From Cupriavidus pauculus (GTDB taxonomy: Bacteria > Pseudomonadota > Gammaproteobacteria > Burkholderiales > Burkholderiaceae): DNA of 64,000 nucleotides. A model generated the notes under the pieces. The model did no database searches, was not told where the DNA came from, and saw nothing but the letters and a program-made list of their open reading frames with translations. The translations under genes were made by a program, and so were the position numbers. Below are positions 1-64,000 of the stretch, piece by piece; the first letter of the stretch is position 1; each line of letters opens with the position of its first letter. The stretch spans positions 2,418,001-2,482,000 of the forward strand of contig NZ_CP033969.1 in assembly GCF_003854935.1 (NCBI RefSeq). Direction: 5' to 3'.

Positions 1-410
1 GCACTAACCAAACGGTACGTGATCGGATGCTCCGCTCGAAAGTCGGAGTACGTCGCTAGATAGATCACCGGCGAAGAGGCAGGCCCTAACCCAGTCGTGT
101 AATGCGCAGGGAACGTGGTAAGCCCGTATGGCTGCCGGAGCGCCATATGGCTCCGGCAGGCGAACCGCAAGGGACGCTGTTGGCTGTGCGGGTATGGGAG
201 GTTGGAGAAAGCGAACGCCGGGTTGTAATGATCCGGATAGGGGTTGAAACATTACCTCACGCGAAAGCGGGCAGACTTCCAACTGGTCTTTCGTCGCAAG
301 ACGGCTGACTGAACTCGCTTGTTTAATTTTCTTCCCTTGGGGGGTGACATGCCCCTCAAGGGGCATGTTGTCTCTGTTGCTTGGGGAAGTCCTCAAGATA
401 GGAGAGCAGC

Positions 411-2135
411 ATGGAAGCATTGATCCGCGAGGATGAATCTGCGCCCTCCGGCATCCCGCAGCGATGGGGCGACATCAATTGGCGCCGCGTCGACCGGAAT
501 GTTCGGGCAATGCAGATTCGAATTGCGAAGGCAACACAGGATGGGGATTGGCGCCGGGTGAAAGCCCTGCAACGATCCCTGACCCGCTCGTTTTCCGCTA
601 AAGCATCGGCGGTACGACGAGTGGCGATGAACCAAGGAGCGCGGACGGCGGGAGTCGACCGCGTAGAGTGGGACTCACCTGAAGCCCGATGGGCAGCCAT
701 TGGGAGGTTGAAGCGCCGGGGGTATCGCCCGCTGCCATTAAGGCGGGTGTATATACCCAAGGCAAATGGGAAAGAACGCCCTCTGGGCATTCCGACCATG
801 CACGACCGGGCCATGCAGGCGCTGTATCTGCTGGCGCTGGAACCGGTGTCCGAAGGAACGAGCGACCCGAACTCTTACGGGTTTCGGATCAATCGCTCTA
901 CCGCGGATGCCATGTCCCAGCTGTTTGTTTCCCTATCCAAGAAAGCCTCGGCTCAATGGGTGCTGGAAGCAGACATCAAAGGGTGCTTTGACCATATCAG
1001 TCACGACTGGCTGGAGCGCAATGTCCCAATGGATAAAGCAATCCTACGGAAGTGGTTGAAAGCTGGCGTCGTATTTCAAGGCCAGTTTCAGGCGACCGAT
1101 GCTGGAACACCACAGGGGGGCATCATTTCCCCGACCTTGGCAAATGTGGCACTGAACGGGTTGGAACAACAACTGATCGAGTCCTTGCGGGCCAGACTGG
1201 GCGTTGCCAACACGAAGAAGCTGAAAGTGAACGTCGTACGGTACGCGGATGACTTTGTGATCACCGGCAACACGCCGGAAGTGCTGGAGCACGAAGTGAA
1301 GCCGTGGGTAGAACAGTTCCTAGCAACACGAGGACTGACGCTCTCCACGGAGAAAACACGAATCGTCAATATCGCTGACGGCTTTGACTTTCTAGGGTGG
1401 AATTTCCGGAAATACTCGGGAACGCTGCTCATCAAACCGAGCAAGAAAAACGCGCAAGCGTTCTATCGCAAGGTAAAGGAGGTCATCGGGGCACATAGGG
1501 GGAAACGGACGGCAGATCTAATCCAGAAGTTGAACCCGATGCTGAGGGGCTGGGCGCAGTATCACAGCCCAGTGGTTGCGAAAGCGATGTTCGCCCGCAT
1601 GGAGCATCTGATCTTTAGGTCTCTATGGAGGTGGGCAAAGCGGCGACACCGAAGGAAGGGTACCGAGTGGGTGCGAAGGACATACTTCGCCTCAGTTGGA
1701 AACCGGAACTGGGTGTTCGGTTCCACGATGTGGAATAGGGCGGGTGAGCGCTACTGGATGGAACTGTATTCGATGCCGAGTACGCCTATCCGGAGGCACA
1801 AGAAAGTTCGCGGGGACTACCATCCCTTCGACCCAGCGCAGGAAATGTATGGCGAAACGCTGCGGCAGGAACGTATGGCAGAAAGCATGTCGTACCGAAG
1901 GCAGTGGGCAAAGCTGTTCATGTCCCAGCGGGGCTTGTGTGCGGTATGCCAGAGCAAGATTACCAAAGAGACAGGATGGGATGACCATCACATCGAACCT
2001 CGGGTATCCGGGGGTTCCGATGCTCTAGGAAACCGCGTTCTGGTGCACCCCGATTGCCATGTTCAAGTCCATTTCCACGGCCAAGTTGCGGTGAAGCCGG
2101 TGTATGATTCGTCCATATACTTTGTAGAGGCTTGA
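411..2135 (+). CDS. ltrA: Group II intron reverse transcriptase/maturase with HNH endonuclease domain
   Basis: Multifunctional intron-encoded protein of 574 aa: it assists splicing, nicks target DNA and copies the intron. Domains in order are an N-terminal RT0-like region, a reverse transcriptase core (PLGIPTMHDR near residue 125; catalytic YADD at 278-281), a maturase/thumb X domain (LRGWAQYHSP), and a C-terminal HNH endonuclease with Cys510-X2-Cys513 and paired His526-His527. All catalytic motifs are present and the frame is open, so the element may be active. The ATG at 411 follows AGGAGAG at 400-406. The stop codon overlaps the first two bases of domain V, as expected for an ORF in domain IV. 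Subclass assignment would need a tree. Confidence 0.95.
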   Translation: MEALIREDESAPSGIPQRWGDINWRRVDRNVRAMQIRIAKATQDGDWRRVKALQRSLTRSFSAKASAVRRVAMNQGARTAGVDRVEWDSPEARWAAIGRLKRRGYRPLPLRRVYIPKANGKERPLGIPTMHDRAMQALYLLALEPVSEGTSDPNSYGFRINRSTADAMSQLFVSLSKKASAQWVLEADIKGCFDHISHDWLERNVPMDKAILRKWLKAGVVFQGQFQATDAGTPQGGIISPTLANVALNGLEQQLIESLRARLGVANTKKLKVNVVRYADDFVITGNTPEVLEHEVKPWVEQFLATRGLTLSTEKTRIVNIADGFDFLGWNFRKYSGTLLIKPSKKNAQAFYRKVKEVIGAHRGKRTADLIQKLNPMLRGWAQYHSPVVAKAMFARMEHLIFRSLWRWAKRRHRRKGTEWVRRTYFASVGNRNWVFGSTMWNRAGERYWMELYSMPSTPIRRHKKVRGDYHPFDPAQEMYGETLRQERMAESMSYRRQWAKLFMSQRGLCAVCQSKITKETGWDDHHIEPRVSGGSDALGNRVLVHPDCHVQVHFHGQVAVKPVYDSSIYFVEA

Positions 2136-2209
2136 GCCGTATGCGGGGAAACTCGCACGTACGGTTCTTAGGGGGGAGGGGGTCAGTAATGACCTTTCTC
2201 CTACCCTAC
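2134..2209 (+). other. Group II intron domains V and VI
   Basis: Domain V spans 2134-2167: a GAGCCGTATG/CGTACGGTTC stem closed by a GGGGAAACTC-type distal stem-loop. It is the ribozyme catalytic core. Domain VI spans about 2171-2206: a GGTCA/TGACC stem capped by a GTAA tetraloop, then a lower stem in which A2203 is the single bulged adenosine. The bulge sits 6-7 nt before the proposed 3' splice site, the normal distance for the lariat branch point. Pairings were derived by eye; the exact last base could be off by one. Confidence 0.85.
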
Positions 2210-2337
2210 CCTCCCGGTCTGCCACGCTCGACTGCTGCCCAGCGACGCGCGCCGCCAGACGTCCAGGACAATCCAGAAGATTCCCAAGACCGCTGCCATC
2301 GAGACACGCAGCTTGCCCTGACCTCGCCAACACCGCC

Positions 2338-3567
2338 GTGAAACCCATCCAGAAATCCAACAAGCTCCAGAACGTTTGCTATGACATCCGCGGCCCGGTG
2401 CTGGAAAAGGCCAAGCAGATGGAAGAGGAAGGGCACAAGATCATCAAGCTCAACATCGGCAACCTGGCCGTGTTCGGCTTCGATGCGCCGGAGGAAATCC
2501 AGCAGGACATGATGCGCAACCTGCCCAATTCGGCCGGTTACTCCGATTCCAAGGGCATCTTCGCCGCGCGCAAGGCGATCATGCACTACACCCAGGAAAA
2601 GCAGATCCAGGGCGTGGGGCTGGACGACATCTACGTGGGCAACGGCGCCTCCGAACTGATCGTGATGTCGATGAACGCGCTGCTCAACAGCGGCGACGAA
2701 GTGCTGGTGCCGGCGCCCGACTACCCGCTCTGGACGGCCGCGGTGAGCCTGTCCGGCGGCACGCCCGTCCACTACATCTGCGACGAGGCCAACGAGTGGA
2801 TGCCGGACCTGGACGACATCCGCCGCAAGATCACGCCGAACACGCGCGCGATCGTCGTCATCAACCCGAACAACCCGACCGGCGCACTGTATTCCGACGA
2901 ACTGCTGCAGGCCATCGTCGGCATCGCCCGCGAGCACGGCCTGATCATCTTTGCCGACGAGATTTACGACAAGGTGCTCTACGACGGCCACACTCACACG
3001 TCGATCGGCTCGCTGTCGACCGACGTGCTGACGGTGACCTTCAACGGCCTGTCCAAGAACTATCGCTCGTGCGGCTACCGCGCCGGCTGGATGGTCGTCT
3101 CCGGCGACAAGCGCCCGGCGCACGACTACATCGAGGGCCTGAACATGCTCTCGTCGATGCGGCTGTGCGCCAACGTGCCCGGCCAATGGGCCATCCAGAC
3201 CGCGCTGGGCGGCTATCAGAGCATCAACGACCTCGTGGCCGAGGGCGGCCGGCTGCGCCGCCAGCGCGACCTGGCGCACGAGCTGATCACCCAGATCCCC
3301 GGCATCACCTGCGTGAAGCCCAAGGCGGCGCTGTACCTGTTCCCAAAGCTCGACCTGTCGATGTACCCGATCCAGGACGACCAGGAGTTCATCTACGAAC
3401 TGCTGCAGGAGTCGAAGGTGCTGCTGGTGCAGGGCACCGGCTTCAACTGGGACGCGCCGGACCATTTCCGGATCGTGTTCCTGCCGCACGAGGAAGACCT
3501 GCGCGAGGCCATCACCCGGGTGGCGCGCTTCCTTGAGAACTATCGCAAACGTCACGGCACTGCCTGA
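2338..3567 (+). CDS. Pyridoxal-phosphate aminotransferase, alanine/valine-pyruvate type (AlaA/AlaC-like)
   Basis: Class I/II fold-type I aminotransferase of 409 aa, probably making alanine from pyruvate and glutamate. The cofactor-binding signature is complete: NPNNPTG near residue 176, the Asp of FADEIYDK at 207, and the Schiff-base Lys240 in SKNYRSCGYRAGW. The start is a GTG at 2338 with a poor ribosome binding site; the protein begins MKPIQKSNK, a usual start for this family. It lies 52 bp before hom and probably shares its transcript with hom and thrC. The intron immediately upstream may have displaced or replaced its native promoter. AlaA and AlaC cannot be told apart by inspection. Confidence 0.9.
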   Translation: MKPIQKSNKLQNVCYDIRGPVLEKAKQMEEEGHKIIKLNIGNLAVFGFDAPEEIQQDMMRNLPNSAGYSDSKGIFAARKAIMHYTQEKQIQGVGLDDIYVGNGASELIVMSMNALLNSGDEVLVPAPDYPLWTAAVSLSGGTPVHYICDEANEWMPDLDDIRRKITPNTRAIVVINPNNPTGALYSDELLQAIVGIAREHGLIIFADEIYDKVLYDGHTHTSIGSLSTDVLTVTFNGLSKNYRSCGYRAGWMVVSGDKRPAHDYIEGLNMLSSMRLCANVPGQWAIQTALGGYQSINDLVAEGGRLRRQRDLAHELITQIPGITCVKPKAALYLFPKLDLSMYPIQDDQEFIYELLQESKVLLVQGTGFNWDAPDHFRIVFLPHEEDLREAITRVARFLENYRKRHGTA

Positions 3568-3619
3568 GCAAGCCGGGGCGCCCCCATTTCCGTATCAAGC
3601 AACCCAGAGTCAGACGTCC

Positions 3620-4930
3620 ATGAATCCCATCAAAGTCGGCCTTCTCGGCATCGGTACCGTCGGTAGCGGCACGTTCAACGTGCTCCAGCGCAATCAGGAG
3701 GAAATCCGCCGCCGCGCGGGCCGCGGCATCGAGATTGCCGTGGTGGCCGACCTCAACACCGAGCGCGCCCGCGAGCTGACCGGTGGCGCCGTGGACGTGG
3801 TGGCCGACGCCAACGACGTGGTGACGCGCCCGGACATCGACATCGTGGTGGAGCTGATTGGCGGTTACGGCGTGGCACGCGAGCTGGTGCTCAAGGCCAT
3901 CGAGAACGGCAAGCACGTGGTCACCGCCAACAAGGCGCTGCTGGCCGTGCACGGCAACGAGATCTTCGAGGCCGCGCGCCGCAAGGGCGTGATCGTGGCG
4001 TTCGAGGCGGCCGTGGCCGGCGGCATCCCCATCATCAAGGCGCTGCGCGAGGGCCTGACCGCGAACCGCATCCAGTGGATCGCCGGCATCATCAACGGCA
4101 CGACGAACTTCATCCTGTCCGAGATGCGCGACAAGGGCCTGGACTTTGACACGGTACTGAAGGAAGCGCAGCAGCTTGGCTACGCCGAGGCCGACCCGAC
4201 GTTCGACATCGAGGGCATCGACGCCGCGCACAAGGTCACGCTGATGAGCGCCATCGCGTTCGGCATGCCGGTGCAGTTCGACCGCGCGCACGTGGAAGGC
4301 ATCACGCGCCTGTCGGCCATCGACATCAAGTACGCCGAGGAACTGGGCTACCGCATCAAGCTGCTGGGCATCACGCGCCGCCGCGAGGAGGGTGTGGAGC
4401 TGCGCGTGCACCCGACGCTGGTGCCGGCATCGCGCCTGATCGCCAACGTCGAGGGCGCCATGAACGCCGTGCTGGTGCAGGCCGACGCCGTGGGCGCCAC
4501 GCTGTACTACGGCAAGGGCGCCGGTGCCGAGCCGACCGCATCGGCCGTGATCGCCGACCTGGTGGACGTGACCCGCCTGCACACGGCCGACCCGAACCAC
4601 CGCGTGCCGCATTTGGCGTTCCAGCCCGACGAGCTGTCGAGCGTGCCCGTGCTGCCGATCGACGAGGTCACGACGTCGTACTACCTGCGCATGCGCGTGG
4701 CGGACCAGACCGGCGTGCTGGCCGAGATCACCCGCATCCTGGCCGAAGGCGGCATCAGCATCGACGCGATGCTGCAGAAGGAATCGCGCGAAGGCGAGCC
4801 GCAGACCGACATCATCATCCTGACGCACCTGACCCGCGAGAAGCAGATCAACGTGGCCATCCGCAGCATCGAGGCGCTGCAGACCGTGTTGTCGCCGGTC
4901 ACCCGCCTGCGCATGGAAGAACTGAATTAA
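3620..4930 (+). CDS. hom: Homoserine dehydrogenase
   Basis: Reduces aspartate semialdehyde to homoserine, the branch step to threonine and methionine. At 436 aa it is the monofunctional form with a regulatory tail. The N-terminal Rossmann fold carries GLLGIGTVGSG at residues 7-17. A central catalytic domain has NKALLAVHG and GIINGTTNFI. A C-terminal ACT domain starts near residue 355 (RMRVADQTGVLAEITRIL) and is the expected site of threonine feedback. The ATG at 3620 is preferred; the frame is open upstream, but only this start gives the normal N terminus. thrC follows 10 bp downstream, so the two are very probably cotranscribed. Confidence 0.96.
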   Translation: MNPIKVGLLGIGTVGSGTFNVLQRNQEEIRRRAGRGIEIAVVADLNTERARELTGGAVDVVADANDVVTRPDIDIVVELIGGYGVARELVLKAIENGKHVVTANKALLAVHGNEIFEAARRKGVIVAFEAAVAGGIPIIKALREGLTANRIQWIAGIINGTTNFILSEMRDKGLDFDTVLKEAQQLGYAEADPTFDIEGIDAAHKVTLMSAIAFGMPVQFDRAHVEGITRLSAIDIKYAEELGYRIKLLGITRRREEGVELRVHPTLVPASRLIANVEGAMNAVLVQADAVGATLYYGKGAGAEPTASAVIADLVDVTRLHTADPNHRVPHLAFQPDELSSVPVLPIDEVTTSYYLRMRVADQTGVLAEITRILAEGGISIDAMLQKESREGEPQTDIIILTHLTREKQINVAIRSIEALQTVLSPVTRLRMEELN

Positions 4931-4940
4931 AGAATCTGCT

Positions 4941-6386
4941 ATGAAATACCAGTCGACGCGCGGCCACGACATGCCGCAATCGTTCTCGGAAATCCTGCTC
5001 GGCGGCCTGGCCCCGGATGGCGGCCTGTACCTGCCGAAGCAGTATCCGCAAGTCACCGCCGACGAGCTCGAAGCCTGGCGCAAGCTGCCGTACGCCGACC
5101 TGGCGTTCGAGGTGCTGTCGCGCTTCTGTGACGACATCCCGGCCGACGACCTGCGCGCGCTGACGCGCAAGACCTACACGCCCGAGGTGTACTGCAACGC
5201 CCGCCCCGGCGACAACACGGCGGACATCACGCCGCTGCGCACGCTGGGCGAGGAAGGCGGCACCCGGCTGCAGTTGCTGGGCCTGTCGAACGGGCCGACG
5301 CTCGCGTTCAAGGACATGGCGATGCAGTTGCTCGGCAACCTGTTCGAGTACGCGCTGAAGCGGGCCGGGCTGAAGCTGAACATCCTGGGCGCCACGTCGG
5401 GCGACACCGGCAGCGCGGCCGAGTACGCGATGCGCGGCAAGGAAGGCATCCGCGTCTTCATGCTGAGCCCGCACCGCAAGATGAGCGCGTTCCAGACCGC
5501 GCAGATGTTCAGCCTGCAGGACCCGAACATCTTCAACATCGCCATCGAGGGCGTGTTCGACGATGCTCAGGACATCGTCAAGGCCGTCTCGAACGACCAC
5601 GCGTTCAAGGCGCGCCAGCGCATCGGCACCGTGAACTCGATCAACTGGGCCCGCGTGGTGGCGCAGGTGGTCTACTACTTCAAGGGCTGGCTGCTGGCCA
5701 CCGACGGCCCGGGCCAGAAGGTGTCGTTCTGCGTGCCGTCGGGCAACTTCGGCAACGTCTGCGCCGGCCACATCGCCCGCATGATGGGCCTGCCGATCGA
5801 CAAGCTCGTGGTGGCCACGAACGAGAACGACGTGCTCGACGAGTTCTTCCGCACCGGCACGTACCGCGTGCGCACGGCGGCGCAGACGTACCACACGTCG
5901 AGCCCGAGCATGGACATCTCGAAGGCGTCGAACTTCGAGCGCTTCGTCTTCGACCTGCTGGGCCAGGACGCCGGCAAGCTGGCCGAGCTGTTCCGCGACG
6001 TGGACACCAAGGGCGGCTTCAGCTTCGCGGGCAAGCCCGAGTTCGACCGCATCCGCCAGTTCGGCTTTGTCTCGGGCCGCAGCACGCACGACGACCGCCT
6101 GGCGACGATCCGCGACGTGCACCAGCGCTATGGCGTGACGATCGACACGCATACCGCCGACGGCGTGAAGGTGGCGCGCGAGCACCTGGCCGCCGGCGTG
6201 CCGATGGTGGTGCTGGAAACGGCGCTGCCGGCCAAGTTCGCCGACACGATCCGCGAGGCGCTGGGCCGCGAGCCCGAGCGTCCGGCGGCCTTCGACGGCA
6301 TCGAGCAGTTGCCGCAGCGCTTCGAGGTCATGCCGGCCGACGCCGATCAGGTCAAGGCGTACATCGCACGGCACACGGGCCTGTAG
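4941..6386 (+). CDS. thrC: Threonine synthase
   Basis: PLP enzyme that converts O-phosphohomoserine to threonine, the last step of the pathway. The 481-aa length fits the long proteobacterial form. The N terminus MKYQSTRG is typical. The cofactor lysine lies in LAFKDMAMQLLGN near residue 120, and the glycine-rich phosphate-binding loop is GATSGDTGSAA near residue 152. It starts 10 bp after hom. The nearest hairpin followed by T residues downstream is at 6472-6507. Nothing in the sequence suggests loss of function. Confidence 0.96.
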   Translation: MKYQSTRGHDMPQSFSEILLGGLAPDGGLYLPKQYPQVTADELEAWRKLPYADLAFEVLSRFCDDIPADDLRALTRKTYTPEVYCNARPGDNTADITPLRTLGEEGGTRLQLLGLSNGPTLAFKDMAMQLLGNLFEYALKRAGLKLNILGATSGDTGSAAEYAMRGKEGIRVFMLSPHRKMSAFQTAQMFSLQDPNIFNIAIEGVFDDAQDIVKAVSNDHAFKARQRIGTVNSINWARVVAQVVYYFKGWLLATDGPGQKVSFCVPSGNFGNVCAGHIARMMGLPIDKLVVATNENDVLDEFFRTGTYRVRTAAQTYHTSSPSMDISKASNFERFVFDLLGQDAGKLAELFRDVDTKGGFSFAGKPEFDRIRQFGFVSGRSTHDDRLATIRDVHQRYGVTIDTHTADGVKVAREHLAAGVPMVVLETALPAKFADTIREALGREPERPAAFDGIEQLPQRFEVMPADADQVKAYIARHTGL

Positions 6387-6439
6387 GCCGTTATAGCGGC
6401 CATTCACGCCGCCCCCGGACGGCCCCGGCGCCAACTCGC

Positions 6440-6507
6440 TACAATCGGGTTTGCCGGGTCCCGCTGCCACGGCCCCCAGGCGTCCGACGCCGGGGGCTGT
6501 TTGCTTT
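6440..6507 (+). terminator. Hairpin with T-rich tail between thrC and moeA, preceded by a TACAAT box
   Basis: GCCCCC and GGCGT (6472-6483) pair with ACGCC and GGGGGC (6487-6497) around a CCG loop, with one bulged A; TGTTTGCTTT follows. This reads as an intrinsic terminator for the hom-thrC transcript. A TACAAT hexamer at 6440-6445 lies just upstream and could be a -10 element for moeA, which would place the hairpin in the moeA leader. No good -35 box was seen, so the two readings cannot be separated from sequence alone. Confidence 0.6.
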
Positions 6508-6535
6508 GGGGGCCAACCCTGACTCCGATATCCCC

Positions 6536-7771
6536 ATGACCCAATCCGCAGCGCGCCCGCCGATGCTGACGATGGCCCAGGCCCTGGAAGCCCTGCTGGC
6601 CGGCGCCCGCCCCATCACCGAGACCGAAACCGTCGATACGCTGCAGGCCAACGGCCGCGTGCTGGCCACGCCGGTCACCAGCGCGCTGCGCGTGCCGCCG
6701 GCCGATAACACGTCGATGGACGGCTACGCCATGCGCGCCGCCGACGTGCCGGCGCCGGGCACCCGGCTGCCCGTCTCGCAACGGATTCCGGCTGGCCACG
6801 TCGGCACCGAACTGGCGCCCGGCACGGCCGCGCGGATCTTCACCGGCGGGCTGATCCCGCCCGGCGCCGATGCCGTGGTGATGCAGGAGCAATGCCAGGC
6901 CGATGGCGATGCGGTCATCGTCAACCACGTGCCGGCCAGCGGCGAATGGATTCGCCGCGCCGGCGAGGACATCGAGGCCGGCAGCCAGATCCTGCCGGCC
7001 GGCGCGCGGCTGTCGCCGCAGGCGCTGGGGCTGGCCGCGTCGGTCGGGCAGGCCCGGCTCGACGTGATCCGCCGCGTGCGCGTGGCCGTGTTCTTCACCG
7101 GCGACGAACTGGCGATGCCGGGCGAGCCGCTGAAGCCGGGCGCGATCTATAACTCCAACCGCTTCACGCTGCGCGGGCTGCTGGAAAACCTGGGCTGCGA
7201 AGTGTCCGATTTCGGCATCGTCCCCGACACGCTGGCCGCCACGCGCGACACGTTGCGCCGCGCCGCCGCGGGCCACGACCTGATCATCACGTCGGGCGGC
7301 GTCTCGGTGGGCGAGGAAGACCACATCCGTCCGGCCGTGACCGCCGAGGGGCGGCTGGACCTGTGGCAGATCGCGATCAAGCCCGGCAAGCCGCTGGCGT
7401 TTGGGCAGGTCGACAACGGCACGGCGGCGCCGACGTTCTTTCTGGGCCTGCCCGGCAACCCGGTGTCGAGCTTTGTCACGTTCCTGCTGTTCGTGCGGCC
7501 GTTCCTGCTACGCCTGCAGGGCGTGGCCGACGTCACGCCGCGCCGCCTGCCGCTGCGCGCCGATTTCGACCTGCCGAAGGGCGACCGCCGCAATGAATTC
7601 CTGCGCGCGCGGCTTAACGATGCCGGCGGGCTCGACCTGTTCCCGAACCAGAGCTCGGGCGTGCTGACGTCCACGGTCTGGGGCGACGGCCTGATCGACA
7701 ACCCGCCCAACCAGCCGATCGCCCGCGGCGACACGGTGTCATTCATTCCATTTGCCAGCCTGCTGGCCTAG
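6536..7771 (+). CDS. moeA: Molybdopterin molybdotransferase MoeA
   Basis: Inserts molybdate into adenylylated molybdopterin to finish the molybdenum cofactor. The 411-aa protein has the family order: an N-terminal segment with the DNTSMDGYAMR motif near residue 60, then the MPT-binding domain with TGDEL near 193 and SGGVSVGEEDH near 255, then a C-terminal beta domain. The ATG at 6536 is preferred over a TTG 30 bp upstream because it gives the normal N terminus. moaD starts 10 bp after its stop, so moeA heads a moeA-moaD-moaE-crcB run. Confidence 0.95.
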   Translation: MTQSAARPPMLTMAQALEALLAGARPITETETVDTLQANGRVLATPVTSALRVPPADNTSMDGYAMRAADVPAPGTRLPVSQRIPAGHVGTELAPGTAARIFTGGLIPPGADAVVMQEQCQADGDAVIVNHVPASGEWIRRAGEDIEAGSQILPAGARLSPQALGLAASVGQARLDVIRRVRVAVFFTGDELAMPGEPLKPGAIYNSNRFTLRGLLENLGCEVSDFGIVPDTLAATRDTLRRAAAGHDLIITSGGVSVGEEDHIRPAVTAEGRLDLWQIAIKPGKPLAFGQVDNGTAAPTFFLGLPGNPVSSFVTFLLFVRPFLLRLQGVADVTPRRLPLRADFDLPKGDRRNEFLRARLNDAGGLDLFPNQSSGVLTSTVWGDGLIDNPPNQPIARGDTVSFIPFASLLA

Positions 7772-7781
7772 GTTTATCGCC

Positions 7782-8039
7782 ATGCAACTCGAACTTCGAT
7801 ACTTCGCCAGCGTGCGCGAACAGGTGGGGCAGGGCGCCGAGCGCGCCGAGGTGCCGGCGGATGTCCGCACCGTCGGCGACCTGCGCGGCTGGCTGCGCGG
7901 CCGGGGCGGCGCGTGGGCCGAGGCACTGGCCGAAGGCCGCGCGCTGCGGATGGCCGTCGACCACAACGTGGCCCGTGCCGACACCCCGCTGGCCGACGGC
8001 TGCGAGGTGGCGTTCTTCCCGCCCGTGACCGGAGGCTGA
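7782..8039 (+). CDS. moaD: Molybdopterin synthase sulfur-carrier subunit MoaD
   Basis: Small ubiquitin-like sulfur carrier of 85 aa that donates thiocarboxylate sulfur to precursor Z within MPT synthase. The diagnostic C-terminal Gly-Gly (PPVTGG) is present. The ATG at 7782 gives the usual MQLELRYFASVRE start; a longer in-frame reading inside the end of moeA is unlikely. One base separates its stop from the moaE start, and MoaE is its structural partner. Confidence 0.95.
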   Translation: MQLELRYFASVREQVGQGAERAEVPADVRTVGDLRGWLRGRGGAWAEALAEGRALRMAVDHNVARADTPLADGCEVAFFPPVTGG

Positions 8040-8040
8040 G

Positions 8041-8565
8041 ATGACGGTGCGCGTGCAGCACGACGATTTCGACCTGGGCGCCGAGGTGGCCGCGCTGCGG
8101 GCCGGCAACCGCGGCGTGGGCGCGGTGGCGAGCTTCATCGGCACCGTGCGCGACGTCAGCGACGGCGCCCGCGTCAGCACGATGGAGCTGGAGCACTACC
8201 CGGGCATGACCGAGAAGGCGCTGGCCCGCATCGAGGCGGCGGCGCGCGAGCGCTGGCCGCTGCTGGGCGTGACGATCGTGCATCGGGTGGGACTGTTGCA
8301 GCCGCTGGACCAGATCGTGCTGGTCGCCGTGGCGTCGGCCCATCGCGGTGCGGCGTTCCAGGCATGCGAATTCCTCATGGACTACCTGAAGTCCGAGGCG
8401 CCGTTCTGGAAGAAGGAAGCCACGCCCGACGGCGCACGCTGGGTGGACGCCCGCGTGTCCGACGATGCCGCGCTGCAGCGCTGGGGCATTCCGTCGCTCA
8501 ATGCAGACCCCGCTGCCGACCCGGCTGCCGATCCCGCGTCCGATTCTTCCGACAAGGCACGCTGA
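8041..8565 (+). CDS. moaE: Molybdopterin synthase catalytic subunit MoaE
   Basis: Large subunit of MPT synthase (174 aa), which transfers two sulfurs from MoaD-thiocarboxylate to precursor Z. The SFIGTVRD segment near residue 36 and the active-site signature [11 protein letters not shown] near 117-127 are intact. Past residue 150 the protein carries a low-complexity tail with AADP repeats ([15 protein letters not shown]) that is not part of the catalytic fold and was probably added by slippage. Its TGA overlaps the crcB ATG by one base, giving translational coupling to an unrelated function. Confidence 0.95.
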
Positions 8566-8945
8566 TGGGTCCGCTCGGTTTTGTGGCGGTCGGCGTGGGC
8601 GCCGCCGTTGGCGCGTGGCTGCGCTGGGGCTTCTCGGTGCTCTGGAATGCGGCGAATCCGGCACTTCCATATGGCACGCTGGCGGCCAACCTGATCGGCG
8701 GCTACCTGATCGGGATCGCGGTGGCGTTCTTCCAGACCCATCCCGGCCTGCCGCCCGAATGGCGGCTGCTGGCGGTCACCGGCTTCCTGGGCGGGCTAAC
8801 CACGTTCTCGACGTTTTCGAGCGAAGTCATCGCCAACCTGGTGTCGGGCGACTACCGCTGGGCGCTGGCCCACCTGGTGCTGCACCTTGGCGGCTCGGTG
8901 CTGCTGACCGCGGCCGGCATCTGGTCGTACCGCGCGCTGGCCTGA
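8565..8945 (+). CDS. crcB: Fluoride ion channel CrcB (Fluc)
   Basis: Small inner-membrane fluoride exporter of 126 aa with four predicted transmembrane helices. Family signatures are [13 protein letters not shown] near the N terminus, [14 protein letters not shown] near residue 36, and [15 protein letters not shown] near 72, which contains the pore Phe and Na-site residues. The ATG at 8565 overlaps the moaE stop (TGATG). No fluoride riboswitch can precede it because the gene sits inside the moa transcript, so regulation by fluoride is not evident here. Confidence 0.95.
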
Positions 8946-9234
8946 CGCCTTACCTTTCGCCGGCGTTCGGAGACATAGGTAACACTCCTGATGCACCGGC
9001 GCCCCTCCGGGTGCTGTTCAGCGCCTATATTCATTGTCACGGATGCACTTTGCCGGCAGCTTGCGGCGCATGAGCCACATCCGTCCCTGCCCAAGCCACG
9101 CGCGCTAGCCGGCCCGCCGTGGCAGTTCCAGAATCCGGTCGCCATACCTGCTGTCTCGCCTGATCCGCGCCCATTGCCGGCGCGTTGTGACGTTTGTGCC
9201 ACACGTTCGATCCAGAAAACGAGGAGACCTCCCC

Positions 9235-11412
9235 ATGCAGCCCAGCCATGCCCGCGTTTCCCGCCGCAAGGCGCCGTCCCGCCTGCGCCTGACAGCCATT
9301 TCTGGCGCGGTGGTCGCGCTGTCCGCCATGACCCTGGCGGCCTGCGGCGGCGACGACGATCCGCCCAGCAACGGCGGCACCCCGCCCAGCCAGACCCAGA
9401 ACCCGAACAACCGCCCGACCTTCGTGGTCGGCACGATCAGCGTCAAGAGCTACGACGGCACCTCCGACGACCTGGCCACGGGCGGCCTTGGCAAGGACGG
9501 CATCGGCGCCGCCGCCGCGCCGCCGTTTGCCGATGCGAACAATCCCACGGCCGCCGAACTGCGCCGCAACGCGATCTTCACGAACTACCGCGCCATCGTC
9601 GACATCAACCCGGCTGGCGGCTACGGCACGCTGTACGGGCCCAACGTCGACCCGCAGGGCAACGCGACGGCCGGGCAGGGCAAGGTGCCCGGGACTGAAT
9701 ACATCGCCTATGCCGACGACGGCAGCGGCCGGCAGAACGTGACGCTGATGGCCCAGATCCCGGACAGCTTCGACCGCAACAACCCGTGCATCATCACGGC
9801 CACGTCGTCGGGCTCGCGCGGCATCTACGGCGGCATCGCGGTGGGCGAATGGGGGCTCAAGCGCGGCTGTGCCGTGGCCTACACCGACAAGGGCACCGGC
9901 GCCGCGCCGCACGACCTGGACACCGATACCGTGCCGCTGATCGACGGCACCCGGCAGGCGCGCGCCGGCGCCGGCAAGCTGGCCCAGTTCGCGGCCCAGC
10001 CCGGCAGCCAGACGCTGGCCGACTTCACGGCCGCCAACCCGCACCGGCTGGCATTCAAGCACGCCCACTCGCAGCAGAATCCCGAGGCCAACTGGGGCAA
10101 GAACACGCTGCAGGCCATCGAATTCACGCTGTTCGCGATCAACGACAAGTTCGGCACGATGGGGTCCGACGGCGTGCGGCAGGCCACTTTCAAGCCGTCG
10201 AACACGCTCGTGATCGCCTCGGCGGTGTCCAATGGCGGCGGTGCGGCCGTCGCGGCGGCGGAGCAGGACACGGCCGGGCTGATCGATGGGGTGGCGGTGG
10301 GCGAGCCGATGCTCGAAATCCCGCCCACGCCGGTCATCACGGTCCGCCGCGCCGGTGCCCCGGTTCTGGCGTCGGGCCGGCACCTGTACGACTACACGAC
10401 CACCGCGAACCTGTTCCAGCTCTGCGCGCGGCAGGACGTCGGGCTGGTCAACGCCCCGTCGGCCGGCGCGCTGCTGCAGGCCACCAACCGCTGCCAGTCG
10501 CTGGCCGACAAGGGGCTGGTGAGCGGCGGGACGACCGACGCCCAGTCCGCCGCCGCGCTGACCGCGCTGCGCAACGCCGGCTGGGAACCGGAATCGGACG
10601 AACTGCACGCGTCGCTGTCGGCGCTGGAGGTGGCCAGCTCGATCTCGGTCACGTACGCCAACGCCTACACGCGGTCGAGCGTGACCGACCGTTTCTGCAA
10701 CTACAGCTTCGCGGCCACGGGCGCTGACTTCAAGCCGATCACCATCCCGGCCGCGTCGCTGGCGGCGTTCTTCTCGACCGGCAACGGCGTGCCGCCCAGC
10801 GGCGTGGTCACGCTCGTCAACGACGCCAACCCGGCGCCGACCGGCCCGATCAAGGACTTCGTGTCGCTGTCGCCCAGCACGGGCCGCCAGGACGCCAACC
10901 TTGACGGCGCGCTGTGCCTGCGCAACGCGTGGACGTCCAGCGCGGCGCTGCAGGCCGGCGTGGCGCAGACGTACCGCAACGGCAACCTGCAGGGCAAGCC
11001 GGCCGTGATCGTCCATGGCCGGTCCGACGCGCTGCTGCCGACCAACCACACGTCGCGGCCGTACCTGGGGCTGAACCGTACCGTCGAAGGCAGCGCCAGC
11101 AAGCTGTCGTACATCGAGGTGACGAATGCGCAGCACTTCGACGGCTTCATCGACGTGCTGCCCGGTTACGCGTCGCGCTACGTGCCGCTGCACCTGTACC
11201 TGAACCGGGCGCTGGACGCGGTCTACGCCAACCTGCGCAACGGCACCGCGCTGCCGCCGTCGCAGGTGGTGCGCACGACGCCGCGCGGCGGCACGGGCAA
11301 CCCGGTGGTCGGCCCGCAGATCCTGCCCTCCAACGTGCCCGGCTTTGCCGCCACGCCGGCCGCCGCCGACGTGATCGCGGTCAGCGGGTCGACCGTCGAC
11401 ATCCCCAACTAG
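9235..11412 (+). CDS. Secreted 3-hydroxybutyrate-oligomer hydrolase (lipoprotein)
   Basis: Predicted to hydrolyse 3-hydroxybutyrate oligomers released from polyhydroxybutyrate. The 725-aa protein starts at the ATG at 9235 behind GAGGAG (9221-9226). A Lys/Arg-rich signal peptide ends in the lipobox LAAC near residue 39, followed by an acidic and Pro/Asn linker, so outer-membrane or extracellular anchoring is likely. The body resembles the 3HB-oligomer hydrolase family (PF10605), with a serine-hydrolase elbow near ASAVSNGGG and a His near the C terminus (TNAQHFDGF). The 289-bp region upstream (8946-9234) shows no gene and no confident promoter. Confidence 0.85.
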   Translation: MQPSHARVSRRKAPSRLRLTAISGAVVALSAMTLAACGGDDDPPSNGGTPPSQTQNPNNRPTFVVGTISVKSYDGTSDDLATGGLGKDGIGAAAAPPFADANNPTAAELRRNAIFTNYRAIVDINPAGGYGTLYGPNVDPQGNATAGQGKVPGTEYIAYADDGSGRQNVTLMAQIPDSFDRNNPCIITATSSGSRGIYGGIAVGEWGLKRGCAVAYTDKGTGAAPHDLDTDTVPLIDGTRQARAGAGKLAQFAAQPGSQTLADFTAANPHRLAFKHAHSQQNPEANWGKNTLQAIEFTLFAINDKFGTMGSDGVRQATFKPSNTLVIASAVSNGGGAAVAAAEQDTAGLIDGVAVGEPMLEIPPTPVITVRRAGAPVLASGRHLYDYTTTANLFQLCARQDVGLVNAPSAGALLQATNRCQSLADKGLVSGGTTDAQSAAALTALRNAGWEPESDELHASLSALEVASSISVTYANAYTRSSVTDRFCNYSFAATGADFKPITIPAASLAAFFSTGNGVPPSGVVTLVNDANPAPTGPIKDFVSLSPSTGRQDANLDGALCLRNAWTSSAALQAGVAQTYRNGNLQGKPAVIVHGRSDALLPTNHTSRPYLGLNRTVEGSASKLSYIEVTNAQHFDGFIDVLPGYASRYVPLHLYLNRALDAVYANLRNGTALPPSQVVRTTPRGGTGNPVVGPQILPSNVPGFAATPAAADVIAVSGSTVDIPN

Positions 11413-11428
11413 CCAGTCGGCGCCGGGG

Positions 11429-11480
11429 GCCGCCCGCCATGCAGGAATGTGCCAAAACTGCATGGCGGGCGGCTTGAAAT
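11429..11480 (+). terminator. 16-bp perfect hairpin after the 3HB-oligomer hydrolase
   Basis: GCCGCCCGCCATGCAG (11429-11444) pairs without mismatch with CTGCATGGCGGGCGGC (11458-11473) across a 13-nt loop. The tail is TTGAAAT rather than a long T run, so termination may be partial or Rho-assisted. The last C of the stem is also the first base of the sigma-32-type -35 element of clpB. Confidence 0.75.
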
Positions 11481-11500
11481 GTCACCCTGAAGCCCTATCT
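11473..11500 (+). promoter_or_regulatory. Sigma-32 (heat shock) type promoter for clpB
   Basis: CTTGAAA at 11473-11479 and CCCTATCT at 11493-11500 are separated by 13 bp. They match the RpoH consensus CTTGAAA-N13-CCCCATNT with one substitution. The clpB ATG is about 100 bp downstream at 11608. ClpB is a classic RpoH target, so position and sequence agree. Confidence 0.8.
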
Positions 11501-11607
11501 TTCGGAAGTACCGTGTCCGGCAGGGTCTGCCGCGCAACGGCAGCCGTCGCGCTGCCCGGCCGCGCCCTCGCAGCAGGACACACTTTCATCGAGAGAGAGG
11601 GCACCTG

Positions 11608-14196
<2,589 letters not shown>

Positions 14197-14221
14197 CCGG
14201 CGCGGCAGGCCGCAGCATCGC

Positions 14222-14249
14222 AAGGACCTCTTCGGAGGTCCTTTTTTTT
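14222..14249 (+). terminator. Intrinsic terminator of clpB
   Basis: AAGGACCTC (14222-14230) and GAGGTCCTT (14235-14243) form a perfect stem closed by a TTCG tetraloop and run into T residues up to 14249. It lies 26 bp after the clpB stop. Confidence 0.95.
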
Positions 14250-14275
14250 GCGCGACAGGTGAATGTCATCGATCA

Positions 14276-14410
14276 GGAGCCATCCGCGCCGGCGACGACG
14301 CCGAACGGGCCGCCCAGCTCCACCACGTGGCCCACGAAAAGTGCTACATCGCCAACTCGGTCAACTTCCCGATCCGCTGCGAGGCCGTCATCGACGCTGC
14401 CGCCGCCTGA
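14276..14410 (+). pseudogene. C-terminal remnant of an OsmC-family gene
   Basis: This frame reads through about 44 codons to a TGA at 14408-14410 and encodes ERAAQLHHVAHEKCYIANSV followed by NFPIRCEAVI. That closely resembles the C terminus of OsmC-type peroxidase-like proteins, including the conserved Cys of AHEKCYIANSV. No start codon, ribosome binding site or N-terminal two thirds of the gene is present; the clpB terminator lies directly upstream. The simplest reading is the stump of an osmC-like gene removed by deletion. It was probably once a complete gene downstream of clpB. Identification rests on remembered family sequence, not a search. Confidence 0.7.
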
Positions 14411-14433
14411 CTTTTGGCGTCATTGCCAGCAGC

Positions 14434-14475
14434 TTGACCTGCATCAATCCGAGAACGGGAACGGGTCGCTACTAT
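14434..14475 (+). promoter_or_regulatory. Class II FNR/ANR-type promoter
   Basis: TTGACCTGCATCAA (14434-14447) fits the FNR-family consensus TTGAY-N4-RTCAA at every defined position. A TACTAT -10 hexamer lies at 14470-14475. Placing it at -12 to -7 puts +1 at 14482 and the box centre at exactly -41.5, the standard class II activator position. No -35 hexamer with usual spacing is present, as expected for an FNR-dependent promoter. Confidence 0.72.
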
Positions 14476-14481
14476 CGACTC

Positions 14482-14582
14482 CGTCATGGAGATGCGGGGG
14501 CGCTCTTCATGACTTGTCTACCCGTTTCCGGAATGGAAACTTGACCCGCAGCGCAACTCCGGCGCTGCGGGTTTTTCTTTTT
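14482..14582 (+). ncRNA. Candidate FNR-activated small RNA of about 100 nt
   Basis: The predicted transcript runs from the FNR-type promoter start to a strong terminator. Three hairpins can be drawn. The first has a 10-bp stem, GTCATGGAGA (14483-14492) with TCTTCATGAC (14504-14513), and an 11-nt G-rich loop. The second is GTTTCC (14524-14529) with GGAAAC (14535-14540). The third is the terminator at 14545-14571. A short unpaired stretch, TTGTCTACCC, lies between hairpins one and two and could be a base-pairing seed. The only reading frames are 8-11 codons and lack ribosome binding sites. The layout resembles that of FnrS of Escherichia coli, but no sequence similarity is claimed. Confidence 0.6.
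14545..14582 (+). terminator. Intrinsic terminator of the candidate small RNA
   Basis: CCCGCAGCGC (14545-14554) pairs with GCGCTGCGGG (14562-14571) over a 7-nt loop and is followed by TTTTTCTTTTT (14572-14582). No annotated gene directly precedes it apart from the OsmC stump, which is itself evidence for a separate short transcript. Confidence 0.92.
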
Positions 14583-14658
14583 GGGGCGCCGGCGATGTTC
14601 GGCATGCCCATATTCCCGCCCGATCTTATGCAGAAAACGTGCTTGGATCGGCGAAACC

Positions 14659-14677
14659 ATTCGTTCCGTTCAGATAG
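14659..14677 (+). promoter_or_regulatory. Candidate CysB-type control element upstream of sbp
   Basis: ATTCGTTCCGTTCA (14659-14672) matches ATTCGTTCTGTTTA upstream of cysT (21552-21565) at 12 of 14 positions, and both are preceded by a CGG-GAAA-like run. AGATAG at 14672-14677 could serve as a weak -10. The shared element before two sulfate-transport genes, with a CysB-type regulator nearby, suggests a sulfur-responsive activator site. A GC hairpin (14709-14729) lies in the leader between this point and sbp. The binding protein is inferred, not shown. Confidence 0.5.
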
Positions 14678-14764
14678 CCCCGCCGGTAGCCTGTCTCCCT
14701 GACAGAAGCCCCGCCGCACCAAGGCGGGGACATTTCACGACAACTCTGACGGGAGCAACCGAAG

Positions 14765-15772
14765 ATGATCCGCAAGCTGGCCCTGGGCCTCGCCGTACTA
14801 TCCGCCGTGGGCGCCGCCCCCGCGGCCCTGGCCAATACCAACCTGCTGAACGTGTCCTACGACCCCACGCGCGAGCTCTATGTCGACGTGAACGCGGCGT
14901 TTGCCAAGGCGTACAAGGCGCAGGGCGGCGATACGGTGCAGATTCGCCAGTCGCATGGCGGCTCGGGCAAGCAGGCGCGGTCGGTGATCGACGGGCTCGA
15001 TGCCGATGTGGTCACGCTGGCGCTGGGCTACGACATCGACGCGATTGCCGAGAAGGGGCTGATCAAGCCGGACTGGCAGAAGCGCCTGCCGCACAACGCG
15101 TCGCCGTACACGTCGACGATCGTGTTCCTGGTGCGCAAGGGCAATCCCAAGCAGATCAAGGACTGGAACGACCTGGTGAAGCCGGGCGTGCAGGTCATCA
15201 CGCCGAATCCCAAGACCTCGGGCGGCGCGCGCTGGAACTACCTGGCCGCGTGGGGCTATGCGCTGCGCCAGCCGGGCGGCAACGATGCCAAGGCGCGCGA
15301 GTTCGTCGGCCAGCTGCTCAAGAACGTGCCGGTGCTGGATTCTGGCGCGCGCGGCGCCACGACGACCTTCGTCGAGCGCGGCCTGGGCGACGTGCTGATC
15401 GCCTGGGAGAACGAGGCCATCCTGGCCATCAAGGAGCTGGGTCCGGACAAGTTCGACATCGTCGCGCCGTCCGTGTCGATCCTGGCCGAGCCGCCGGTGG
15501 CCGTGGTCGACAAGGTGGTCGACAAGAAGGGCACCCGCAAGGCCGCCGAGGCGTACCTGCAGTTCCTGTACACCGACGAGGGCCAGGAGATCGCGGCCAA
15601 GAACTACTACCGGCCGATCTCGGAGAAGGTGGCGGCCAAGTACGCGGCCAACTTCCCGAAGGTGAAGCTGTTCACGATCGACGAGGTGTTCGGCGGCTGG
15701 GCCAAGGCCCAGAAGACCCACTTTGCCGATGGCGGCTCGTTTGACCAGGTGTACCAGCCCGGCAAGCGGTAA
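14765..15772 (+). CDS. sbp: Periplasmic sulfate-binding protein
   Basis: Solute-binding component for sulfate (possibly thiosulfate) import, 335 aa. The signal peptide is [20 protein letters not shown] followed by ALA and predicted cleavage. The mature protein begins with the Sbp/CysP signature [15 protein letters not shown], then [29 protein letters not shown], both characteristic of the family. It starts at 14765 after GGGAGCAAC. Its permease and ATPase partners, cysT, cysW and cysA, are not adjacent but lie 6 kb downstream behind the sulfonate genes, which makes the whole stretch a sulfur island. A GC-rich hairpin (15780-15815) follows its stop. Confidence 0.95.
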
Positions 15773-15837
15773 TCACGATGGCGCGGCGGCGCGGCCAGTC
15801 ACGGCCCGCCGCGCCGCGCCCGACGAAGGAGCCCCAG

Positions 15838-15897
15838 ATGTCCGCTGTCCGCCCAGCCATATCCCCCCGCATCGCCCTGGCGCGATGTCCCGCCTGA
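15838..15897 (+). CDS. Putative 19-residue leader peptide upstream of ssuA
   Basis: A short frame, ATG at 15838 to TGA at 15895-15897, encodes MSAVRPAISPRIALARCPA. It has a strong ribosome binding site, AAGGAG at 15826-15831, at ideal 6-nt spacing; nothing else in the gap explains that signal. The peptide has one cysteine three residues from its end. It precedes the ssuA start by about 110 bp and follows a 10-bp GC hairpin (15780-15815). A leader whose translation senses cysteinyl-tRNA supply is a reasonable guess given the genes controlled. A non-functional chance ORF cannot be excluded. Confidence 0.45.
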   Translation: MSAVRPAISPRIALARCPA

Positions 15898-16007
15898 CCT
15901 GAAGTCTTTCCCACGCATGACGTACCCGCATGCCGCGCACCGCGCCGGCAGGGCGTCGTGCGGCCGCGTCACCGTCCCTGCCACATCGTCCGACTCCGAG
16001 GAAACCC

Positions 16008-17048
16008 ATGACATCGTCCGCTCCTGCCGCCTTTCATCCCCATTCCCTGCGCCGACGCCTGCTGCTCGGCGCGCTCGTGATCGCCACCGGCGTGGCCTAC
16101 GGGCTGCTGGCGTCGCCGGCCCAGGCCCAGTCGTCCACGGTCAATGGCCGCGAACTCCGCATCGGCTATCAGAAGTACGGCACGCTGACGCTGCTCAAGG
16201 CGCGCGGCACGCTGGAAAAGCGGCTGGCGCCGCAGGGCATCACGGTCAAATGGACCGAGTTCCCGGCCGGCCCGCAGTTGCTGGAAGGGCTCAACGTCGG
16301 CGCGATCGACTTCGGCACAGTTGGCGAGGCGCCGCCGATCTTCGCGCAGGCCGCCGGCGCGCAGCTTGCCTACATCGGCAACGAGCCGCCGGCGCCCACC
16401 TCGGAAGCCATCGTCGTGCCGAAGGCGTCGGCGCTGAAGTCCGTGGCCGACCTGCGCGGCAAGCGCGTGGCGCTGAACAAGGGCTCGAACGTCCATTACC
16501 TGCTGGTGCGGCAGCTTGAACGCGCCGGCATTCCCTGGAACGAGATCCAGCCGGTCTACCTGCCGCCGGCCGACGCCCGCGCGGCGTTCGAGCGTGGCGC
16601 GGCGGACGCCTGGGTGATCTGGGACCCGTTCCTGGCCGCCGCCGAAAAGCAGCTCGGCGCCCGCGTGCTGGCCGATGGCCGCGACGCGGCAGGCCGCAAC
16701 GTCGTCAGCAATCACCAGTTCTACCTGGCGTCGCGGCCGTACGCGAACGTGCGGCCCGACGTCGTGAACGCGATCCTCGACGAGCTCGCGCAGCTTGGCC
16801 AATGGGCCGAGAAGCATCCGAAGGACGCCACCCAGTTCCTGGCCCGCGAAACCGGGCTGGATGCCGGCGTGCTGGCGCTGGCCGTCTCGCGCTTTGCCTA
16901 TGGCGCGCGGCCCGTGACGGCCGAGGTGCTGGCCGAGCAGCAGCGCATTGCCGACGCCTTCGTGACGCTGAAGCTGATTCCCAAGCCGATCAAGGTGGCC
17001 GATGCCGCCTGGCAGCCGCCCGCAGCCGCCGCCACTGCGCAGCGCTGA
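16008..17048 (+). CDS. ssuA: Aliphatic sulfonate ABC transporter substrate-binding protein
   Basis: Periplasmic receptor for alkanesulfonates, 346 aa. A long signal peptide with RRR and a hydrophobic core ([18 protein letters not shown]) ends near AQAQS at about residue 43. The mature domain shows the SsuA/THI5-like pattern: [54 protein letters not shown], and [15 protein letters not shown]. The ATG at 16008 has GAGGAA just upstream; the reading frame extends further upstream but would give an implausible N terminus. ssuD follows after 29 bp. Confidence 0.93.
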
Positions 17049-17077
17049 TCCATCCCCCCATCGACGAGAGGCCCGAC

Positions 17078-18241
17078 ATGCAAGTTTTCTGGTTCATCCC
17101 GACCCATGGCGACAGCCGCTACCTGGGCACGTCCGAAGGCGCGCGCGAGGTCAGCTTCGACTACCTGAAGCAGATTGCCGTCGCCGCCGACACGCTCGGC
17201 TACGAAGGGGTGCTGATTCCCACCGGCCGGTCCTGCGAGGACCCGTGGGTGGCCGCGTCGGCGCTGGCCGCCGTCACGCGCCGGCTCAAGTTCCTGGTGG
17301 CCGTGCGGCCCGGCCTGATGACGCCGACGCTGGCCGCGCGCATGGCCGCCACGTTCGACCGCATCTCGGGCGGCCGGCTGCTCGTGAACCTGGTGACCGG
17401 CGGCGACACGGCCGAGCTGGAAGGCGACGGCCTGTTCCTCGACCACGCGGCGCGCTACGAGGCGTCGTCCGAATTCATCCGCATCTGGCGCGACGTGCTG
17501 GCCGCCAGCCACGACGCCGGCGAGGTGTCGGCCGCAGGCCGCCACCTGACCGTCAAGGGCGCCCGCGTGCTGTATCCGCCCGTGCAGCGGCCGCATCCGC
17601 CCGTGTACTTCGGCGGCTCGTCGGCCGCTGCGCACGACCTGGCGGCCGAGCAGGTCGATGCCTACCTGACCTGGGGCGAACCGCCGGCCGAAGTGGCCAG
17701 GAAGATCGCCGATGTACGCGCCCGCGCGGCCCGCCATGGCCGTACCGTGCGCTTTGGCATCCGGCTGCACGTGATCGTGCGCGAGACCGAGGCCGCCGCC
17801 TGGGCCGCCGCCGAGGACCTGATCAGCCGGCTCGACGACGACACCGTGGCGCGCGCCCAGGCCGTCTTCGCCAAGATGGATTCCGAGGGCCAGCGCCGCA
17901 TGGCGGCGTTGCACGGCGGCGGGGCCAGCCGCACGCGCGCCGCGCTGGAAGTCAGCCCGAACCTGTGGGCCGGGGTGGGACTGGTGCGCGGCGGCGCCGG
18001 CACGGCGCTGGTGGGCGATCCGCGTACCGTGGCGGCCCGCATGGAGGAATATGCCGCGCTGGGCATCGACACGTTCATCCTGTCTGGCTATCCGCACCTG
18101 GAAGAGGCGTACCGGTTTGCCGAACTGGTGTTCCCGCTGCTGCCGCGCACGGTGCGCGACAAGCTGCCCGGCCAGGTGCTGTCCGGCCCGTTTGGCGAAG
18201 TCATGGCGACGGGCCTCGTCCCGCGCGCCTCGCAAAGCTGA
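17078..18241 (+). CDS. ssuD: FMNH2-dependent alkanesulfonate monooxygenase
   Basis: Cleaves C1-C14 alkanesulfonates to the aldehyde and sulfite with reduced flavin and O2. The 387-aa length fits a bacterial luciferase-fold SsuD. Family segments are [21 protein letters not shown] at the N terminus, [14 protein letters not shown] near residue 47 (with the conserved Cys), and [13 protein letters not shown] near 95. No ssuE flavin reductase gene is present in the window, so reduced flavin must come from elsewhere. It lies between ssuA and ssuC with short gaps, in one operon. Confidence 0.96.
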
Positions 18242-18254
18242 AAGGGGACCGATC

Positions 18255-19046
18255 ATGACCGATTCCCGACCGAACAAGCGGCCCGGACTGGGCCAGGCCG
18301 TGGCGCCGTGGGTGGTGCCCGTGCTGCTGATCGTGGCGTGGCAGGCCGCGTCGCAACTGGGCTGGCTGTCGAGCCGCGTGCTGCCCGCGCCGCTGGCCGT
18401 GGTGGAGGCCGGCTGGTCGCTGGCGAAGTCCGGCGAGCTCTGGCGCCATGTCTGGGTCAGCACGTGGCGCGCGCTGATCGGGCTGGCCGTGGGCGGCGGG
18501 CTGGGGCTGGTGCTCGGGCTGCTGACCGGCACGTTCCGCACGGCGGCCACGCTGCTCGACAGCACGCTGCAGATGGTGCGCAACATCCCCACGCTGGCGC
18601 TGATCCCGCTGGTGATCCTGTGGTTCGGCATCGACGAGACGGCCAAGCTGTTCCTGGTGGCGCTGGGCGTGTTCTTCCCGGTGTACCTGAATACCTACCA
18701 CGGCATCCGCGCGGTGGACCCGGCGCTGGTCGAGATGGCGCGCAGCTACGGCCTGTCCGGCTTCCGGCTGTACCGCGAGGTGATCCTGCCCGGCGCGCTG
18801 CCGAACATCCTCGTGGGCGTGCGGTTCTCGCTGGGCCTGATGTGGGTGATCCTGATCGTGGCGGAAACCATCTCGGCGCAGTCGGGCATCGGCTACATGA
18901 CGATGAACGCGCGCGAATTCCTGCAGACCGACGTCGTGCTGGTCGGCATCCTGCTCTACGCGCTGCTGGGCAAGCTGGCCGACGTGCTGTCGCGCGGGCT
19001 TGAACGGTTCTGGCTGCGCTGGCACCCCGGCTACCAGGCCAACTAG
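18255..19046 (+). CDS. ssuC: Aliphatic sulfonate ABC transporter permease
   Basis: Inner-membrane permease of 263 aa with about six helices and the binding-protein-dependent transport domain. The EAA-type loop that contacts the ATPase is EMARSYGLSGFRLYREVILPGALP near residue 165. The ATG at 18255 follows AAAGGGGACC, which overlaps the region just after the ssuD stop. ssuB starts 9 bp after its end. Its identity as SsuC rather than TauC rests mostly on the neighbours ssuA and ssuD. Confidence 0.94.
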   Translation: MTDSRPNKRPGLGQAVAPWVVPVLLIVAWQAASQLGWLSSRVLPAPLAVVEAGWSLAKSGELWRHVWVSTWRALIGLAVGGGLGLVLGLLTGTFRTAATLLDSTLQMVRNIPTLALIPLVILWFGIDETAKLFLVALGVFFPVYLNTYHGIRAVDPALVEMARSYGLSGFRLYREVILPGALPNILVGVRFSLGLMWVILIVAETISAQSGIGYMTMNAREFLQTDVVLVGILLYALLGKLADVLSRGLERFWLRWHPGYQAN

Positions 19047-19055
19047 GAGGATTCC

Positions 19056-19958
19056 ATGCAAACGCTATTTCCCGTGGAACAGGCCGCGCTCGCGTGGGCC
19101 GAACGCGACCTGGCCCGCCGTGCGGCCGCGCGCGCCGAGGAACGCCAGGCGCCGGTGGCGGGCGGCATCGCGCTGCGCGTGCAGCAGGTGGTCAAGCGGT
19201 ACGACGGCCGGGCGGTGCTGCACGGCATCGACCTCGACGTCACGCCGGGCGAGTTCGTCGCCATCGTCGGACGCAGCGGCTGCGGCAAGAGCACGCTGCT
19301 GCGGCTGGTGGCCGGGCTGGAAGCGGCCGATGCGGGCGCGGTGCGCCTGGACGGAGCCGGTGCCGCGGACGCGCCTGCCGACGTGCAGGACAGCATCCGC
19401 GTGATGTTCCAGGACGCCCGGCTGCTGCCCTGGAAGCGCGTGCTGGACAACGTGGCGCTGGGGCTGCCGCGCGCGCGCCGGGCCGATGCCGAAGCGGTGC
19501 TGGCGCAGGTGGGCCTGGCCGACCGGGCCGGCGAGTGGCCCGCGCGGCTGTCCGGCGGGCAGCGCCAGCGCGTGGCCCTGGCGCGTGCGCTGGTCCACCA
19601 TCCGCGGCTGCTGCTGCTGGACGAACCGCTTGGCGCGCTGGACGCGCTGACGCGCATCGACATGCAGGCGCTGATCGAATCGCTCTGGCGCCGGCTCGGT
19701 TTCACGGCGCTACTCGTCACACACGATGTGTCCGAGGCCGTGGCGCTGGCCGACCGCGTGGTGCTGATCGAGGACGGCCACATCGCGCTGGACCAGCGCG
19801 TGCCGCTGGCCCGCCCGCGCCAGCGCGGATCGGCGGCGTTCGCGCAACTCGAAGACGCCGTGCTGCGCCGCGTGATGCGCCAGCCGCCGGCTGCCCCGTC
19901 AGTCTCCGAACCATCAACGAATCTTCACGCCCGGCCCGCCGAGGAGCTTCTATCATGA
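19056..19958 (+). CDS. ssuB: Aliphatic sulfonate ABC transporter ATP-binding protein
   Basis: ATPase of 300 aa that powers the sulfonate importer. Walker A is GRSGCGKST near residue 72, the signature is [15 protein letters not shown], Walker B is [12 protein letters not shown], and the switch His lies in [13 protein letters not shown]. An N-terminal extension of about 45 residues precedes the nucleotide-binding domain, as often in SsuB. AGGAGG at 19045-19050 overlaps the ssuC stop. The gene ends the ssu set; the next start is 40 bp on. Confidence 0.94.
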
Positions 19959-19997
19959 GCAATCAGGCGAACCGCGCGTCCCCCTCTGGACGTCACC

Positions 19998-20813
19998 ATG
20001 ACCACCGCTTCCGCACTCGAACGCTACCTTGAAACGCTGCCGCGCCAGCCCGAGCCGGGCCGCGAACTGTGGCGCGACGCGCGCGGGCAGGTGCAGGGCC
20101 AGTATTTCAACTGCTCGCTGACCAGCGCGTTCGAACCGCTCGTGACGCTGGCCGGGCGCGACGTGGTGGCCCACGAGGGCACCATCCGCACCTACGCCGA
20201 CGACGGCATGGGCCTGGCCGCGTGGAAGCTGTTCGCGATGGCCGCCGACGACGCCTCGCTGGTGTCGCTGGACCGCCTGTCCCGGCTGGTGCACGCGATG
20301 AACTACTTTGCGGCGCATGGCGAGCACAAGCTCGTGCTCAACGTGCACAACCGGCTGCTGGCGGCCGTGGCCGACGACCACGGCGCGGCGTTCCGGCGGG
20401 CGCTGGAATCGCTGGGCCTGCCGATCGACCGTTTCGTGATCCAGGTGCCCGCCAGCGCCAACGACGACCTGCCGCTGCTGCTGCACGTGGTGGGCAACTA
20501 CCGCCGCAACGGGTTTGCGGTGAGCCTGCAGGCATCGGACCCGGCCGAGGCCGGCGCGCTGATGGCCCACGCGCTGCCCGACTGGCTCAAGCTCGACATG
20601 CGCCGGCTGTGGACCGACCGCCAGCTGGCCGGCCTGCGCGCCAGCGCCGACGGCGCGGGCGTCACGCTGATCGGGCGGCGGCTGCAGGACGACGAGGCGG
20701 TGGCGCGGCTGCAGAACGCCGGCATCGCGCTCGGGCAGGGCCAGGCCGTGGCGGGCGCGCCGGTGCCGGCACGGCACTTGCGAGACCCGCTGGCGGCGGA
20801 CAGTACCCCATAA
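19998..20813 (+). CDS. Degenerate EAL-domain protein in the sulfur cluster
   Basis: A 271-aa soluble protein that reads as an EAL (cyclic-di-GMP phosphodiesterase) fold: QYFNCSLTSAFEPLVTLAGRDVVAHEG resembles the start of EAL domains, LVLNVHNRLLAAV the second strand, and LGLPIDRFVIQVPASA the third. The namesake Glu-Ala-Leu reads EGT, and the metal-binding Glu expected in the ELTE-like strand is missing (QVPA). It is therefore unlikely to be an active phosphodiesterase and may be a binding or scaffold protein. It sits 39 bp after ssuB on the same strand and 49 bp before a small hydrolase. Its role in sulfur metabolism is unknown. Confidence 0.7.
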   Translation: MTTASALERYLETLPRQPEPGRELWRDARGQVQGQYFNCSLTSAFEPLVTLAGRDVVAHEGTIRTYADDGMGLAAWKLFAMAADDASLVSLDRLSRLVHAMNYFAAHGEHKLVLNVHNRLLAAVADDHGAAFRRALESLGLPIDRFVIQVPASANDDLPLLLHVVGNYRRNGFAVSLQASDPAEAGALMAHALPDWLKLDMRRLWTDRQLAGLRASADGAGVTLIGRRLQDDEAVARLQNAGIALGQGQAVAGAPVPARHLRDPLAADSTP

Positions 20814-20862
20814 GGTGGAACAACAAGGCGCGGGACGCGCCGGGCGAAGAGAAGGAGAGCGT

Positions 20863-21528
20863 ATGGCAGCATCGACTCTATCGGGCGGTGTGGCGCGGGT
20901 GGAAGTGCCGCGCGGGCTGCAGATCCTGACGGTTCCGGGCCTGCACGGCAGCGGGCCGGCGCACTGGCAGAGCCGCTGGGAAGGGCTGTACCCGGACTGG
21001 CAGCGCATCGAGCAGCACGACTGGGGCCGGCCGAGCCTGCCGCTCTGGGCGGAGCGGGTGTCGGAAGGCGTGTCCCGCGCGCTGCGGGTGGCGCCGCGCG
21101 GCGCGGTGCTGGTCGCGCACAGCTTTGGCTGCCTGGCCACGCTGCGCCAGGCGTCGCTCGACCCGGTCGGCATCGCCGGCGCGCTGCTGGTGGCGCCGGC
21201 CGATCCGGACAAGTTCGGCGTCAGTGCGCTGCTGCCCACCTGGCGGCTGCCGTTCCCGACCGTGCTGGTCGCCAGCACCAACGATCCGTGGATGTCGCAG
21301 CGCACCGCGTTCAGCTGGGGCACGCTGTGGGGCAGCGAACTGGTCGACGCCGGCGCGCTGGGCCATATCAACGCCGATTCCCAGCTAGATAGCTGGCCGG
21401 CCGGGCAGGCGCTGCTGGCCACATTGCTGCAGCGCATTGATTCCGAGGGGCGGATTCTCCATATGGGTGACGGATCGGACACCTGGGAGGCGTCCGCAGA
21501 AGTCGCCCAGCCCACGCCTTATATCTAA
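20863..21528 (+). CDS. Small alpha/beta serine hydrolase (RBBP9/YdeN family)
   Basis: A 221-aa hydrolase with the short RBBP9/YdeN fold. Visible signatures are PGLHGSGPAHWQSRWE near residue 22, the nucleophile Ser in VLVAHSFGC near 87, the Asp of ASTNDPW near 144, and the His of LGHIN near 170, which together form a full triad. Substrate is unknown for most of the family. The ATG at 20863 follows AAGGAGAG (20852-20859). It lies between the ssu and cys transport genes and may be cotranscribed with the EAL-type gene. Its stop is followed by the AT-rich cysT promoter region. Confidence 0.8.
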   Translation: MAASTLSGGVARVEVPRGLQILTVPGLHGSGPAHWQSRWEGLYPDWQRIEQHDWGRPSLPLWAERVSEGVSRALRVAPRGAVLVAHSFGCLATLRQASLDPVGIAGALLVAPADPDKFGVSALLPTWRLPFPTVLVASTNDPWMSQRTAFSWGTLWGSELVDAGALGHINADSQLDSWPAGQALLATLLQRIDSEGRILHMGDGSDTWEASAEVAQPTPYI

Positions 21529-21551
21529 ACCGTCTAAGAAAATTCGGAAAG

Positions 21552-21616
21552 ATTCGTTCTGTTTATAAGGACGCATCTGCAAAATTTGTCTCGTACACCG
21601 GCGCGTTATGCGCCGG
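21552..21616 (+). promoter_or_regulatory. cysT promoter region with shared sulfur element and leader hairpin
   Basis: ATTCGTTCTGTTTA (21552-21565) is the partner of the element before sbp. It runs into TTATAA (21563-21568), a plausible -10, in a stretch markedly richer in A and T than its surroundings. No good -35 is present, consistent with an activator-dependent promoter. CCGGCGC (21598-21604) and GCGCCGG (21610-21616) form a 7-bp hairpin in the leader about 20 bp before the cysT start. Confidence 0.5.
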
Positions 21617-21635
21617 CTTCATAAGACGAGACCAC

Positions 21636-22571
21636 ATGCCACCCTCGATTTCGCTGGCGGAAGCGCCGCCCCCCACGGCGCCCGCCGCGCGGCTGCCGGC
21701 TCCCGCCAGCCAGCGCTTTACCGTGTTGCCGGGCTTCGGGCTGTCGCTGGGCTTCACGATCTTCTACCTGACCCTGATCGTCCTGATTCCGCTGTCGTCG
21801 GTCTTCCTGAAGACGTTCACGATGACGTGGGACGGCTTCTGGGCCACGATCAGCAACCCGCGCGTGGTGGCGTCGCTGGAACTGAGCTTTGGCGCGTCGC
21901 TGGTGGCCGCCATCGTCAACACGGTGTTCGGGCTGATCGTGGCGTGGGTGCTGGTGCGCTACCGCTTCTTTGGCAAGCGGTTCATCGACGCGCTGGTGGA
22001 CCTGCCGTTCGCGCTGCCGACGGCCGTGGCCGGTATCGCGCTGACCGCGCTGTTCGCCGGAAATGGCTGGATCGGCCGCTGGCTGGAGCCGCATGGCATC
22101 AAGGTGGCTTTCACGCCGCTGGGCGTGGTGGTGGCGCTGACGTTCATCGGGCTGCCGTTCGTGGTGCGCACGGTGCAGCCGGTGCTGGAAGACGTGGAGC
22201 GCGAACTGGAGGAAGCGGCGGCCAGCCTGGGCGCGTCGCGGCTGCAGACGTTCCGCCGCGTGATCCTGCCCGCCATCCTGCCGGCGCTGCTTACCGGCTT
22301 CGCGCTGTCCTTCGCGCGTGCCACCGGCGAGTACGGGTCGGTGGTCTTCATCTCGGGCAACATGCCGATGGTCTCGGAAATCGCCCCGCTGATGATCTAT
22401 TCCAAGCTCGAACAGTACGACTACGCGGGCGCCACGGCGGTGGCCGTGGTGATGCTGCTGATCTCGTTCGTGCTGCTGCTGCTGATCAACCTGCTGCAGG
22501 CCTGGACGCGCCGCCACCAGACCGGCGCCCGCGCCGCGGCGCTGCCCGACGGCAACCCGGAGGTGAACTGA
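21636..22571 (+). CDS. cysT: Sulfate/thiosulfate ABC transporter permease CysT
   Basis: Inner-membrane permease of 311 aa, also called CysU, paired with CysW in the sulfate importer. Six hydrophobic segments are evident. The family-specific stretch is LVDLPFALPTAVAGIALTALFAGNGWIG near residue 115, and the EAA loop is EEAAASLGASRLQTFRRVILP near 195. It starts at 21636 and ends one base before the cysW start. It is the first gene of cysTWA-cysB. Confidence 0.95.
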   Translation: MPPSISLAEAPPPTAPAARLPAPASQRFTVLPGFGLSLGFTIFYLTLIVLIPLSSVFLKTFTMTWDGFWATISNPRVVASLELSFGASLVAAIVNTVFGLIVAWVLVRYRFFGKRFIDALVDLPFALPTAVAGIALTALFAGNGWIGRWLEPHGIKVAFTPLGVVVALTFIGLPFVVRTVQPVLEDVERELEEAAASLGASRLQTFRRVILPAILPALLTGFALSFARATGEYGSVVFISGNMPMVSEIAPLMIYSKLEQYDYAGATAVAVVMLLISFVLLLLINLLQAWTRRHQTGARAAALPDGNPEVN

Positions 22572-22572
22572 C

Positions 22573-23460
22573 ATGGCCGGAGCCGTTTCCCGCCTGGGCG
22601 CCTCGGGGGCCCACCCGCCGCACGAGGCCACCGGCGAATCGCCGTGGGTGCGCTACACGCTGATCACGGTGGCCGTGCTGTTCCTGGCGCTGTTCCTGTT
22701 CGTGCCGCTGGCGTCGGTGTTCTACGAGGCGCTGCGCAAGGGCGCCGATACCTACCTGTCCGCGCTGACCGAGCCCGACGCCGTGGAGGCCATCAAGCTG
22801 ACGCTGACCGTGGCGGCCATCGCGGTGCCGCTGAACGTGGTGTTCGGCGTGGCGGCGGCGTGGGCCATCGCCAAGTTCGATTTCCGCGGCAAGAACCTGC
22901 TGATCACGCTGATCGACCTGCCGTTCTCGGTCTCGCCGGTGATCTCGGGCCTGATCTACGTGCTGATGTTCGGCGCGCAGGGCTGGTTCGGCCCGTGGCT
23001 GGCGGCGCACGACATCAAGATCATGTTCGCGGTGCCCGGCATCGTGCTGGCCACCATCTTCGTGACGTTCCCGTTCGTGGCGCGCGAGCTGATCCCGCTG
23101 ATGCAGTCGCAGGGCAGCGAGGAAGAAGAGGCGGCCATCGTGCTGGGCGCGTCTGGCTGGCAGACGTTCTGGCACGTGACGCTGCCGAACATCCGCTGGG
23201 GCCTGCTGTACGGCGTGATCCTCTGCAACGCGCGGGCGATGGGCGAATTCGGCGCCGTGTCGGTGGTATCGGGCCATATCCGCGGCCTGACCAACACCAT
23301 GCCGCTGCACGTGGAAATTCTCTACAACGAATACAACTTTGCGGCCGCGTTTGCGGTGGCGTCGCTGCTGACGCTGCTGGCGCTGGTCACGCTGGGCATC
23401 AAGACGCTGGTGGAAATCCGTGCCAGCCGCGAACTGCAACCGGAAGGGCAGCCATCATGA
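22573..23460 (+). CDS. cysW: Sulfate/thiosulfate ABC transporter permease CysW
   Basis: Second permease of the sulfate importer, 295 aa. Matching features are [31 protein letters not shown] near residue 115, the EAA loop [22 protein letters not shown] near 180, and [35 protein letters not shown], which is typical of CysW. It begins one base after cysT and its stop overlaps the cysA start (ATGA), so the operon is tightly coupled. Confidence 0.95.
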
Positions 23461-24554
23461 GCATTCAGGTCAGGAACGTACAGAAGCGCTTTGGCGACTT
23501 TGTCGCGCTGGACGACGTCACGCTGGACTTTGCCGAAGGGGAACTGACGGCGCTGCTGGGGCCTTCGGGCTGCGGCAAGACCACGCTGCTGCGGATCATC
23601 GCCGGGCTGGAACGCGCCGATGCGGGCCAGGTGGTGCTGGCCGGGCAGGATGCGTCCACGCAGCACGTGCGCCAGCGCAACGTCGGCTTCGTGTTCCAGC
23701 ACTACGCGCTGTTCAAGCACATGACCGTGTTCGAGAACGTCGCCTTCGGCCTGCGCGTGAAGCCGCGCGCCGAGCGGCCGTCGGAGGCGAAGATCCGCGA
23801 GAAGGTGCAGTCGCTGCTGGAACTGGTGCAGCTCGACTGGCTGGGCGACCGCTATCCGTCGCAGTTGTCGGGCGGGCAGCGCCAGCGCATCGCGCTGGCC
23901 CGCGCGCTGGCCGTGGAGCCGCGCGTGCTGCTGCTGGACGAGCCGTTCGGCGCGCTGGACGCCAAGGTACGCAAGGAACTGCGCCGCTGGCTGCGCCGGC
24001 TGCACGACGAACTGCACGTGACCAGCGTGTTCGTCACGCATGACCAGGAAGAGGCGCTGGAAGTGGCCGACCAGGTGGTGCTGATGAACCGGGGCCGCGT
24101 GGAGCAGTACGGCACGCCCGAGGCGGTCTACAACCATCCGGCCACGCCGTTCGTGTTCGGCTTCCTGGGCAACGTGAACCTGTTCCACGGCCGGCTGGAA
24201 GTGGGCGATACCGGCGGCCTGCTGCACACCGGCGAAGCCGTGCTGCCCGTGGTGGGCAGCGGCTTCGAGACGGCCGGCGACGCGGTGGCCTACGTCCGCC
24301 CGCACGACCTGGAACTGGAACGCTACGCGCCGGGCACCGACGGCATCGCCGTGACGCTGCGCCGCGCGCTGACGCTGGGCCCGGTGGCCCAGCTCGAACT
24401 CGAACGCGAGGACAACCAGGATGTGATCGAGGTGGCACTTCCGCTTGAACGCTTCCGCCATCAGGGCTTCCGCGAAGGCGAGCTGCTGGCCGTGCGGCCG
24501 CGCCAGCTCCGCGTGTTCAACCGCGCAACGACGACAGAAGGGGTGGCACGATGA
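23457..24554 (+). CDS. cysA: Sulfate/thiosulfate ABC transporter ATPase CysA
   Basis: ATPase of the sulfate importer, 365 aa. The N-terminal nucleotide-binding domain has Walker [10 protein letters not shown] near residue 36, the signature [15 protein letters not shown], Walker [12 protein letters not shown], and the H-loop [13 protein letters not shown]. The C-terminal TOBE-like regulatory domain (from about 240, with [10 protein letters not shown]) is present. The ATG at 23457 overlaps the cysW stop, and its own stop overlaps the start of the LysR regulator. Confidence 0.96.
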
Positions 24555-25498
24555 ACTTCCAGCAACTGCGGTCGATCCGCGAGGCGGTGCGCCGCCAGTT
24601 CAACCTGACCGAGGTGGCCAACGCGCTGTACACGTCGCAGCCGGGCGTGTCGCGCCAGATCCGCGAGCTGGAAGAGGAGCTGGGCGTCGAGATCTTCGAG
24701 CGCTACGGCAAGCGGCTGACCGGGCTGACCGAGCCGGGCCGCGAGATCGTGCGGATCGTCGAGCGCCTGCTGCTCGAAGCCGAGAACCTGCGCCAGGCCG
24801 GCGACGAGTTCGCGGGCCGCCATACCGGCCGGCTGACCGTGGCCACCACGCACACCCAGGCCCGCTACGCGCTGCCCAAGGTGGTGCAGAGCTTCCGCCG
24901 CGAATACCCGCACGTCACGCTGGCGCTGCAGGAGGCGTCGCCGTCGCATATCGTCGAACTGCTGCTGACGGGGCAGGCCGATATCGGCATCGCCACCGAG
25001 GCCGTGGCCAGCGAGGCCGGGCTGACGTCGTTCGAGGCGTATAGCTGGCAGCACGTGATCGTGGTCTCGCCGGACCACCCGCTGACGCGGCTGCCCGAGC
25101 CGACGCTGGAAGACCTGTCGAATTTCCCGATCATCACCTACGACGCCGGCTTCACGGGCCGCCGCAAGATCGACGGGGCCTTTGCCGATGCCGGGCTGCA
25201 GCCCGAGATCGTGCTGACGGCCATGGACGCCGACGTGATCAAGACCTACGCCGAGCTGGACCTGGGCGTGGGCATCATCGCGTCGATGGCCTACGACGAC
25301 CGCAAGGACGCCGGGCTGGTGCGCATTTCGGCCGACCACCTGTTCTCGCCCAACACGACCAGCGTGGCCGTGCGGCGCGGGGCGTACCTGCGCGGCTACG
25401 CCCACGCGTTCATCAACATGTTCGCGCCGCACCTGTCGCGCGACACGGTGTCCACGGCGCTGGCCGAGGCATCCAGCCGGCTGGCCGTGGCGGCCTGA
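24551..25498 (+). CDS. cysB: CysB-type LysR transcriptional activator of sulfur assimilation
   Basis: LysR-family regulator of 315 aa. The winged helix-turn-helix begins [41 protein letters not shown], which is closely CysB/Cbl-like. The effector domain has [16 protein letters not shown] near residue 95 and the [21 protein letters not shown] stretch near 225, both conserved in CysB. It overlaps the cysA stop by 4 bp, so it is made with the transporter it presumably activates. CysB is the inferred ligand of the element shared by sbp and cysT. A GC-rich inverted repeat lies after the stop (25509-25542). Confidence 0.92.
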
Positions 25499-25733
25499 GG
25501 CCGCTGCCCCGGCGCGGCTGAAACGCGCGTTCCACGCGCGCCGGTCGCGGCACCACACCGCTCGCGCCGTCCGGCACCTGTTCGTCGCACGGCGCTTTTC
25601 TCTCGTCCCGCTCCGGCGTAAAGTGCCGATCATCGCGGTACCCGGTCGTCACCGAAGCCCCGGGTGCCCGCTTTGCCGCAGTGCATCAACAGAACTGCAC
25701 GCGGCGGTGAGACGCGAAAGGAGGGAGAGAGAT

Positions 25734-26891
25734 ATGCGCATGTCGTGCGCGGTGCCGTCACGGCTCAACATTCTGGCGCGTGACCTGCTGTTCGTGCTCT
25801 GCATGAACACGGTGATCGCGGTCAGCCTCAACTATGGCTTCCAGACCGGCGGCACGCTGGTCCAGAACTTCGTCTACAGCCAGTTGATCGGCCTGTCCAT
25901 CTGGACGCTGATCGACATTCCGCGCGTGCTGATCTGGTGGAACGACCGCCCGCGCCGCTGGCCGTTCATGTGCCTGGCCGTGGTGGCCGTGCCGCTGGGC
26001 GTGGTGCTGGGTAGCTGGTGCACGCGCGAACTGCTGGACCTGCCCGAGAAATCGCCCGCCGCCACGGGCGACATGCTGCGCATGTGCCTGATCGTCGGCA
26101 TGTTGGCGTCGGCCAGCATGATCTATTTCTACTGGTCGCGCGAGAAGCTGGCCTACCTGGAGCGCCAGGCCGCGCTGGACGCGCTGCAGCGCGAGGAAGC
26201 TGAAAAGCAGCTTGTGCGCGCCCAATTGATGGCGCTGCAGGCGCAGATCGAGCCCCACTTCCTGTTCAACTCGCTGGCCAACCTGGACGGCCTGATCGCC
26301 ACCGACCCGCGCGCCGCGCGCCAGTTGCTGCAGCGGCTGATCGGCTTCCTGCGGATGTCGCTGTCGCACACCCGCGCCGAGCACTGCACGCTGGCGCAGG
26401 AATTCGAACTGCTGCGCAGCTACCTGGAAATCCAGGGCATGCGCTTTGGCGCGCGGCTGGACTACGAGATCGACCTGCCGCCAGCGCTGGCCGATGCCGA
26501 GATCCCGCCGATGCTGATCCAGCCGCTGGTCGAGAACGCCGTGACGCATGGCATCGAGCCCTGCATGCGCGGCGGCAAGATCGTGCTGTCGGCCCGCGAA
26601 GGCGAGGGCGGCAGCCTGCAGGTGCTCATCGCGGACACCGGCGTGGGCTTCTGCCAGAGCGGCAAGAGCGGGTCCGGCCTGGGCCTGACCCACGTGCGCG
26701 AGCGGCTGGCGCGAATCTTTGGCGCCGCCGCCACGATGCAGATGGAGGAAAACGCGCCGCGCGGCGTGGTGGTGCGGCTGACGCTGCCGCTCACGCGCAG
26801 CACCGAGCCTACCATCGCCCCGATGCGCCCCGCGCCCGAAGCGCGGCCCGCGCCCCATGCCCCCGTGACCCCGGCGGTTTCCCGCACCTGA
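25734..26891 (+). CDS. LytS-type sensor histidine kinase
   Basis: Membrane sensor kinase of 385 aa. About four hydrophobic segments in the first 140 residues anchor it, followed by a short coiled linker (YLERQAALDALQREEAEKQL). The His_kinase domain (PF06580) has the phospho-acceptor His175 in QIEPHFLFNSLANL, then an HATPase_c region with LVENAVTHGIEP and DTGVGF, and GSGLGLTHVRERL. The ATG at 25734 follows AAAGGAGGG. No large periplasmic sensor is present, and the signal is unknown. The response regulator begins 7 bp downstream. The 235-bp gap before it holds no gene. Confidence 0.9.
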   Translation: MRMSCAVPSRLNILARDLLFVLCMNTVIAVSLNYGFQTGGTLVQNFVYSQLIGLSIWTLIDIPRVLIWWNDRPRRWPFMCLAVVAVPLGVVLGSWCTRELLDLPEKSPAATGDMLRMCLIVGMLASASMIYFYWSREKLAYLERQAALDALQREEAEKQLVRAQLMALQAQIEPHFLFNSLANLDGLIATDPRAARQLLQRLIGFLRMSLSHTRAEHCTLAQEFELLRSYLEIQGMRFGARLDYEIDLPPALADAEIPPMLIQPLVENAVTHGIEPCMRGGKIVLSAREGEGGSLQVLIADTGVGFCQSGKSGSGLGLTHVRERLARIFGAAATMQMEENAPRGVVVRLTLPLTRSTEPTIAPMRPAPEARPAPHAPVTPAVSRT

Positions 26892-26898
26892 CGCCCCC

Positions 26899-27738
26899 AT
26901 GTCTCCCACCCTGTTGATCGCCGACGACGAGGCGCTGCTTGCGCGCGTGCTGGAATCCGAACTGAAGACGCTGTGGCCCGAGGCCACGATCGCCGCCGTC
27001 GTGCACGACGGCATGGCCGCGCTGGACGCGGCGCGCGAACACCAGCCCGACGTGGCGTTCCTAGATATCCGCATGCCCGGCATGAGCGGCATGGACGTGG
27101 CGCGCGAGCTGATCGAATTCGACCGGCCGCCGCTGGTGGTCTTTGTCACCGCCTACGACCAGTTCGCGCTGGAGGCGTTCGAGCGCGCCGCCGTCGACTA
27201 CGTGCTCAAGCCCGTGCAGCACGAGCGGCTGGAAGCCACCGTGGAGCGGCTGCGCGCGCGCCTGAGCGCCAAGGCGGCCGAGGACATCGACGACGACGCG
27301 CAGGACTACGCCGCGGCGACCGATATCGGCACCATGGTCGACACGGACCGGCTGGCGCAGTTGCTGGCGCGGCTGGAGTCGCTGGACAAGCCCCAGGCCG
27401 CCGCGCGCGGCCAGTACCTGCGCTTCATCAAGGCGCTGGTGGGGCAGGAGGTGCGCATCATCCCCGTGGACGAGGTGGTTTACCTGGAAGCCACCGACAA
27501 GTACGTGAACGTGGTGTCCACCGGCGGCGAGGCGCTGATCCGTACCAGCCTGCGCGAACTGACCCAGCAGCTCGACCCCGACCGTTTCTGGCAGATCCAC
27601 CGTGGCACCGTCGTGAACATCGACTGCGTGGCCAGCGCGGTGAACCAGTCGCTGGGCCGGCTATCGCTGAAACTGCGCGACCGGCCCGAATCGCTGCCCG
27701 TGGCAAGGCAGTACGCGCACCTGTTCAAGCAGATGTGA
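26899..27738 (+). CDS. LytTR-family response regulator
   Basis: DNA-binding response regulator of 279 aa, partner of the adjacent kinase. The receiver domain spans residues 1-120 with acidic pocket IADDEAL, phospho-acceptor Asp56 in VAFLDIRMPGM, and Lys in YVLKPVQ. A linker of about 50 residues is followed by a C-terminal LytTR domain (from about 180: VGQEVRIIPVDEVVYLEATDKYVNVVSTGG, ending HRGTVVNIDCV). LytTR proteins bind direct repeats; no obvious target was identified here. The 257 bp after it hold the aceA promoter. Confidence 0.92.
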   Translation: MSPTLLIADDEALLARVLESELKTLWPEATIAAVVHDGMAALDAAREHQPDVAFLDIRMPGMSGMDVARELIEFDRPPLVVFVTAYDQFALEAFERAAVDYVLKPVQHERLEATVERLRARLSAKAAEDIDDDAQDYAAATDIGTMVDTDRLAQLLARLESLDKPQAAARGQYLRFIKALVGQEVRIIPVDEVVYLEATDKYVNVVSTGGEALIRTSLRELTQQLDPDRFWQIHRGTVVNIDCVASAVNQSLGRLSLKLRDRPESLPVARQYAHLFKQM

Positions 27739-27925
27739 GCGCGCAAACGTCAAAGCCGCACAGATTTCATCATGCGGAACGATGTTTTGATGCGCAAAAA
27801 TCCGCCCGCGCGGGGTGGGGGTCCCATTTCTCACTGTGAAAAATTCCGTGCCGCATCGTGAAAAGTCGACGGTAACTCGTTGATTTACGATGAATAAATA
27901 GTTGGTTGTGCACGCCGCACATCGC

Positions 27926-27976
27926 TTGTTGCATCGCGGGAAGGCTCTCTACACTCTTATATAAGACACATGTCTT
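27926..27976 (+). promoter_or_regulatory. aceA promoter with overlapping operator
   Basis: TTGTTG (27926-27931) and TACACT (27950-27955) with an 18-bp spacer form a sigma-70-like promoter. Immediately after it are CTTATATAAG (27956-27965), a perfect palindrome, and AAGACA-CA-TGTCTT (27963-27976), an inverted repeat covering the expected start site. A repressor bound here would block transcription, as expected for glyoxylate genes. The regulator cannot be named from the sequence. The preceding 27840-27905 stretch is AT-rich. Confidence 0.6.
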
Positions 27977-27995
27977 GAGACGCAGGAGAGTGAAC

Positions 27996-29291
<1,296 letters not shown>

Positions 29292-29353
29292 CGCGCCGGC
29301 GACGGCACAACGATTCGGGGACGGCGCGCGACCATCGCGCCGTCAGTTTGGCC

Positions 29354-29384
29354 CCGCGCCGCACAACCTGCGGCGCGGTTTTTT
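29354..29384 (+). terminator. Intrinsic terminator of aceA
   Basis: CCGCGCCGCA (29354-29363) pairs with TGCGGCGCGG (29369-29378) across a CAACC loop and is followed by six T residues. A second palindrome, GGCGCCGG/CCGGCGCC (29390-29410), lies between this and the convergent stress-protein gene but lacks a T tract on either strand. Confidence 0.93.
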
Positions 29385-29429
29385 CCAGAGGCGCCGGCCG
29401 GACCGGCGCCTGCGGAAAGAAGGGTGGGA

Positions 29430-29864
29430 TCAGCGGTAGACGATGACCGGGATATCGGTATGGGTCAGCACCTTCTGCGTCTCGCTGCCGAGCAGCAGGC
29501 CCGACAGGCCGCGCCGGCCGTGCGACGCCATGAAGATGACGTCGCAGCCGTGGCGCTCCGCCGCATCGATGATGCCGAGGTAGGGCACGGCAAAGGTGGT
29601 CATGTCGGCATCGAACGGCAGGCCCTGCGCGACGGCCGCGGTTTCGATTTCCTGCAGATAGAGCCGGGCCTGGTTTTCGATGCGTTCCTTGAACGCCTGG
29701 GGCGCCTCGACCACGATCTCGCTGAAAGGCGTGTACGGATATTCCTCCAGACAGACGTAGGCGGTGACCCGCGCGCCGATGACCTTGGCCAGTTCCAGGC
29801 CGCCATCGATGGCCTTCTTGGACAACTCCGAACCGTCGGTGGGCAACAGGATGTGCTTGAACAT
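29430..29864 (-). CDS. Universal stress protein (UspA family)
   Basis: Single-domain Usp protein of 144 aa. It begins MFKHILLPTDGSELSKKA and has the ATP-binding-type ending MASHGRRGLSGLLLGSETQKVL, with a nine-residue gap between HG and GS; Ala replaces the first Gly of the motif. The start at 29864 is supported by AAAGGAGG just upstream on the minus strand; a longer frame starting at 29984 would cross the promoter described at 29923-29963. Usp proteins support survival during growth arrest and low oxygen. It converges with aceA. Confidence 0.92.
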   Translation of the reverse strand: MFKHILLPTDGSELSKKAIDGGLELAKVIGARVTAYVCLEEYPYTPFSEIVVEAPQAFKERIENQARLYLQEIETAAVAQGLPFDADMTTFAVPYLGIIDAAERHGCDVIFMASHGRRGLSGLLLGSETQKVLTHTDIPVIVYR

Positions 29865-29922
29865 ACCGGACCTCCTTTCACGAGTGGGACGGGGGCAGGC
29901 CAGCATGGCGCCTGTCTTTTTG

Positions 29923-29963
29923 ATTGTAGTCAGTGTGGAGTCTGCGCCATTGCGAAATATCAA
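29923..29963 (-). promoter_or_regulatory. Possible FNR-dependent promoter of the stress-protein gene
   Basis: On the minus strand TTGATATTTCGCAA (29963-29950) matches TTGAT-N4-ATCAA at 8 of 10 positions. TACAAT follows at 29928-29923. The predicted start is near 29915, which places the box at about -40.5 to -41.5, again class II spacing. The right half-site is imperfect, so the call is weaker than at 14434. Confidence 0.45.
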
Positions 29964-30005
29964 GATTGTGCGATGGACAACCAATCGGAAAGGATGCCTG
30001 CCGTG

Positions 30006-30962
30006 CTAGGCCACGACCGCATGGACCTCGGCCACCGCGCTGCTGGGCGCCTGTTCGGCGCGGCGCCAGTAGACCGGGTTGCCGTAGGTGTTCTTGAGAT
30101 GGTCGATGAACAGCCGCACGCGCAGCGGCAGGTGCTTGCGCTGGGGAAAGACCGCGTGGATGCCGATGGGCGGCGCCTGGAACTCGTCCAGCACGGTCAC
30201 GAGCCGGCCGCTGACGATCTCCTGGCCGACTTCCCACCAGGACCGCCACGCCAGGCCATGGCCCTGCAGGCACCAGGCGTGCAGCACGGCGCCGTCGGTG
30301 CATTCCATGGTGCCGCCCACCTTGACCGTGACGGCGCGGCCGTCCTGCTGGAACACCCAGCCGCGCTGCACGTTGGCGCTGGCGCCGAAGGCCAGGCAGT
30401 TATGGCGCGACAGGTCCTCGGGCAACTGCGGCGTGCCGGCGCGGGCCAGGTATTCGGGCGAGGCCACCACGACGCGGCGGTTCTCGGCCAGGCGGATCGA
30501 CACCAGGCTCGAATCGGGCAGGTCGCCCAGCCGGATCGCGCAGTCGAAGCCCTCGTTGACGAGGTCGACCACGCGGTCCGAAAGATCGAGCGTGAGCGTG
30601 ACGTCGGGATGGGATTCGATGAACAGCGGCACCAGCGGCGCCACGTGCTTGCGGCCAAAGCCGGCCGGGGCGGTCACGCGCAGGTGGCCGCTGGCCTTGA
30701 CGCCGCCGGCCGACACGCTGGCCTCGGCGTTGTGGAGGTCGTTCAGGATGCGCTGGCAGTCTTCCAGGAAGGCCGAGCCTTCGAACGTCAGCGTGATCTT
30801 GCGCGTGGTGCGCACCAGCAGTTTCACGCCCAGGCGTTCTTCCAGGGCGTCGATGCGGCGGCCGATGATCGCCGGCGCCACGCCTTCGGCGGCTGCGGCG
30901 GCAGACAGGCTGCCGCGTGACGCCACCGACACAAAAGTCTCAAGTTGCTTGAAGTGGTCCAC
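30006..30962 (-). CDS. LysR-family transcriptional regulator
   Basis: A 318-aa LysR protein with an N-terminal helix-turn-helix (FKQLETFVSVASRGSLSAAAAAEGVAPAIIGRRIDALEERLGVKLL) and a substrate-binding effector domain from about residue 90. The start chosen is GTG at 30962 because the predicted minus-strand promoter (TTGATC at 31034-31029, TAATCT at 31011-31006) would exclude the ATG at 31091. It is divergent from the HAD gene that leads into aceB. LysR proteins often control the divergent neighbour, so regulation of that transcript is plausible but unproven. Confidence 0.88.
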   Translation of the reverse strand: MDHFKQLETFVSVASRGSLSAAAAAEGVAPAIIGRRIDALEERLGVKLLVRTTRKITLTFEGSAFLEDCQRILNDLHNAEASVSAGGVKASGHLRVTAPAGFGRKHVAPLVPLFIESHPDVTLTLDLSDRVVDLVNEGFDCAIRLGDLPDSSLVSIRLAENRRVVVASPEYLARAGTPQLPEDLSRHNCLAFGASANVQRGWVFQQDGRAVTVKVGGTMECTDGAVLHAWCLQGHGLAWRSWWEVGQEIVSGRLVTVLDEFQAPPIGIHAVFPQRKHLPLRVRLFIDHLKNTYGNPVYWRRAEQAPSSAVAEVHAVVA

Positions 30963-31005
30963 GAAAGATCGCTCGACTGTACACAAGTCCGGAGGAGGAT
31001 GGCCA

Positions 31006-31078
31006 AGATTAGTAGTGCAAAAGTAAAAGATCAAGTGACAGCGTGCCTCTTTGCCGCACTGCAGCGCGTCACTAGAAT
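31006..31078. promoter_or_regulatory. Divergent promoters between the LysR gene and the HAD-aceB genes
   Basis: Minus strand: TTGATC (31034-31029), 17-bp spacer, TAATCT (31011-31006), driving the regulator. Plus strand: TTTGCC (31050-31055), 17-bp spacer, TAGAAT (31073-31078), driving the HAD gene. The two -35 boxes are 15 bp apart, so one bound LysR tetramer could touch both promoters. Confidence 0.55.
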
Positions 31079-31129
31079 TCCATGCATTCAATCGTGTACA
31101 GGTCCATTCAGTCCCTGGCGTTTTGACAG

Positions 31130-31831
31130 ATGAACAAAATCCGCGCGGTCGTTTTCGATGCCTACGGCACGCTGTTCGACGTGTATTCGGTCACGGCGCG
31201 GGCGGAGCAATTGTTCCCGGGCAAGGGCGAGGCGCTGGCGCTGCTGTGGCGCGAGCGCCAGATCGACTACACCCGGCTGCGCTCGCTGGCCGCCCCGGAC
31301 GGCGCCCGCTACAAGCCGTTCTGGGACATCACGATCGACGCGCTGCGCTACGCGGCGGAGCGCCTGGCGCTGCGGCTCGACGACGCCGCGCAGGCCCAGT
31401 TGCTCAAGGAATACGCGTGCCTGTCGGCGTTCCCGGAAAACCTGGCGGCGCTCAAGCGGCTGCGCCGCGCCAACCTGCCGCTGGGCATCCTGTCCAACGG
31501 CAACCCCGAGATGCTCGACATCGCGGTCAAGAGCGCCGGCATGCAGGGGCTGTTCGACCATGTGCTGTCGGTCGATGCGGTGCGGCAGTACAAGACCGCG
31601 CCGGCCGCCTACGCGCTGGGGCCCAAGGCGTTCGGCGTGCCGGCGGCCGAGATGCTGTTCGTGTCGTCGAACGGCTGGGACGCCTGCGGCGCCACGTGGT
31701 TTGGCTACACCACCTACTGGATCAACCGTGCCGGCCATCCGGCGGAGCGCCTGGACGTGGCGCCCACCGGCACCGGGCACGACATGAACGACCTGCTTGC
31801 CTTCGTCGCCGCCTCTGGCGCGACGCTCTGA
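31130..31831 (+). CDS. Haloacid dehalogenase, type II (HAD superfamily)
   Basis: HAD hydrolase of 233 aa in the L-2-haloacid dehalogenase subfamily. Motif I is FDAYGTLFDV with nucleophile Asp10; Arg and Asn/Ser of motif II occur in GILSNGNPEML; Lys of motif III is in VRQYKTAPAAY; motif IV is FVSSNGWDACGATWFGY, the type II pattern. The physiological substrate may be a phosphorylated or halogenated C2-C3 acid. 2-Haloacids yield glycolate or glyoxylate, and aceB follows 45 bp downstream, so a link to glyoxylate use is possible. Confidence 0.9.
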   Translation: MNKIRAVVFDAYGTLFDVYSVTARAEQLFPGKGEALALLWRERQIDYTRLRSLAAPDGARYKPFWDITIDALRYAAERLALRLDDAAQAQLLKEYACLSAFPENLAALKRLRRANLPLGILSNGNPEMLDIAVKSAGMQGLFDHVLSVDAVRQYKTAPAAYALGPKAFGVPAAEMLFVSSNGWDACGATWFGYTTYWINRAGHPAERLDVAPTGTGHDMNDLLAFVAASGATL

Positions 31832-31876
31832 CAGGCGGGCCCCCCTTAATACACCATCGCATACAGGAGAAGACTG

Positions 31877-33460
31877 ATGGCTATCACGCTGCCCGCGGGC
31901 ATGAAGATTACCGGCGAGATCCTGCCGGCCTACGAAGACATCCTCACGCCGGAAGCCCTGGCCCTGGTCGACAAGCTGCACCGCGCGTTCGAGCCGCGCC
32001 GCCAGGAACTGCTGGCCGCCCGCGTGGAACGCGCCAGGCGGCTGGACGCCGGCGAGATCCCCGACTTCCTGCCGGAAACGCGCAGCATCCGCGAGGGCGA
32101 CTGGAAGGTAGCCCCGGTGCCCAAGGCGCTGGAATGCCGCCGCGTGGAAATCACGGGCCCGGTCGAGGCCAAGATGGTGATCAACGCCTTCAACTCGGGC
32201 GCTGACAGCTACATGACGGACTTCGAGGACTCGAACACCCCGAACTGGCACAACCAGATGCAGGGCCAGGTCAACCTGAAGGCCGCCGTGCGCCGCACGC
32301 TGACGCTGGACAGCAACGGCAAGCACTACAAGCTCAACGACAAGATCGCCACGCTGCAGGTGCGTCCGCGCGGCTGGCACCTGGACGAGAAGCACGTCAC
32401 CATCGACGGCAAGCGCGTCTCGGGCGGCATCTTCGACTTCGCGCTGTTCCTGTTCCACAACGCCAAGGAACAGATCGCGCGCGGCGACGGCCCGTTCTTC
32501 TACCTGCCGAAGATGGAAAGCCATCTGGAAGCCCGCCTCTGGAACGACATCTTCGTGATGGCCCAGAACGAAGTGGGCCTGCCGCAGGGCACCATCAAGG
32601 CCACGGTGCTGATCGAGACGATCCTGGCCGCCTTCGAGATGGAAGAAATCCTGTACGAACTGCGCGACCACAGCGCGGGCCTGAACGCCGGCCGCTGGGA
32701 CTACATCTTCTCGTGCATCAAGAAGTTCAAGGTCGACAAGAACTTCTGCCTGGCCGACCGCGCCAAGGTGACGATGACCGCGCCGTTCATGCGCTCGTAC
32801 GCGCTGCTGCTGCTGAAGACGTGCCACAAGCGCGGCGCGCCGGCCATCGGCGGCATGAGCGCCCTGATCCCGATCAAGAACGATCCGGAGAAGAACGCCG
32901 TGGCCATGGAAGGCATCATCAGCGACAAGCGCCGCGATGCCACCGACGGCTACGACGGCGGCTGGGTGGCCCACCCGGGCCTGGTCGAGCCGGCGATGAA
33001 GGAATTCGTCGCGGTGCTGGGCGACAAGCCGAACCAGTTCGACAAGCAGCGTCCGGACGTGGACGTGAAGGGCGCCGACCTGCTGAACTTCCAGCCGGAA
33101 ACGCCGATCACCGAGCACGGCCTGCGCATGAACATCAACGTCGGCATCCACTACCTGGGCGCCTGGCTGGCCGGCAACGGCTGCGTGCCGATCCACAACC
33201 TGATGGAAGACGCCGCCACGGCCGAGATCTCGCGTTCGCAGGTCTGGCAATGGATCCGTTCGCCCAAGGGCAAGCTTGAGGACGGCCGCAAGGTCACCGC
33301 CGAACTGGTCCGCGCGCTGATCCCCGAGGAACTGGCCAAGGTCAAGGAAGTGGCCGGCGGCGGCGCCACCTACGACCGCGCCGCGCAGATCTTCGAGCAG
33401 ATGTCGACGTCGGAAGACTTCGCCGAATTCCTGACGCTGCCGCTGTACGAGGAAGTGTGA
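31877..33460 (+). CDS. aceB: Malate synthase A
   Basis: Second glyoxylate shunt enzyme: condenses glyoxylate and acetyl-CoA to malate. The 527-aa protein is full length. The malate synthase signature includes LIETILAAFEMEEILYELRDHSAGLNAGRWDYIFS near residue 245, with catalytic acid and base within the TIM barrel; DFEDSNTPNWHNQ near 115 and QVWQWIRSPKG near 455 are also diagnostic. AGGAGA precedes the ATG at 31877. It follows the HAD gene by 45 bp and may share its promoter; a strong terminator follows. Confidence 0.97.
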   Translation: MAITLPAGMKITGEILPAYEDILTPEALALVDKLHRAFEPRRQELLAARVERARRLDAGEIPDFLPETRSIREGDWKVAPVPKALECRRVEITGPVEAKMVINAFNSGADSYMTDFEDSNTPNWHNQMQGQVNLKAAVRRTLTLDSNGKHYKLNDKIATLQVRPRGWHLDEKHVTIDGKRVSGGIFDFALFLFHNAKEQIARGDGPFFYLPKMESHLEARLWNDIFVMAQNEVGLPQGTIKATVLIETILAAFEMEEILYELRDHSAGLNAGRWDYIFSCIKKFKVDKNFCLADRAKVTMTAPFMRSYALLLLKTCHKRGAPAIGGMSALIPIKNDPEKNAVAMEGIISDKRRDATDGYDGGWVAHPGLVEPAMKEFVAVLGDKPNQFDKQRPDVDVKGADLLNFQPETPITEHGLRMNINVGIHYLGAWLAGNGCVPIHNLMEDAATAEISRSQVWQWIRSPKGKLEDGRKVTAELVRALIPEELAKVKEVAGGGATYDRAAQIFEQMSTSEDFAEFLTLPLYEEV

Positions 33461-33484
33461 GACCGAGGTAGTTGCCTGGCCGAG

Positions 33485-33518
33485 AACCCCGCGCGTTGTC
33501 GCGGGGTTTTTTGTTTTT
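33485..33518 (+). terminator. Intrinsic terminator of aceB
   Basis: AACCCCGCG (33485-33493) and CGCGGGGTT (33500-33508) form a 9-bp stem with a CGTTGT loop and a T-rich tail interrupted by one G (to 33518). Confidence 0.95.
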
Positions 33519-33622
33519 GGGGGTGGCGGCGTGGTCGGCCGACGGTTTGCTCAACACCCCCAACACACCACCGTTTCTCCAGAACCCCCATAATACGGAC
33601 CATCACGAACGGGAGAAAAAAG

Positions 33623-34093
33623 TTGCGTTTCGAACACCTGGTGGAAATCAATGACCCAGGCAACCCGACGCTGGAGCCGTTGACGGCCGACCAGCTCTGG
33701 CAGGGCCTGGTGTTGCGGGCGGAGTCGCCCGAGCTGTTCGTGCTGGGGCTGGACCGCGCCGAGATCGTCGCGCGGGGCGATGGCTGGCTCGAACGGGTGC
33801 TCCATTTCGGCCAGGCCCATATCAGCGACCGCGTGGTCTACGTGCCGCGCCGCGCCGTGCGCTATGAAACGGCCGCCACGGCCGAGCATGCCGGGGGCAC
33901 GCTGACGATGACCATCGAGACGCCGGCGGCCGGGGCGCTGCTGGTGCGTTTTGTCTACGAGACCACGATGCCCAACGTGGACGCCAGCGGCGACGACCGC
34001 TACGCGGAGATCGTCAAGTCCGCCTATCACGAGGCGGACCTCGATACCGTGCGCAAGATCCGCGAGATCGCGTCGACCGGGCGGCTCGGGTGA
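33623..34093 (+). CDS. AtaL-like (DUF1857) SRPBCC-fold protein
   Basis: A 156-aa protein of the START/SRPBCC superfamily, AtaL-like subgroup, with the pattern MRFEHLVEINDP, LTADQLWQGLVLRAESPELFV, and VRFVYETTMPN. These proteins bind hydrophobic ligands in a deep cavity; function is not known. The start is TTG at 33623, preceded by GGGAG (33611-33615), since no ATG or GTG fits the family N terminus. Its stop overlaps the start of the downstream efflux pump (GTGA), so they form a pair. Confidence 0.82.
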   Translation: MRFEHLVEINDPGNPTLEPLTADQLWQGLVLRAESPELFVLGLDRAEIVARGDGWLERVLHFGQAHISDRVVYVPRRAVRYETAATAEHAGGTLTMTIETPAAGALLVRFVYETTMPNVDASGDDRYAEIVKSAYHEADLDTVRKIREIASTGRLG

Positions 34094-35613
34094 GCCGCGA
34101 ATCCACTGCGCCGGCAAGTACCGGCAGCGGGGACGATCCGGGAGGAGACAAGCCCGAGCCCAGGGCCGGCGGCCCCACGCGCGCCGCGCTGCGCGACCGC
34201 TACGGCGACCGCCTGCGCTGGCTGATCCTGCTCACGCTGATGCTGGGCGCGATGTCGTCGATCGTCTCGTCGACCATCGTCAACGTGGCCATTCCCGACC
34301 TGAGCCGCCATTTCGTGCTGGGCCAGGAGCGCGCCCAGTGGGTGGCGGCCAGCTTCATGATCGCCATGACGATGTCGATGCTGCTGACGCCGTGGCTGCT
34401 CAACCGCTACGGGCTGCGGCGCACGTTCATCGGCACGCTGCTGCTGCTGGGCACCGGCGGGCTGGTCGGCGGGTTCGCGCCCACGTTCGGCGTGATGCTG
34501 GCCATGCGCGTGGCCGAGGGCATCGCCGCCGGCATCATGCAGCCGCTGCCCAACATCTTCATCCTGCGCGCGTTCGACGAGCGCGAGCAGGGCCGCGCGA
34601 TGTCGCTGTTCGGCTTTGGCGTGGTGCTGGCGCCGGCCATCGGCCCCAGCCTGGGCGGCTTCCTGGTCGAACTGTTCGGCTGGCGTTCGATCTTCTTTGT
34701 CGTGGTGCCGCTGACGCTGGCCGGCTGGTGGATGGCGCGCCGCTACATGGCCGTGGATTCGGCGATGATCGGCGAGCGCAAGCCGCTGGACTGGCGCGGG
34801 CTGGCGCTGGTGGGCGTGGCTACCGTCAGCCTGCTCAACGGGCTGGTGGCGATGCGTGCCAACGCCGGCGAGGGCATCGGCCTGGCGCTGTTCGGCGTGG
34901 TCATGCTGGCCGTGTTCGTGGCCTGGCAACTGCGCGCGCCCGATCCGCTCATGAACATGCGGCTCTACAGCTACCGCCAGTTCGCGGCCGGCGCCATCGT
35001 CGCGTTCATCTACGGCGCCGGGCTGTTCGGCTCCACGTACCTGCTGCCGGTCTACATGCAGACGGCGCTGGCCTATACGCCGTCGGCGGCCGGGCTGGTG
35101 CTGATGCCGGCCGGCATCGCGCTGGCCGTGACCATCGCCGTGGCTGGCCGGCTGACCAGCCGCATCCTGCCGCACAAGCAGGTGTCGTTCGGGCTGGCGC
35201 TGCTGGCGGGGTCGTTCCTGCTGATGGCCACCGGCTCGATGGCCACGCCGTACCTGCTGATCGTGCTGTATGCCGTGATCGGGCGGATCGGGCTTGGCTG
35301 CATCCTGCCGTCGCTGACGCTCGGATCGATGCGCGGCGTCGATTTCTCGCTGATCGCGCAAGGATCGAGTTGCATCAACTTCCTGCGCCAGCTGGGCGGG
35401 GCGATTGGGGTGAGCCTGGCCGGCGTGGGGCTGGAATGGCGGCTGGCCGAGCACGGCGTGATGCTGGGCGCCAGCGGCCAGATGGCCGCGCAGGCGGTGC
35501 AGGCGGCCCAGATCCGGGCGTTCGACGAGACGTTCCTGGCCGTGGGGGTGGTGATCGCCACGGCGATGCTGGCCGCGTGGCGCATCCGGCCGCGTCCGGC
35601 GCCGCCGGGCTAG
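34090..35613 (+). CDS. DHA2-family MFS drug:H+ antiporter (EmrB/QacA type)
   Basis: A 507-aa multidrug efflux protein with 14 predicted transmembrane segments. Motif A-like and family segments include STIVNVAIPDLSRHF near residue 65, QWVAASFMIAMTMSMLLTPWL, and GPSLGGFLVELFGWRSIFFV near 180, the motif C region of drug antiporters. The first 40 residues are charged and Gly/Pro-rich and probably cytoplasmic. The start is GTG at 34090, overlapping the AtaL-like stop. No EmrA-type adaptor gene is next to it. Substrate unknown. Confidence 0.9.
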   Translation: MSRESTAPASTGSGDDPGGDKPEPRAGGPTRAALRDRYGDRLRWLILLTLMLGAMSSIVSSTIVNVAIPDLSRHFVLGQERAQWVAASFMIAMTMSMLLTPWLLNRYGLRRTFIGTLLLLGTGGLVGGFAPTFGVMLAMRVAEGIAAGIMQPLPNIFILRAFDEREQGRAMSLFGFGVVLAPAIGPSLGGFLVELFGWRSIFFVVVPLTLAGWWMARRYMAVDSAMIGERKPLDWRGLALVGVATVSLLNGLVAMRANAGEGIGLALFGVVMLAVFVAWQLRAPDPLMNMRLYSYRQFAAGAIVAFIYGAGLFGSTYLLPVYMQTALAYTPSAAGLVLMPAGIALAVTIAVAGRLTSRILPHKQVSFGLALLAGSFLLMATGSMATPYLLIVLYAVIGRIGLGCILPSLTLGSMRGVDFSLIAQGSSCINFLRQLGGAIGVSLAGVGLEWRLAEHGVMLGASGQMAAQAVQAAQIRAFDETFLAVGVVIATAMLAAWRIRPRPAPPG

Positions 35614-35629
35614 GGCGCCTGGGGCGGCG

Positions 35630-36022
35630 TTACTGCAGCGTCGGCAGTTCGTTGCGCTGGTAGCAGACGCCAGCCAGGAAGCCGCTGAGCGTGGAGGCGG
35701 CGTCGCGGCCGCCGGCCGGGCGGGCCTGGATGGCCGACGCGGCGAATTCGGTCAGCGCCACCATCGGCGCGGAGGGCGGGTTGCCGCCTTCGAACAGTGC
35801 CCGCTTGGCGCTATAGCCATGGGTGCGCATGTCCACGGCCGCCGACAGCGCCGTGGCCGCGTAGACCGTGCACGACCGGTAGCGCACCGGATCATAGGCC
35901 GGCGCCGCCGGTGCGGCTGTCCTGGCCGATGGCTGCGCGGGGTGGGCGGCGTGCGGTGCGGCCGTCAGCGCCGCGGGCAGCGCCAGCGCGCCGGCGGTGA
36001 ACAGCACTCGGAATGTCTTCAT
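35630..36022 (-). CDS. Small exported protein of unknown function
   Basis: A 130-aa protein with a clear signal peptide (MKTFRVLFTAGALALPAALTA, cleavage near residue 21-24), an Ala/Pro-rich spacer, then a globular segment with two cysteines (YRSCTVYAA and AGVCYQRNEL) that could form one disulfide in the periplasm. I do not recognise the family. It points toward the efflux gene end and away from the acyl-CoA-binding gene, from which it is separated by 135 bp. Confidence 0.6.
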   Translation of the reverse strand: MKTFRVLFTAGALALPAALTAAPHAAHPAQPSARTAAPAAPAYDPVRYRSCTVYAATALSAAVDMRTHGYSAKRALFEGGNPPSAPMVALTEFAASAIQARPAGGRDAASTLSGFLAGVCYQRNELPTLQ

Positions 36023-36157
36023 GTCTGCCTGGGGTACGACACCATTGCGGATAGTCTGGTTATCGGCAGGAAAGACCGCGGGCTGAGCGCCGCGTGGGCG
36101 GCGCCCGCCGCGCCGGGCCCGGAGTGGGCGCCGGCAGCAGAGAGCAGGGGAGCCGGA

Positions 36158-36427
36158 TCAGCTGGCGCGGCCGGCCAGCAGGTCGGCCACCAGTTCCACG
36201 TACTTCTGCTTGGCGTCGTCCTGGCTGGTGCCCTTGAGCGCCTCCCAGGCCTCGAACTTGTAGCGGCCGACGAAATCGGTCATGCCGGGCTTGTCGCCGT
36301 GCGCGTCGCCCTCGGCACCCTGCTTGTAGAGCGCGTACAGGCGCAGCAGCGTCATGTTGTTGGGGCGCTCGGCCAGCGTCTTGACGTCGATTTGGGCCTG
36401 GTCGAATTGGGCCTGCAGGTCGCTCAT
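36158..36427 (-). CDS. Acyl-CoA-binding protein
   Basis: A complete ACBP domain of 89 aa that binds long-chain acyl-CoA esters in the cytosol. The start at 36427 gives MSDLQAQFDQAQIDVKTLAERP; the central LLRLYALYKQGAEGD and the Lys/Tyr-containing KFEAWEALKGTSQDDAKQKYVELV match the ligand-binding helices. CGGAGA lies upstream on the minus strand. ACBPs are sporadic in bacteria but common in this group. It is divergent from tsaB, 167 bp away. Confidence 0.93.
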   Translation of the reverse strand: MSDLQAQFDQAQIDVKTLAERPNNMTLLRLYALYKQGAEGDAHGDKPGMTDFVGRYKFEAWEALKGTSQDDAKQKYVELVADLLAGRAS

Positions 36428-36594
36428 GGGGTCTCCGGGTGGGATGGCAATGACAAGGGCCGATGATAAGCGCCCGCGCCGTCCGTTCGGCGGCAAAAAA
36501 ATCGAGGAAGCCTTCGGTCGGGCCGCGCGGCCCGGTGCGCGCCGCGTGCCGGCGCCAATACTGCTTTGCCCCGGCAGCGGATACAATCGCTGCC

Positions 36595-37353
36595 ATGTCC
36601 TGGATTCTTGCTGTCGAAACCTCCACAGAGTGGTGTTCCGTCGCACTCGGGCGCGCCGCCCCCGACGGCGCCATCGAGTGTTTCTCCCGTCATGAGCACA
36701 CCGGCGCGCGGTCGTCGTCGCGCGTGCTGCCCGCCGTGGGCGAGGTGCTGGCCGAAGCCGGCATCCGCCTGGCTGACTGCGCCGCCATCGCCTTCGGCGC
36801 CGGCCCCGGATCGTTCACGGGCCTGCGCACCGCCTGCGGCGTGGCCCAGGGCCTGGCCTTTGGCGCCGACCTGCCCGTCATCCCCGTCAACGTCCTGATG
36901 GCTTGTGCCGAAAGTGTACGCACCGGCACGCCGCCGCTGCCCGCCGGCGCCGCCGTGCTGGTGGCGCTGGACGCCCGCATGGACGAAGCCTACGCCGCTG
37001 CGTTCCGCTGGGACGCCGCCGCCGGGGAATGGTCGATGGCCGGCGCCATGCACGTGGGCGCGCCCGAGGCGGTGGCCGCCCCGGACGGCGATTACTGGCT
37101 GGCCGGCAACGCCGCCACGGTCTTCGGCGAGCGGCTGGCCGTGGCCGCCGGCGCGGCCCGCACCGTGCCGGACGCCATGCCCGATGCCCGCGCGATGGTC
37201 GCCATCGGCCTGCGTGCGCTGGCGCGCGGCGAGACCATCGACGCCGCCGACGCCATGCCGATCTACGTGCGCGACAAGGTTGCCCAGACCATCGCCGAGC
37301 GCGAAGCCGTTGCCGCGGCCAAGGCCGCCGCGCTGGCCGGAGGTGCCGCATGA
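36595..37353 (+). CDS. tsaB: tRNA threonylcarbamoyladenosine biosynthesis protein TsaB
   Basis: Partner of TsaD and TsaE in making t6A at position 37 of ANN-decoding tRNAs. The 252-aa protein starts MSWILAVETSTEWCSVAL, typical of the ASKHA-fold family, with GAGPGSFTGLRTACGVAQGLAF near residue 66. The ATG at 36595 follows a TACAAT box by only a few bases (36582-36587), so the true promoter is likely further upstream. Its stop overlaps the rimI ATG, a pairing seen in many proteobacteria. Confidence 0.94.
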   Translation: MSWILAVETSTEWCSVALGRAAPDGAIECFSRHEHTGARSSSRVLPAVGEVLAEAGIRLADCAAIAFGAGPGSFTGLRTACGVAQGLAFGADLPVIPVNVLMACAESVRTGTPPLPAGAAVLVALDARMDEAYAAAFRWDAAAGEWSMAGAMHVGAPEAVAAPDGDYWLAGNAATVFGERLAVAAGAARTVPDAMPDARAMVAIGLRALARGETIDAADAMPIYVRDKVAQTIAEREAVAAAKAAALAGGAA

Positions 37354-37895
37354 GCGCCGCGCTGCTGCCCGCCGAACGGCCTGACTGGCCGCTGGTGCCG
37401 GTGATGCCGGCGCTGGCGCCGGGCTGGGCGCTCGACCACATGAGCGCGCGGGACCTGGCCGAAGTCGCGGCGATCGAGCAGCGCGCCTACAGCCATCCGT
37501 GGACGCGCGGCAACTTTGAGAATTCTCTGAAGGCCGGCCATTTCGGCCTGACGATGCGCGACCCGTCGCGGGCGCTGATCGGCTACGCGATGCTGATGCC
37601 GGTGGTCGACGAGATGCACCTGCTCAATATCACGATCGACCCGACCTACCAGCGGCAGGGCTACGGCCGGCTGCTGCTGGCCATTGCGCTGGCCACGTCG
37701 CACGCGCACCAGTTGCGGACCATGCTGCTGGAAGTGCGGCCGTCGAACCTGGGCGCGCTGGCGCTGTACCTGGAGGCCGGGTTTGTCGAAATCGGCCGCC
37801 GCAAGGGCTACTACCCGGCCACGGCGCTAGGGCGTGAGGACGCGCTGGTGCTGCGCCGCGTGTGGACGGCCGATGACGCGGGAGCCGCCACATGA
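37350..37895 (+). CDS. rimI: Ribosomal-protein-alanine N-acetyltransferase RimI
   Basis: GNAT acetyltransferase of 181 aa that modifies the N-terminal Ala of ribosomal protein S18. Motif A, the acetyl-CoA pyrophosphate loop, is [11 protein letters not shown] near residue 105; upstream [19 protein letters not shown] and downstream [30 protein letters not shown] are RimI-typical. About 30 extra N-terminal residues precede the fold. It overlaps tsaB by 4 bp (ATGA) and the uracil-DNA glycosylase gene by 4 bp. Confidence 0.92.
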
Positions 37896-38806
37896 ACCGC
37901 CGCGCGATCTTCCTGGAAGTGCTGGGCATTCCCGCCGAGTGGGTGCCGCGCCAGCCGGCGGGCGATGAGGTGGGCGAAGAGGCTGGCGTGCCGCTGGCCG
38001 TGGAGCCGGCGGAGTCGGTCGTGGCGGAAGCGCCGGCGGAAGTTCGTGCCGAAGCTCTGACCGAAGCGCCGGCCATCCCGCGCGCCGCCCCCGTCATCGA
38101 CCCGGCCGACGCCGCGCTGGAACTGGCCGAGACCGTCGAGGCGTTCGACGTCCCGCCGCCGTCCCCGCCGCCTGCGCCGCGCGCCGCCGCGCCCGTGTCG
38201 CGCCTGCCGGACCCTTCGGGCCGCGCGGCGGCCATCGCCGCCATGGCGTGGCCGGACCTGGCCGACGGCGTGGCCGGCTGCACCGCCTGCGGGCTGTGCG
38301 AATCGCGCACGCAGACCGTGTTCGGCGTGGGCGACACACAGGCCGACTGGATGCTCGTGGGCGAGGCGCCCGGCGAGAACGAGGACCTGCAGGGCGAGCC
38401 GTTCGTCGGCCAGGCCGGCAAGCTGCTCGACAACATGCTCGGCGCGCTGGGCCTGGCGCGCGGGCAGAACGTCTACATCGCCAACGTGCTCAAGTGCCGG
38501 CCGCCCGGCAACCGCAACCCGGAGCCGGACGAGGTGGCGGCCTGCGAGCCGTACCTGCGGCGCCAGATCGCGCTGATCCAGCCAAAGGTAATTGTCGTGC
38601 TGGGCCGGTTCGCCGCGCAGTCGCTGCTGCGCGCGACCACGCCGATCGGCAAGCTGCGCGGCACGGTGCACCAGTACGAAGGCATTCCCGTCGTGGTGAC
38701 CTACCATCCGGCCTACCTGTTGCGCACGCTGACCGACAAGGCGCGCGCCTGGGAGGACCTGTGCCTGGCCCGCGAGGTACATGACCGTGCGGGAGCTGAA
38801 GCCTGA
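37892..38806 (+). CDS. Uracil-DNA glycosylase, family 4 (iron-sulfur)
   Basis: Removes uracil from DNA. The 304-aa protein has a non-catalytic, Ala/Pro/Glu-rich N-terminal third (to about 110), then the family 4 domain. The four 4Fe-4S cysteines appear as Cys130-X2-Cys133 (GCTACGLC) and Cys-X16-Cys in [11 protein letters not shown]...AACEPYL. The water-activating motif is [20 protein letters not shown] and the HP-type loop is YHPAYLLR. It overlaps rimI by 4 bp and the DUF1853 gene by 26 bp. Confidence 0.93.
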
Positions 38807-39872
38807 TCTCGCGCAACTGAACCTGCCGGGCGGCTGCGCGCCGTCCGGGGTGGACGCGCCGCTGCCACTCTGGTGCGGCGCGCCGTCGCAGCGCACGCGC
38901 GACCTGGCGTGGTGCTCGCTGTCGCCCGCGCTGCTTTCCCATCTTCCCGCCGTCTATGGCGATGCGCCGGCCCGGCTGGCGCAGTGGCCGGCCGGCGCCC
39001 GCGCCGCCTGGCGCACGTGGCTGGCGCAGGCCGATGCCGCGGGCCTACCCGAGACCATCGCCGAACTGAGCCAGCATCCCGACCCCACCGGCAGCCGCAG
39101 CCTGCGCCTGGGCCGCCATGCCGAGCGGCTGCTCCACTTCGCGCTGCAACACGCGCCGGGCGTCGACCTGCTGGCCGCCAACGTGCCGATCCGCCGCGCC
39201 AACGGCCACGGCGTGCAGACGCTGGGCGAACTGGACGTGCTCTGGCGCGATCCGGCCGCCGAGGCGACCGTGCACTGGGAGATGGCCGCCAAGTTCTACC
39301 TGCACGTCGGCGGCCACGCCAGCGACCGTGCGTTCGTCGGCCCGAACCTCGTGGACCGGCTGGGCGACAAGCTCGACCATATCGTCCGGCGCCAGTTGCC
39401 GCTGGGCCGCACCGCCGAGGCGCAGGCCGTGGTCGGGCGGCCCGTGGACCGCAGCGAGGTCTACCTGCTGGGCTGGCTGTTCTATCGCGATGGGGCCATG
39501 CCGGCCGGGCTGGACGCGCTGGGCATCGCGCCCGATCACCTGAACGGGTGGTGGCGCACGCTCGATAGCTGGCATGGCTGGGCAACCGAGCCGGCGCGGC
39601 AGGACGTGCGGTGGTGCCGGCTGTCGCGCACCGACTGGCTGTCGGGCGCCCGCGTGCCGGCCGCCGGCACCGAATCGGCCGAGGCGCTGCGCGACGGGCT
39701 GGCCGAGCGGTTCTCGGATGCCGTCCACGCCTGGCGCCGCGAGGCGCCGGTCATGGTCTGCGAACTGGTGGAAGCGGAGGGCGCGCCCGGCACCTGGCGC
39801 GAGCGGTCGCGCGGGTTCGTGGTGCCGGACGGGTGGGAGGCCAGGGCGGCGCAGCGGGCCGCCGCGCCGTAA
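38781..39872 (+). CDS. DUF1853 family protein
   Basis: A 363-aa soluble protein of the DUF1853 family, whose function is unknown. Conserved features visible are LGRHAERLLHFAL near residue 110, LGELDVLWRD near 150, and HWEMAAKFYLH near 168. The last two resemble the acidic D...E-x-K core of PD-(D/E)XK nucleases, so a nuclease-like fold is possible. It overlaps the 3' end of the uracil-DNA glycosylase gene by 26 bp and converges with lplT. Confidence 0.82.
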   Translation: MTVRELKPDLAQLNLPGGCAPSGVDAPLPLWCGAPSQRTRDLAWCSLSPALLSHLPAVYGDAPARLAQWPAGARAAWRTWLAQADAAGLPETIAELSQHPDPTGSRSLRLGRHAERLLHFALQHAPGVDLLAANVPIRRANGHGVQTLGELDVLWRDPAAEATVHWEMAAKFYLHVGGHASDRAFVGPNLVDRLGDKLDHIVRRQLPLGRTAEAQAVVGRPVDRSEVYLLGWLFYRDGAMPAGLDALGIAPDHLNGWWRTLDSWHGWATEPARQDVRWCRLSRTDWLSGARVPAAGTESAEALRDGLAERFSDAVHAWRREAPVMVCELVEAEGAPGTWRERSRGFVVPDGWEARAAQRAAAP

Positions 39873-39889
39873 GAGGAGGGCTGGCGGGC

Positions 39890-41209
39890 CTAGTGGTGCT
39901 TGTCCTCGCCGATCATCGCCAGCGAGTTGTACACCCGGACATTGTGCTTGTGCAGCCGCATGACCAGCGCCATCGTCGCCACGATGAACAGGCCCAGCGC
40001 GACGATCACGAAGCCGATCGGCACGTTCAGCTTGATCAGCAGCGCGTACAGGCACAGCATCAGCAGCACCGACACGTTCTCGTTGAAATTCTGCACCGCG
40101 ATGGAGTGGCCGGCCGACAGCAGCACGTGGCCCCGGTGCTGCAGCAGCGCGTTCATCGGCACCACGAAGTAGCCCGACATGGCGCCCACGATCATCAGGA
40201 ACACGTACGCGATGGCCATGTACAGCGGCATGGCCATGCCGAACACGTCCAGCGTCACGTCCGGCATGGTGTCCTTGGTGTAGAACGCCATCAGCACCAC
40301 GGTGGCGCCCATGGCCACGCCGAACGGCAGCACCGACAGCGAGCGGCGCAGCGGGATGCGCGCGGCGGCCATGATGGCGCCCACGGCCACGCCCACGGCC
40401 ACCACGGCCTGGAGCAGCGCGCCCTGCGACAGGTTCAGCCCCAGCGACTTCTCGGCCCACTTGAGCACGATGAACTGCAGCGTGGCGCCCACGCCCCAGA
40501 ACAGCGTGGTCACGGCCAGCGAGATCTGGCCGAGCTTGTCGCGCCACAGCGCGATGAAGCAGTCGCCGAATTCGGCAATCAGCTTGACCGGGTTCTTTTC
40601 CTGCTGGGGATAGCGCGCGCCCGTGTCCGGGATGAACAGGTTGAAGACGGCGGCGACGAAGTAGAACAGCATGATCACCACCATGGCCGCCTCGGCCGGG
40701 GTGTTGATGCCGGTGTCGACGTAGGGCAGGTCCAGCCGCAGCAGGATGGTCGACAGGTGCACCGATATCAGCGCGCCGCCCACCACGGTGCCCAGGATGA
40801 TCGACCCGACCGTCAGGCCCTCGATCCAGCCGTTGGCCATGACCAGCTTTTCGGGTGGCAGCAGCTCGGTCAGGATGCCGTACTTGGCCGGCGAATAGGC
40901 CGCCGCGCCGAACCCGACCACGCCGTAGGCCAGCAGCGGGTGCAGCCCGAACATCATGATGGCGCAGCCGACGATCTTGATCGCGTTGGTGATCAGCATC
41001 ACCTTGCCCTTGGGCATCGAGTCGGCAAAGGCGCCCACGAAGGCGGCCAGCACCACGTAGGACAGCACGAAGAACAGCTTGAGCAGCGGCGTCATCCACT
41101 GCGGGGAATGCAACTCGGTCAGAAGGGCAATGGCCGCGATGAGCAGGGCATTGTCGGCCAGCGACGAGAAAAACTGCGCGGCCATGATCGTGTAGAAACC
41201 CTTCTTCAT
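39890..41209 (-). CDS. lplT: Lysophospholipid transporter LplT
   Basis: MFS flippase of 439 aa that moves lysophospholipids inward for re-acylation. The start at 41209 gives MKKGFYTIMAAQFFSSLADNALLIAAIALL, the family N terminus, after AAGG on the minus strand. About 12 transmembrane helices are visible; KYGILTELLPPEKLVMANGWIEG near residue 110 is characteristic. The frame is open to an ATG at 41371 that would add 54 residues of low-complexity sequence; this is less likely. No acyltransferase gene (aas) adjoins it. Confidence 0.9.
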   Translation of the reverse strand: MKKGFYTIMAAQFFSSLADNALLIAAIALLTELHSPQWMTPLLKLFFVLSYVVLAAFVGAFADSMPKGKVMLITNAIKIVGCAIMMFGLHPLLAYGVVGFGAAAYSPAKYGILTELLPPEKLVMANGWIEGLTVGSIILGTVVGGALISVHLSTILLRLDLPYVDTGINTPAEAAMVVIMLFYFVAAVFNLFIPDTGARYPQQEKNPVKLIAEFGDCFIALWRDKLGQISLAVTTLFWGVGATLQFIVLKWAEKSLGLNLSQGALLQAVVAVGVAVGAIMAAARIPLRRSLSVLPFGVAMGATVVLMAFYTKDTMPDVTLDVFGMAMPLYMAIAYVFLMIVGAMSGYFVVPMNALLQHRGHVLLSAGHSIAVQNFNENVSVLLMLCLYALLIKLNVPIGFVIVALGLFIVATMALVMRLHKHNVRVYNSLAMIGEDKHH

Positions 41210-41680
41210 ACCTTGGACTTTGTCTCCATCGCGGGCATCCGTTTGGACGGGCAAAAGTGCACCGGCGGGCAGCGCGGTGGCTTGCAGGGAACCTGTCGCG
41301 CCTGCCTTGTCAAAGTGGGGCGGCGACGCTACCTTCGCGCGCCTTGCGGCTTGCCTTACCGTCATTGACATATTGCTTCTCTTTTAAAACATGGCCGGAG
41401 CGTCCGGCTTTATATCACGAATCCGCGACATTTCAGCACACCGGCGGACGCGCATTGGACAGTACATGCCCGGATGGATTCCCGGACCCGGCTCGTGAAT
41501 GTGGTCAAATACCGCCTGCGCGAGGTGGGCCCCAGCGTCCGCACCGGCCAGCCATGCCAGATGCCTTCCGATGCACAGTGTGTGCCACCTCAACGCCCGA
41601 ATCCAGCGGGCTGCCGACCGGGTCTACCCGAACCCGGACCGCGCACCAGCGTGCGGCAGTCCACCCAAGTTGTCATTCCC
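41210..41680. other. Intergenic region between divergent lplT and alr
   Basis: This 471-bp stretch holds no convincing gene. Both neighbouring frames extend into it: lplT back to 41371 and alr back to 41474. The extensions are Pro/Arg-rich and unlike either family. A GCCGGA-GCG-TCCGGC hairpin lies at 41394-41408 in an otherwise AT-richer patch (TTTTAAAAC, TTTATATCACGAAT) that probably contains the promoters. No confident -35/-10 pair was identified. Confidence 0.5.
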
Positions 41681-42802
41681 ATGCCAAGACCCATTCACGC
41701 CGTCATCCACCAGCCCGCGCTGGCCAACAACCTTGAGGTGGTCCGCCGCCACGCGCCGGACGCCCGCGTCTGGGCCGTGGTCAAGGCCAACGCCTACGGC
41801 CACGGCATCCGCCGGGCGTTTGCCGGCCTGAAAGCCACCGACGGCTTCGGGCTGCTGGACCTTGACGAGGCCGTGCTGCTGCGCGAACTGGGCTGGCAGG
41901 GGCCGATACTGCTCCTGGAGGGATTCTTCCAGCCGCAGGATGTTCCCCTGATCGAACAATATCGCCTCACCACGGCCATTCATTGCGAGGAACAACTCCG
42001 CATGCTGGAGCTGGCCCGGCCCAAGGGTCCGCTGCCGATCCAGCTCAAGCTCAATACCGGGATGAACCGGCTGGGCTTCCGCCCGGCGCAGTACCGGGCG
42101 GCCTGGGAGCGGGCGCGCACGCTGTCGTGCGTGGGGAGCATCGTCCACATGACGCATTTTTCCGATGCCGACAGCCCGCGCGGCATCGCGCACCAGATCC
42201 AGGCATTCGAGACCGCCACGGCCAACCTGCCGGGCGAGGCCAGCCTGTCGAACTCGGCGGCCGTGCTCTGGCACCCGTCCGCGCACCGCAACTGGGTGCG
42301 GCCGGGCGTGATCCTGTACGGCGGCTCGCCCACCGGGCTGTCGGCCGACATCGCCGAGACCGGCCTCCAGCCGGCCATGTCGCTGCATAGCGAACTGATC
42401 GGCGTGCAGGACCTGCAGCCCGGCGATACGGTCGGCTACGGGTCGATGTACACGGCTGACCGCCCGATGCGGATTGGCGTGGTGGCCTGCGGCTATGCCG
42501 ACGGCTACCCGCGCCACGCGGCGGGCTGGGGCGAGCGGCGCGCGCCGGTGCTGGTGGACGGCGTGCGTACCGAACTGGTGGGCCGCGTGTCGATGGACAT
42601 GCTCTGCGTGGACCTGACCCCGTGCCCGAAGGCCCGCGTCGGCACGCCGGTCACGCTCTGGGGCCATGGGTTGCCGATCGACGACGTGGCCGCGGCCAGC
42701 GGCACGGTGGGCTACGAGCTGATGTGCGCGCTGGCGCCGCGCGTGCCGACGACCGTTGCCACGCTGACCACCGCCGACAGCGCCGCCGTCCACGGCGCCT
42801 GA
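41681..42802 (+). CDS. alr: Alanine racemase
   Basis: PLP enzyme interconverting L- and D-alanine for peptidoglycan. The 373-aa protein has the cofactor Lys35 in [23 protein letters not shown] near residue 120, the C-terminal catalytic Tyr in GYGSMYTA near 252, and VGRVSMDML near 300. The ATG at 41681 is preferred over the open upstream frame. radA follows after 40 bp. The gene is probably the essential housekeeping racemase; no second copy is in the window. Confidence 0.96.
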
Positions 42803-42842
42803 GCCCGGCCGCCGTCCGACCCCGACCTCCACTTTCTCGCCG

Positions 42843-44210
42843 ATGGCCAAGACCAAGACCGTCTACACCTGTACCGAATGCGGCGGCACCGCGCCGCGCT
42901 GGGCGGGCCAGTGCCCGCAATGCAACGCCTGGAACACACTTGTCGAAACCGTGGCCGACTCGGGCTCGTCGGCCGCGCGGCGCTTCCAGCCGCTGGCGGC
43001 GTCGGCCGTGGTCCGCAAGCTGAGCGATATCGAAGCGGCCGACGTGCCGCGCTTCACCACCGGCATCGACGAGTTCGATCGCGTGCTGGGCGGCGGGCTG
43101 GTGTCCGGCGGGGTGGTGCTGATTGGCGGCGACCCCGGCATCGGCAAGTCCACGCTGCTGTTGCAGACGCTGGCCAACCTGTCGGCCAGCCGGCGCGTGC
43201 TGTACGTGAGCGGCGAGGAATCGGGCGCCCAGATCGCGTTGCGCGCCCACCGGCTGGGCGTGGAGGCGGCCTCGCTGGGCCTGCTGGCCGAGATCCAGCT
43301 GGAGAAGATCCAGGCCGCGCTGGAGGCCGACAAGCCCGAGGTGGCCGTGATCGACTCGATCCAGACGCTGTACTCGGACGCGCTGACGTCGGCGCCGGGC
43401 TCGGTGGCCCAGGTGCGCGAATGCGCGGCGCAACTGACGCGCATTGCCAAGAGCAGCGGCACGACCATCATCCTCGTCGGCCACGTGACCAAGGAAGGCA
43501 GCCTGGCCGGGCCGCGCGTGCTCGAACATATCGTCGATACGGTGCTGTACTTCGAGGGCGACACCCATTCGTCGCACCGGCTGATCCGTGCGTTCAAGAA
43601 CCGCTTTGGCGCGGTCAACGAGCTTGGCGTTTTTGCGATGACCGAGCGCGGGCTGCGCGGCATCAGCAATCCGTCGGCGTTGTTTCTGTCGCAGCATGCC
43701 GAGCAGGTGGCCGGCTCGTGCGTGCTGGTGACGCAGGAGGGCACGCGGCCGCTGCTGGTGGAGGTGCAGGCGCTGGTGGATACGGCCAACGTGCCGAACC
43801 CGCGCCGGCTGGCCGTGGGGCTGGAGCAGAACCGGCTGGCGATGCTGCTGGCGGTGCTGCACCGGCACGCGGGCATCGCGTGCTTCGACCAGGACGTGTT
43901 TCTGAACGCGGTGGGCGGGGTCAAGATCAGCGAACCGGCGGCCGACCTGGCCGTGCTGCTGTCGATCCATTCGTCGATGCGCAACAAGCCGCTGCCGCGC
44001 GGGCTGGTGGTGTTCGGCGAGGTGGGGCTGGCCGGCGAGATCCGGCCCAGCCCGCGCGGGCAGGAGCGGCTGCGCGAGGCGGCCAAGCTCGGTTTCACGA
44101 CGGCCGTGATTCCGAAGGCCAACGCACCCAAGCAGGCCATCGACGGGCTGGAAGTGATTGCCGTGGACCGCCTGGAGCAAGCCATCGACCGCGTGCGGCA
44201 ACTGGACTGA
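42843..44210 (+). CDS. radA: DNA repair protein RadA (Sms)
   Basis: RecA-related DNA helicase that drives branch migration in recombination. The 455-aa protein has an N-terminal zinc finger (CTECGGTAPRWAGQCPQC, from residue 10), Walker A GGDPGIGKST near 95, the RadA-specific KNRFG motif in AFKNRFGAVNE near 255, and a C-terminal Lon-protease-like domain (RGLVVFGEVGLAGEIRP). The ATG at 42843 is the natural start. It is followed by a long inverted repeat. Confidence 0.97.
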   Translation: MAKTKTVYTCTECGGTAPRWAGQCPQCNAWNTLVETVADSGSSAARRFQPLAASAVVRKLSDIEAADVPRFTTGIDEFDRVLGGGLVSGGVVLIGGDPGIGKSTLLLQTLANLSASRRVLYVSGEESGAQIALRAHRLGVEAASLGLLAEIQLEKIQAALEADKPEVAVIDSIQTLYSDALTSAPGSVAQVRECAAQLTRIAKSSGTTIILVGHVTKEGSLAGPRVLEHIVDTVLYFEGDTHSSHRLIRAFKNRFGAVNELGVFAMTERGLRGISNPSALFLSQHAEQVAGSCVLVTQEGTRPLLVEVQALVDTANVPNPRRLAVGLEQNRLAMLLAVLHRHAGIACFDQDVFLNAVGGVKISEPAADLAVLLSIHSSMRNKPLPRGLVVFGEVGLAGEIRPSPRGQERLREAAKLGFTTAVIPKANAPKQAIDGLEVIAVDRLEQAIDRVRQLD

Positions 44211-44227
44211 CCGGGTGCGTCAATCGA

Positions 44228-44271
44228 CCACAGCGGCCCGGCCGCCCAATTACGCGGCGGGCCGGCTGTGG
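44228..44271. terminator. Long hairpin between radA and dsbB
   Basis: CCACAGC (44228-44234) pairs with GCTGTGG (44265-44271), and the interior GGCCC/GGGCC and GCCGC/GCGGC extend the stem to about 17 bp with a bulge. There is no T tract after it on the plus strand. It is a plausible radA terminator, though Rho assistance may be needed. Confidence 0.45.
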
Positions 44272-44333
44272 GTCATCAAAATCGGTAATAATTCGCGTCG
44301 ACGCCGTTCCTGGCATTCGACGCATCCGTTCCC

Positions 44334-44819
44334 ATGCAAGCCAATTCCCGACCCTATTTCCTGCTGATCGCCATCGTCTCGTTCGCCCTGCTGGGCGCCG
44401 CGCTGTACATGCAGTTCGTGGAAGGCTACCAGCCGTGTCCGCTCTGCATCATGCAGCGGTTCGCGTTCGTCGGCATCGGCGTGTTCTCGCTGCTGGCGGC
44501 CATCGCGCAGAACACGCGCACGCTGTGGCAGGGGCTGGGCATGCTGTCGGGCGTGGCCGGGATTGCGGTGGCCGGCTACCACGTGTCGCTGCTGCTGAAC
44601 CCGAAGTCGTCGTGCGGCATCGACCCGCTGGAGAACTGGGTCAACGCGCTGCCCACGGCCAAGCTGCTGCCGCAGTTGTTCTATTCCGACGGCCTCTGCA
44701 CCGCGCCGCTGCCGCCGCTGTTCGGCCTGTCGATCCCGGCCTGGTCGCTGATCTGGCTGGTCATCCTGACGCTGACGCTGGCAGTGGGCCTGATCCGGCG
44801 GGAAAAGAATTTTCGGTAG
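44334..44819 (+). CDS. dsbB: Disulfide bond formation protein B
   Basis: Inner-membrane quinone reductase that reoxidises DsbA. The 161-aa protein has four transmembrane helices and both redox pairs: Cys35-Pro-Leu-Cys38 in the first periplasmic loop and Cys94/Cys122 in the second. The following PLPPLFGLSIPAWSLIW is typical. The ATG at 44334 lies 123 bp after radA, behind the hairpin, so it may have its own promoter; no clear one was seen. A REP-like element follows its stop. Confidence 0.95.
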   Translation: MQANSRPYFLLIAIVSFALLGAALYMQFVEGYQPCPLCIMQRFAFVGIGVFSLLAAIAQNTRTLWQGLGMLSGVAGIAVAGYHVSLLLNPKSSCGIDPLENWVNALPTAKLLPQLFYSDGLCTAPLPPLFGLSIPAWSLIWLVILTLTLAVGLIRREKNFR

Positions 44820-44826
44820 GGAGCTG

Positions 44827-44925
44827 GGGGTGAGGGCAGGCGGTTCCACCGGCGACAAGTCGCAATTTGAACCTCAACGCCCTCTCCCCCAACCCCTCTC
44901 CCGCACGGCGGGAGAGGGGAGCAAC
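44827..44925. repeat. REPIN-like element, copy 1 (left half decayed)
   Basis: The right arm is intact: CCCCTCTCCCGC-ACG-GCGGGAGAGGGG (44893-44919), preceded by CGCCCTCTCCCCCAA and followed by AGCAA. The left arm is reduced to GGGGGTGAGGGCAGGCGGT. It lies between the convergent dsbB and yheS genes. Confidence 0.8.
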
Positions 44926-44961
44926 ACCCCCCCGCCGCCCTCAAGCAATCTCAAGCACCCA

Positions 44962-46896
44962 TCAAGCAATCTGGTCGATCTGTTCCTGCAGTGCCAGCCA
45001 GCGTTCCTCCAGTTGGTCCAGTTCGCCGGTGACGTCGGCCTGGCGCTTGAGCATTTCCATCAGCCTGGCCTTGTTGGCGTCCTCGTAGCTTGAGGATTCG
45101 GCCATGAAGGCGTCGATGGCGGTCTTGTCGGCCTGCAGCGTCGACATGCGCTTTTCCACCTTTTCCAGTTCCTTGGTCAGCGGCTTGCGCAGCGCGGACA
45201 GCCGCTGGCGTTCGTCGGCTTCGGCGCGGCGCTGGTCGCGGCGGTTGACGGCGGGCGCGCCGGCGTCGGCCGCGTGGCTGGCCACGGCGGCGTTGCGCTT
45301 GGCGGCGGCCTGCTGCAGCAGCCAGTCGCGGTAGTCGTCCAGGTCGCCGTCGAACGGCTGGATCGTGCCGTCGGCCACCAGCATGAACTGGTCCGACGTG
45401 GCGCGCAGCAGGTGGCGGTCGTGCGAGACCAGGATCAGCGTGCCTTCGAACTGGGCCAGCGCCATGGTCAGCGCCTCGCGGGTGTCCAGGTCCAGGTGGT
45501 TGGTCGGCTCGTCCAGCAGCAGCAGGTTCGGCTTCTGCCAGACGATCAGCGACAGCGCCAGCCGGGCCTTTTCGCCGCCCGAGAACGGTTCGATGGGCGA
45601 CGTGGCCATGTCGCCCCGGAAGTTGAAGCTGCCCAGGAAGTCGCGCAGTTCCTGCTCGCGCACGTCCGGGGCCAGCCGCGCCAGGTGCTGCAGCGGCGAA
45701 TCGTGGTCGCGCAGCGTTTCGAGCTGGTGCTGCGCAAAGTAGCCGATGACCAGCCCCTTGCCCAGCCGCAGCGTGCCGTTCAGCGGCGGCTGCGTGCCGG
45801 CCAGCGTCTTGACCAGCGTCGACTTGCCCTGGCCGTTGGCGCCCAGCAGGCCGATGCGCTGGCCGTTCTGGATCGACAGCATGAGCCGGTGCAGGATGGT
45901 GACGGGCGGGTCGGCCTCGGCGTAGCCGCAGTCCACGTTGTCCAGCACCATCATCGGATTGGGCGCCGAATCGGGCTCGCGGAATTCGAACGCGAAGCCG
46001 GCCGCCACGTGCACGGGCGCCAGCCGCTCCATCTTTTCCAGCGCCTTGACCCGGCTTTGCGCCTGCCGCGCCTTGGTGGCCTTGGCCTTGAAGCGCGTGA
46101 TGAACGATTCCAGATGCGCGATTTCCTTCTGCTGGCGCGTGTAGGCGGCCTGCTGCTGGGCCATCTGCTGCAGCCGCATGGTCTCGAACTGGGTGTAGTT
46201 GCCGCCGTAGCGCTTGAGCTGCTGATTCTCGATGTGGACCGTGACCGTGCAGATCGCGTCCAGGAACTCGCGGTCGTGCGAGATCATGACCAGCGTGCCC
46301 GGGTAGCGCGCCAGCCAGTCTTCCAGCCAGACGATGGCGTCGAGGTCCAGGTGGTTGGTCGGTTCGTCGAGCAGCAGCAGGTCGGACGGGCACATCAGCG
46401 CCTGGGCCAGGTTCAGCCGCATGCGCCAGCCGCCCGAGAACGACGCCACCGGCTGCGACACCTGCGGCAGCGTGAAGCCCAGCCCCAGCAGCAGCGCCTC
46501 GGCGCGGGCGGCGGCCGTGTAGCCGTCGGCATCGGCGTAGGCGGCGTGCGCCTCGGCCTCGGCCGATCCGTCGCCGCTGGCCTGCGCGCCGGCAATGCGC
46601 GATTCGATGGCGCGCAGCCGCGTGTCGCCGTCGACGACATAGTCCACGGCCGTGCGGTCCACGGCCGGGGTTTCCTGCGCCACGTGCGCGATGCGCCACT
46701 GGGCAGGAACGATCACATCGCCGCCATCGGCATGCAGTTCGCCGCGCAGCATGGAAAACAGCGTGGACTTGCCGCTCCCGTTGGCGCCGACAAGGCCCAC
46801 GCGCTCGCCCGGGTTGAGCGTCACGCTGGTGTGGTCGAACAGCACCTTGGTGCCGCGCTGGAGGACAAGCTGGTCGATTCGTATCACAAGACTCAC
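44962..46896 (-). CDS. yheS: ABC-F family ATPase YheS
   Basis: Ribosome-associated ABC-F protein of 644 aa with no membrane domain. It has two nucleotide-binding domains: Walker A GANGSGKST near residue 38 and GANGQGKST near 348; signatures FSGGWRMRLNLAQAL and FSGGEKARLALSLI; Walker B LLLLDEPTNHLDLD in both. The interdomain P-site tRNA-interaction motif (KATKARQAQSRVKALEKMERL) is intact, and the tail is a coiled coil. It aligns with the YheS subgroup rather than EttA or Uup. The start is GTG at 46896 with no clear ribosome binding site. Confidence 0.9.
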   Translation of the reverse strand: MSLVIRIDQLVLQRGTKVLFDHTSVTLNPGERVGLVGANGSGKSTLFSMLRGELHADGGDVIVPAQWRIAHVAQETPAVDRTAVDYVVDGDTRLRAIESRIAGAQASGDGSAEAEAHAAYADADGYTAAARAEALLLGLGFTLPQVSQPVASFSGGWRMRLNLAQALMCPSDLLLLDEPTNHLDLDAIVWLEDWLARYPGTLVMISHDREFLDAICTVTVHIENQQLKRYGGNYTQFETMRLQQMAQQQAAYTRQQKEIAHLESFITRFKAKATKARQAQSRVKALEKMERLAPVHVAAGFAFEFREPDSAPNPMMVLDNVDCGYAEADPPVTILHRLMLSIQNGQRIGLLGANGQGKSTLVKTLAGTQPPLNGTLRLGKGLVIGYFAQHQLETLRDHDSPLQHLARLAPDVREQELRDFLGSFNFRGDMATSPIEPFSGGEKARLALSLIVWQKPNLLLLDEPTNHLDLDTREALTMALAQFEGTLILVSHDRHLLRATSDQFMLVADGTIQPFDGDLDDYRDWLLQQAAAKRNAAVASHAADAGAPAVNRRDQRRAEADERQRLSALRKPLTKELEKVEKRMSTLQADKTAIDAFMAESSSYEDANKARLMEMLKRQADVTGELDQLEERWLALQEQIDQIA

Positions 46897-47050
46897 CGTG
46901 GTTTCGGCAGGCCGGCATTGTAGCGCCGTGGCGGGCCGCCCGGCCCGTGCCGCGCGCGGCGGCTTTCAGCGAGCTTGCATGTCCGCCCCCATGTATTGAG
47001 GGATTTCCCCTAGACCGTCACTTTCGGTCGCGCGGGCACAGCATTTGCGT

Positions 47051-47066
47051 GTAAATTTATTTACAT
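47051..47066. promoter_or_regulatory. 16-bp inverted repeat, probable RpiR-family operator
   Basis: TGTAAAT-TT-ATTTACA is a perfect 7-bp inverted repeat in a GC-rich background, 110 bp before the RpiR-type regulator gene. It closely resembles the operator of HexR, another RpiR-family protein (TGTAATTAAATTACA), so autoregulation by the adjacent gene is likely. It is the only such AT-rich palindrome noticed in this intergenic region. Confidence 0.65.
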
Positions 47067-47175
47067 TGGTTGCTGCACTGCGAAAGTGCCTTTTCATTGC
47101 CGATTGCCCGCGTGACCCGCAATCGGCGCCGAAATGGTGCGCCGCCTGCCCATTTCCCACCGCCACGCTCCTGCC

Positions 47176-48078
47176 ATGTCCAACGGCCAGACGATTTCCG
47201 AACGCATCGCCCGCGCGCTGCCCACACTGACGCCCGCGCACCAGCGCATGGCGAACTATGTGCTGGACAACCTGTTTCGCGCGGCCACGATGCGGATCGA
47301 CGAGTTCGCGGCGGCCGTGGAGGTGTCCGTGGCCACCGCCAACCGCTTTGCCAAGGCGCTGGGCTTCGACGGCTATCCGCAGTTCCGGGCCGAGCTGGTG
47401 CGCGGCTTCGAGGCTACGCTGGCGCCGGTGGAGCGCCTGCGCGACGAACTGGCGCGGCCGTCAACCGTGGCCGACGTGTTCGCAGCCTCGCTGGAAGACG
47501 GCGCCCGCAACCTCGAATCGACGCGGCGCAACCTGGACCCCGAGTCCATCGAGCGCGCCGTCGACGCGATCCTGCAGGCCGAGCGCGTCTACGTGATGGG
47601 CTTTGGCGCCAGCGGCTACCTGGCCGGGCTGATGCAGCACGGGCTGGAGATGCACTGCCGCATGGTGACGTCGGTATCGACGGTGGGCGGCGCGTCGCAC
47701 GCGGCGCGGCAACTGTTCAAGCTCACGCCGCGCGACCTGGTGGTCTGCATCGCGTTTCCGCGCTACGTCACCGACTCGATCAAGCTGGCCCAGCGCGTGA
47801 AGATGCACGGCGGCCGGCTGCTGGCGCTGACCGACGGCCCCACGTCGCCGCTGGCGCCGCTGGCCGACATCGCGCTCTACGCCAACGCTGGCAACCGGCT
47901 GTCGGCCAATTCCGAGGCCACCGTGCTGGCGCTGATCGAGGCGCTGTGCGGGGCCGTGTCGTACCGCTCGGTGCGGGCCGTCAAGGCCGCCGCCGAAATG
48001 ACCGAATTCCTGCTGCCGTGGCTGTATGGCGCGCCCGGTGCGCGCGACGACCGCGCCGCACCGAAATCCTCCGACTGA
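47176..48078 (+). CDS. MurR/RpiR-family transcriptional regulator
   Basis: A 300-aa regulator with an N-terminal RpiR helix-turn-helix (MRIDEFAAAVEVSVATANRFAKALGFDGYPQFRAELV) and a C-terminal SIS (sugar isomerase) domain from about residue 125 (VYVMGFGASGYLAGLMQHGLEM). SIS domains bind phosphosugars, so the ligand may be a sugar phosphate, possibly of cell-wall origin. The ATG at 47176 was chosen; an upstream ATG at 47134 is possible. It is 26 bp before iaaA on the same strand, so it heads the peptide operon. Confidence 0.9.
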   Translation: MSNGQTISERIARALPTLTPAHQRMANYVLDNLFRAATMRIDEFAAAVEVSVATANRFAKALGFDGYPQFRAELVRGFEATLAPVERLRDELARPSTVADVFAASLEDGARNLESTRRNLDPESIERAVDAILQAERVYVMGFGASGYLAGLMQHGLEMHCRMVTSVSTVGGASHAARQLFKLTPRDLVVCIAFPRYVTDSIKLAQRVKMHGGRLLALTDGPTSPLAPLADIALYANAGNRLSANSEATVLALIEALCGAVSYRSVRAVKAAAEMTEFLLPWLYGAPGARDDRAAPKSSD

Positions 48079-48104
48079 AGCAAAGAAGGGAAGTAGAAGG
48101 ACCT

Positions 48105-49073
48105 ATGCCTCAAGCTGTTATCGCCATCCACGGCGGCGCCGGCACGATTACCCGTGCGGCCATGGACGCCCAGCGCGAACGCGACTACACCGCCGCGCTG
48201 GAACAGGTGCTGCTGGGCGGCCAGCGCGTGCTGGCCGACGGCGGCAGCGCCCTCGATGCCGTCACCGAAGCGGTGCGCCTGCTCGAAGAGTGCCCGCTGT
48301 TCAACGCCGGCCGTGGCGCCGTGCTGACGCACGCCGGCACCTACGAACTGGACGCCTCGGTCATGGACGGCCGCACGCTGGCCGCCGGCGCCGTGGCCTG
48401 CGTCAAGCGGCTGCGCAACCCGGTGCTGGCCGCGCGCGCCGTGCTGGAGCGGAGCGAACACGTGTTGTTCGCGGGCGAAGGTGCCGAGGCATTTGCCGAA
48501 GCGCAAGGCCTGGAACTGGTGGCACCGGAATACTTCTTCACACAGGCCCGCTACGACCAGTGGCAGCGCGCGCGCGGCACGGCCGGCATGGCGCTGCTGG
48601 ACCACGACGCCGCCGCGCTGGCGGCCAGGGCGGCCCAGGCTGATCCGCTGGACGCCGACAAGAAGTTCGGCACGGTGGGCGCGGTGGCCTGCGATGCGCA
48701 GGGCAACCTGGCCGCGGCCACGTCCACGGGCGGCGTCACGAACAAGCAGGTGGGCCGGGTGGGCGATACGCCGCTGCTGGGCGCCGGCTGCTACGCCGAC
48801 GACATGGCGGCCGTGTCCGCCACGGGCACCGGCGAGATGTTCATCCGCACCGCCGCGGCGTTCGACGTCTCGGCGCAGATGCGCTACGCCGGGCTGTCGC
48901 TGGAGGAATCGGCGCGGCGCGTGGTCATGGAAAAGCTGCCGGCCATCCACGGGCGCGGCGGCCTGATCGCGGTGGACCGCGCCGGCAACGTGACGCTGCC
49001 GTTCAACACCGAAGGCATGTACCGCGGCGTGGCCCGCGTGGGCGAGCCGGTCAACGTCTGGATCTACGGCTGA
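48105..49073 (+). CDS. iaaA: Isoaspartyl peptidase / L-asparaginase (plant-type)
   Basis: Ntn-hydrolase of 322 aa made as a precursor that cleaves itself before the nucleophile Thr190 ([12 protein letters not shown]) to give alpha and beta subunits. It cuts isoaspartyl dipeptides and asparagine. The N terminus [12 protein letters not shown] and the [15 protein letters not shown] region are family marks. AGAAGGAC lies upstream of the ATG at 48105. iaaA heads gsiABCD in Escherichia coli as well, so gene order supports the assignment. Confidence 0.94.
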
Positions 49074-49074
49074 T

Positions 49075-50967
<1,893 letters not shown>

Positions 50968-51048
50968 CCGGCCCGGAACCCGTAGTCCCAAAGTCCTGTA
51001 GTCCCGTAGTTGCTTTTGCGTTTTCGCTATCCCGAAAGAGGAGAAGAG

Positions 51049-52599
51049 ATGTCCAAGAACACGTTCCGGCTGATGGCCGGTGCCGCCACGGTTGGCGCCA
51101 TGGGCCTGCTGGCCGCCGCGCCGGCGTTTGCCGCCAAGGATGCGGTGATGGCCGTGTATTCCACGTTCACCACGCTGGACCCGTATGACGCCAACGACAC
51201 GCTGTCGCAGGCCGCCACCAAGTCGTTCTACCAGGGCCTGTTCGGCTTCGACAAGGACATGAAGCTGGTGAACGTGCTGGCCGAGAGCTACGACGTCAGC
51301 AAGGACGGCCTGGTCTACACGTTCAAGCTCAAGAAGAACATCAAGTTCCACGACGGCACCACGTTCGATGCCACCGCCGTCAAGGCCAACCTGGACCGCG
51401 TGACCGATCCGGCCAACAAGCTCAAGCGCTACACGCTGTTCAACCGCGTGGCCAAGACCGAGGTGGTGGACCCGTACACCGCCCGCGTCACGCTCAAGGA
51501 ACAGTTCTCGCCGTTCATCAACGTGCTGGCCCACCCGTCGGCCGTGATGATCAGCCCCACGGCGCTCAAGAAGTACGGCAAGGAAATCGCCTTCCACCCG
51601 GTGGGCACGGGCCCCTTCGAATTCGTCGAGTGGAAGCAGACCGATTACCTGAAGGGCAAGAAGTTTGCCGGCTACTGGAAGACCGGCTACCCGAAGATCG
51701 ACACGATCACCTGGAAGCCGGTGGTGGACAACAACACCCGCTCGGCCGTGATGCAGACCGGCGAGGCTGACTTCGCGTTCAGCATCCCGTTCGAGCAGGC
51801 CGCCGTGCTGAAGGCCAGCCCGAAGGTGGACCTGGTGGACGCGCCGTCGATCATCCAGCGCTACCTGTCGCTGAACACGATGGTCAAGCCGTTCAACGAC
51901 CCGAAGGTGCGCCAGGCCATCAACTACGCGATCAACAAGGAAGCGCTGGTCAAGGTGGCGTTTGCCGGCCATGCCGTGCCGGCCGAGGGCGTGGTGCCGC
52001 CCGGCGTGGACTACGCCGAGAAGCTGGGCCCGTGGCCGTACAACCCGGCCAAGGCGCGCGAGCTGCTGAAGGAAGCCGGCTACCCGAACGGCTTCGAGAC
52101 CACGCTGTGGTCGGCCTACAACCACACGACGGCCCAGAAGCTCATCCAGTTCGTGCAGCAGCAACTGCAGCAGGTGGGCATCAAGGCCCAGGTGCAGGCC
52201 CTGGAAGCCGGCCAGCGCGTGGAGCGCGTGGAATCGGTGCAGAAGCCCGAGGAAGCCGGCGTGCGCATGTACTACGTGGGCTGGTCGTCGTCGACCGGTG
52301 AGTCGGACTGGGCGCTGCGTCCGCTGCTGGCATCGGAATCGATGCCGCCGAAGCTTCTGAACACGGCGTACTACAAGAACGACCAGGTCGACGCCGACAT
52401 CGCCGGCGCCCTGCGCACCACCGACCGCGCCGAGAAGGCCCGCCTGTACAAGGACGCCCAGGAACGCATCTGGAAGGACGCCCCGTGGGCCTTCCTGGTG
52501 ACCGAAAAGGTCCTGTACGCCCGCGCCAAGCGCCTGACCGGCGCCTACGTGATGCCCGACGGCTCGTTCAACTTCGACGAGATCGACATCAAGCAGTAA
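51049..52599 (+). CDS. gsiB: Glutathione/peptide ABC transporter substrate-binding protein GsiB
   Basis: Periplasmic receptor of 516 aa in SBP family 5. The signal peptide is [19 protein letters not shown], then [10 protein letters not shown], cleaved near residue 28. Family features include [44 protein letters not shown], and [25 protein letters not shown] precedes the ATG at 51049. A REPIN-like element sits between this gene and gsiC, which may set different levels of receptor and permease. Confidence 0.93.
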
Positions 52600-52607
52600 G
52601 CAGTTGG

Positions 52608-52740
52608 TTTTCCCCTCTGCCGCTTGGCGGAAGCGGGGCCGGGGGACGGGCGGGCGGTGCGGCTTGCGACTTGTCGCGGCTGGCGCCGCCGGCCCTCACC
52701 CCCAACCCTTCCCCCGCTGGCGGGGGAGGGGCGCAGCAAA
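52608..52740. repeat. REPIN-like element, copy 2, inside the gsi operon
   Basis: Two inverted arms flank a spacer. The left arm reads TTTTCCCCTCTGCCGC and GGCGGAAGCGGGG; the right arm is CCTTCCCCCGCTGGCGGGGGAGGGGCG (52707-52733), preceded by CCCTCACCCCCAA. The arms are more diverged than those of copies 3 and 4. The rest of the 295-bp gap to gsiC (to 52894) has no gene. Confidence 0.75.
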
Positions 52741-52894
52741 GGCAGTGGCCTTGAAACGAAGTGGTAGCAGTCGCGGTACGCAGTACGCATAACAAGCTGT
52801 TCATAAAGCGGTAAGCCGTAAGCCGCCTGCCCGTGTAGGCGGGGTGAAAGGGCGGGCGGCCTTCGGTCTCAATTTCTGGTTTTCTGGTGTCAGG

Positions 52895-53815
52895 ATGCTG
52901 AATTACTTCCTCAAACGATTTCTGGGCGTCATACCGACAATGCTGATCGTGGCAGTGTTGGTGTTTCTGTTCGTCCACCTGCTGCCCGGCGATCCGGCGC
53001 GGCTGGCCGCGGGCCCGGAAGCCGATCAGGCGACCGTCGAGCTGGTGCGCAAGGACCTGGGGCTCGACAAGCCGATGCACGAGCAGTTCGTGCGCTTTTT
53101 CACGAACGCGCTGCGCGGGGAGTTCGGCACGTCGCTGCGCACCAAGCGTCCGGTGGCCGACGAGATCGGCGAGCGCTTCCTGCCCACGCTGTACCTGACG
53201 CTGACGTCCATGGTCTGGGCCGTGGTCTTCGGCATGGCCATCGGCATCAGCTCGGCCGTCTGGCGCAACCGCTGGCCGGACCGCCTGGGCATGACGCTGG
53301 CCGTCTCGGGCATCTCGTTCCCGGCCTTCGCGCTCGGCATGCTGCTGATGGAGATCTTCTCGGTGCAGCTCGGCTGGCTGCCGTCGATTGGCGCCGATAG
53401 CTGGAAACACTACATCCTGCCCTCGCTGACGCTGGGCGCCGCCGTGGCCGCCGTGATGGCGCGCTTCACGCGGGCGTCGTTCATCGAGGTGCTGCAGGAG
53501 GATTTCGTGCGTACCGCCCGTGCCAAGGGCGTGCGCGAGACCGTGGTGGTCATCAAGCACACGCTGCGCAACGCGATGATTCCCGTGGTCACCATGATGG
53601 GCCTGCAGTTCGGCTTCCTGCTGGGCGGGTCGATCCTGGTGGAGATGGTCTTCAACTGGCCCGGCCTGGGCCGGCTGCTGGTGGACGCCGTGGAGATGCG
53701 CGACTACCCGGTCATCCAGGCCGAGGTGCTGCTGTTCTCGCTCGAATTCATCCTGATCAACCTGGTGGTGGACTTGCTGTACACCGTGATCAACCCCACC
53801 ATCCGCTACAAGTAA
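52895..53815 (+). CDS. gsiC: Glutathione/peptide ABC transporter permease GsiC
   Basis: Inner-membrane permease of 306 aa, the same length as Escherichia coli GsiC. It starts [34 protein letters not shown], typical of the DppB/GsiC group, and has an EAA loop [26 protein letters not shown] near residue 205. About six helices are present. The ATG at 52895 is chosen over an upstream in-frame ATG. gsiD begins 10 bp later behind AAGGAGG. Confidence 0.94.
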
Positions 53816-53825
53816 GGAGGCCGAC

Positions 53826-54728
53826 ATGACCGAGCTTTCCACGTCCGCCCCCGCCGCCCAGGCCGCCGCGCCCGAGGCCGTCCGCACGCCCTGGACCGAG
53901 TTCTGGCGCAAGTTCCGCAAGCAGCACCTGGCGCTGGCCGCCGGCGTGTTCGTGCTGCTGCTGGTGGTGATCGCCATCCTGTCGCCGCACATCGTGCCGT
54001 ACGACCCCGAGAACTTTTTCGACTACGACGCGCTGAACGCGGGTCCGTCGGCCGCCCACTGGATGGGGGTCGATTCGCTGGGCCGCGACATCTTCAGCCG
54101 CATCCTGGCCGGCACGCGCATCTCGCTGGCCGCCGGCGTGTTCTCCGTGATCATCGGCGCCATCATCGGCACGCTGCTGGGCCTGCTGGCCGGCTACTAC
54201 GAGGGCTGGTGGGACCGCATCGTCACGCGCATCTGCGACGTGCTGTTCGCGTTTCCGGGCATCCTGCTGGCCATCGCCATCGTGGCAATCCTGGGCAACG
54301 GCATGTTCAACGTGGTCTGCGCCGTGGCCGTGTTCAGCGTGCCCGCGTTTGCCCGGCTGGTGCGCGGCAACACGCTGATGCTCAAGCGCCTGACCTACGT
54401 GGAGGCCGCGCGCAGCATTGGCGCGTCGGACTGGACCATCCTGATGCGGCACATCCTTCCGGGCACGGTATCGTCGATCGTGGTCTATTTCTCGATGCGG
54501 ATCGGCACGTCGATCATCACCGCCGCCGGCCTGTCGTTCATCGGCCTGGGCGCCCAGCCGCCCACGCCCGAGTGGGGCGCGATGCTGAGCCAGGCGCGCG
54601 CCGACATGGTCACCGCGCCGCACGTGGCAATCTTCCCGAGCCTGGCGATCTTCCTGACCGTGCTGGCGTTCAACCTGCTCGGCGACGGCCTGCGCGACGC
54701 GCTGGACCCGAAGATCGACCGCCGCTGA
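53826..54728 (+). CDS. gsiD: Glutathione/peptide ABC transporter permease GsiD
   Basis: Second permease, 300 aa, of the DppC/GsiD group. The N-terminal cytoplasmic segment contains [14 protein letters not shown]; then [27 protein letters not shown] near residue 78 and the EAA loop [22 protein letters not shown] near 190. AAGGAGG at 53814-53820 overlaps the gsiC stop codon. The next peptidase gene starts 4 bp after its stop, so the operon continues. Confidence 0.94.
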
Positions 54729-54732
54729 TCGC

Positions 54733-55764
54733 ATGGCCAACGCTCCCATCGTCGGCAGGCTGCCGGCGGGCCCGCGCAACGCCATCACCGACGTGGCCGG
54801 CGTGACCGTCGGCCACTGCACGCTGGCCGACGGCGCCTGCCAGACCGGCGTGACCGTGGTCCGGCCGCATCCGGGCAACGTCTACGTGGACAAGGTGCCG
54901 GCCGCCGCCACCGTGTTCAACGGCTTCGGCAAGAGCATCGGGCTGGTGCAGGTGGACGAACTCGGCGTGATCGAGACGCCCATCGCGCTGGGCAACACGT
55001 TCGCGGTGGGCGCGCTGGCGCAGGCCCAGATCCGCGCCGCGATTGCCGACAACCCCGAGATCGGCCGCGGCTGGCCGACCGTCAATCCGCTGGTGTTCGA
55101 GTGCAACGACGGCTACCTGAACGACATCCAGGCGATGGCGGTGCAGGGCGCCCACTACGACGCGGCGCTGGCGGCGGCCGGCCCGGACGTGCCGCAGGGC
55201 GCGGTGGGGGCCGGGCGCGGCATGTCGTCGTTCGGTGCCAAGGGCGGCATCGGCACGGCGTCGCGCGTGGCTGGCGGGTATACGGTCGGCGCGCTGGTGC
55301 TGTCGAACTTCGGCACGCCCGATTCGCTGATCCTGGCCGGCCGTGCGCTTGGCGCCGCGCTCGACGCCCGGCTGAAACAGCCGCCCGAGCCCGAGAAGGG
55401 CTCGATCATCCTGATCGTCGCCACCGACGCGCCGCTGGACGCGCGCCAGTTGCGCCGGCTGTCGATGCGCGCGGGCACCGGGCTGGCGCGTACCGGGTCG
55501 GTCTACGGGCACGGCTCGGGCGACATCGCGCTGGCATTCTCCACGGCCTACACCGTCCCGCACCTGGCCAGCGCGCCAATGCCGGCCGTGCCGATGGTCC
55601 ACGAATCGGCGCTCGACCCGTTGTTCCGGGCGGCCGCCGACAGCGTCGAACAGGCCATCGTGCACGCGCTGTGGCACGCCGAGACCGTCCACGGCCGTGA
55701 CGGCCATACCCGCCGCGCGCTGCGCGAGCTGCTGCCAGACCTGCTGCAAGGCTTTACCGCATGA
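54733..55764 (+). CDS. P1/S58-family aminopeptidase (DmpA-like)
   Basis: Self-processing Ntn-type aminopeptidase of 343 aa related to DmpA, which releases N-terminal L- or D-residues. It has ITDVAGVTVGHCTL near residue 18, TVNPLVFECNDGYLND near 115, GAGRGMSSFGAKGGIGTASR near 160-178, and the Gly/Ser-rich GHGSGDIALAFST near 258. At the processing site it reads GTASR; DmpA itself has GTSSR, so the exact nucleophile needs checking. It lies 4 bp after gsiD and overlaps the next gene by 4 bp. Confidence 0.85.
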   Translation: MANAPIVGRLPAGPRNAITDVAGVTVGHCTLADGACQTGVTVVRPHPGNVYVDKVPAAATVFNGFGKSIGLVQVDELGVIETPIALGNTFAVGALAQAQIRAAIADNPEIGRGWPTVNPLVFECNDGYLNDIQAMAVQGAHYDAALAAAGPDVPQGAVGAGRGMSSFGAKGGIGTASRVAGGYTVGALVLSNFGTPDSLILAGRALGAALDARLKQPPEPEKGSIILIVATDAPLDARQLRRLSMRAGTGLARTGSVYGHGSGDIALAFSTAYTVPHLASAPMPAVPMVHESALDPLFRAAADSVEQAIVHALWHAETVHGRDGHTRRALRELLPDLLQGFTA

Positions 55765-56588
55765 AGATCCTGATTTCCGTCGATATCGAAGGCGTGGCCG
55801 GTGTGTTCCACGTCGAGCAGACGCGCGCCGGCAACGGCGAATACGAACGCGCCCGCGCGTGGATGACCGGCGAGGCCAACGCGGCCGTGCAGGGCGCCTT
55901 TGCCGGCGGCGCCACCGAGGTGCTGGTCAACGACTCGCACGGCGGCTTCCGCAACCTGCTGCCGGACCAGATCGACCCGCGCGCCCAGCTGGTGCTGGGC
56001 AAGCCGCGCTACCTGAGCATGGTGGCCGGCGTGGAGCAGGACTGCGACGGCCTGTTCATGATCGGCTACCACGGCCGGGCCCAGAGCCGTGGCGTACTGG
56101 CGCATACGATCAACAGCGGCGCGTTTGCGCGGGTCTGGTTCAACGGGCTGGAACTGGGCGAGGCCGGCATCTACGCCGCGCTGGCCGGCGAGTTCGACGT
56201 GCCCGTGCTGATGGCCAGCGGCGACGACGTCTTCGTCGCCGAAACCCGCCCGCTGATGCCGTGGGTGCGCTACGTGCAGACCAAGACGGCCGGCGGGCAG
56301 GGCAGCGGCACGTCGCTGTCGCCCCAGGCCGCCCGCGACGCCATCGCCCACGCGGCCGAAGCGGTCACCCGGCAGGCCATCTCGCGGCCCGAGGCGCGCT
56401 GCTTCGAGTTGTCCGGCCCGGTCACCTGCCGCCTCCAGACGCAGACCACGGCCCACGCCGACCTGTTCTGCCAGTGGCCAACGTTCGAGCGCGTCGACGG
56501 CGTCACGCTCACCTTCACCGCACCCACCGTCCAGGCCGCCGTCCGCATGCTGAACTGCTGCTCGGCGATGTCGTTCATGCTGAAGTAG
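55761..56588 (+). CDS. M55-family D-aminopeptidase (DppA-like)
   Basis: Zinc peptidase of 275 aa related to DppA, which acts on D-amino-acid peptides such as D-Ala-D-Ala. Metal ligands are visible in SVDIEGVAGV (Asp8, Glu10), NDSHGG near residue 55-60, and MIGYHGRAQ near 100. In Bacillus, dppA is the first gene of the dipeptide permease operon, so the gene neighbourhood fits. Its ATG overlaps the previous stop. It closes the operon; a REPIN-like element follows. Confidence 0.9.
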   Translation: MKILISVDIEGVAGVFHVEQTRAGNGEYERARAWMTGEANAAVQGAFAGGATEVLVNDSHGGFRNLLPDQIDPRAQLVLGKPRYLSMVAGVEQDCDGLFMIGYHGRAQSRGVLAHTINSGAFARVWFNGLELGEAGIYAALAGEFDVPVLMASGDDVFVAETRPLMPWVRYVQTKTAGGQGSGTSLSPQAARDAIAHAAEAVTRQAISRPEARCFELSGPVTCRLQTQTTAHADLFCQWPTFERVDGVTLTFTAPTVQAAVRMLNCCSAMSFMLK

Positions 56589-56607
56589 CCCGCCCAGCGT
56601 TCTGGTG

Positions 56608-56742
56608 GTTTGCTCCCCTCTCCCGCCCGGCGGGAGAGGGGCCGGGGTAGAGGGCAGGCGGTGCAAACTGCCACACGTCGGCAAGCAGAGCCTCGACACC
56701 CTCACCCCCAACCCCTCTCCCGCGCGCGGGAGAGGGGAGTCC
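56608..56742. repeat. REPIN-like element, copy 3
   Basis: Two well-preserved inverted arms: CCCCTCTCCCGCCCGGCGGGAGAGGGG (27 bp, 56615-56641) and CCCCTCTCCCGCGCGCGGGAGAGGGG (about 56712-56737), separated by about 70 bp containing GGGCAGGCGGTGCAAACTG. The outer flanks GTTTGCT and GGAGTC resemble those of copy 4. It lies between dppA-like and the hypothetical gene at 56815. Confidence 0.85.
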
Positions 56743-56814
56743 CGACAGCGGCAACTTGCAGGCCGCCAGCCGATCAGTGGGACAATGGCGTCCGTTTTCC
56801 CACTGGTATCGCTC

Positions 56815-57561
56815 ATGACCGTACCGCCGCCCGGGCGCTGGATGCCTGTTCGCAAGGATTTTGTCGATCCGACGGCTACGCGCTGCCATGCGCGCAGTGC
56901 CCGCGGCGGGCGTCATCACGGCTTTCCGGAAGGGCAGGCGTGGATCCTGCGCGGGCCTGACGGCCACGAGTATCCGTTCGGCGACGCATGTGCCCGGGCC
57001 GTGCTGGCCGTGCCGGGCGAGCTGGACACGGTGCCCGACTACACCGAGCGCGACGCGGTCAAGCGGGTCGATGCCGCCATCGACGCCGCGTTCGCCAGCC
57101 AGCCGCGCCGCAAGCCGACGCCCGCCGAACTGGCGCTGGAGCGCCGCAACGCCGCCACGCGCTACGTCGTGCTGCGCATGGAGAAGGTGGCGGGCGTGCC
57201 GCGCGTGCAGCCGACGGTGCGGTTTCCGGCGCTGGAAGACCTGTACCAGCAGATCGTGGCCGGCCGGCCGCTGGCGCCGGCGCAGGTGCAGCGCGTGCTG
57301 GCAATCGAGCGCAGCCCGGCCACGCCGCCCAAGCTCAAGGCGCTGAACCTGCTCGATGTCTACACGGCCCACGTGAAGCTGGAATGGCTGATTGCCGCCG
57401 CCAGCCGCGAGGACCGTATCCGCTTCCTGCGCAGCCTGCACGACTGGCTGGCGCGGCACCTGGTGCTGTCCGCCGCGCAGATCGAGGCGGCCGGCATCGT
57501 CATGCATCCCCACGCGTTCCGCTCGGCCTGGCCGGCCGATGGCGCCGGCGAACTGTTCTGA
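56815..57561 (+). CDS. Hypothetical protein
   Basis: A 248-aa soluble protein that I do not recognise. It begins MTVPPPGRWMPVRKDFV when started at 56815; an ATG at 56785 would add ten residues. It has one short His/Cys-containing stretch near residue 23 (RCHARSARGGRHHGFP), a PDGHEYPFGDACARAVLAVPGELDTVPDY segment, then a mostly helical C-terminal half. A GGGACAATGG stretch just upstream might be part of a promoter. Codon usage matches the neighbours, so it is likely a real gene. Confidence 0.6.
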   Translation: MTVPPPGRWMPVRKDFVDPTATRCHARSARGGRHHGFPEGQAWILRGPDGHEYPFGDACARAVLAVPGELDTVPDYTERDAVKRVDAAIDAAFASQPRRKPTPAELALERRNAATRYVVLRMEKVAGVPRVQPTVRFPALEDLYQQIVAGRPLAPAQVQRVLAIERSPATPPKLKALNLLDVYTAHVKLEWLIAAASREDRIRFLRSLHDWLARHLVLSAAQIEAAGIVMHPHAFRSAWPADGAGELF

Positions 57562-57582
57562 GGCGCCGGCGCTCGCGCCGTC

Positions 57583-58479
57583 CTACGTGCCGCTTTCCTC
57601 GATCAGCCACTGCCGGAACGCCCGCGCGGCCGCCGGCTCGGCGCGGTCGCGCGGCCACGCCACGTAGTAGCCGCCGCCCAGCGACGCGCTGGCGTCGCAC
57701 GCGCGCACCAGCAGGCCGGCCGCCAGGCAGCGGTCGATCATGTAGCGCCATCCCAGCACGATGCCCTGGCCCTCGATGGCCATCTGCACCAGCACCGGAT
57801 AGGTATTGGCCACCAGCTCGCGCTCGAAACGGGTCTCGCGCAGGCCGTTGCGCGCGAACCAGGCCGGCCACGACATCCAGATGCGCTGGGCGTCTTCCAG
57901 CACCAGCAGCGACTCGCGCGGCAGGTCGGCCACCGACAGCGTGCGGCCATTGAGGTACGACGGCGCGCAGACCGGGAACACTTCCTCGTCATAGAGCCGC
58001 TGCGCGGCGATGCCGCTGGGCGCGCCCTCGCGCAGGTAGTAGATGCCGACGTCGAAATCGGTACCCGACAGCGACGCCAGGCTGTCGTTGACCAGCAGCC
58101 GCACGTGGAAGTCCGGATGCCGCGCGCGGAACGCGGCCAGGCGCGGCGTCAGCCACAGCACGGCCACGCCCGACGAACAGGCCACGGTCAGCTCGACCTG
58201 GCCCTTGCGCTTCATCACGTCCTCGGTGGCTTCGGCGCAGCGCACCAGCAGCCGCTGCACCTGCTCGGCGTACTGCTGCCCGCTCACGGTCAGCCGCAAC
58301 GCGCGCGGCTCGCGGATAAACAGCTTCTTGCCGAGGAATCGTTCGAGCTGCGCCACCTGCCGGCTGATGGCGCTCTGCGTCAGATGCAGCTCGGCCGCGG
58401 CCTTGGTGAAACTGCCGTGCCGCATCGCCGATTCGAACGCGACAAGACAGGGCAACGGGGGCAGGGGGGTGATGCGCAT
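57583..58479 (-). CDS. LysR-family transcriptional regulator (GcvA-like)
   Basis: A 298-aa regulator with the GcvA-type helix-turn-helix PCLVAFESAMRHGSFTKAAAELHLTQSAISRQVAQLERFLGKKLF near the N terminus and a LysR effector domain from about residue 90 (VELTVACSSGVAVLWLTPRLAAF). The start at 58479 (MRITPLPPLP) is preferred; an ATG at 58512 would add 11 residues, and neither has a good ribosome binding site. It converges with the hypothetical gene and lies downstream of the amidohydrolase on the same strand, separated by a REPIN-like element. Confidence 0.88.
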   Translation of the reverse strand: MRITPLPPLPCLVAFESAMRHGSFTKAAAELHLTQSAISRQVAQLERFLGKKLFIREPRALRLTVSGQQYAEQVQRLLVRCAEATEDVMKRKGQVELTVACSSGVAVLWLTPRLAAFRARHPDFHVRLLVNDSLASLSGTDFDVGIYYLREGAPSGIAAQRLYDEEVFPVCAPSYLNGRTLSVADLPRESLLVLEDAQRIWMSWPAWFARNGLRETRFERELVANTYPVLVQMAIEGQGIVLGWRYMIDRCLAAGLLVRACDASASLGGGYYVAWPRDRAEPAAARAFRQWLIEESGT

Positions 58480-58569
58480 GGGGGCGTCAGGCAGTGGCAG
58501 CGGTAGTGCCATGATAGACGCAAGGGGTGTGCCAGAGGGGGGGTGATGGTGCGGGCCGCGGCCTGGCGT

Positions 58570-58706
58570 GGTTTGCTCCCCTCTCCCGCTCGCGGGAGAG
58601 GGGTCGGGGGAGAGGGCCAGCGGTCCAAACCGGGACAAGCCGCATCGGAACCGCATTGCCCTCTCCCCCAGCCCCTCTCCCACTTCGCGGGAGAGGGGAG
58701 CAAAAC
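58570..58706. repeat. REPIN-like element, copy 4
   Basis: The most complete copy. Left arm: GTTTGCTCCCCTCTCCCGC, then TCGCGGGAGAGGGG. Right arm: CCCCTCTCCCACTTCGCGGGAGAGGGG followed by AGCAAAAC, the inverse of the left flank. The whole element is a 137-bp imperfect inverted repeat with a spacer containing GGGACAAGCCGC, similar to GCGACAAGTCGC in copy 1 and GCGACTTGTCGC in copy 2. Confidence 0.88.
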
Positions 58707-58738
58707 CGGCGGTGTTGCGGGAAGAAGCCGCTACCGGC

Positions 58739-59968
58739 TTACCGCTCCCCGTAAACCTTCCCCGCCTGCATCACCATCGTGATGCGGGCGTCGGGGCCGG
58801 CCAGTACGCCGATGTCGGTCAGCGGGTTGCCGTCGACGAGCAGCACGTCGGCCATGGCGCCGGCCTGGATCACGCCCAGTTCGCCTTCGCGCTGCAGGAT
58901 CTCGGCGGCGATCGAGGTGGCGGAGCGCAGCGCTTCGGCGTTGCCCAGCAGTTCGGCGCGGATCAGGAATTCCTCGGACTGGTACTGGTGCATCTCGCCC
59001 AGCAGGTCGGAGCCGAAGCCCATCGGCACGCCGGCCTCGGCGTAGATGGCCAGCGAGTCGCGGCCGGCCTGGCGCACGGTCTCGATCTTGGCTACCGAGT
59101 CGGCCGGCAGGCCCAGGCGGGCGCCGTCGCGGGCCAGCGCGTCGTAGGTGATCAGCGTGGGCACCACGTAGGCGCCGTGCTCGCGCATCACGCGTGCGGC
59201 TTCTGCATCGACGAGGTTGCCGTGCTCGATGGTCCGCACGCCGCAGCGCACGGCGCGGGCGATGGCGCGGCCCGTGTAGGCGTGGGCCATCACGTAGGTC
59301 TGCGCGGCCTCGGCCTCGGCCACGATGGCGCGGATCTCGTCCTCGCTGTACTGGGTGTGGCCGATCGGGTCGGTCGGCGACGCCACGCCGCCAGACGCCA
59401 TGATCTTGATCTGCGTGGCGCCTTTCTGGATCTCCTCGCGCACGGCCAGCCGCACGGCGTCCACGCCGTCCACCACGCGGGCGATGGCGCCGGCGCGGAA
59501 CGCGCACGAGCACGGCTCCAGCGTGTCTGAACGGGGCCGGAAGTCGCCGTGGCCGCCGGTCTGGGACAGCGCCTTGCCCGACGGGAAGATGCGCGGCCCG
59601 GGAATCAGCCCCGTGGCCACGGCCTGGGACAGGCCCCAGTCGGCGCCGCCGGCGTCACGCACGGTGGTGAAGCCGCGCTCCAGCATGCCGCGCATGATCG
59701 GCATGGCGCGGAAGGCCACCAGCACGTTCGGCTGCACCGCGTTCAGGCCAAGGTTGGCCAGCGACGCCAGCACGTGCACGTGCAGGTCGATCAGGCCCGG
59801 CATCACGGTCTTGCCGGTCGCGTCGATGGTGCGGGCCTGCGGCGCGTGGATCGGCGTGGCGCTGACGTCGACGATGCGGTCGCCGTCGATCAGCACGTCA
59901 TGGCGCGGCAGCAGCGCGCCGCGCACGGGGTCTAGGACGTTGCCGCCCTGGAGCAGGATCTGGGTCAT
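58739..59968 (-). CDS. Metal-dependent amidohydrolase
   Basis: Amidohydrolase-superfamily enzyme of 409 aa with a TIM barrel and small beta-sandwich. Metal-site motifs are GLIDLHVHVLA near residue 60, the likely carboxylated Lys in GATQIKIMASGG near 190, HAYTG near 228, TIEHGN near 248, and FGSDLLGEMHQY near 320. It resembles imidazolonepropionase-like or Xaa-Pro-type dipeptidases, but the substrate cannot be named. It starts 13 bp after the MFS gene on the minus strand, so the two are probably cotranscribed and the transporter may supply its substrate. Confidence 0.88.
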   Translation of the reverse strand: MTQILLQGGNVLDPVRGALLPRHDVLIDGDRIVDVSATPIHAPQARTIDATGKTVMPGLIDLHVHVLASLANLGLNAVQPNVLVAFRAMPIMRGMLERGFTTVRDAGGADWGLSQAVATGLIPGPRIFPSGKALSQTGGHGDFRPRSDTLEPCSCAFRAGAIARVVDGVDAVRLAVREEIQKGATQIKIMASGGVASPTDPIGHTQYSEDEIRAIVAEAEAAQTYVMAHAYTGRAIARAVRCGVRTIEHGNLVDAEAARVMREHGAYVVPTLITYDALARDGARLGLPADSVAKIETVRQAGRDSLAIYAEAGVPMGFGSDLLGEMHQYQSEEFLIRAELLGNAEALRSATSIAAEILQREGELGVIQAGAMADVLLVDGNPLTDIGVLAGPDARITMVMQAGKVYGER

Positions 59969-59981
59969 CTGGACTTCGCGG

Positions 59982-61286
59982 TTACTTCGATTGCAGGTAG
60001 GCCGGCTCGCGCACCAGGCGCGTGCCGCAGAAGCTGATGGCGGCCGCGATCATCACGTAGATGGCCGGCGCCATGGTGCTGCCGGTGCTGGCGATCAGCC
60101 ACGTGATGAAGAACGAGGCAAAGCCGCCAAAGATCGTCACGGCCAGGTTGTAGGCCACGGACAGGCCGGTGGACAGCACCTTGGCCGGGAACAGCTCGGC
60201 AAACGCGGCCAGGATGGGGCCCGTGTAGGCCGCAATCAGCACGCCGAACACGATCTGGAACACCAGCAGCGACGCCAGGCCCGGCGCGTGGTTGATGTAC
60301 GCGAACATCGGCCATGCCAGCACGAAGATCAGCGCGGCGGCGCCCGACAGCAGCCCGCGGCGGCCGATGCGGTCGGCCATCATGCCCACGATGGGTGCGA
60401 ACACCATGATCGCCAGGCCGCCGGCCATGCCGGCCACGAAGCCGGTGGACTGCGGCACCTTGAGCACCTTCACGGCGTAGGTCGGCATGTAGAACAGCAG
60501 CACGTAGGTGCAGACCGTCCACAGGATCACCATCGAGAAGCTGGCGGCGGTCTGGCGCGGGTAGTCGCGCAGCACCTCGGTCAGCGGCGAATCGGTCTTG
60601 TCGGTGGTGGCCTGGAACGTCGGCGTCTCGTCGAGGTTGTTGCGGATGTAGAACCCCACCGGGCCGATGATCATGCCGATCAGGAACGGCAGGCGCCAGC
60701 CCCAGCTATTGAGCGCCTCGGGGCTCAGCGTCGAGGTGACGAACGTGCCCACGGCGGCACCCAGCAGCACGGCCACGCCGATGCTGGCCTGGATCCAGCT
60801 CGAATAGTAGGCGCGCTGCGTCTCCGGGGCGTATTCGGTCAGGAAGGCGGTGGCGCCGCCCATCTCGCCGCCGGCGGAGAAGCCCTGCATCAGCCGGGCC
60901 ACCACGATCAGCAGCGGCGCGAACAGGCCGATCTGGTCATACGTGGGCGCGATGCCGATCAGCGTGGTGCCGGCCGCCATCAGCAGGATGGTCAGCGACA
61001 GCGCGGCCTTGCGGCCCACGCGGTCGGCGTAGACGCCCAGGATGATGCCGCCCACGGGGCGCATGAAGAAGCCCACGCCGAACGTGGCCACGGCCAGCAG
61101 CAGCGATGACAGGTCGTTCCCGGTGGGGAAGAAAAGTTTGGCGATGATCACGGCAAAGAAGCTGTACACCGTGAAGTCGAACCATTCGAGGCCGTTGCCG
61201 ATCACCGTGGCGATGATGGCGCGGCGGCGTTGACTGGCCCCGATGGGGGGCACCGTCTCCGCATAGGCGGGGGCGCTGGCTTGCAT
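59982..61286 (-). CDS. MHS-family MFS transporter (metabolite:H+ symporter)
   Basis: A 434-aa transporter with 12 predicted helices in the MHS subfamily (relatives of ProP, citrate and alpha-ketoglutarate permeases). Family segments are ATVIGNGLEWFDFTVYSFFA near residue 26, MRPVGGIILGVYADRVGRKAAL near 72, and LMQGFSAGGEMGGATAFLTEYAPE near 126. The ATG at 61286 follows GGGAGAGAGAGA. A 151-bp gap with a small hairpin (61320-61340) separates it from the upstream fructuronate-reductase gene. Confidence 0.9.
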   Translation of the reverse strand: MQASAPAYAETVPPIGASQRRRAIIATVIGNGLEWFDFTVYSFFAVIIAKLFFPTGNDLSSLLLAVATFGVGFFMRPVGGIILGVYADRVGRKAALSLTILLMAAGTTLIGIAPTYDQIGLFAPLLIVVARLMQGFSAGGEMGGATAFLTEYAPETQRAYYSSWIQASIGVAVLLGAAVGTFVTSTLSPEALNSWGWRLPFLIGMIIGPVGFYIRNNLDETPTFQATTDKTDSPLTEVLRDYPRQTAASFSMVILWTVCTYVLLFYMPTYAVKVLKVPQSTGFVAGMAGGLAIMVFAPIVGMMADRIGRRGLLSGAAALIFVLAWPMFAYINHAPGLASLLVFQIVFGVLIAAYTGPILAAFAELFPAKVLSTGLSVAYNLAVTIFGGFASFFITWLIASTGSTMAPAIYVMIAAAISFCGTRLVREPAYLQSK

Positions 61287-61437
61287 GTCTCTCTCTCCCT
61301 GTTTGGCAGAACGCTGGGAAGCCTGTTCTTGTTTCAGGCTCTGGCCGATGGTAGGGGTGCCGTGCCGGGCGCGAGAAACGATATCTGCGCATGGTCGCAT
61401 GACGCCAGCGCATGGCTGGCCCGCGCCGCCGCTGGAA

Positions 61438-62973
61438 CTAGGCCGCGCCGTTGATGCGCCCCAGCGCGCCCGTCACGCCGTACGCGCACAGCATTTCCAG
61501 CTGCGCGGCCACGGTGTCGACGAAGACCGGCGACTGCGCAAGGTCGCCAAACACCGGCGCAAAACCGGCGATGATCCGCACGCGCGCCTGTTCGCGTGTG
61601 CGGGGATCGAACAGTTTTTCGGTCTCGCGCGCGGCGCGGGCCATCGCGTCGGCCAGCGCCGGGGCCAGCGGGTCTTCGATCGGGAAGGCGTTACCGGCTT
61701 CGTCGTAGCCGCGCAGGAAGTGCAGCCACGCGGCCACGCCCAGCGCCAGGCGCGGAAACGGCTGGCCGGCGGCCAGGCGGTCGCGGATCGGCGCCAGCAG
61801 CCGCTGCGGAATCTTCTGCGAGCCATCCATGGCGATCTGGCGCGTGCGATGACCCAGCGCCGGGTTGGTAAAGCGTGGCAGCAGGCTGGCGCGGTAGGCG
61901 TCCACGTCGAGCCCGGGCAGCGGCGGCAGCGTGGGCTGGGTCTCGCGCGCCATGGTGTCGGCGATGAACGTGTGCACGGCCGGCTGGGCGATCACGCGGT
62001 CGGTGGTGGGCCAGCCGGCCAGCACGCCCATGTAGGCCATCATCGACTGGCTGCCGTTGACCAGCCGGTGCTTGAGCACCTCGAACGGCCGCGCCTCGGC
62101 CACGAACTGCGCGCCGCCTGCTTCCCACTGCGGACGGCCGGCCGCAAAGCGGTCCTCGATCACCCACTGGAAGAACGGCTCGCCGACCACGGGCCAGGCG
62201 TCGTACAGGCCCAGCGCGCCGGACACCTGCGCGACGTCGTCGGGGGTGGTGCGCGGCACGATGCGATCCACCATCGTGTTCGGGAACGTGCAGCGCGCGG
62301 CCACCCAGTCGTGCAGCGCCGGGTCCACCTGCGCGCAGAAGGCCAGCAGCACGCGGCGCAGCGTGTCGCCGTTGGCGGCCAGGTTGTCGCACGACAGCAG
62401 CGTCACGGGCCCCAGCCCGCGTTCCATCCGCCGCGCCAGCCCGCGCGCCAGGTAGCCGATGGCAGTGACCGGATGGGTGGCGCCGGACAGGTCCTCGACG
62501 ATGCCGCGGTCCTGGCGGTTCAGCTCGCCGGTGGCCGGGTCGTGGCAGTAGCCTTTCTCGGTGACGGTCAGGCTGACGATGTGGGTGTCGCGGTGAGCGA
62601 TACGGTCCAGCACGACCTCGGGGTCTTCCTCGGCCACCAGCACGTCCAGCACGGCGCCCACCACCTGCAGCGTCTGCGCCGTGGCGCTGCGCAGCGCCAG
62701 CGTATACAGGCCGTCCTGCGGCTTGAGCGCGTCGCGCGTGTCGGGCCGGCGCAGCGACACGCCCACGATACCCCAGCGCAGACCGTCCTCGCCGGCCGCC
62801 TCGATGGCTGCCTCGGTGATCTCGGCCTGGTGGCCGCGATGGAATGCGCCGATGCCCAGGTGGACGATGCCGGCGCGCAGCCGGTCACGCGGATAGCCGG
62901 GGCGGCGCACGGCGGCCGGCAGGGCCGCGAGCCGGCCCGGGTGCAGGCGCGGCAACTGTTCGATATCGCTCAT
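61438..62973 (-). CDS. uxuB: Mannitol dehydrogenase family protein, probably fructuronate reductase
   Basis: Long-chain NAD(P)-dependent dehydrogenase of 511 aa. The N-terminal nucleotide-binding region has AGIVHLGIGAFHRGHQA near residue 36, SLTVTEKGYC near 130, and LLSCDNLAANGDTLR near 190; the C-terminal helical domain has the catalytic Lys in LKHRLVNGSQSMMAYMG near 300. The family includes mannitol dehydrogenase and UxuB/UxaB. The adjacent mannonate dehydratase makes the fructuronate-to-mannonate reaction (UxuB) the best guess. The start at 62973 fits the family N terminus. Confidence 0.85.
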   Translation of the reverse strand: MSDIEQLPRLHPGRLAALPAAVRRPGYPRDRLRAGIVHLGIGAFHRGHQAEITEAAIEAAGEDGLRWGIVGVSLRRPDTRDALKPQDGLYTLALRSATAQTLQVVGAVLDVLVAEEDPEVVLDRIAHRDTHIVSLTVTEKGYCHDPATGELNRQDRGIVEDLSGATHPVTAIGYLARGLARRMERGLGPVTLLSCDNLAANGDTLRRVLLAFCAQVDPALHDWVAARCTFPNTMVDRIVPRTTPDDVAQVSGALGLYDAWPVVGEPFFQWVIEDRFAAGRPQWEAGGAQFVAEARPFEVLKHRLVNGSQSMMAYMGVLAGWPTTDRVIAQPAVHTFIADTMARETQPTLPPLPGLDVDAYRASLLPRFTNPALGHRTRQIAMDGSQKIPQRLLAPIRDRLAAGQPFPRLALGVAAWLHFLRGYDEAGNAFPIEDPLAPALADAMARAARETEKLFDPRTREQARVRIIAGFAPVFGDLAQSPVFVDTVAAQLEMLCAYGVTGALGRINGAA

Positions 62974-63038
62974 CACGGTCTCCGTTGTTTGTCGGCCTGC
63001 CCGTTTGTCCGCCTGCCCGCCTGCGCCGGTGCCCCGCG

Positions 63039-64000
63039 CTACCAGTGCCACAGCGTGCCGTCGTGGGCCAGCCGGTTCACGGGCAGATACGCGCGCTGGT
63101 ACGGGTAGCGGGCCGCCAGCGCCTCGTCGATGTCGACGCCATGGCCCGGCGCATCGCCGGGGTACATCATGCCGTCCGCAAACGTGTACGCGTGCGGGAA
63201 CACGGCGTCGGTCTCCTCGGTGTGGCGCATGTACTCCTGGATGCCGAAGTTGGGCACCCAGATGTCGAAGTGCAGCGCCGCGCCCATGCAGGCCGGCGAC
63301 AGGTCCGTGGCGCCGTGGCAGCCGGTGCGCACCTGGTACATCGCCGCAAAGTCGGCAATCCGGCGCAAATGCGTGATGCCGCCGGCGTGCACCACCGTCG
63401 CACGAATATAGTCGATCAACTGTTCCTCGATCAGCGTGCGGCAGTCCCAGATGCTGTTGAAGACCTCGCCCACTGCCAGCGGCGTGACCGTGTGCTGGCG
63501 GATCAGCCGGAACGCGCGCTGGTCTTCGGCCGGCGTGGCGTCCTCGATCCAGAACAGCCGGAACGGCTCCAGCGACTTGCCCAGCCGGCCCGCCTCGATC
63601 GGCGTCAGCCGGTGGTGCACGTCGTGCAGCAGGTGGATGTCCGGGCCCACGGCGTCGCGCACCTTGTCGAACAGCTTCGGCGTGTGATCGAGGTAGCGCT
63701 CGGTGCTCCAGTCGTGCTCGGACGGCAGGCTCGCGTCGGCCGGCTCGTAGAACAGCCGGTCGCCGGACACGCCATAGACCTTGTTGAGCCCCGGCACGCC
63801 CGACTGCGCGCGGATGGCCTTGTAGCCCATCTCCTTGTAGCGCAGCACTTCTTCCACCGTGTGGCCGATGTCGCTGCCGTTGGCATGGCCGTAGACCATC
63901 ACGCCGGTGCGGCTCTTGCCGCCCAGCAACTGGTACAGCGGCAGGTTGGCGGCCTTGGCCTTGATGTCCCAGAGCGCGGTGTCCACGGCGGCGATGGCGC
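63039..64000 (-). CDS. manD: D-mannonate dehydratase ManD (enolase superfamily), 5' end outside the window
   Basis: Dehydrates mannonate to 2-keto-3-deoxygluconate. The C-terminal 320 or so residues are present and the frame stays open to the window edge. Enolase-superfamily features are [36 protein letters not shown], the metal ligand Glu in [22 protein letters not shown], and [12 protein letters not shown] near the C terminus, which is characteristic of ManD. It would be first of a dehydratase-reductase-transporter set on the minus strand; 65 bp separate it from uxuB. Confidence 0.92.

Follow-up and report, generated by a model that had tools for sequence, protein, structure and literature searches.

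A 64,000-nucleotide stretch of the Cupriavidus pauculus genome, referred to here as the window, raises the question of whether the interval between clpB (11608-14196) and the gene for a sulfate ABC transporter binding protein (sbp, 14765-15772) contains a gene whose product is an RNA and, if so, what switches it on and what it does. An earlier note, made from the letters alone, had put a candidate small RNA behind a class II FNR promoter at this place; as a gene in its own right, with such a promoter, a conserved box and its own terminator, the proposal is supported. As read from its sequence, the locus has its own promoter (a box centred at -41.5 and a -10 element, with no -35 element), its own terminator, siblings elsewhere and no conserved reading frame; it is, very probably, a genuine gene for a small RNA that low oxygen would switch on in FNR fashion, and one of a family of siblings in Cupriavidus. 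With good confidence we regard positions 14434-14582 as a complete gene for a regulatory RNA of about 100 nt, whose FNR/ANR-activated siblings would work in the manner of FnrS and AniS. Its features are collected in Table 1.

Table 1. Elements of the predicted small-RNA gene (locus A of C. pauculus), in coordinates of the window
Element	Position	Strand	Remarks
FNR/ANR-type box TTGACCTGCATCAA	14434-14447	+	centre -41.5 for +1 at 14482
-10 element TACTAT	14470-14475	+	-12, -11, -8 and -7 each 0.90 conserved in A-type orthologs
Predicted small RNA, ~101 nt	14482-14582	+	fold z -6.2; covariance-model family
Hairpin 1, apex GCG-GGGG-CGC	14483-14513	+	RNAfold; stem covaries
Unpaired UUGUCUACCC, which may be the seed of the A-type RNA	14514-14523	+	0.98 identity, 31 A-type orthologs
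Hairpin 2, 6 pairs	14524-14540	+	fold; sequence differs between loci
Intrinsic terminator and T-rich tail	14543-14582	+	stem 14543-14573; helix 97% of cells paired (62 copies)

The box and the TACTAT hexamer lie where the earlier note had placed them, and with a start at 14482, which is inferred from the position of the -10 element, the box is centred as it had claimed. Scanning positions 13000 to 16000 for sigma-70 sites with a -35 element gave none where 0.4 were expected, which is compatible with a class II site. RNAfold gives the predicted transcript a free energy of -50.9 kcal/mol (z -6.2), and none of 200 shuffled sequences was equally stable. An RNA of about 100 nt with three hairpins, previously folded by eye, is thus borne out, with 13 pairs in hairpin 1 (10, a bulged U and 3 more, around a GGGG loop) rather than 10, 6 in hairpin 2 and 12 in the terminator, whose claimed extent of 14545-14582 begins slightly earlier, the stem starting at 14543. 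Mechanical open reading frames of 147 and 93 codons cross the stretch, and the DNA 5' of the box is unconserved. A terminator-like stem (14222-14243) follows clpB. Between clpB and the RNA there is also a 38-codon remnant, DDAERAAQLHHVAHEKCYIANSVNFPIRCEAVIDAAAA (14294-14407, plus strand), which we take to resemble the C-terminal end of an OsmC/Ohr-type protein; similar pieces occur near the RNA in two other copies, L002 (84%) and L008 (75%).

Conservation of this arrangement was assessed first among the copies at the same locus, termed A-type, for which neighbour searches return clpB and sbp. A DNA search of 60 relatives gave a match in 35 of 36 genomes of the genus, that of C. pauculus included, and in none of the 24 others; the genome missed, G012, is 54% complete. 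We aligned 31 A-type orthologs, all distinct, with enough flanking sequence and gap-free on hairpin 1, leaving aside one copy cut by a contig end (L006), the plasmid copies and a copy in G032 in which box and stem are both damaged. A perfect TTGAYNNNNRTCAA box is found at -48 in 28 of the 31 and at -47 in the other three. Column identity rises from 0.40-0.44 in the flank upstream to 0.86 and 0.89 in the two half-sites and reaches 0.98 in both hairpin 1 and the linker (nt 33-42), so that the box, the -10 element and hairpin 1 are conserved in related genomes at A-type loci.

The RNA is not restricted to this locus. C. pauculus itself carries another copy on the minus strand (G000:C2:993822-993916); its hairpin 1 is of the same kind, its box stands at the corresponding distance, and a terminator of its own follows. 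A covariance-model search, which the earlier note had suggested as a check, was run with a promoter-free model (R1) on 399 genomes. It matched 106, among whose listed matches we count 60 genomes of the genus, each with one to five matches and a best E-value between 2.3e-23 and 4.4e-16; one of the five in genome G228 (L105) is a chance hit, and the rest of the 399 may include genomes of the genus that lack a match. The copies fall into four groups. Beside locus A there is locus B, including diverged forms first labelled B' and D, which lies downstream of what we take to be a GntR-type regulator and a dicarboxylate-type transporter. Locus C is carried on a second large replicon where assemblies show it, close to a gene for what we take to be a lysine/alanine-rich DNA-binding-like protein. 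The fourth group comprises plasmid (megaplasmid) copies, among them that on pHG1 of C. necator H16. The strict box is present in 61 of the 84 copies fetched, one copy (L006) is cut, and the remaining 22 have the TTAA variant TTAAYNNNNGTCAA. These 22 are the locus-C copies (L040, L079-L088, L090-L092, L095-L097, L100-L103 and L118), all of which have the variant in place of the strict box and most of which have TAGAAT as their -10 element; locus C is possibly under a different Crp/Fnr-type regulator.

The RNA stays while the neighbouring genes change between loci, and this bears on the alternative that it is a transcription attenuator or leader of the downstream sbp. In the window sbp is on the same strand, as it is in most A-type loci, and a piece of clpB or sbp lies within the fetched flank of 27 of the 31 A-type copies. 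Nevertheless, we think a leader very improbable, given that the distance to sbp ranges from about 175 nt to about 1.26 kb, that there is no sbp in the fetched flank of four copies (L008, L009, L027 and L028), that the next gene at the C. pauculus locus B is convergent, and that locus C and the plasmids offer other neighbours again.

Across the family, conservation is concentrated in particular parts of the RNA. In 62 aligned copies, which were found by similarity and so favour conserved parts, the hairpin-1 apex GCGGGGGCG is present in all, and GCGGGGGCGC, which adds the last C, in 61. Hairpin 1 and the terminator have 95.9% of their cells paired, compared with 30-54% in slid controls. The covariation score is 0.293 against 0.137 for shuffled alignments, none of 500 shuffles reaching it, in an alignment that was fitted to a model built on the same sequences and is nearly gap-free in hairpin 1; on the same alignment, neither pairs with a double change (201 of 500 shuffles) nor pair types (302 of 500) rose above shuffles. 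G-U pairs in the hairpin-1 stem favour an RNA over a DNA palindrome. By contrast with the apex, its stem and the terminator, which alone are common to all loci, the linker and hairpin 2 vary between loci and, within locus B, between clades, and three hairpins, the second included, are nevertheless predicted in all six siblings folded. The linker segment TTGTCTACCC that the earlier note had offered as a seed is accordingly conserved in A-type copies and is a feature of that type; the linker differs at loci B and C, and the apex, being common to all loci, is the feature of the whole family.

Another alternative is that hairpin 1 contains a very short coding gene, with an ATG at +5 and the reading MEMRGRSS-stop. 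An eight-codon frame of the form M-x-x-RGR-x-S is indeed kept in 34 of the 45 non-C copies among the 62. We give this reading almost no credence: ten of the 45 run past nine codons without a stop, one copy (L112) stops at codon 2, the 17 C copies read another frame, the changes in the stem are paired, and the leader would be 4 nt. Moreover, CGG GGG CGC has one synonymous change (in L047) where free wobble would be expected.

With regard to the range of the family, a pattern of box plus hairpin matches between one and four times in 58 of the 60 genomes of the genus, G012 and G032 being the two misses; the listed matches are 68-70 bases long, with a gap of 38-40 where 30-45 was allowed, and the reversed pattern has no hit in the same 60 genomes. 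Run over genome contigs, the pattern returned 73 stretches, 65 of them labelled Cupriavidus, two labelled Ralstonia sp. 25mfcol4.1, two labelled Burkholderiaceae bacterium 16 and four from elsewhere. The four off-genus hits inspected all lack the hairpin, as does one match within the genus (G024:C7). A family-wide model (R2) matched 17 of 399 genomes of the order, three of them of the same genus; all 14 of the remaining, weak order-level hits were inspected, and none combines hairpin 1 with the box. The other 46 genomes matched by R1 have best E-values of 1.4e-4 or worse, and the three such hits in other genera of the family that were inspected (L106-L108) lack box and hairpin 1. Within these searches of family- and order-level genomes, the RNA has been seen only in Cupriavidus, and what the earlier note had envisaged as an RNA of the Burkholderiaceae appears instead to be a multi-copy sibling family of this one genus. 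Three plasmid records match, two being pHG1 of C. necator H16 and the third a plasmid of C. taiwanensis, and nothing is annotated beneath the match on any of them. On pHG1 the A-type copy (L195, 9001-9102) is situated between phaP2 and hmpA, with a hypothetical gene 5' of hmpA and nap within about 5 kb of the RNA; hmpA is preceded by a separate FNR-type box at about 9760-9775 of L195.

What the box itself signifies can be judged from its other occurrences. There are 19 TTGAYNNNNRTCAA sites in the 6,177,826 bases of the C. pauculus genome (the reversed pattern occurs 4 times), and two of them belong to its two RNA copies; with only 19 boxes in 6.18 Mb, chance is a very unlikely reason for both copies to have one at almost the same spacing. 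About 42 kb ahead of the window the genome encodes Fnr, the only protein to score over the cut-off of the Fnr model (252 bits against 228), and two weaker matches are of Crp/Fnr type. Among the 17 other boxes are those preceding hemN, ccoN, nosZ, a siroheme decarboxylase gene and a P-ATPase gene best matching copper ATPases; further boxes precede genes for a cytochrome cd1 and for a universal stress protein. Both ccoN and hemN are classic FNR/ANR genes. The remainder lie at a desaturase or an L,D-transpeptidase gene, inside frames or near no frame, so that only some of the 17 are tied to expected genes and nine places are without assignment. These assignments come from two scans, the first covering ten proteins from eight of the 17 places (eight matched, an ApbE-type protein included) and the second six entries (five matched), in which an arbitrary piece of L119 matched nothing. 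The siroheme decarboxylase frame (L232, 322-1413, minus strand) scores over the cut-off for the beta subunit and below it for the alpha, as if the two were fused, and its TTGAYNNNNRTCAA box is about 55 nt upstream.

Activation by FNR or an ANR-type protein is thus well founded as far as binding sites can indicate, and the box does not discriminate FNR from other regulators of the ANR/DNR/NNR type. One could therefore envisage the same small-RNA family under another CRP/FNR-family activator, of the DNR/NNR type and responding to NO or nitrate, with a role in denitrification or NO stress instead of in the lack of oxygen as such. The two additional Crp/Fnr-type matches, the boxes at the nosZ, siroheme decarboxylase and cd1 genes, the position of the pHG1 copy near hmpA and nap, and the different box at locus C would all accord with this. 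We find it rather unlikely, however, because ccoN and hemN bear the same box and because RNA and box occur together in nearly all genomes of the genus, which may not all denitrify.

An FNR-type switch for a small RNA has clear precedents. FnrS of E. coli is an FNR-dependent small RNA with a class II site at -41.5 (PMC3032703, PMC8139620), and FnrS of E. coli and its relatives shares with the Cupriavidus RNA the FNR-type class II site at -41.5 before a small RNA, from which the latter differs in having several siblings in most genomes. In Neisseria, FnrS/AniS is described as a 108-nt RNA with a perfect box at -41.5, a 5' stem-loop, an unstructured stretch and a terminator (PMC3032703). Compared by description alone, the Cupriavidus RNA has the same size class, box position, 5' stem-loop, unpaired stretch and terminator, and departs from it in its three hairpins, nearly invariant G-rich apex and multiple loci. 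BrrF/BTH_s39 of Burkholderia is likewise a regulatory RNA of the Burkholderiales with conserved 5' hairpins; it is processed from the 3' end of hemP, is under Fur control through hemP and has no terminator stem (PMC7377471), whereas locus A lies between clpB and sbp with its own promoter and is not processed from the 3' end of hemP. The suggestion that the RNA is perhaps unrelated to fnrS agrees with Rfam, where fnrS has no match at the gathering threshold over the window, nor at E <= 5 over 14400-14620. Within the window only a group II intron (2132-2209, 71.4 bits) reaches the gathering level. For the RNA itself the best sub-threshold match is sX13 (RF02232; 23.8 bits, E 0.0085), well below the gathering score of 50 bits for that family. 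Our best reading, by analogy, is of an RNA functionally akin to enterobacterial FnrS and neisserial AniS/FnrS, but showing no sign of shared ancestry with them. No description of it was found in the literature searched; a study of strain CH34 with and without copper took 35 orphan starts as noncoding RNAs, and its noncoding-RNA tables may include this one, its main text being without the term 'FNR' (PMC7563307).

In seeking targets, we considered the A-type linker and the apex separately. The exact complement of the linker, GGGTAGACAA, occurs at four places in the C. pauculus genome, of which the RNA gene is one (the reversed pattern also occurs four times); one of the three others (L199, on contig C4) is followed after about 30 nt by a frame whose ribosome-binding site is good. 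The earlier note had supposed that the RNA represses aerobic functions, which is not supported so far by the two genes compared, sdhC and sodB. Against sdhC (26 of 28 loci) the linker gave -11.5, with -12.3 for shuffled sequences, and hence no signal. Against sodB (25 of 26 loci usable) it gave a mean of -18.9, with -10.1 for shuffled sequences, 1% of which were as low. That contrast carries little weight, however. The pairing site falls in the spacer of the apparent sodB promoter, flanked by TTTGCG and TACAAT and upstream of the likely sodB start, so the signal is no evidence of pairing with an mRNA; pairing is also uneven (among the 22 loci shown, 12 have -22 to -24 and 10 only -16 to -19), and of 2312 windows of genomic DNA, 62 reach -18.9 and eight reach -22. 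Upstream of sodB, a second conserved block (ACAAACTAACAT...CAGGGGGC) is present in most of the 22 loci shown (among L238-L263). The hairpin-1 apex had no signal on either sodB (-18.8 against -17.5) or sdhC (-16.9 against -16.6). Pairing between siblings, through the CCCC of some locus-B linkers and the G-rich apex, was considered and dropped, being absent from other locus-B copies. GGA is the binding motif of CsrA/RsmA, and binding of this protein was dropped in turn, since the GGA lies in a stem and is missing at locus C.

Hairpin 1 might instead bind some other protein, for example an RNA chaperone or a translational regulator, and titrate it at low oxygen with no pairing of the hairpin to mRNAs. 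That the apex, its stem and the terminator are the only parts common to all loci would suit such a role, and a GGGG tetraloop closed by three G-C pairs leaves little free seed. We judge it unlikely, because each RNA has a single hairpin of this kind, unlike sponges of the CsrB/RsmZ type, which have more than one, and because among A-type copies the conservation of linker nt 33-42 equals that of hairpin 1.

Our preferred reading, of a base-pairing RNA under an FNR-type switch, would operate as follows. A fall in oxygen would lead FNR, or a closely similar regulator of the ANR type, to bind the box and, as at class II sites generally, to contact RNA polymerase, so that the siblings would be switched on together. 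Judging from the class to which they appear to belong, the RNAs would in turn work in trans, in all likelihood through base pairing to mRNAs; the apex of hairpin 1, nearly invariant as it is, may serve as a common recognition element, and the unpaired linker and hairpin 2, being locus-specific, would give each sibling its own targets. More tentatively, the siblings, up to five on chromosomes and megaplasmids, could form a co-activated battery tied together by the GCG-GGGG-CGC module for one partner, be it a protein or a common RNA, in which case an acquired replicon would bring its own oxygen-switch RNA with a replaceable targeting part.

A review from 2021 describes the part that riboregulation plays in PHB synthesis by C. 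necator as undeciphered (PMC8401924). A genus-wide set of RNAs with a low-oxygen-type switch, of which pHG1, the megaplasmid of H16, carries one, would offer a concrete way in that lends itself to direct testing in laboratory strains. Both C. necator and C. metallidurans are mainstays of work on bioproduction and metals. Within this set, a hairpin that hardly varies stands beside linkers that change freely, a contrast that would amount to a natural experiment on how sibling small RNAs change their targets.
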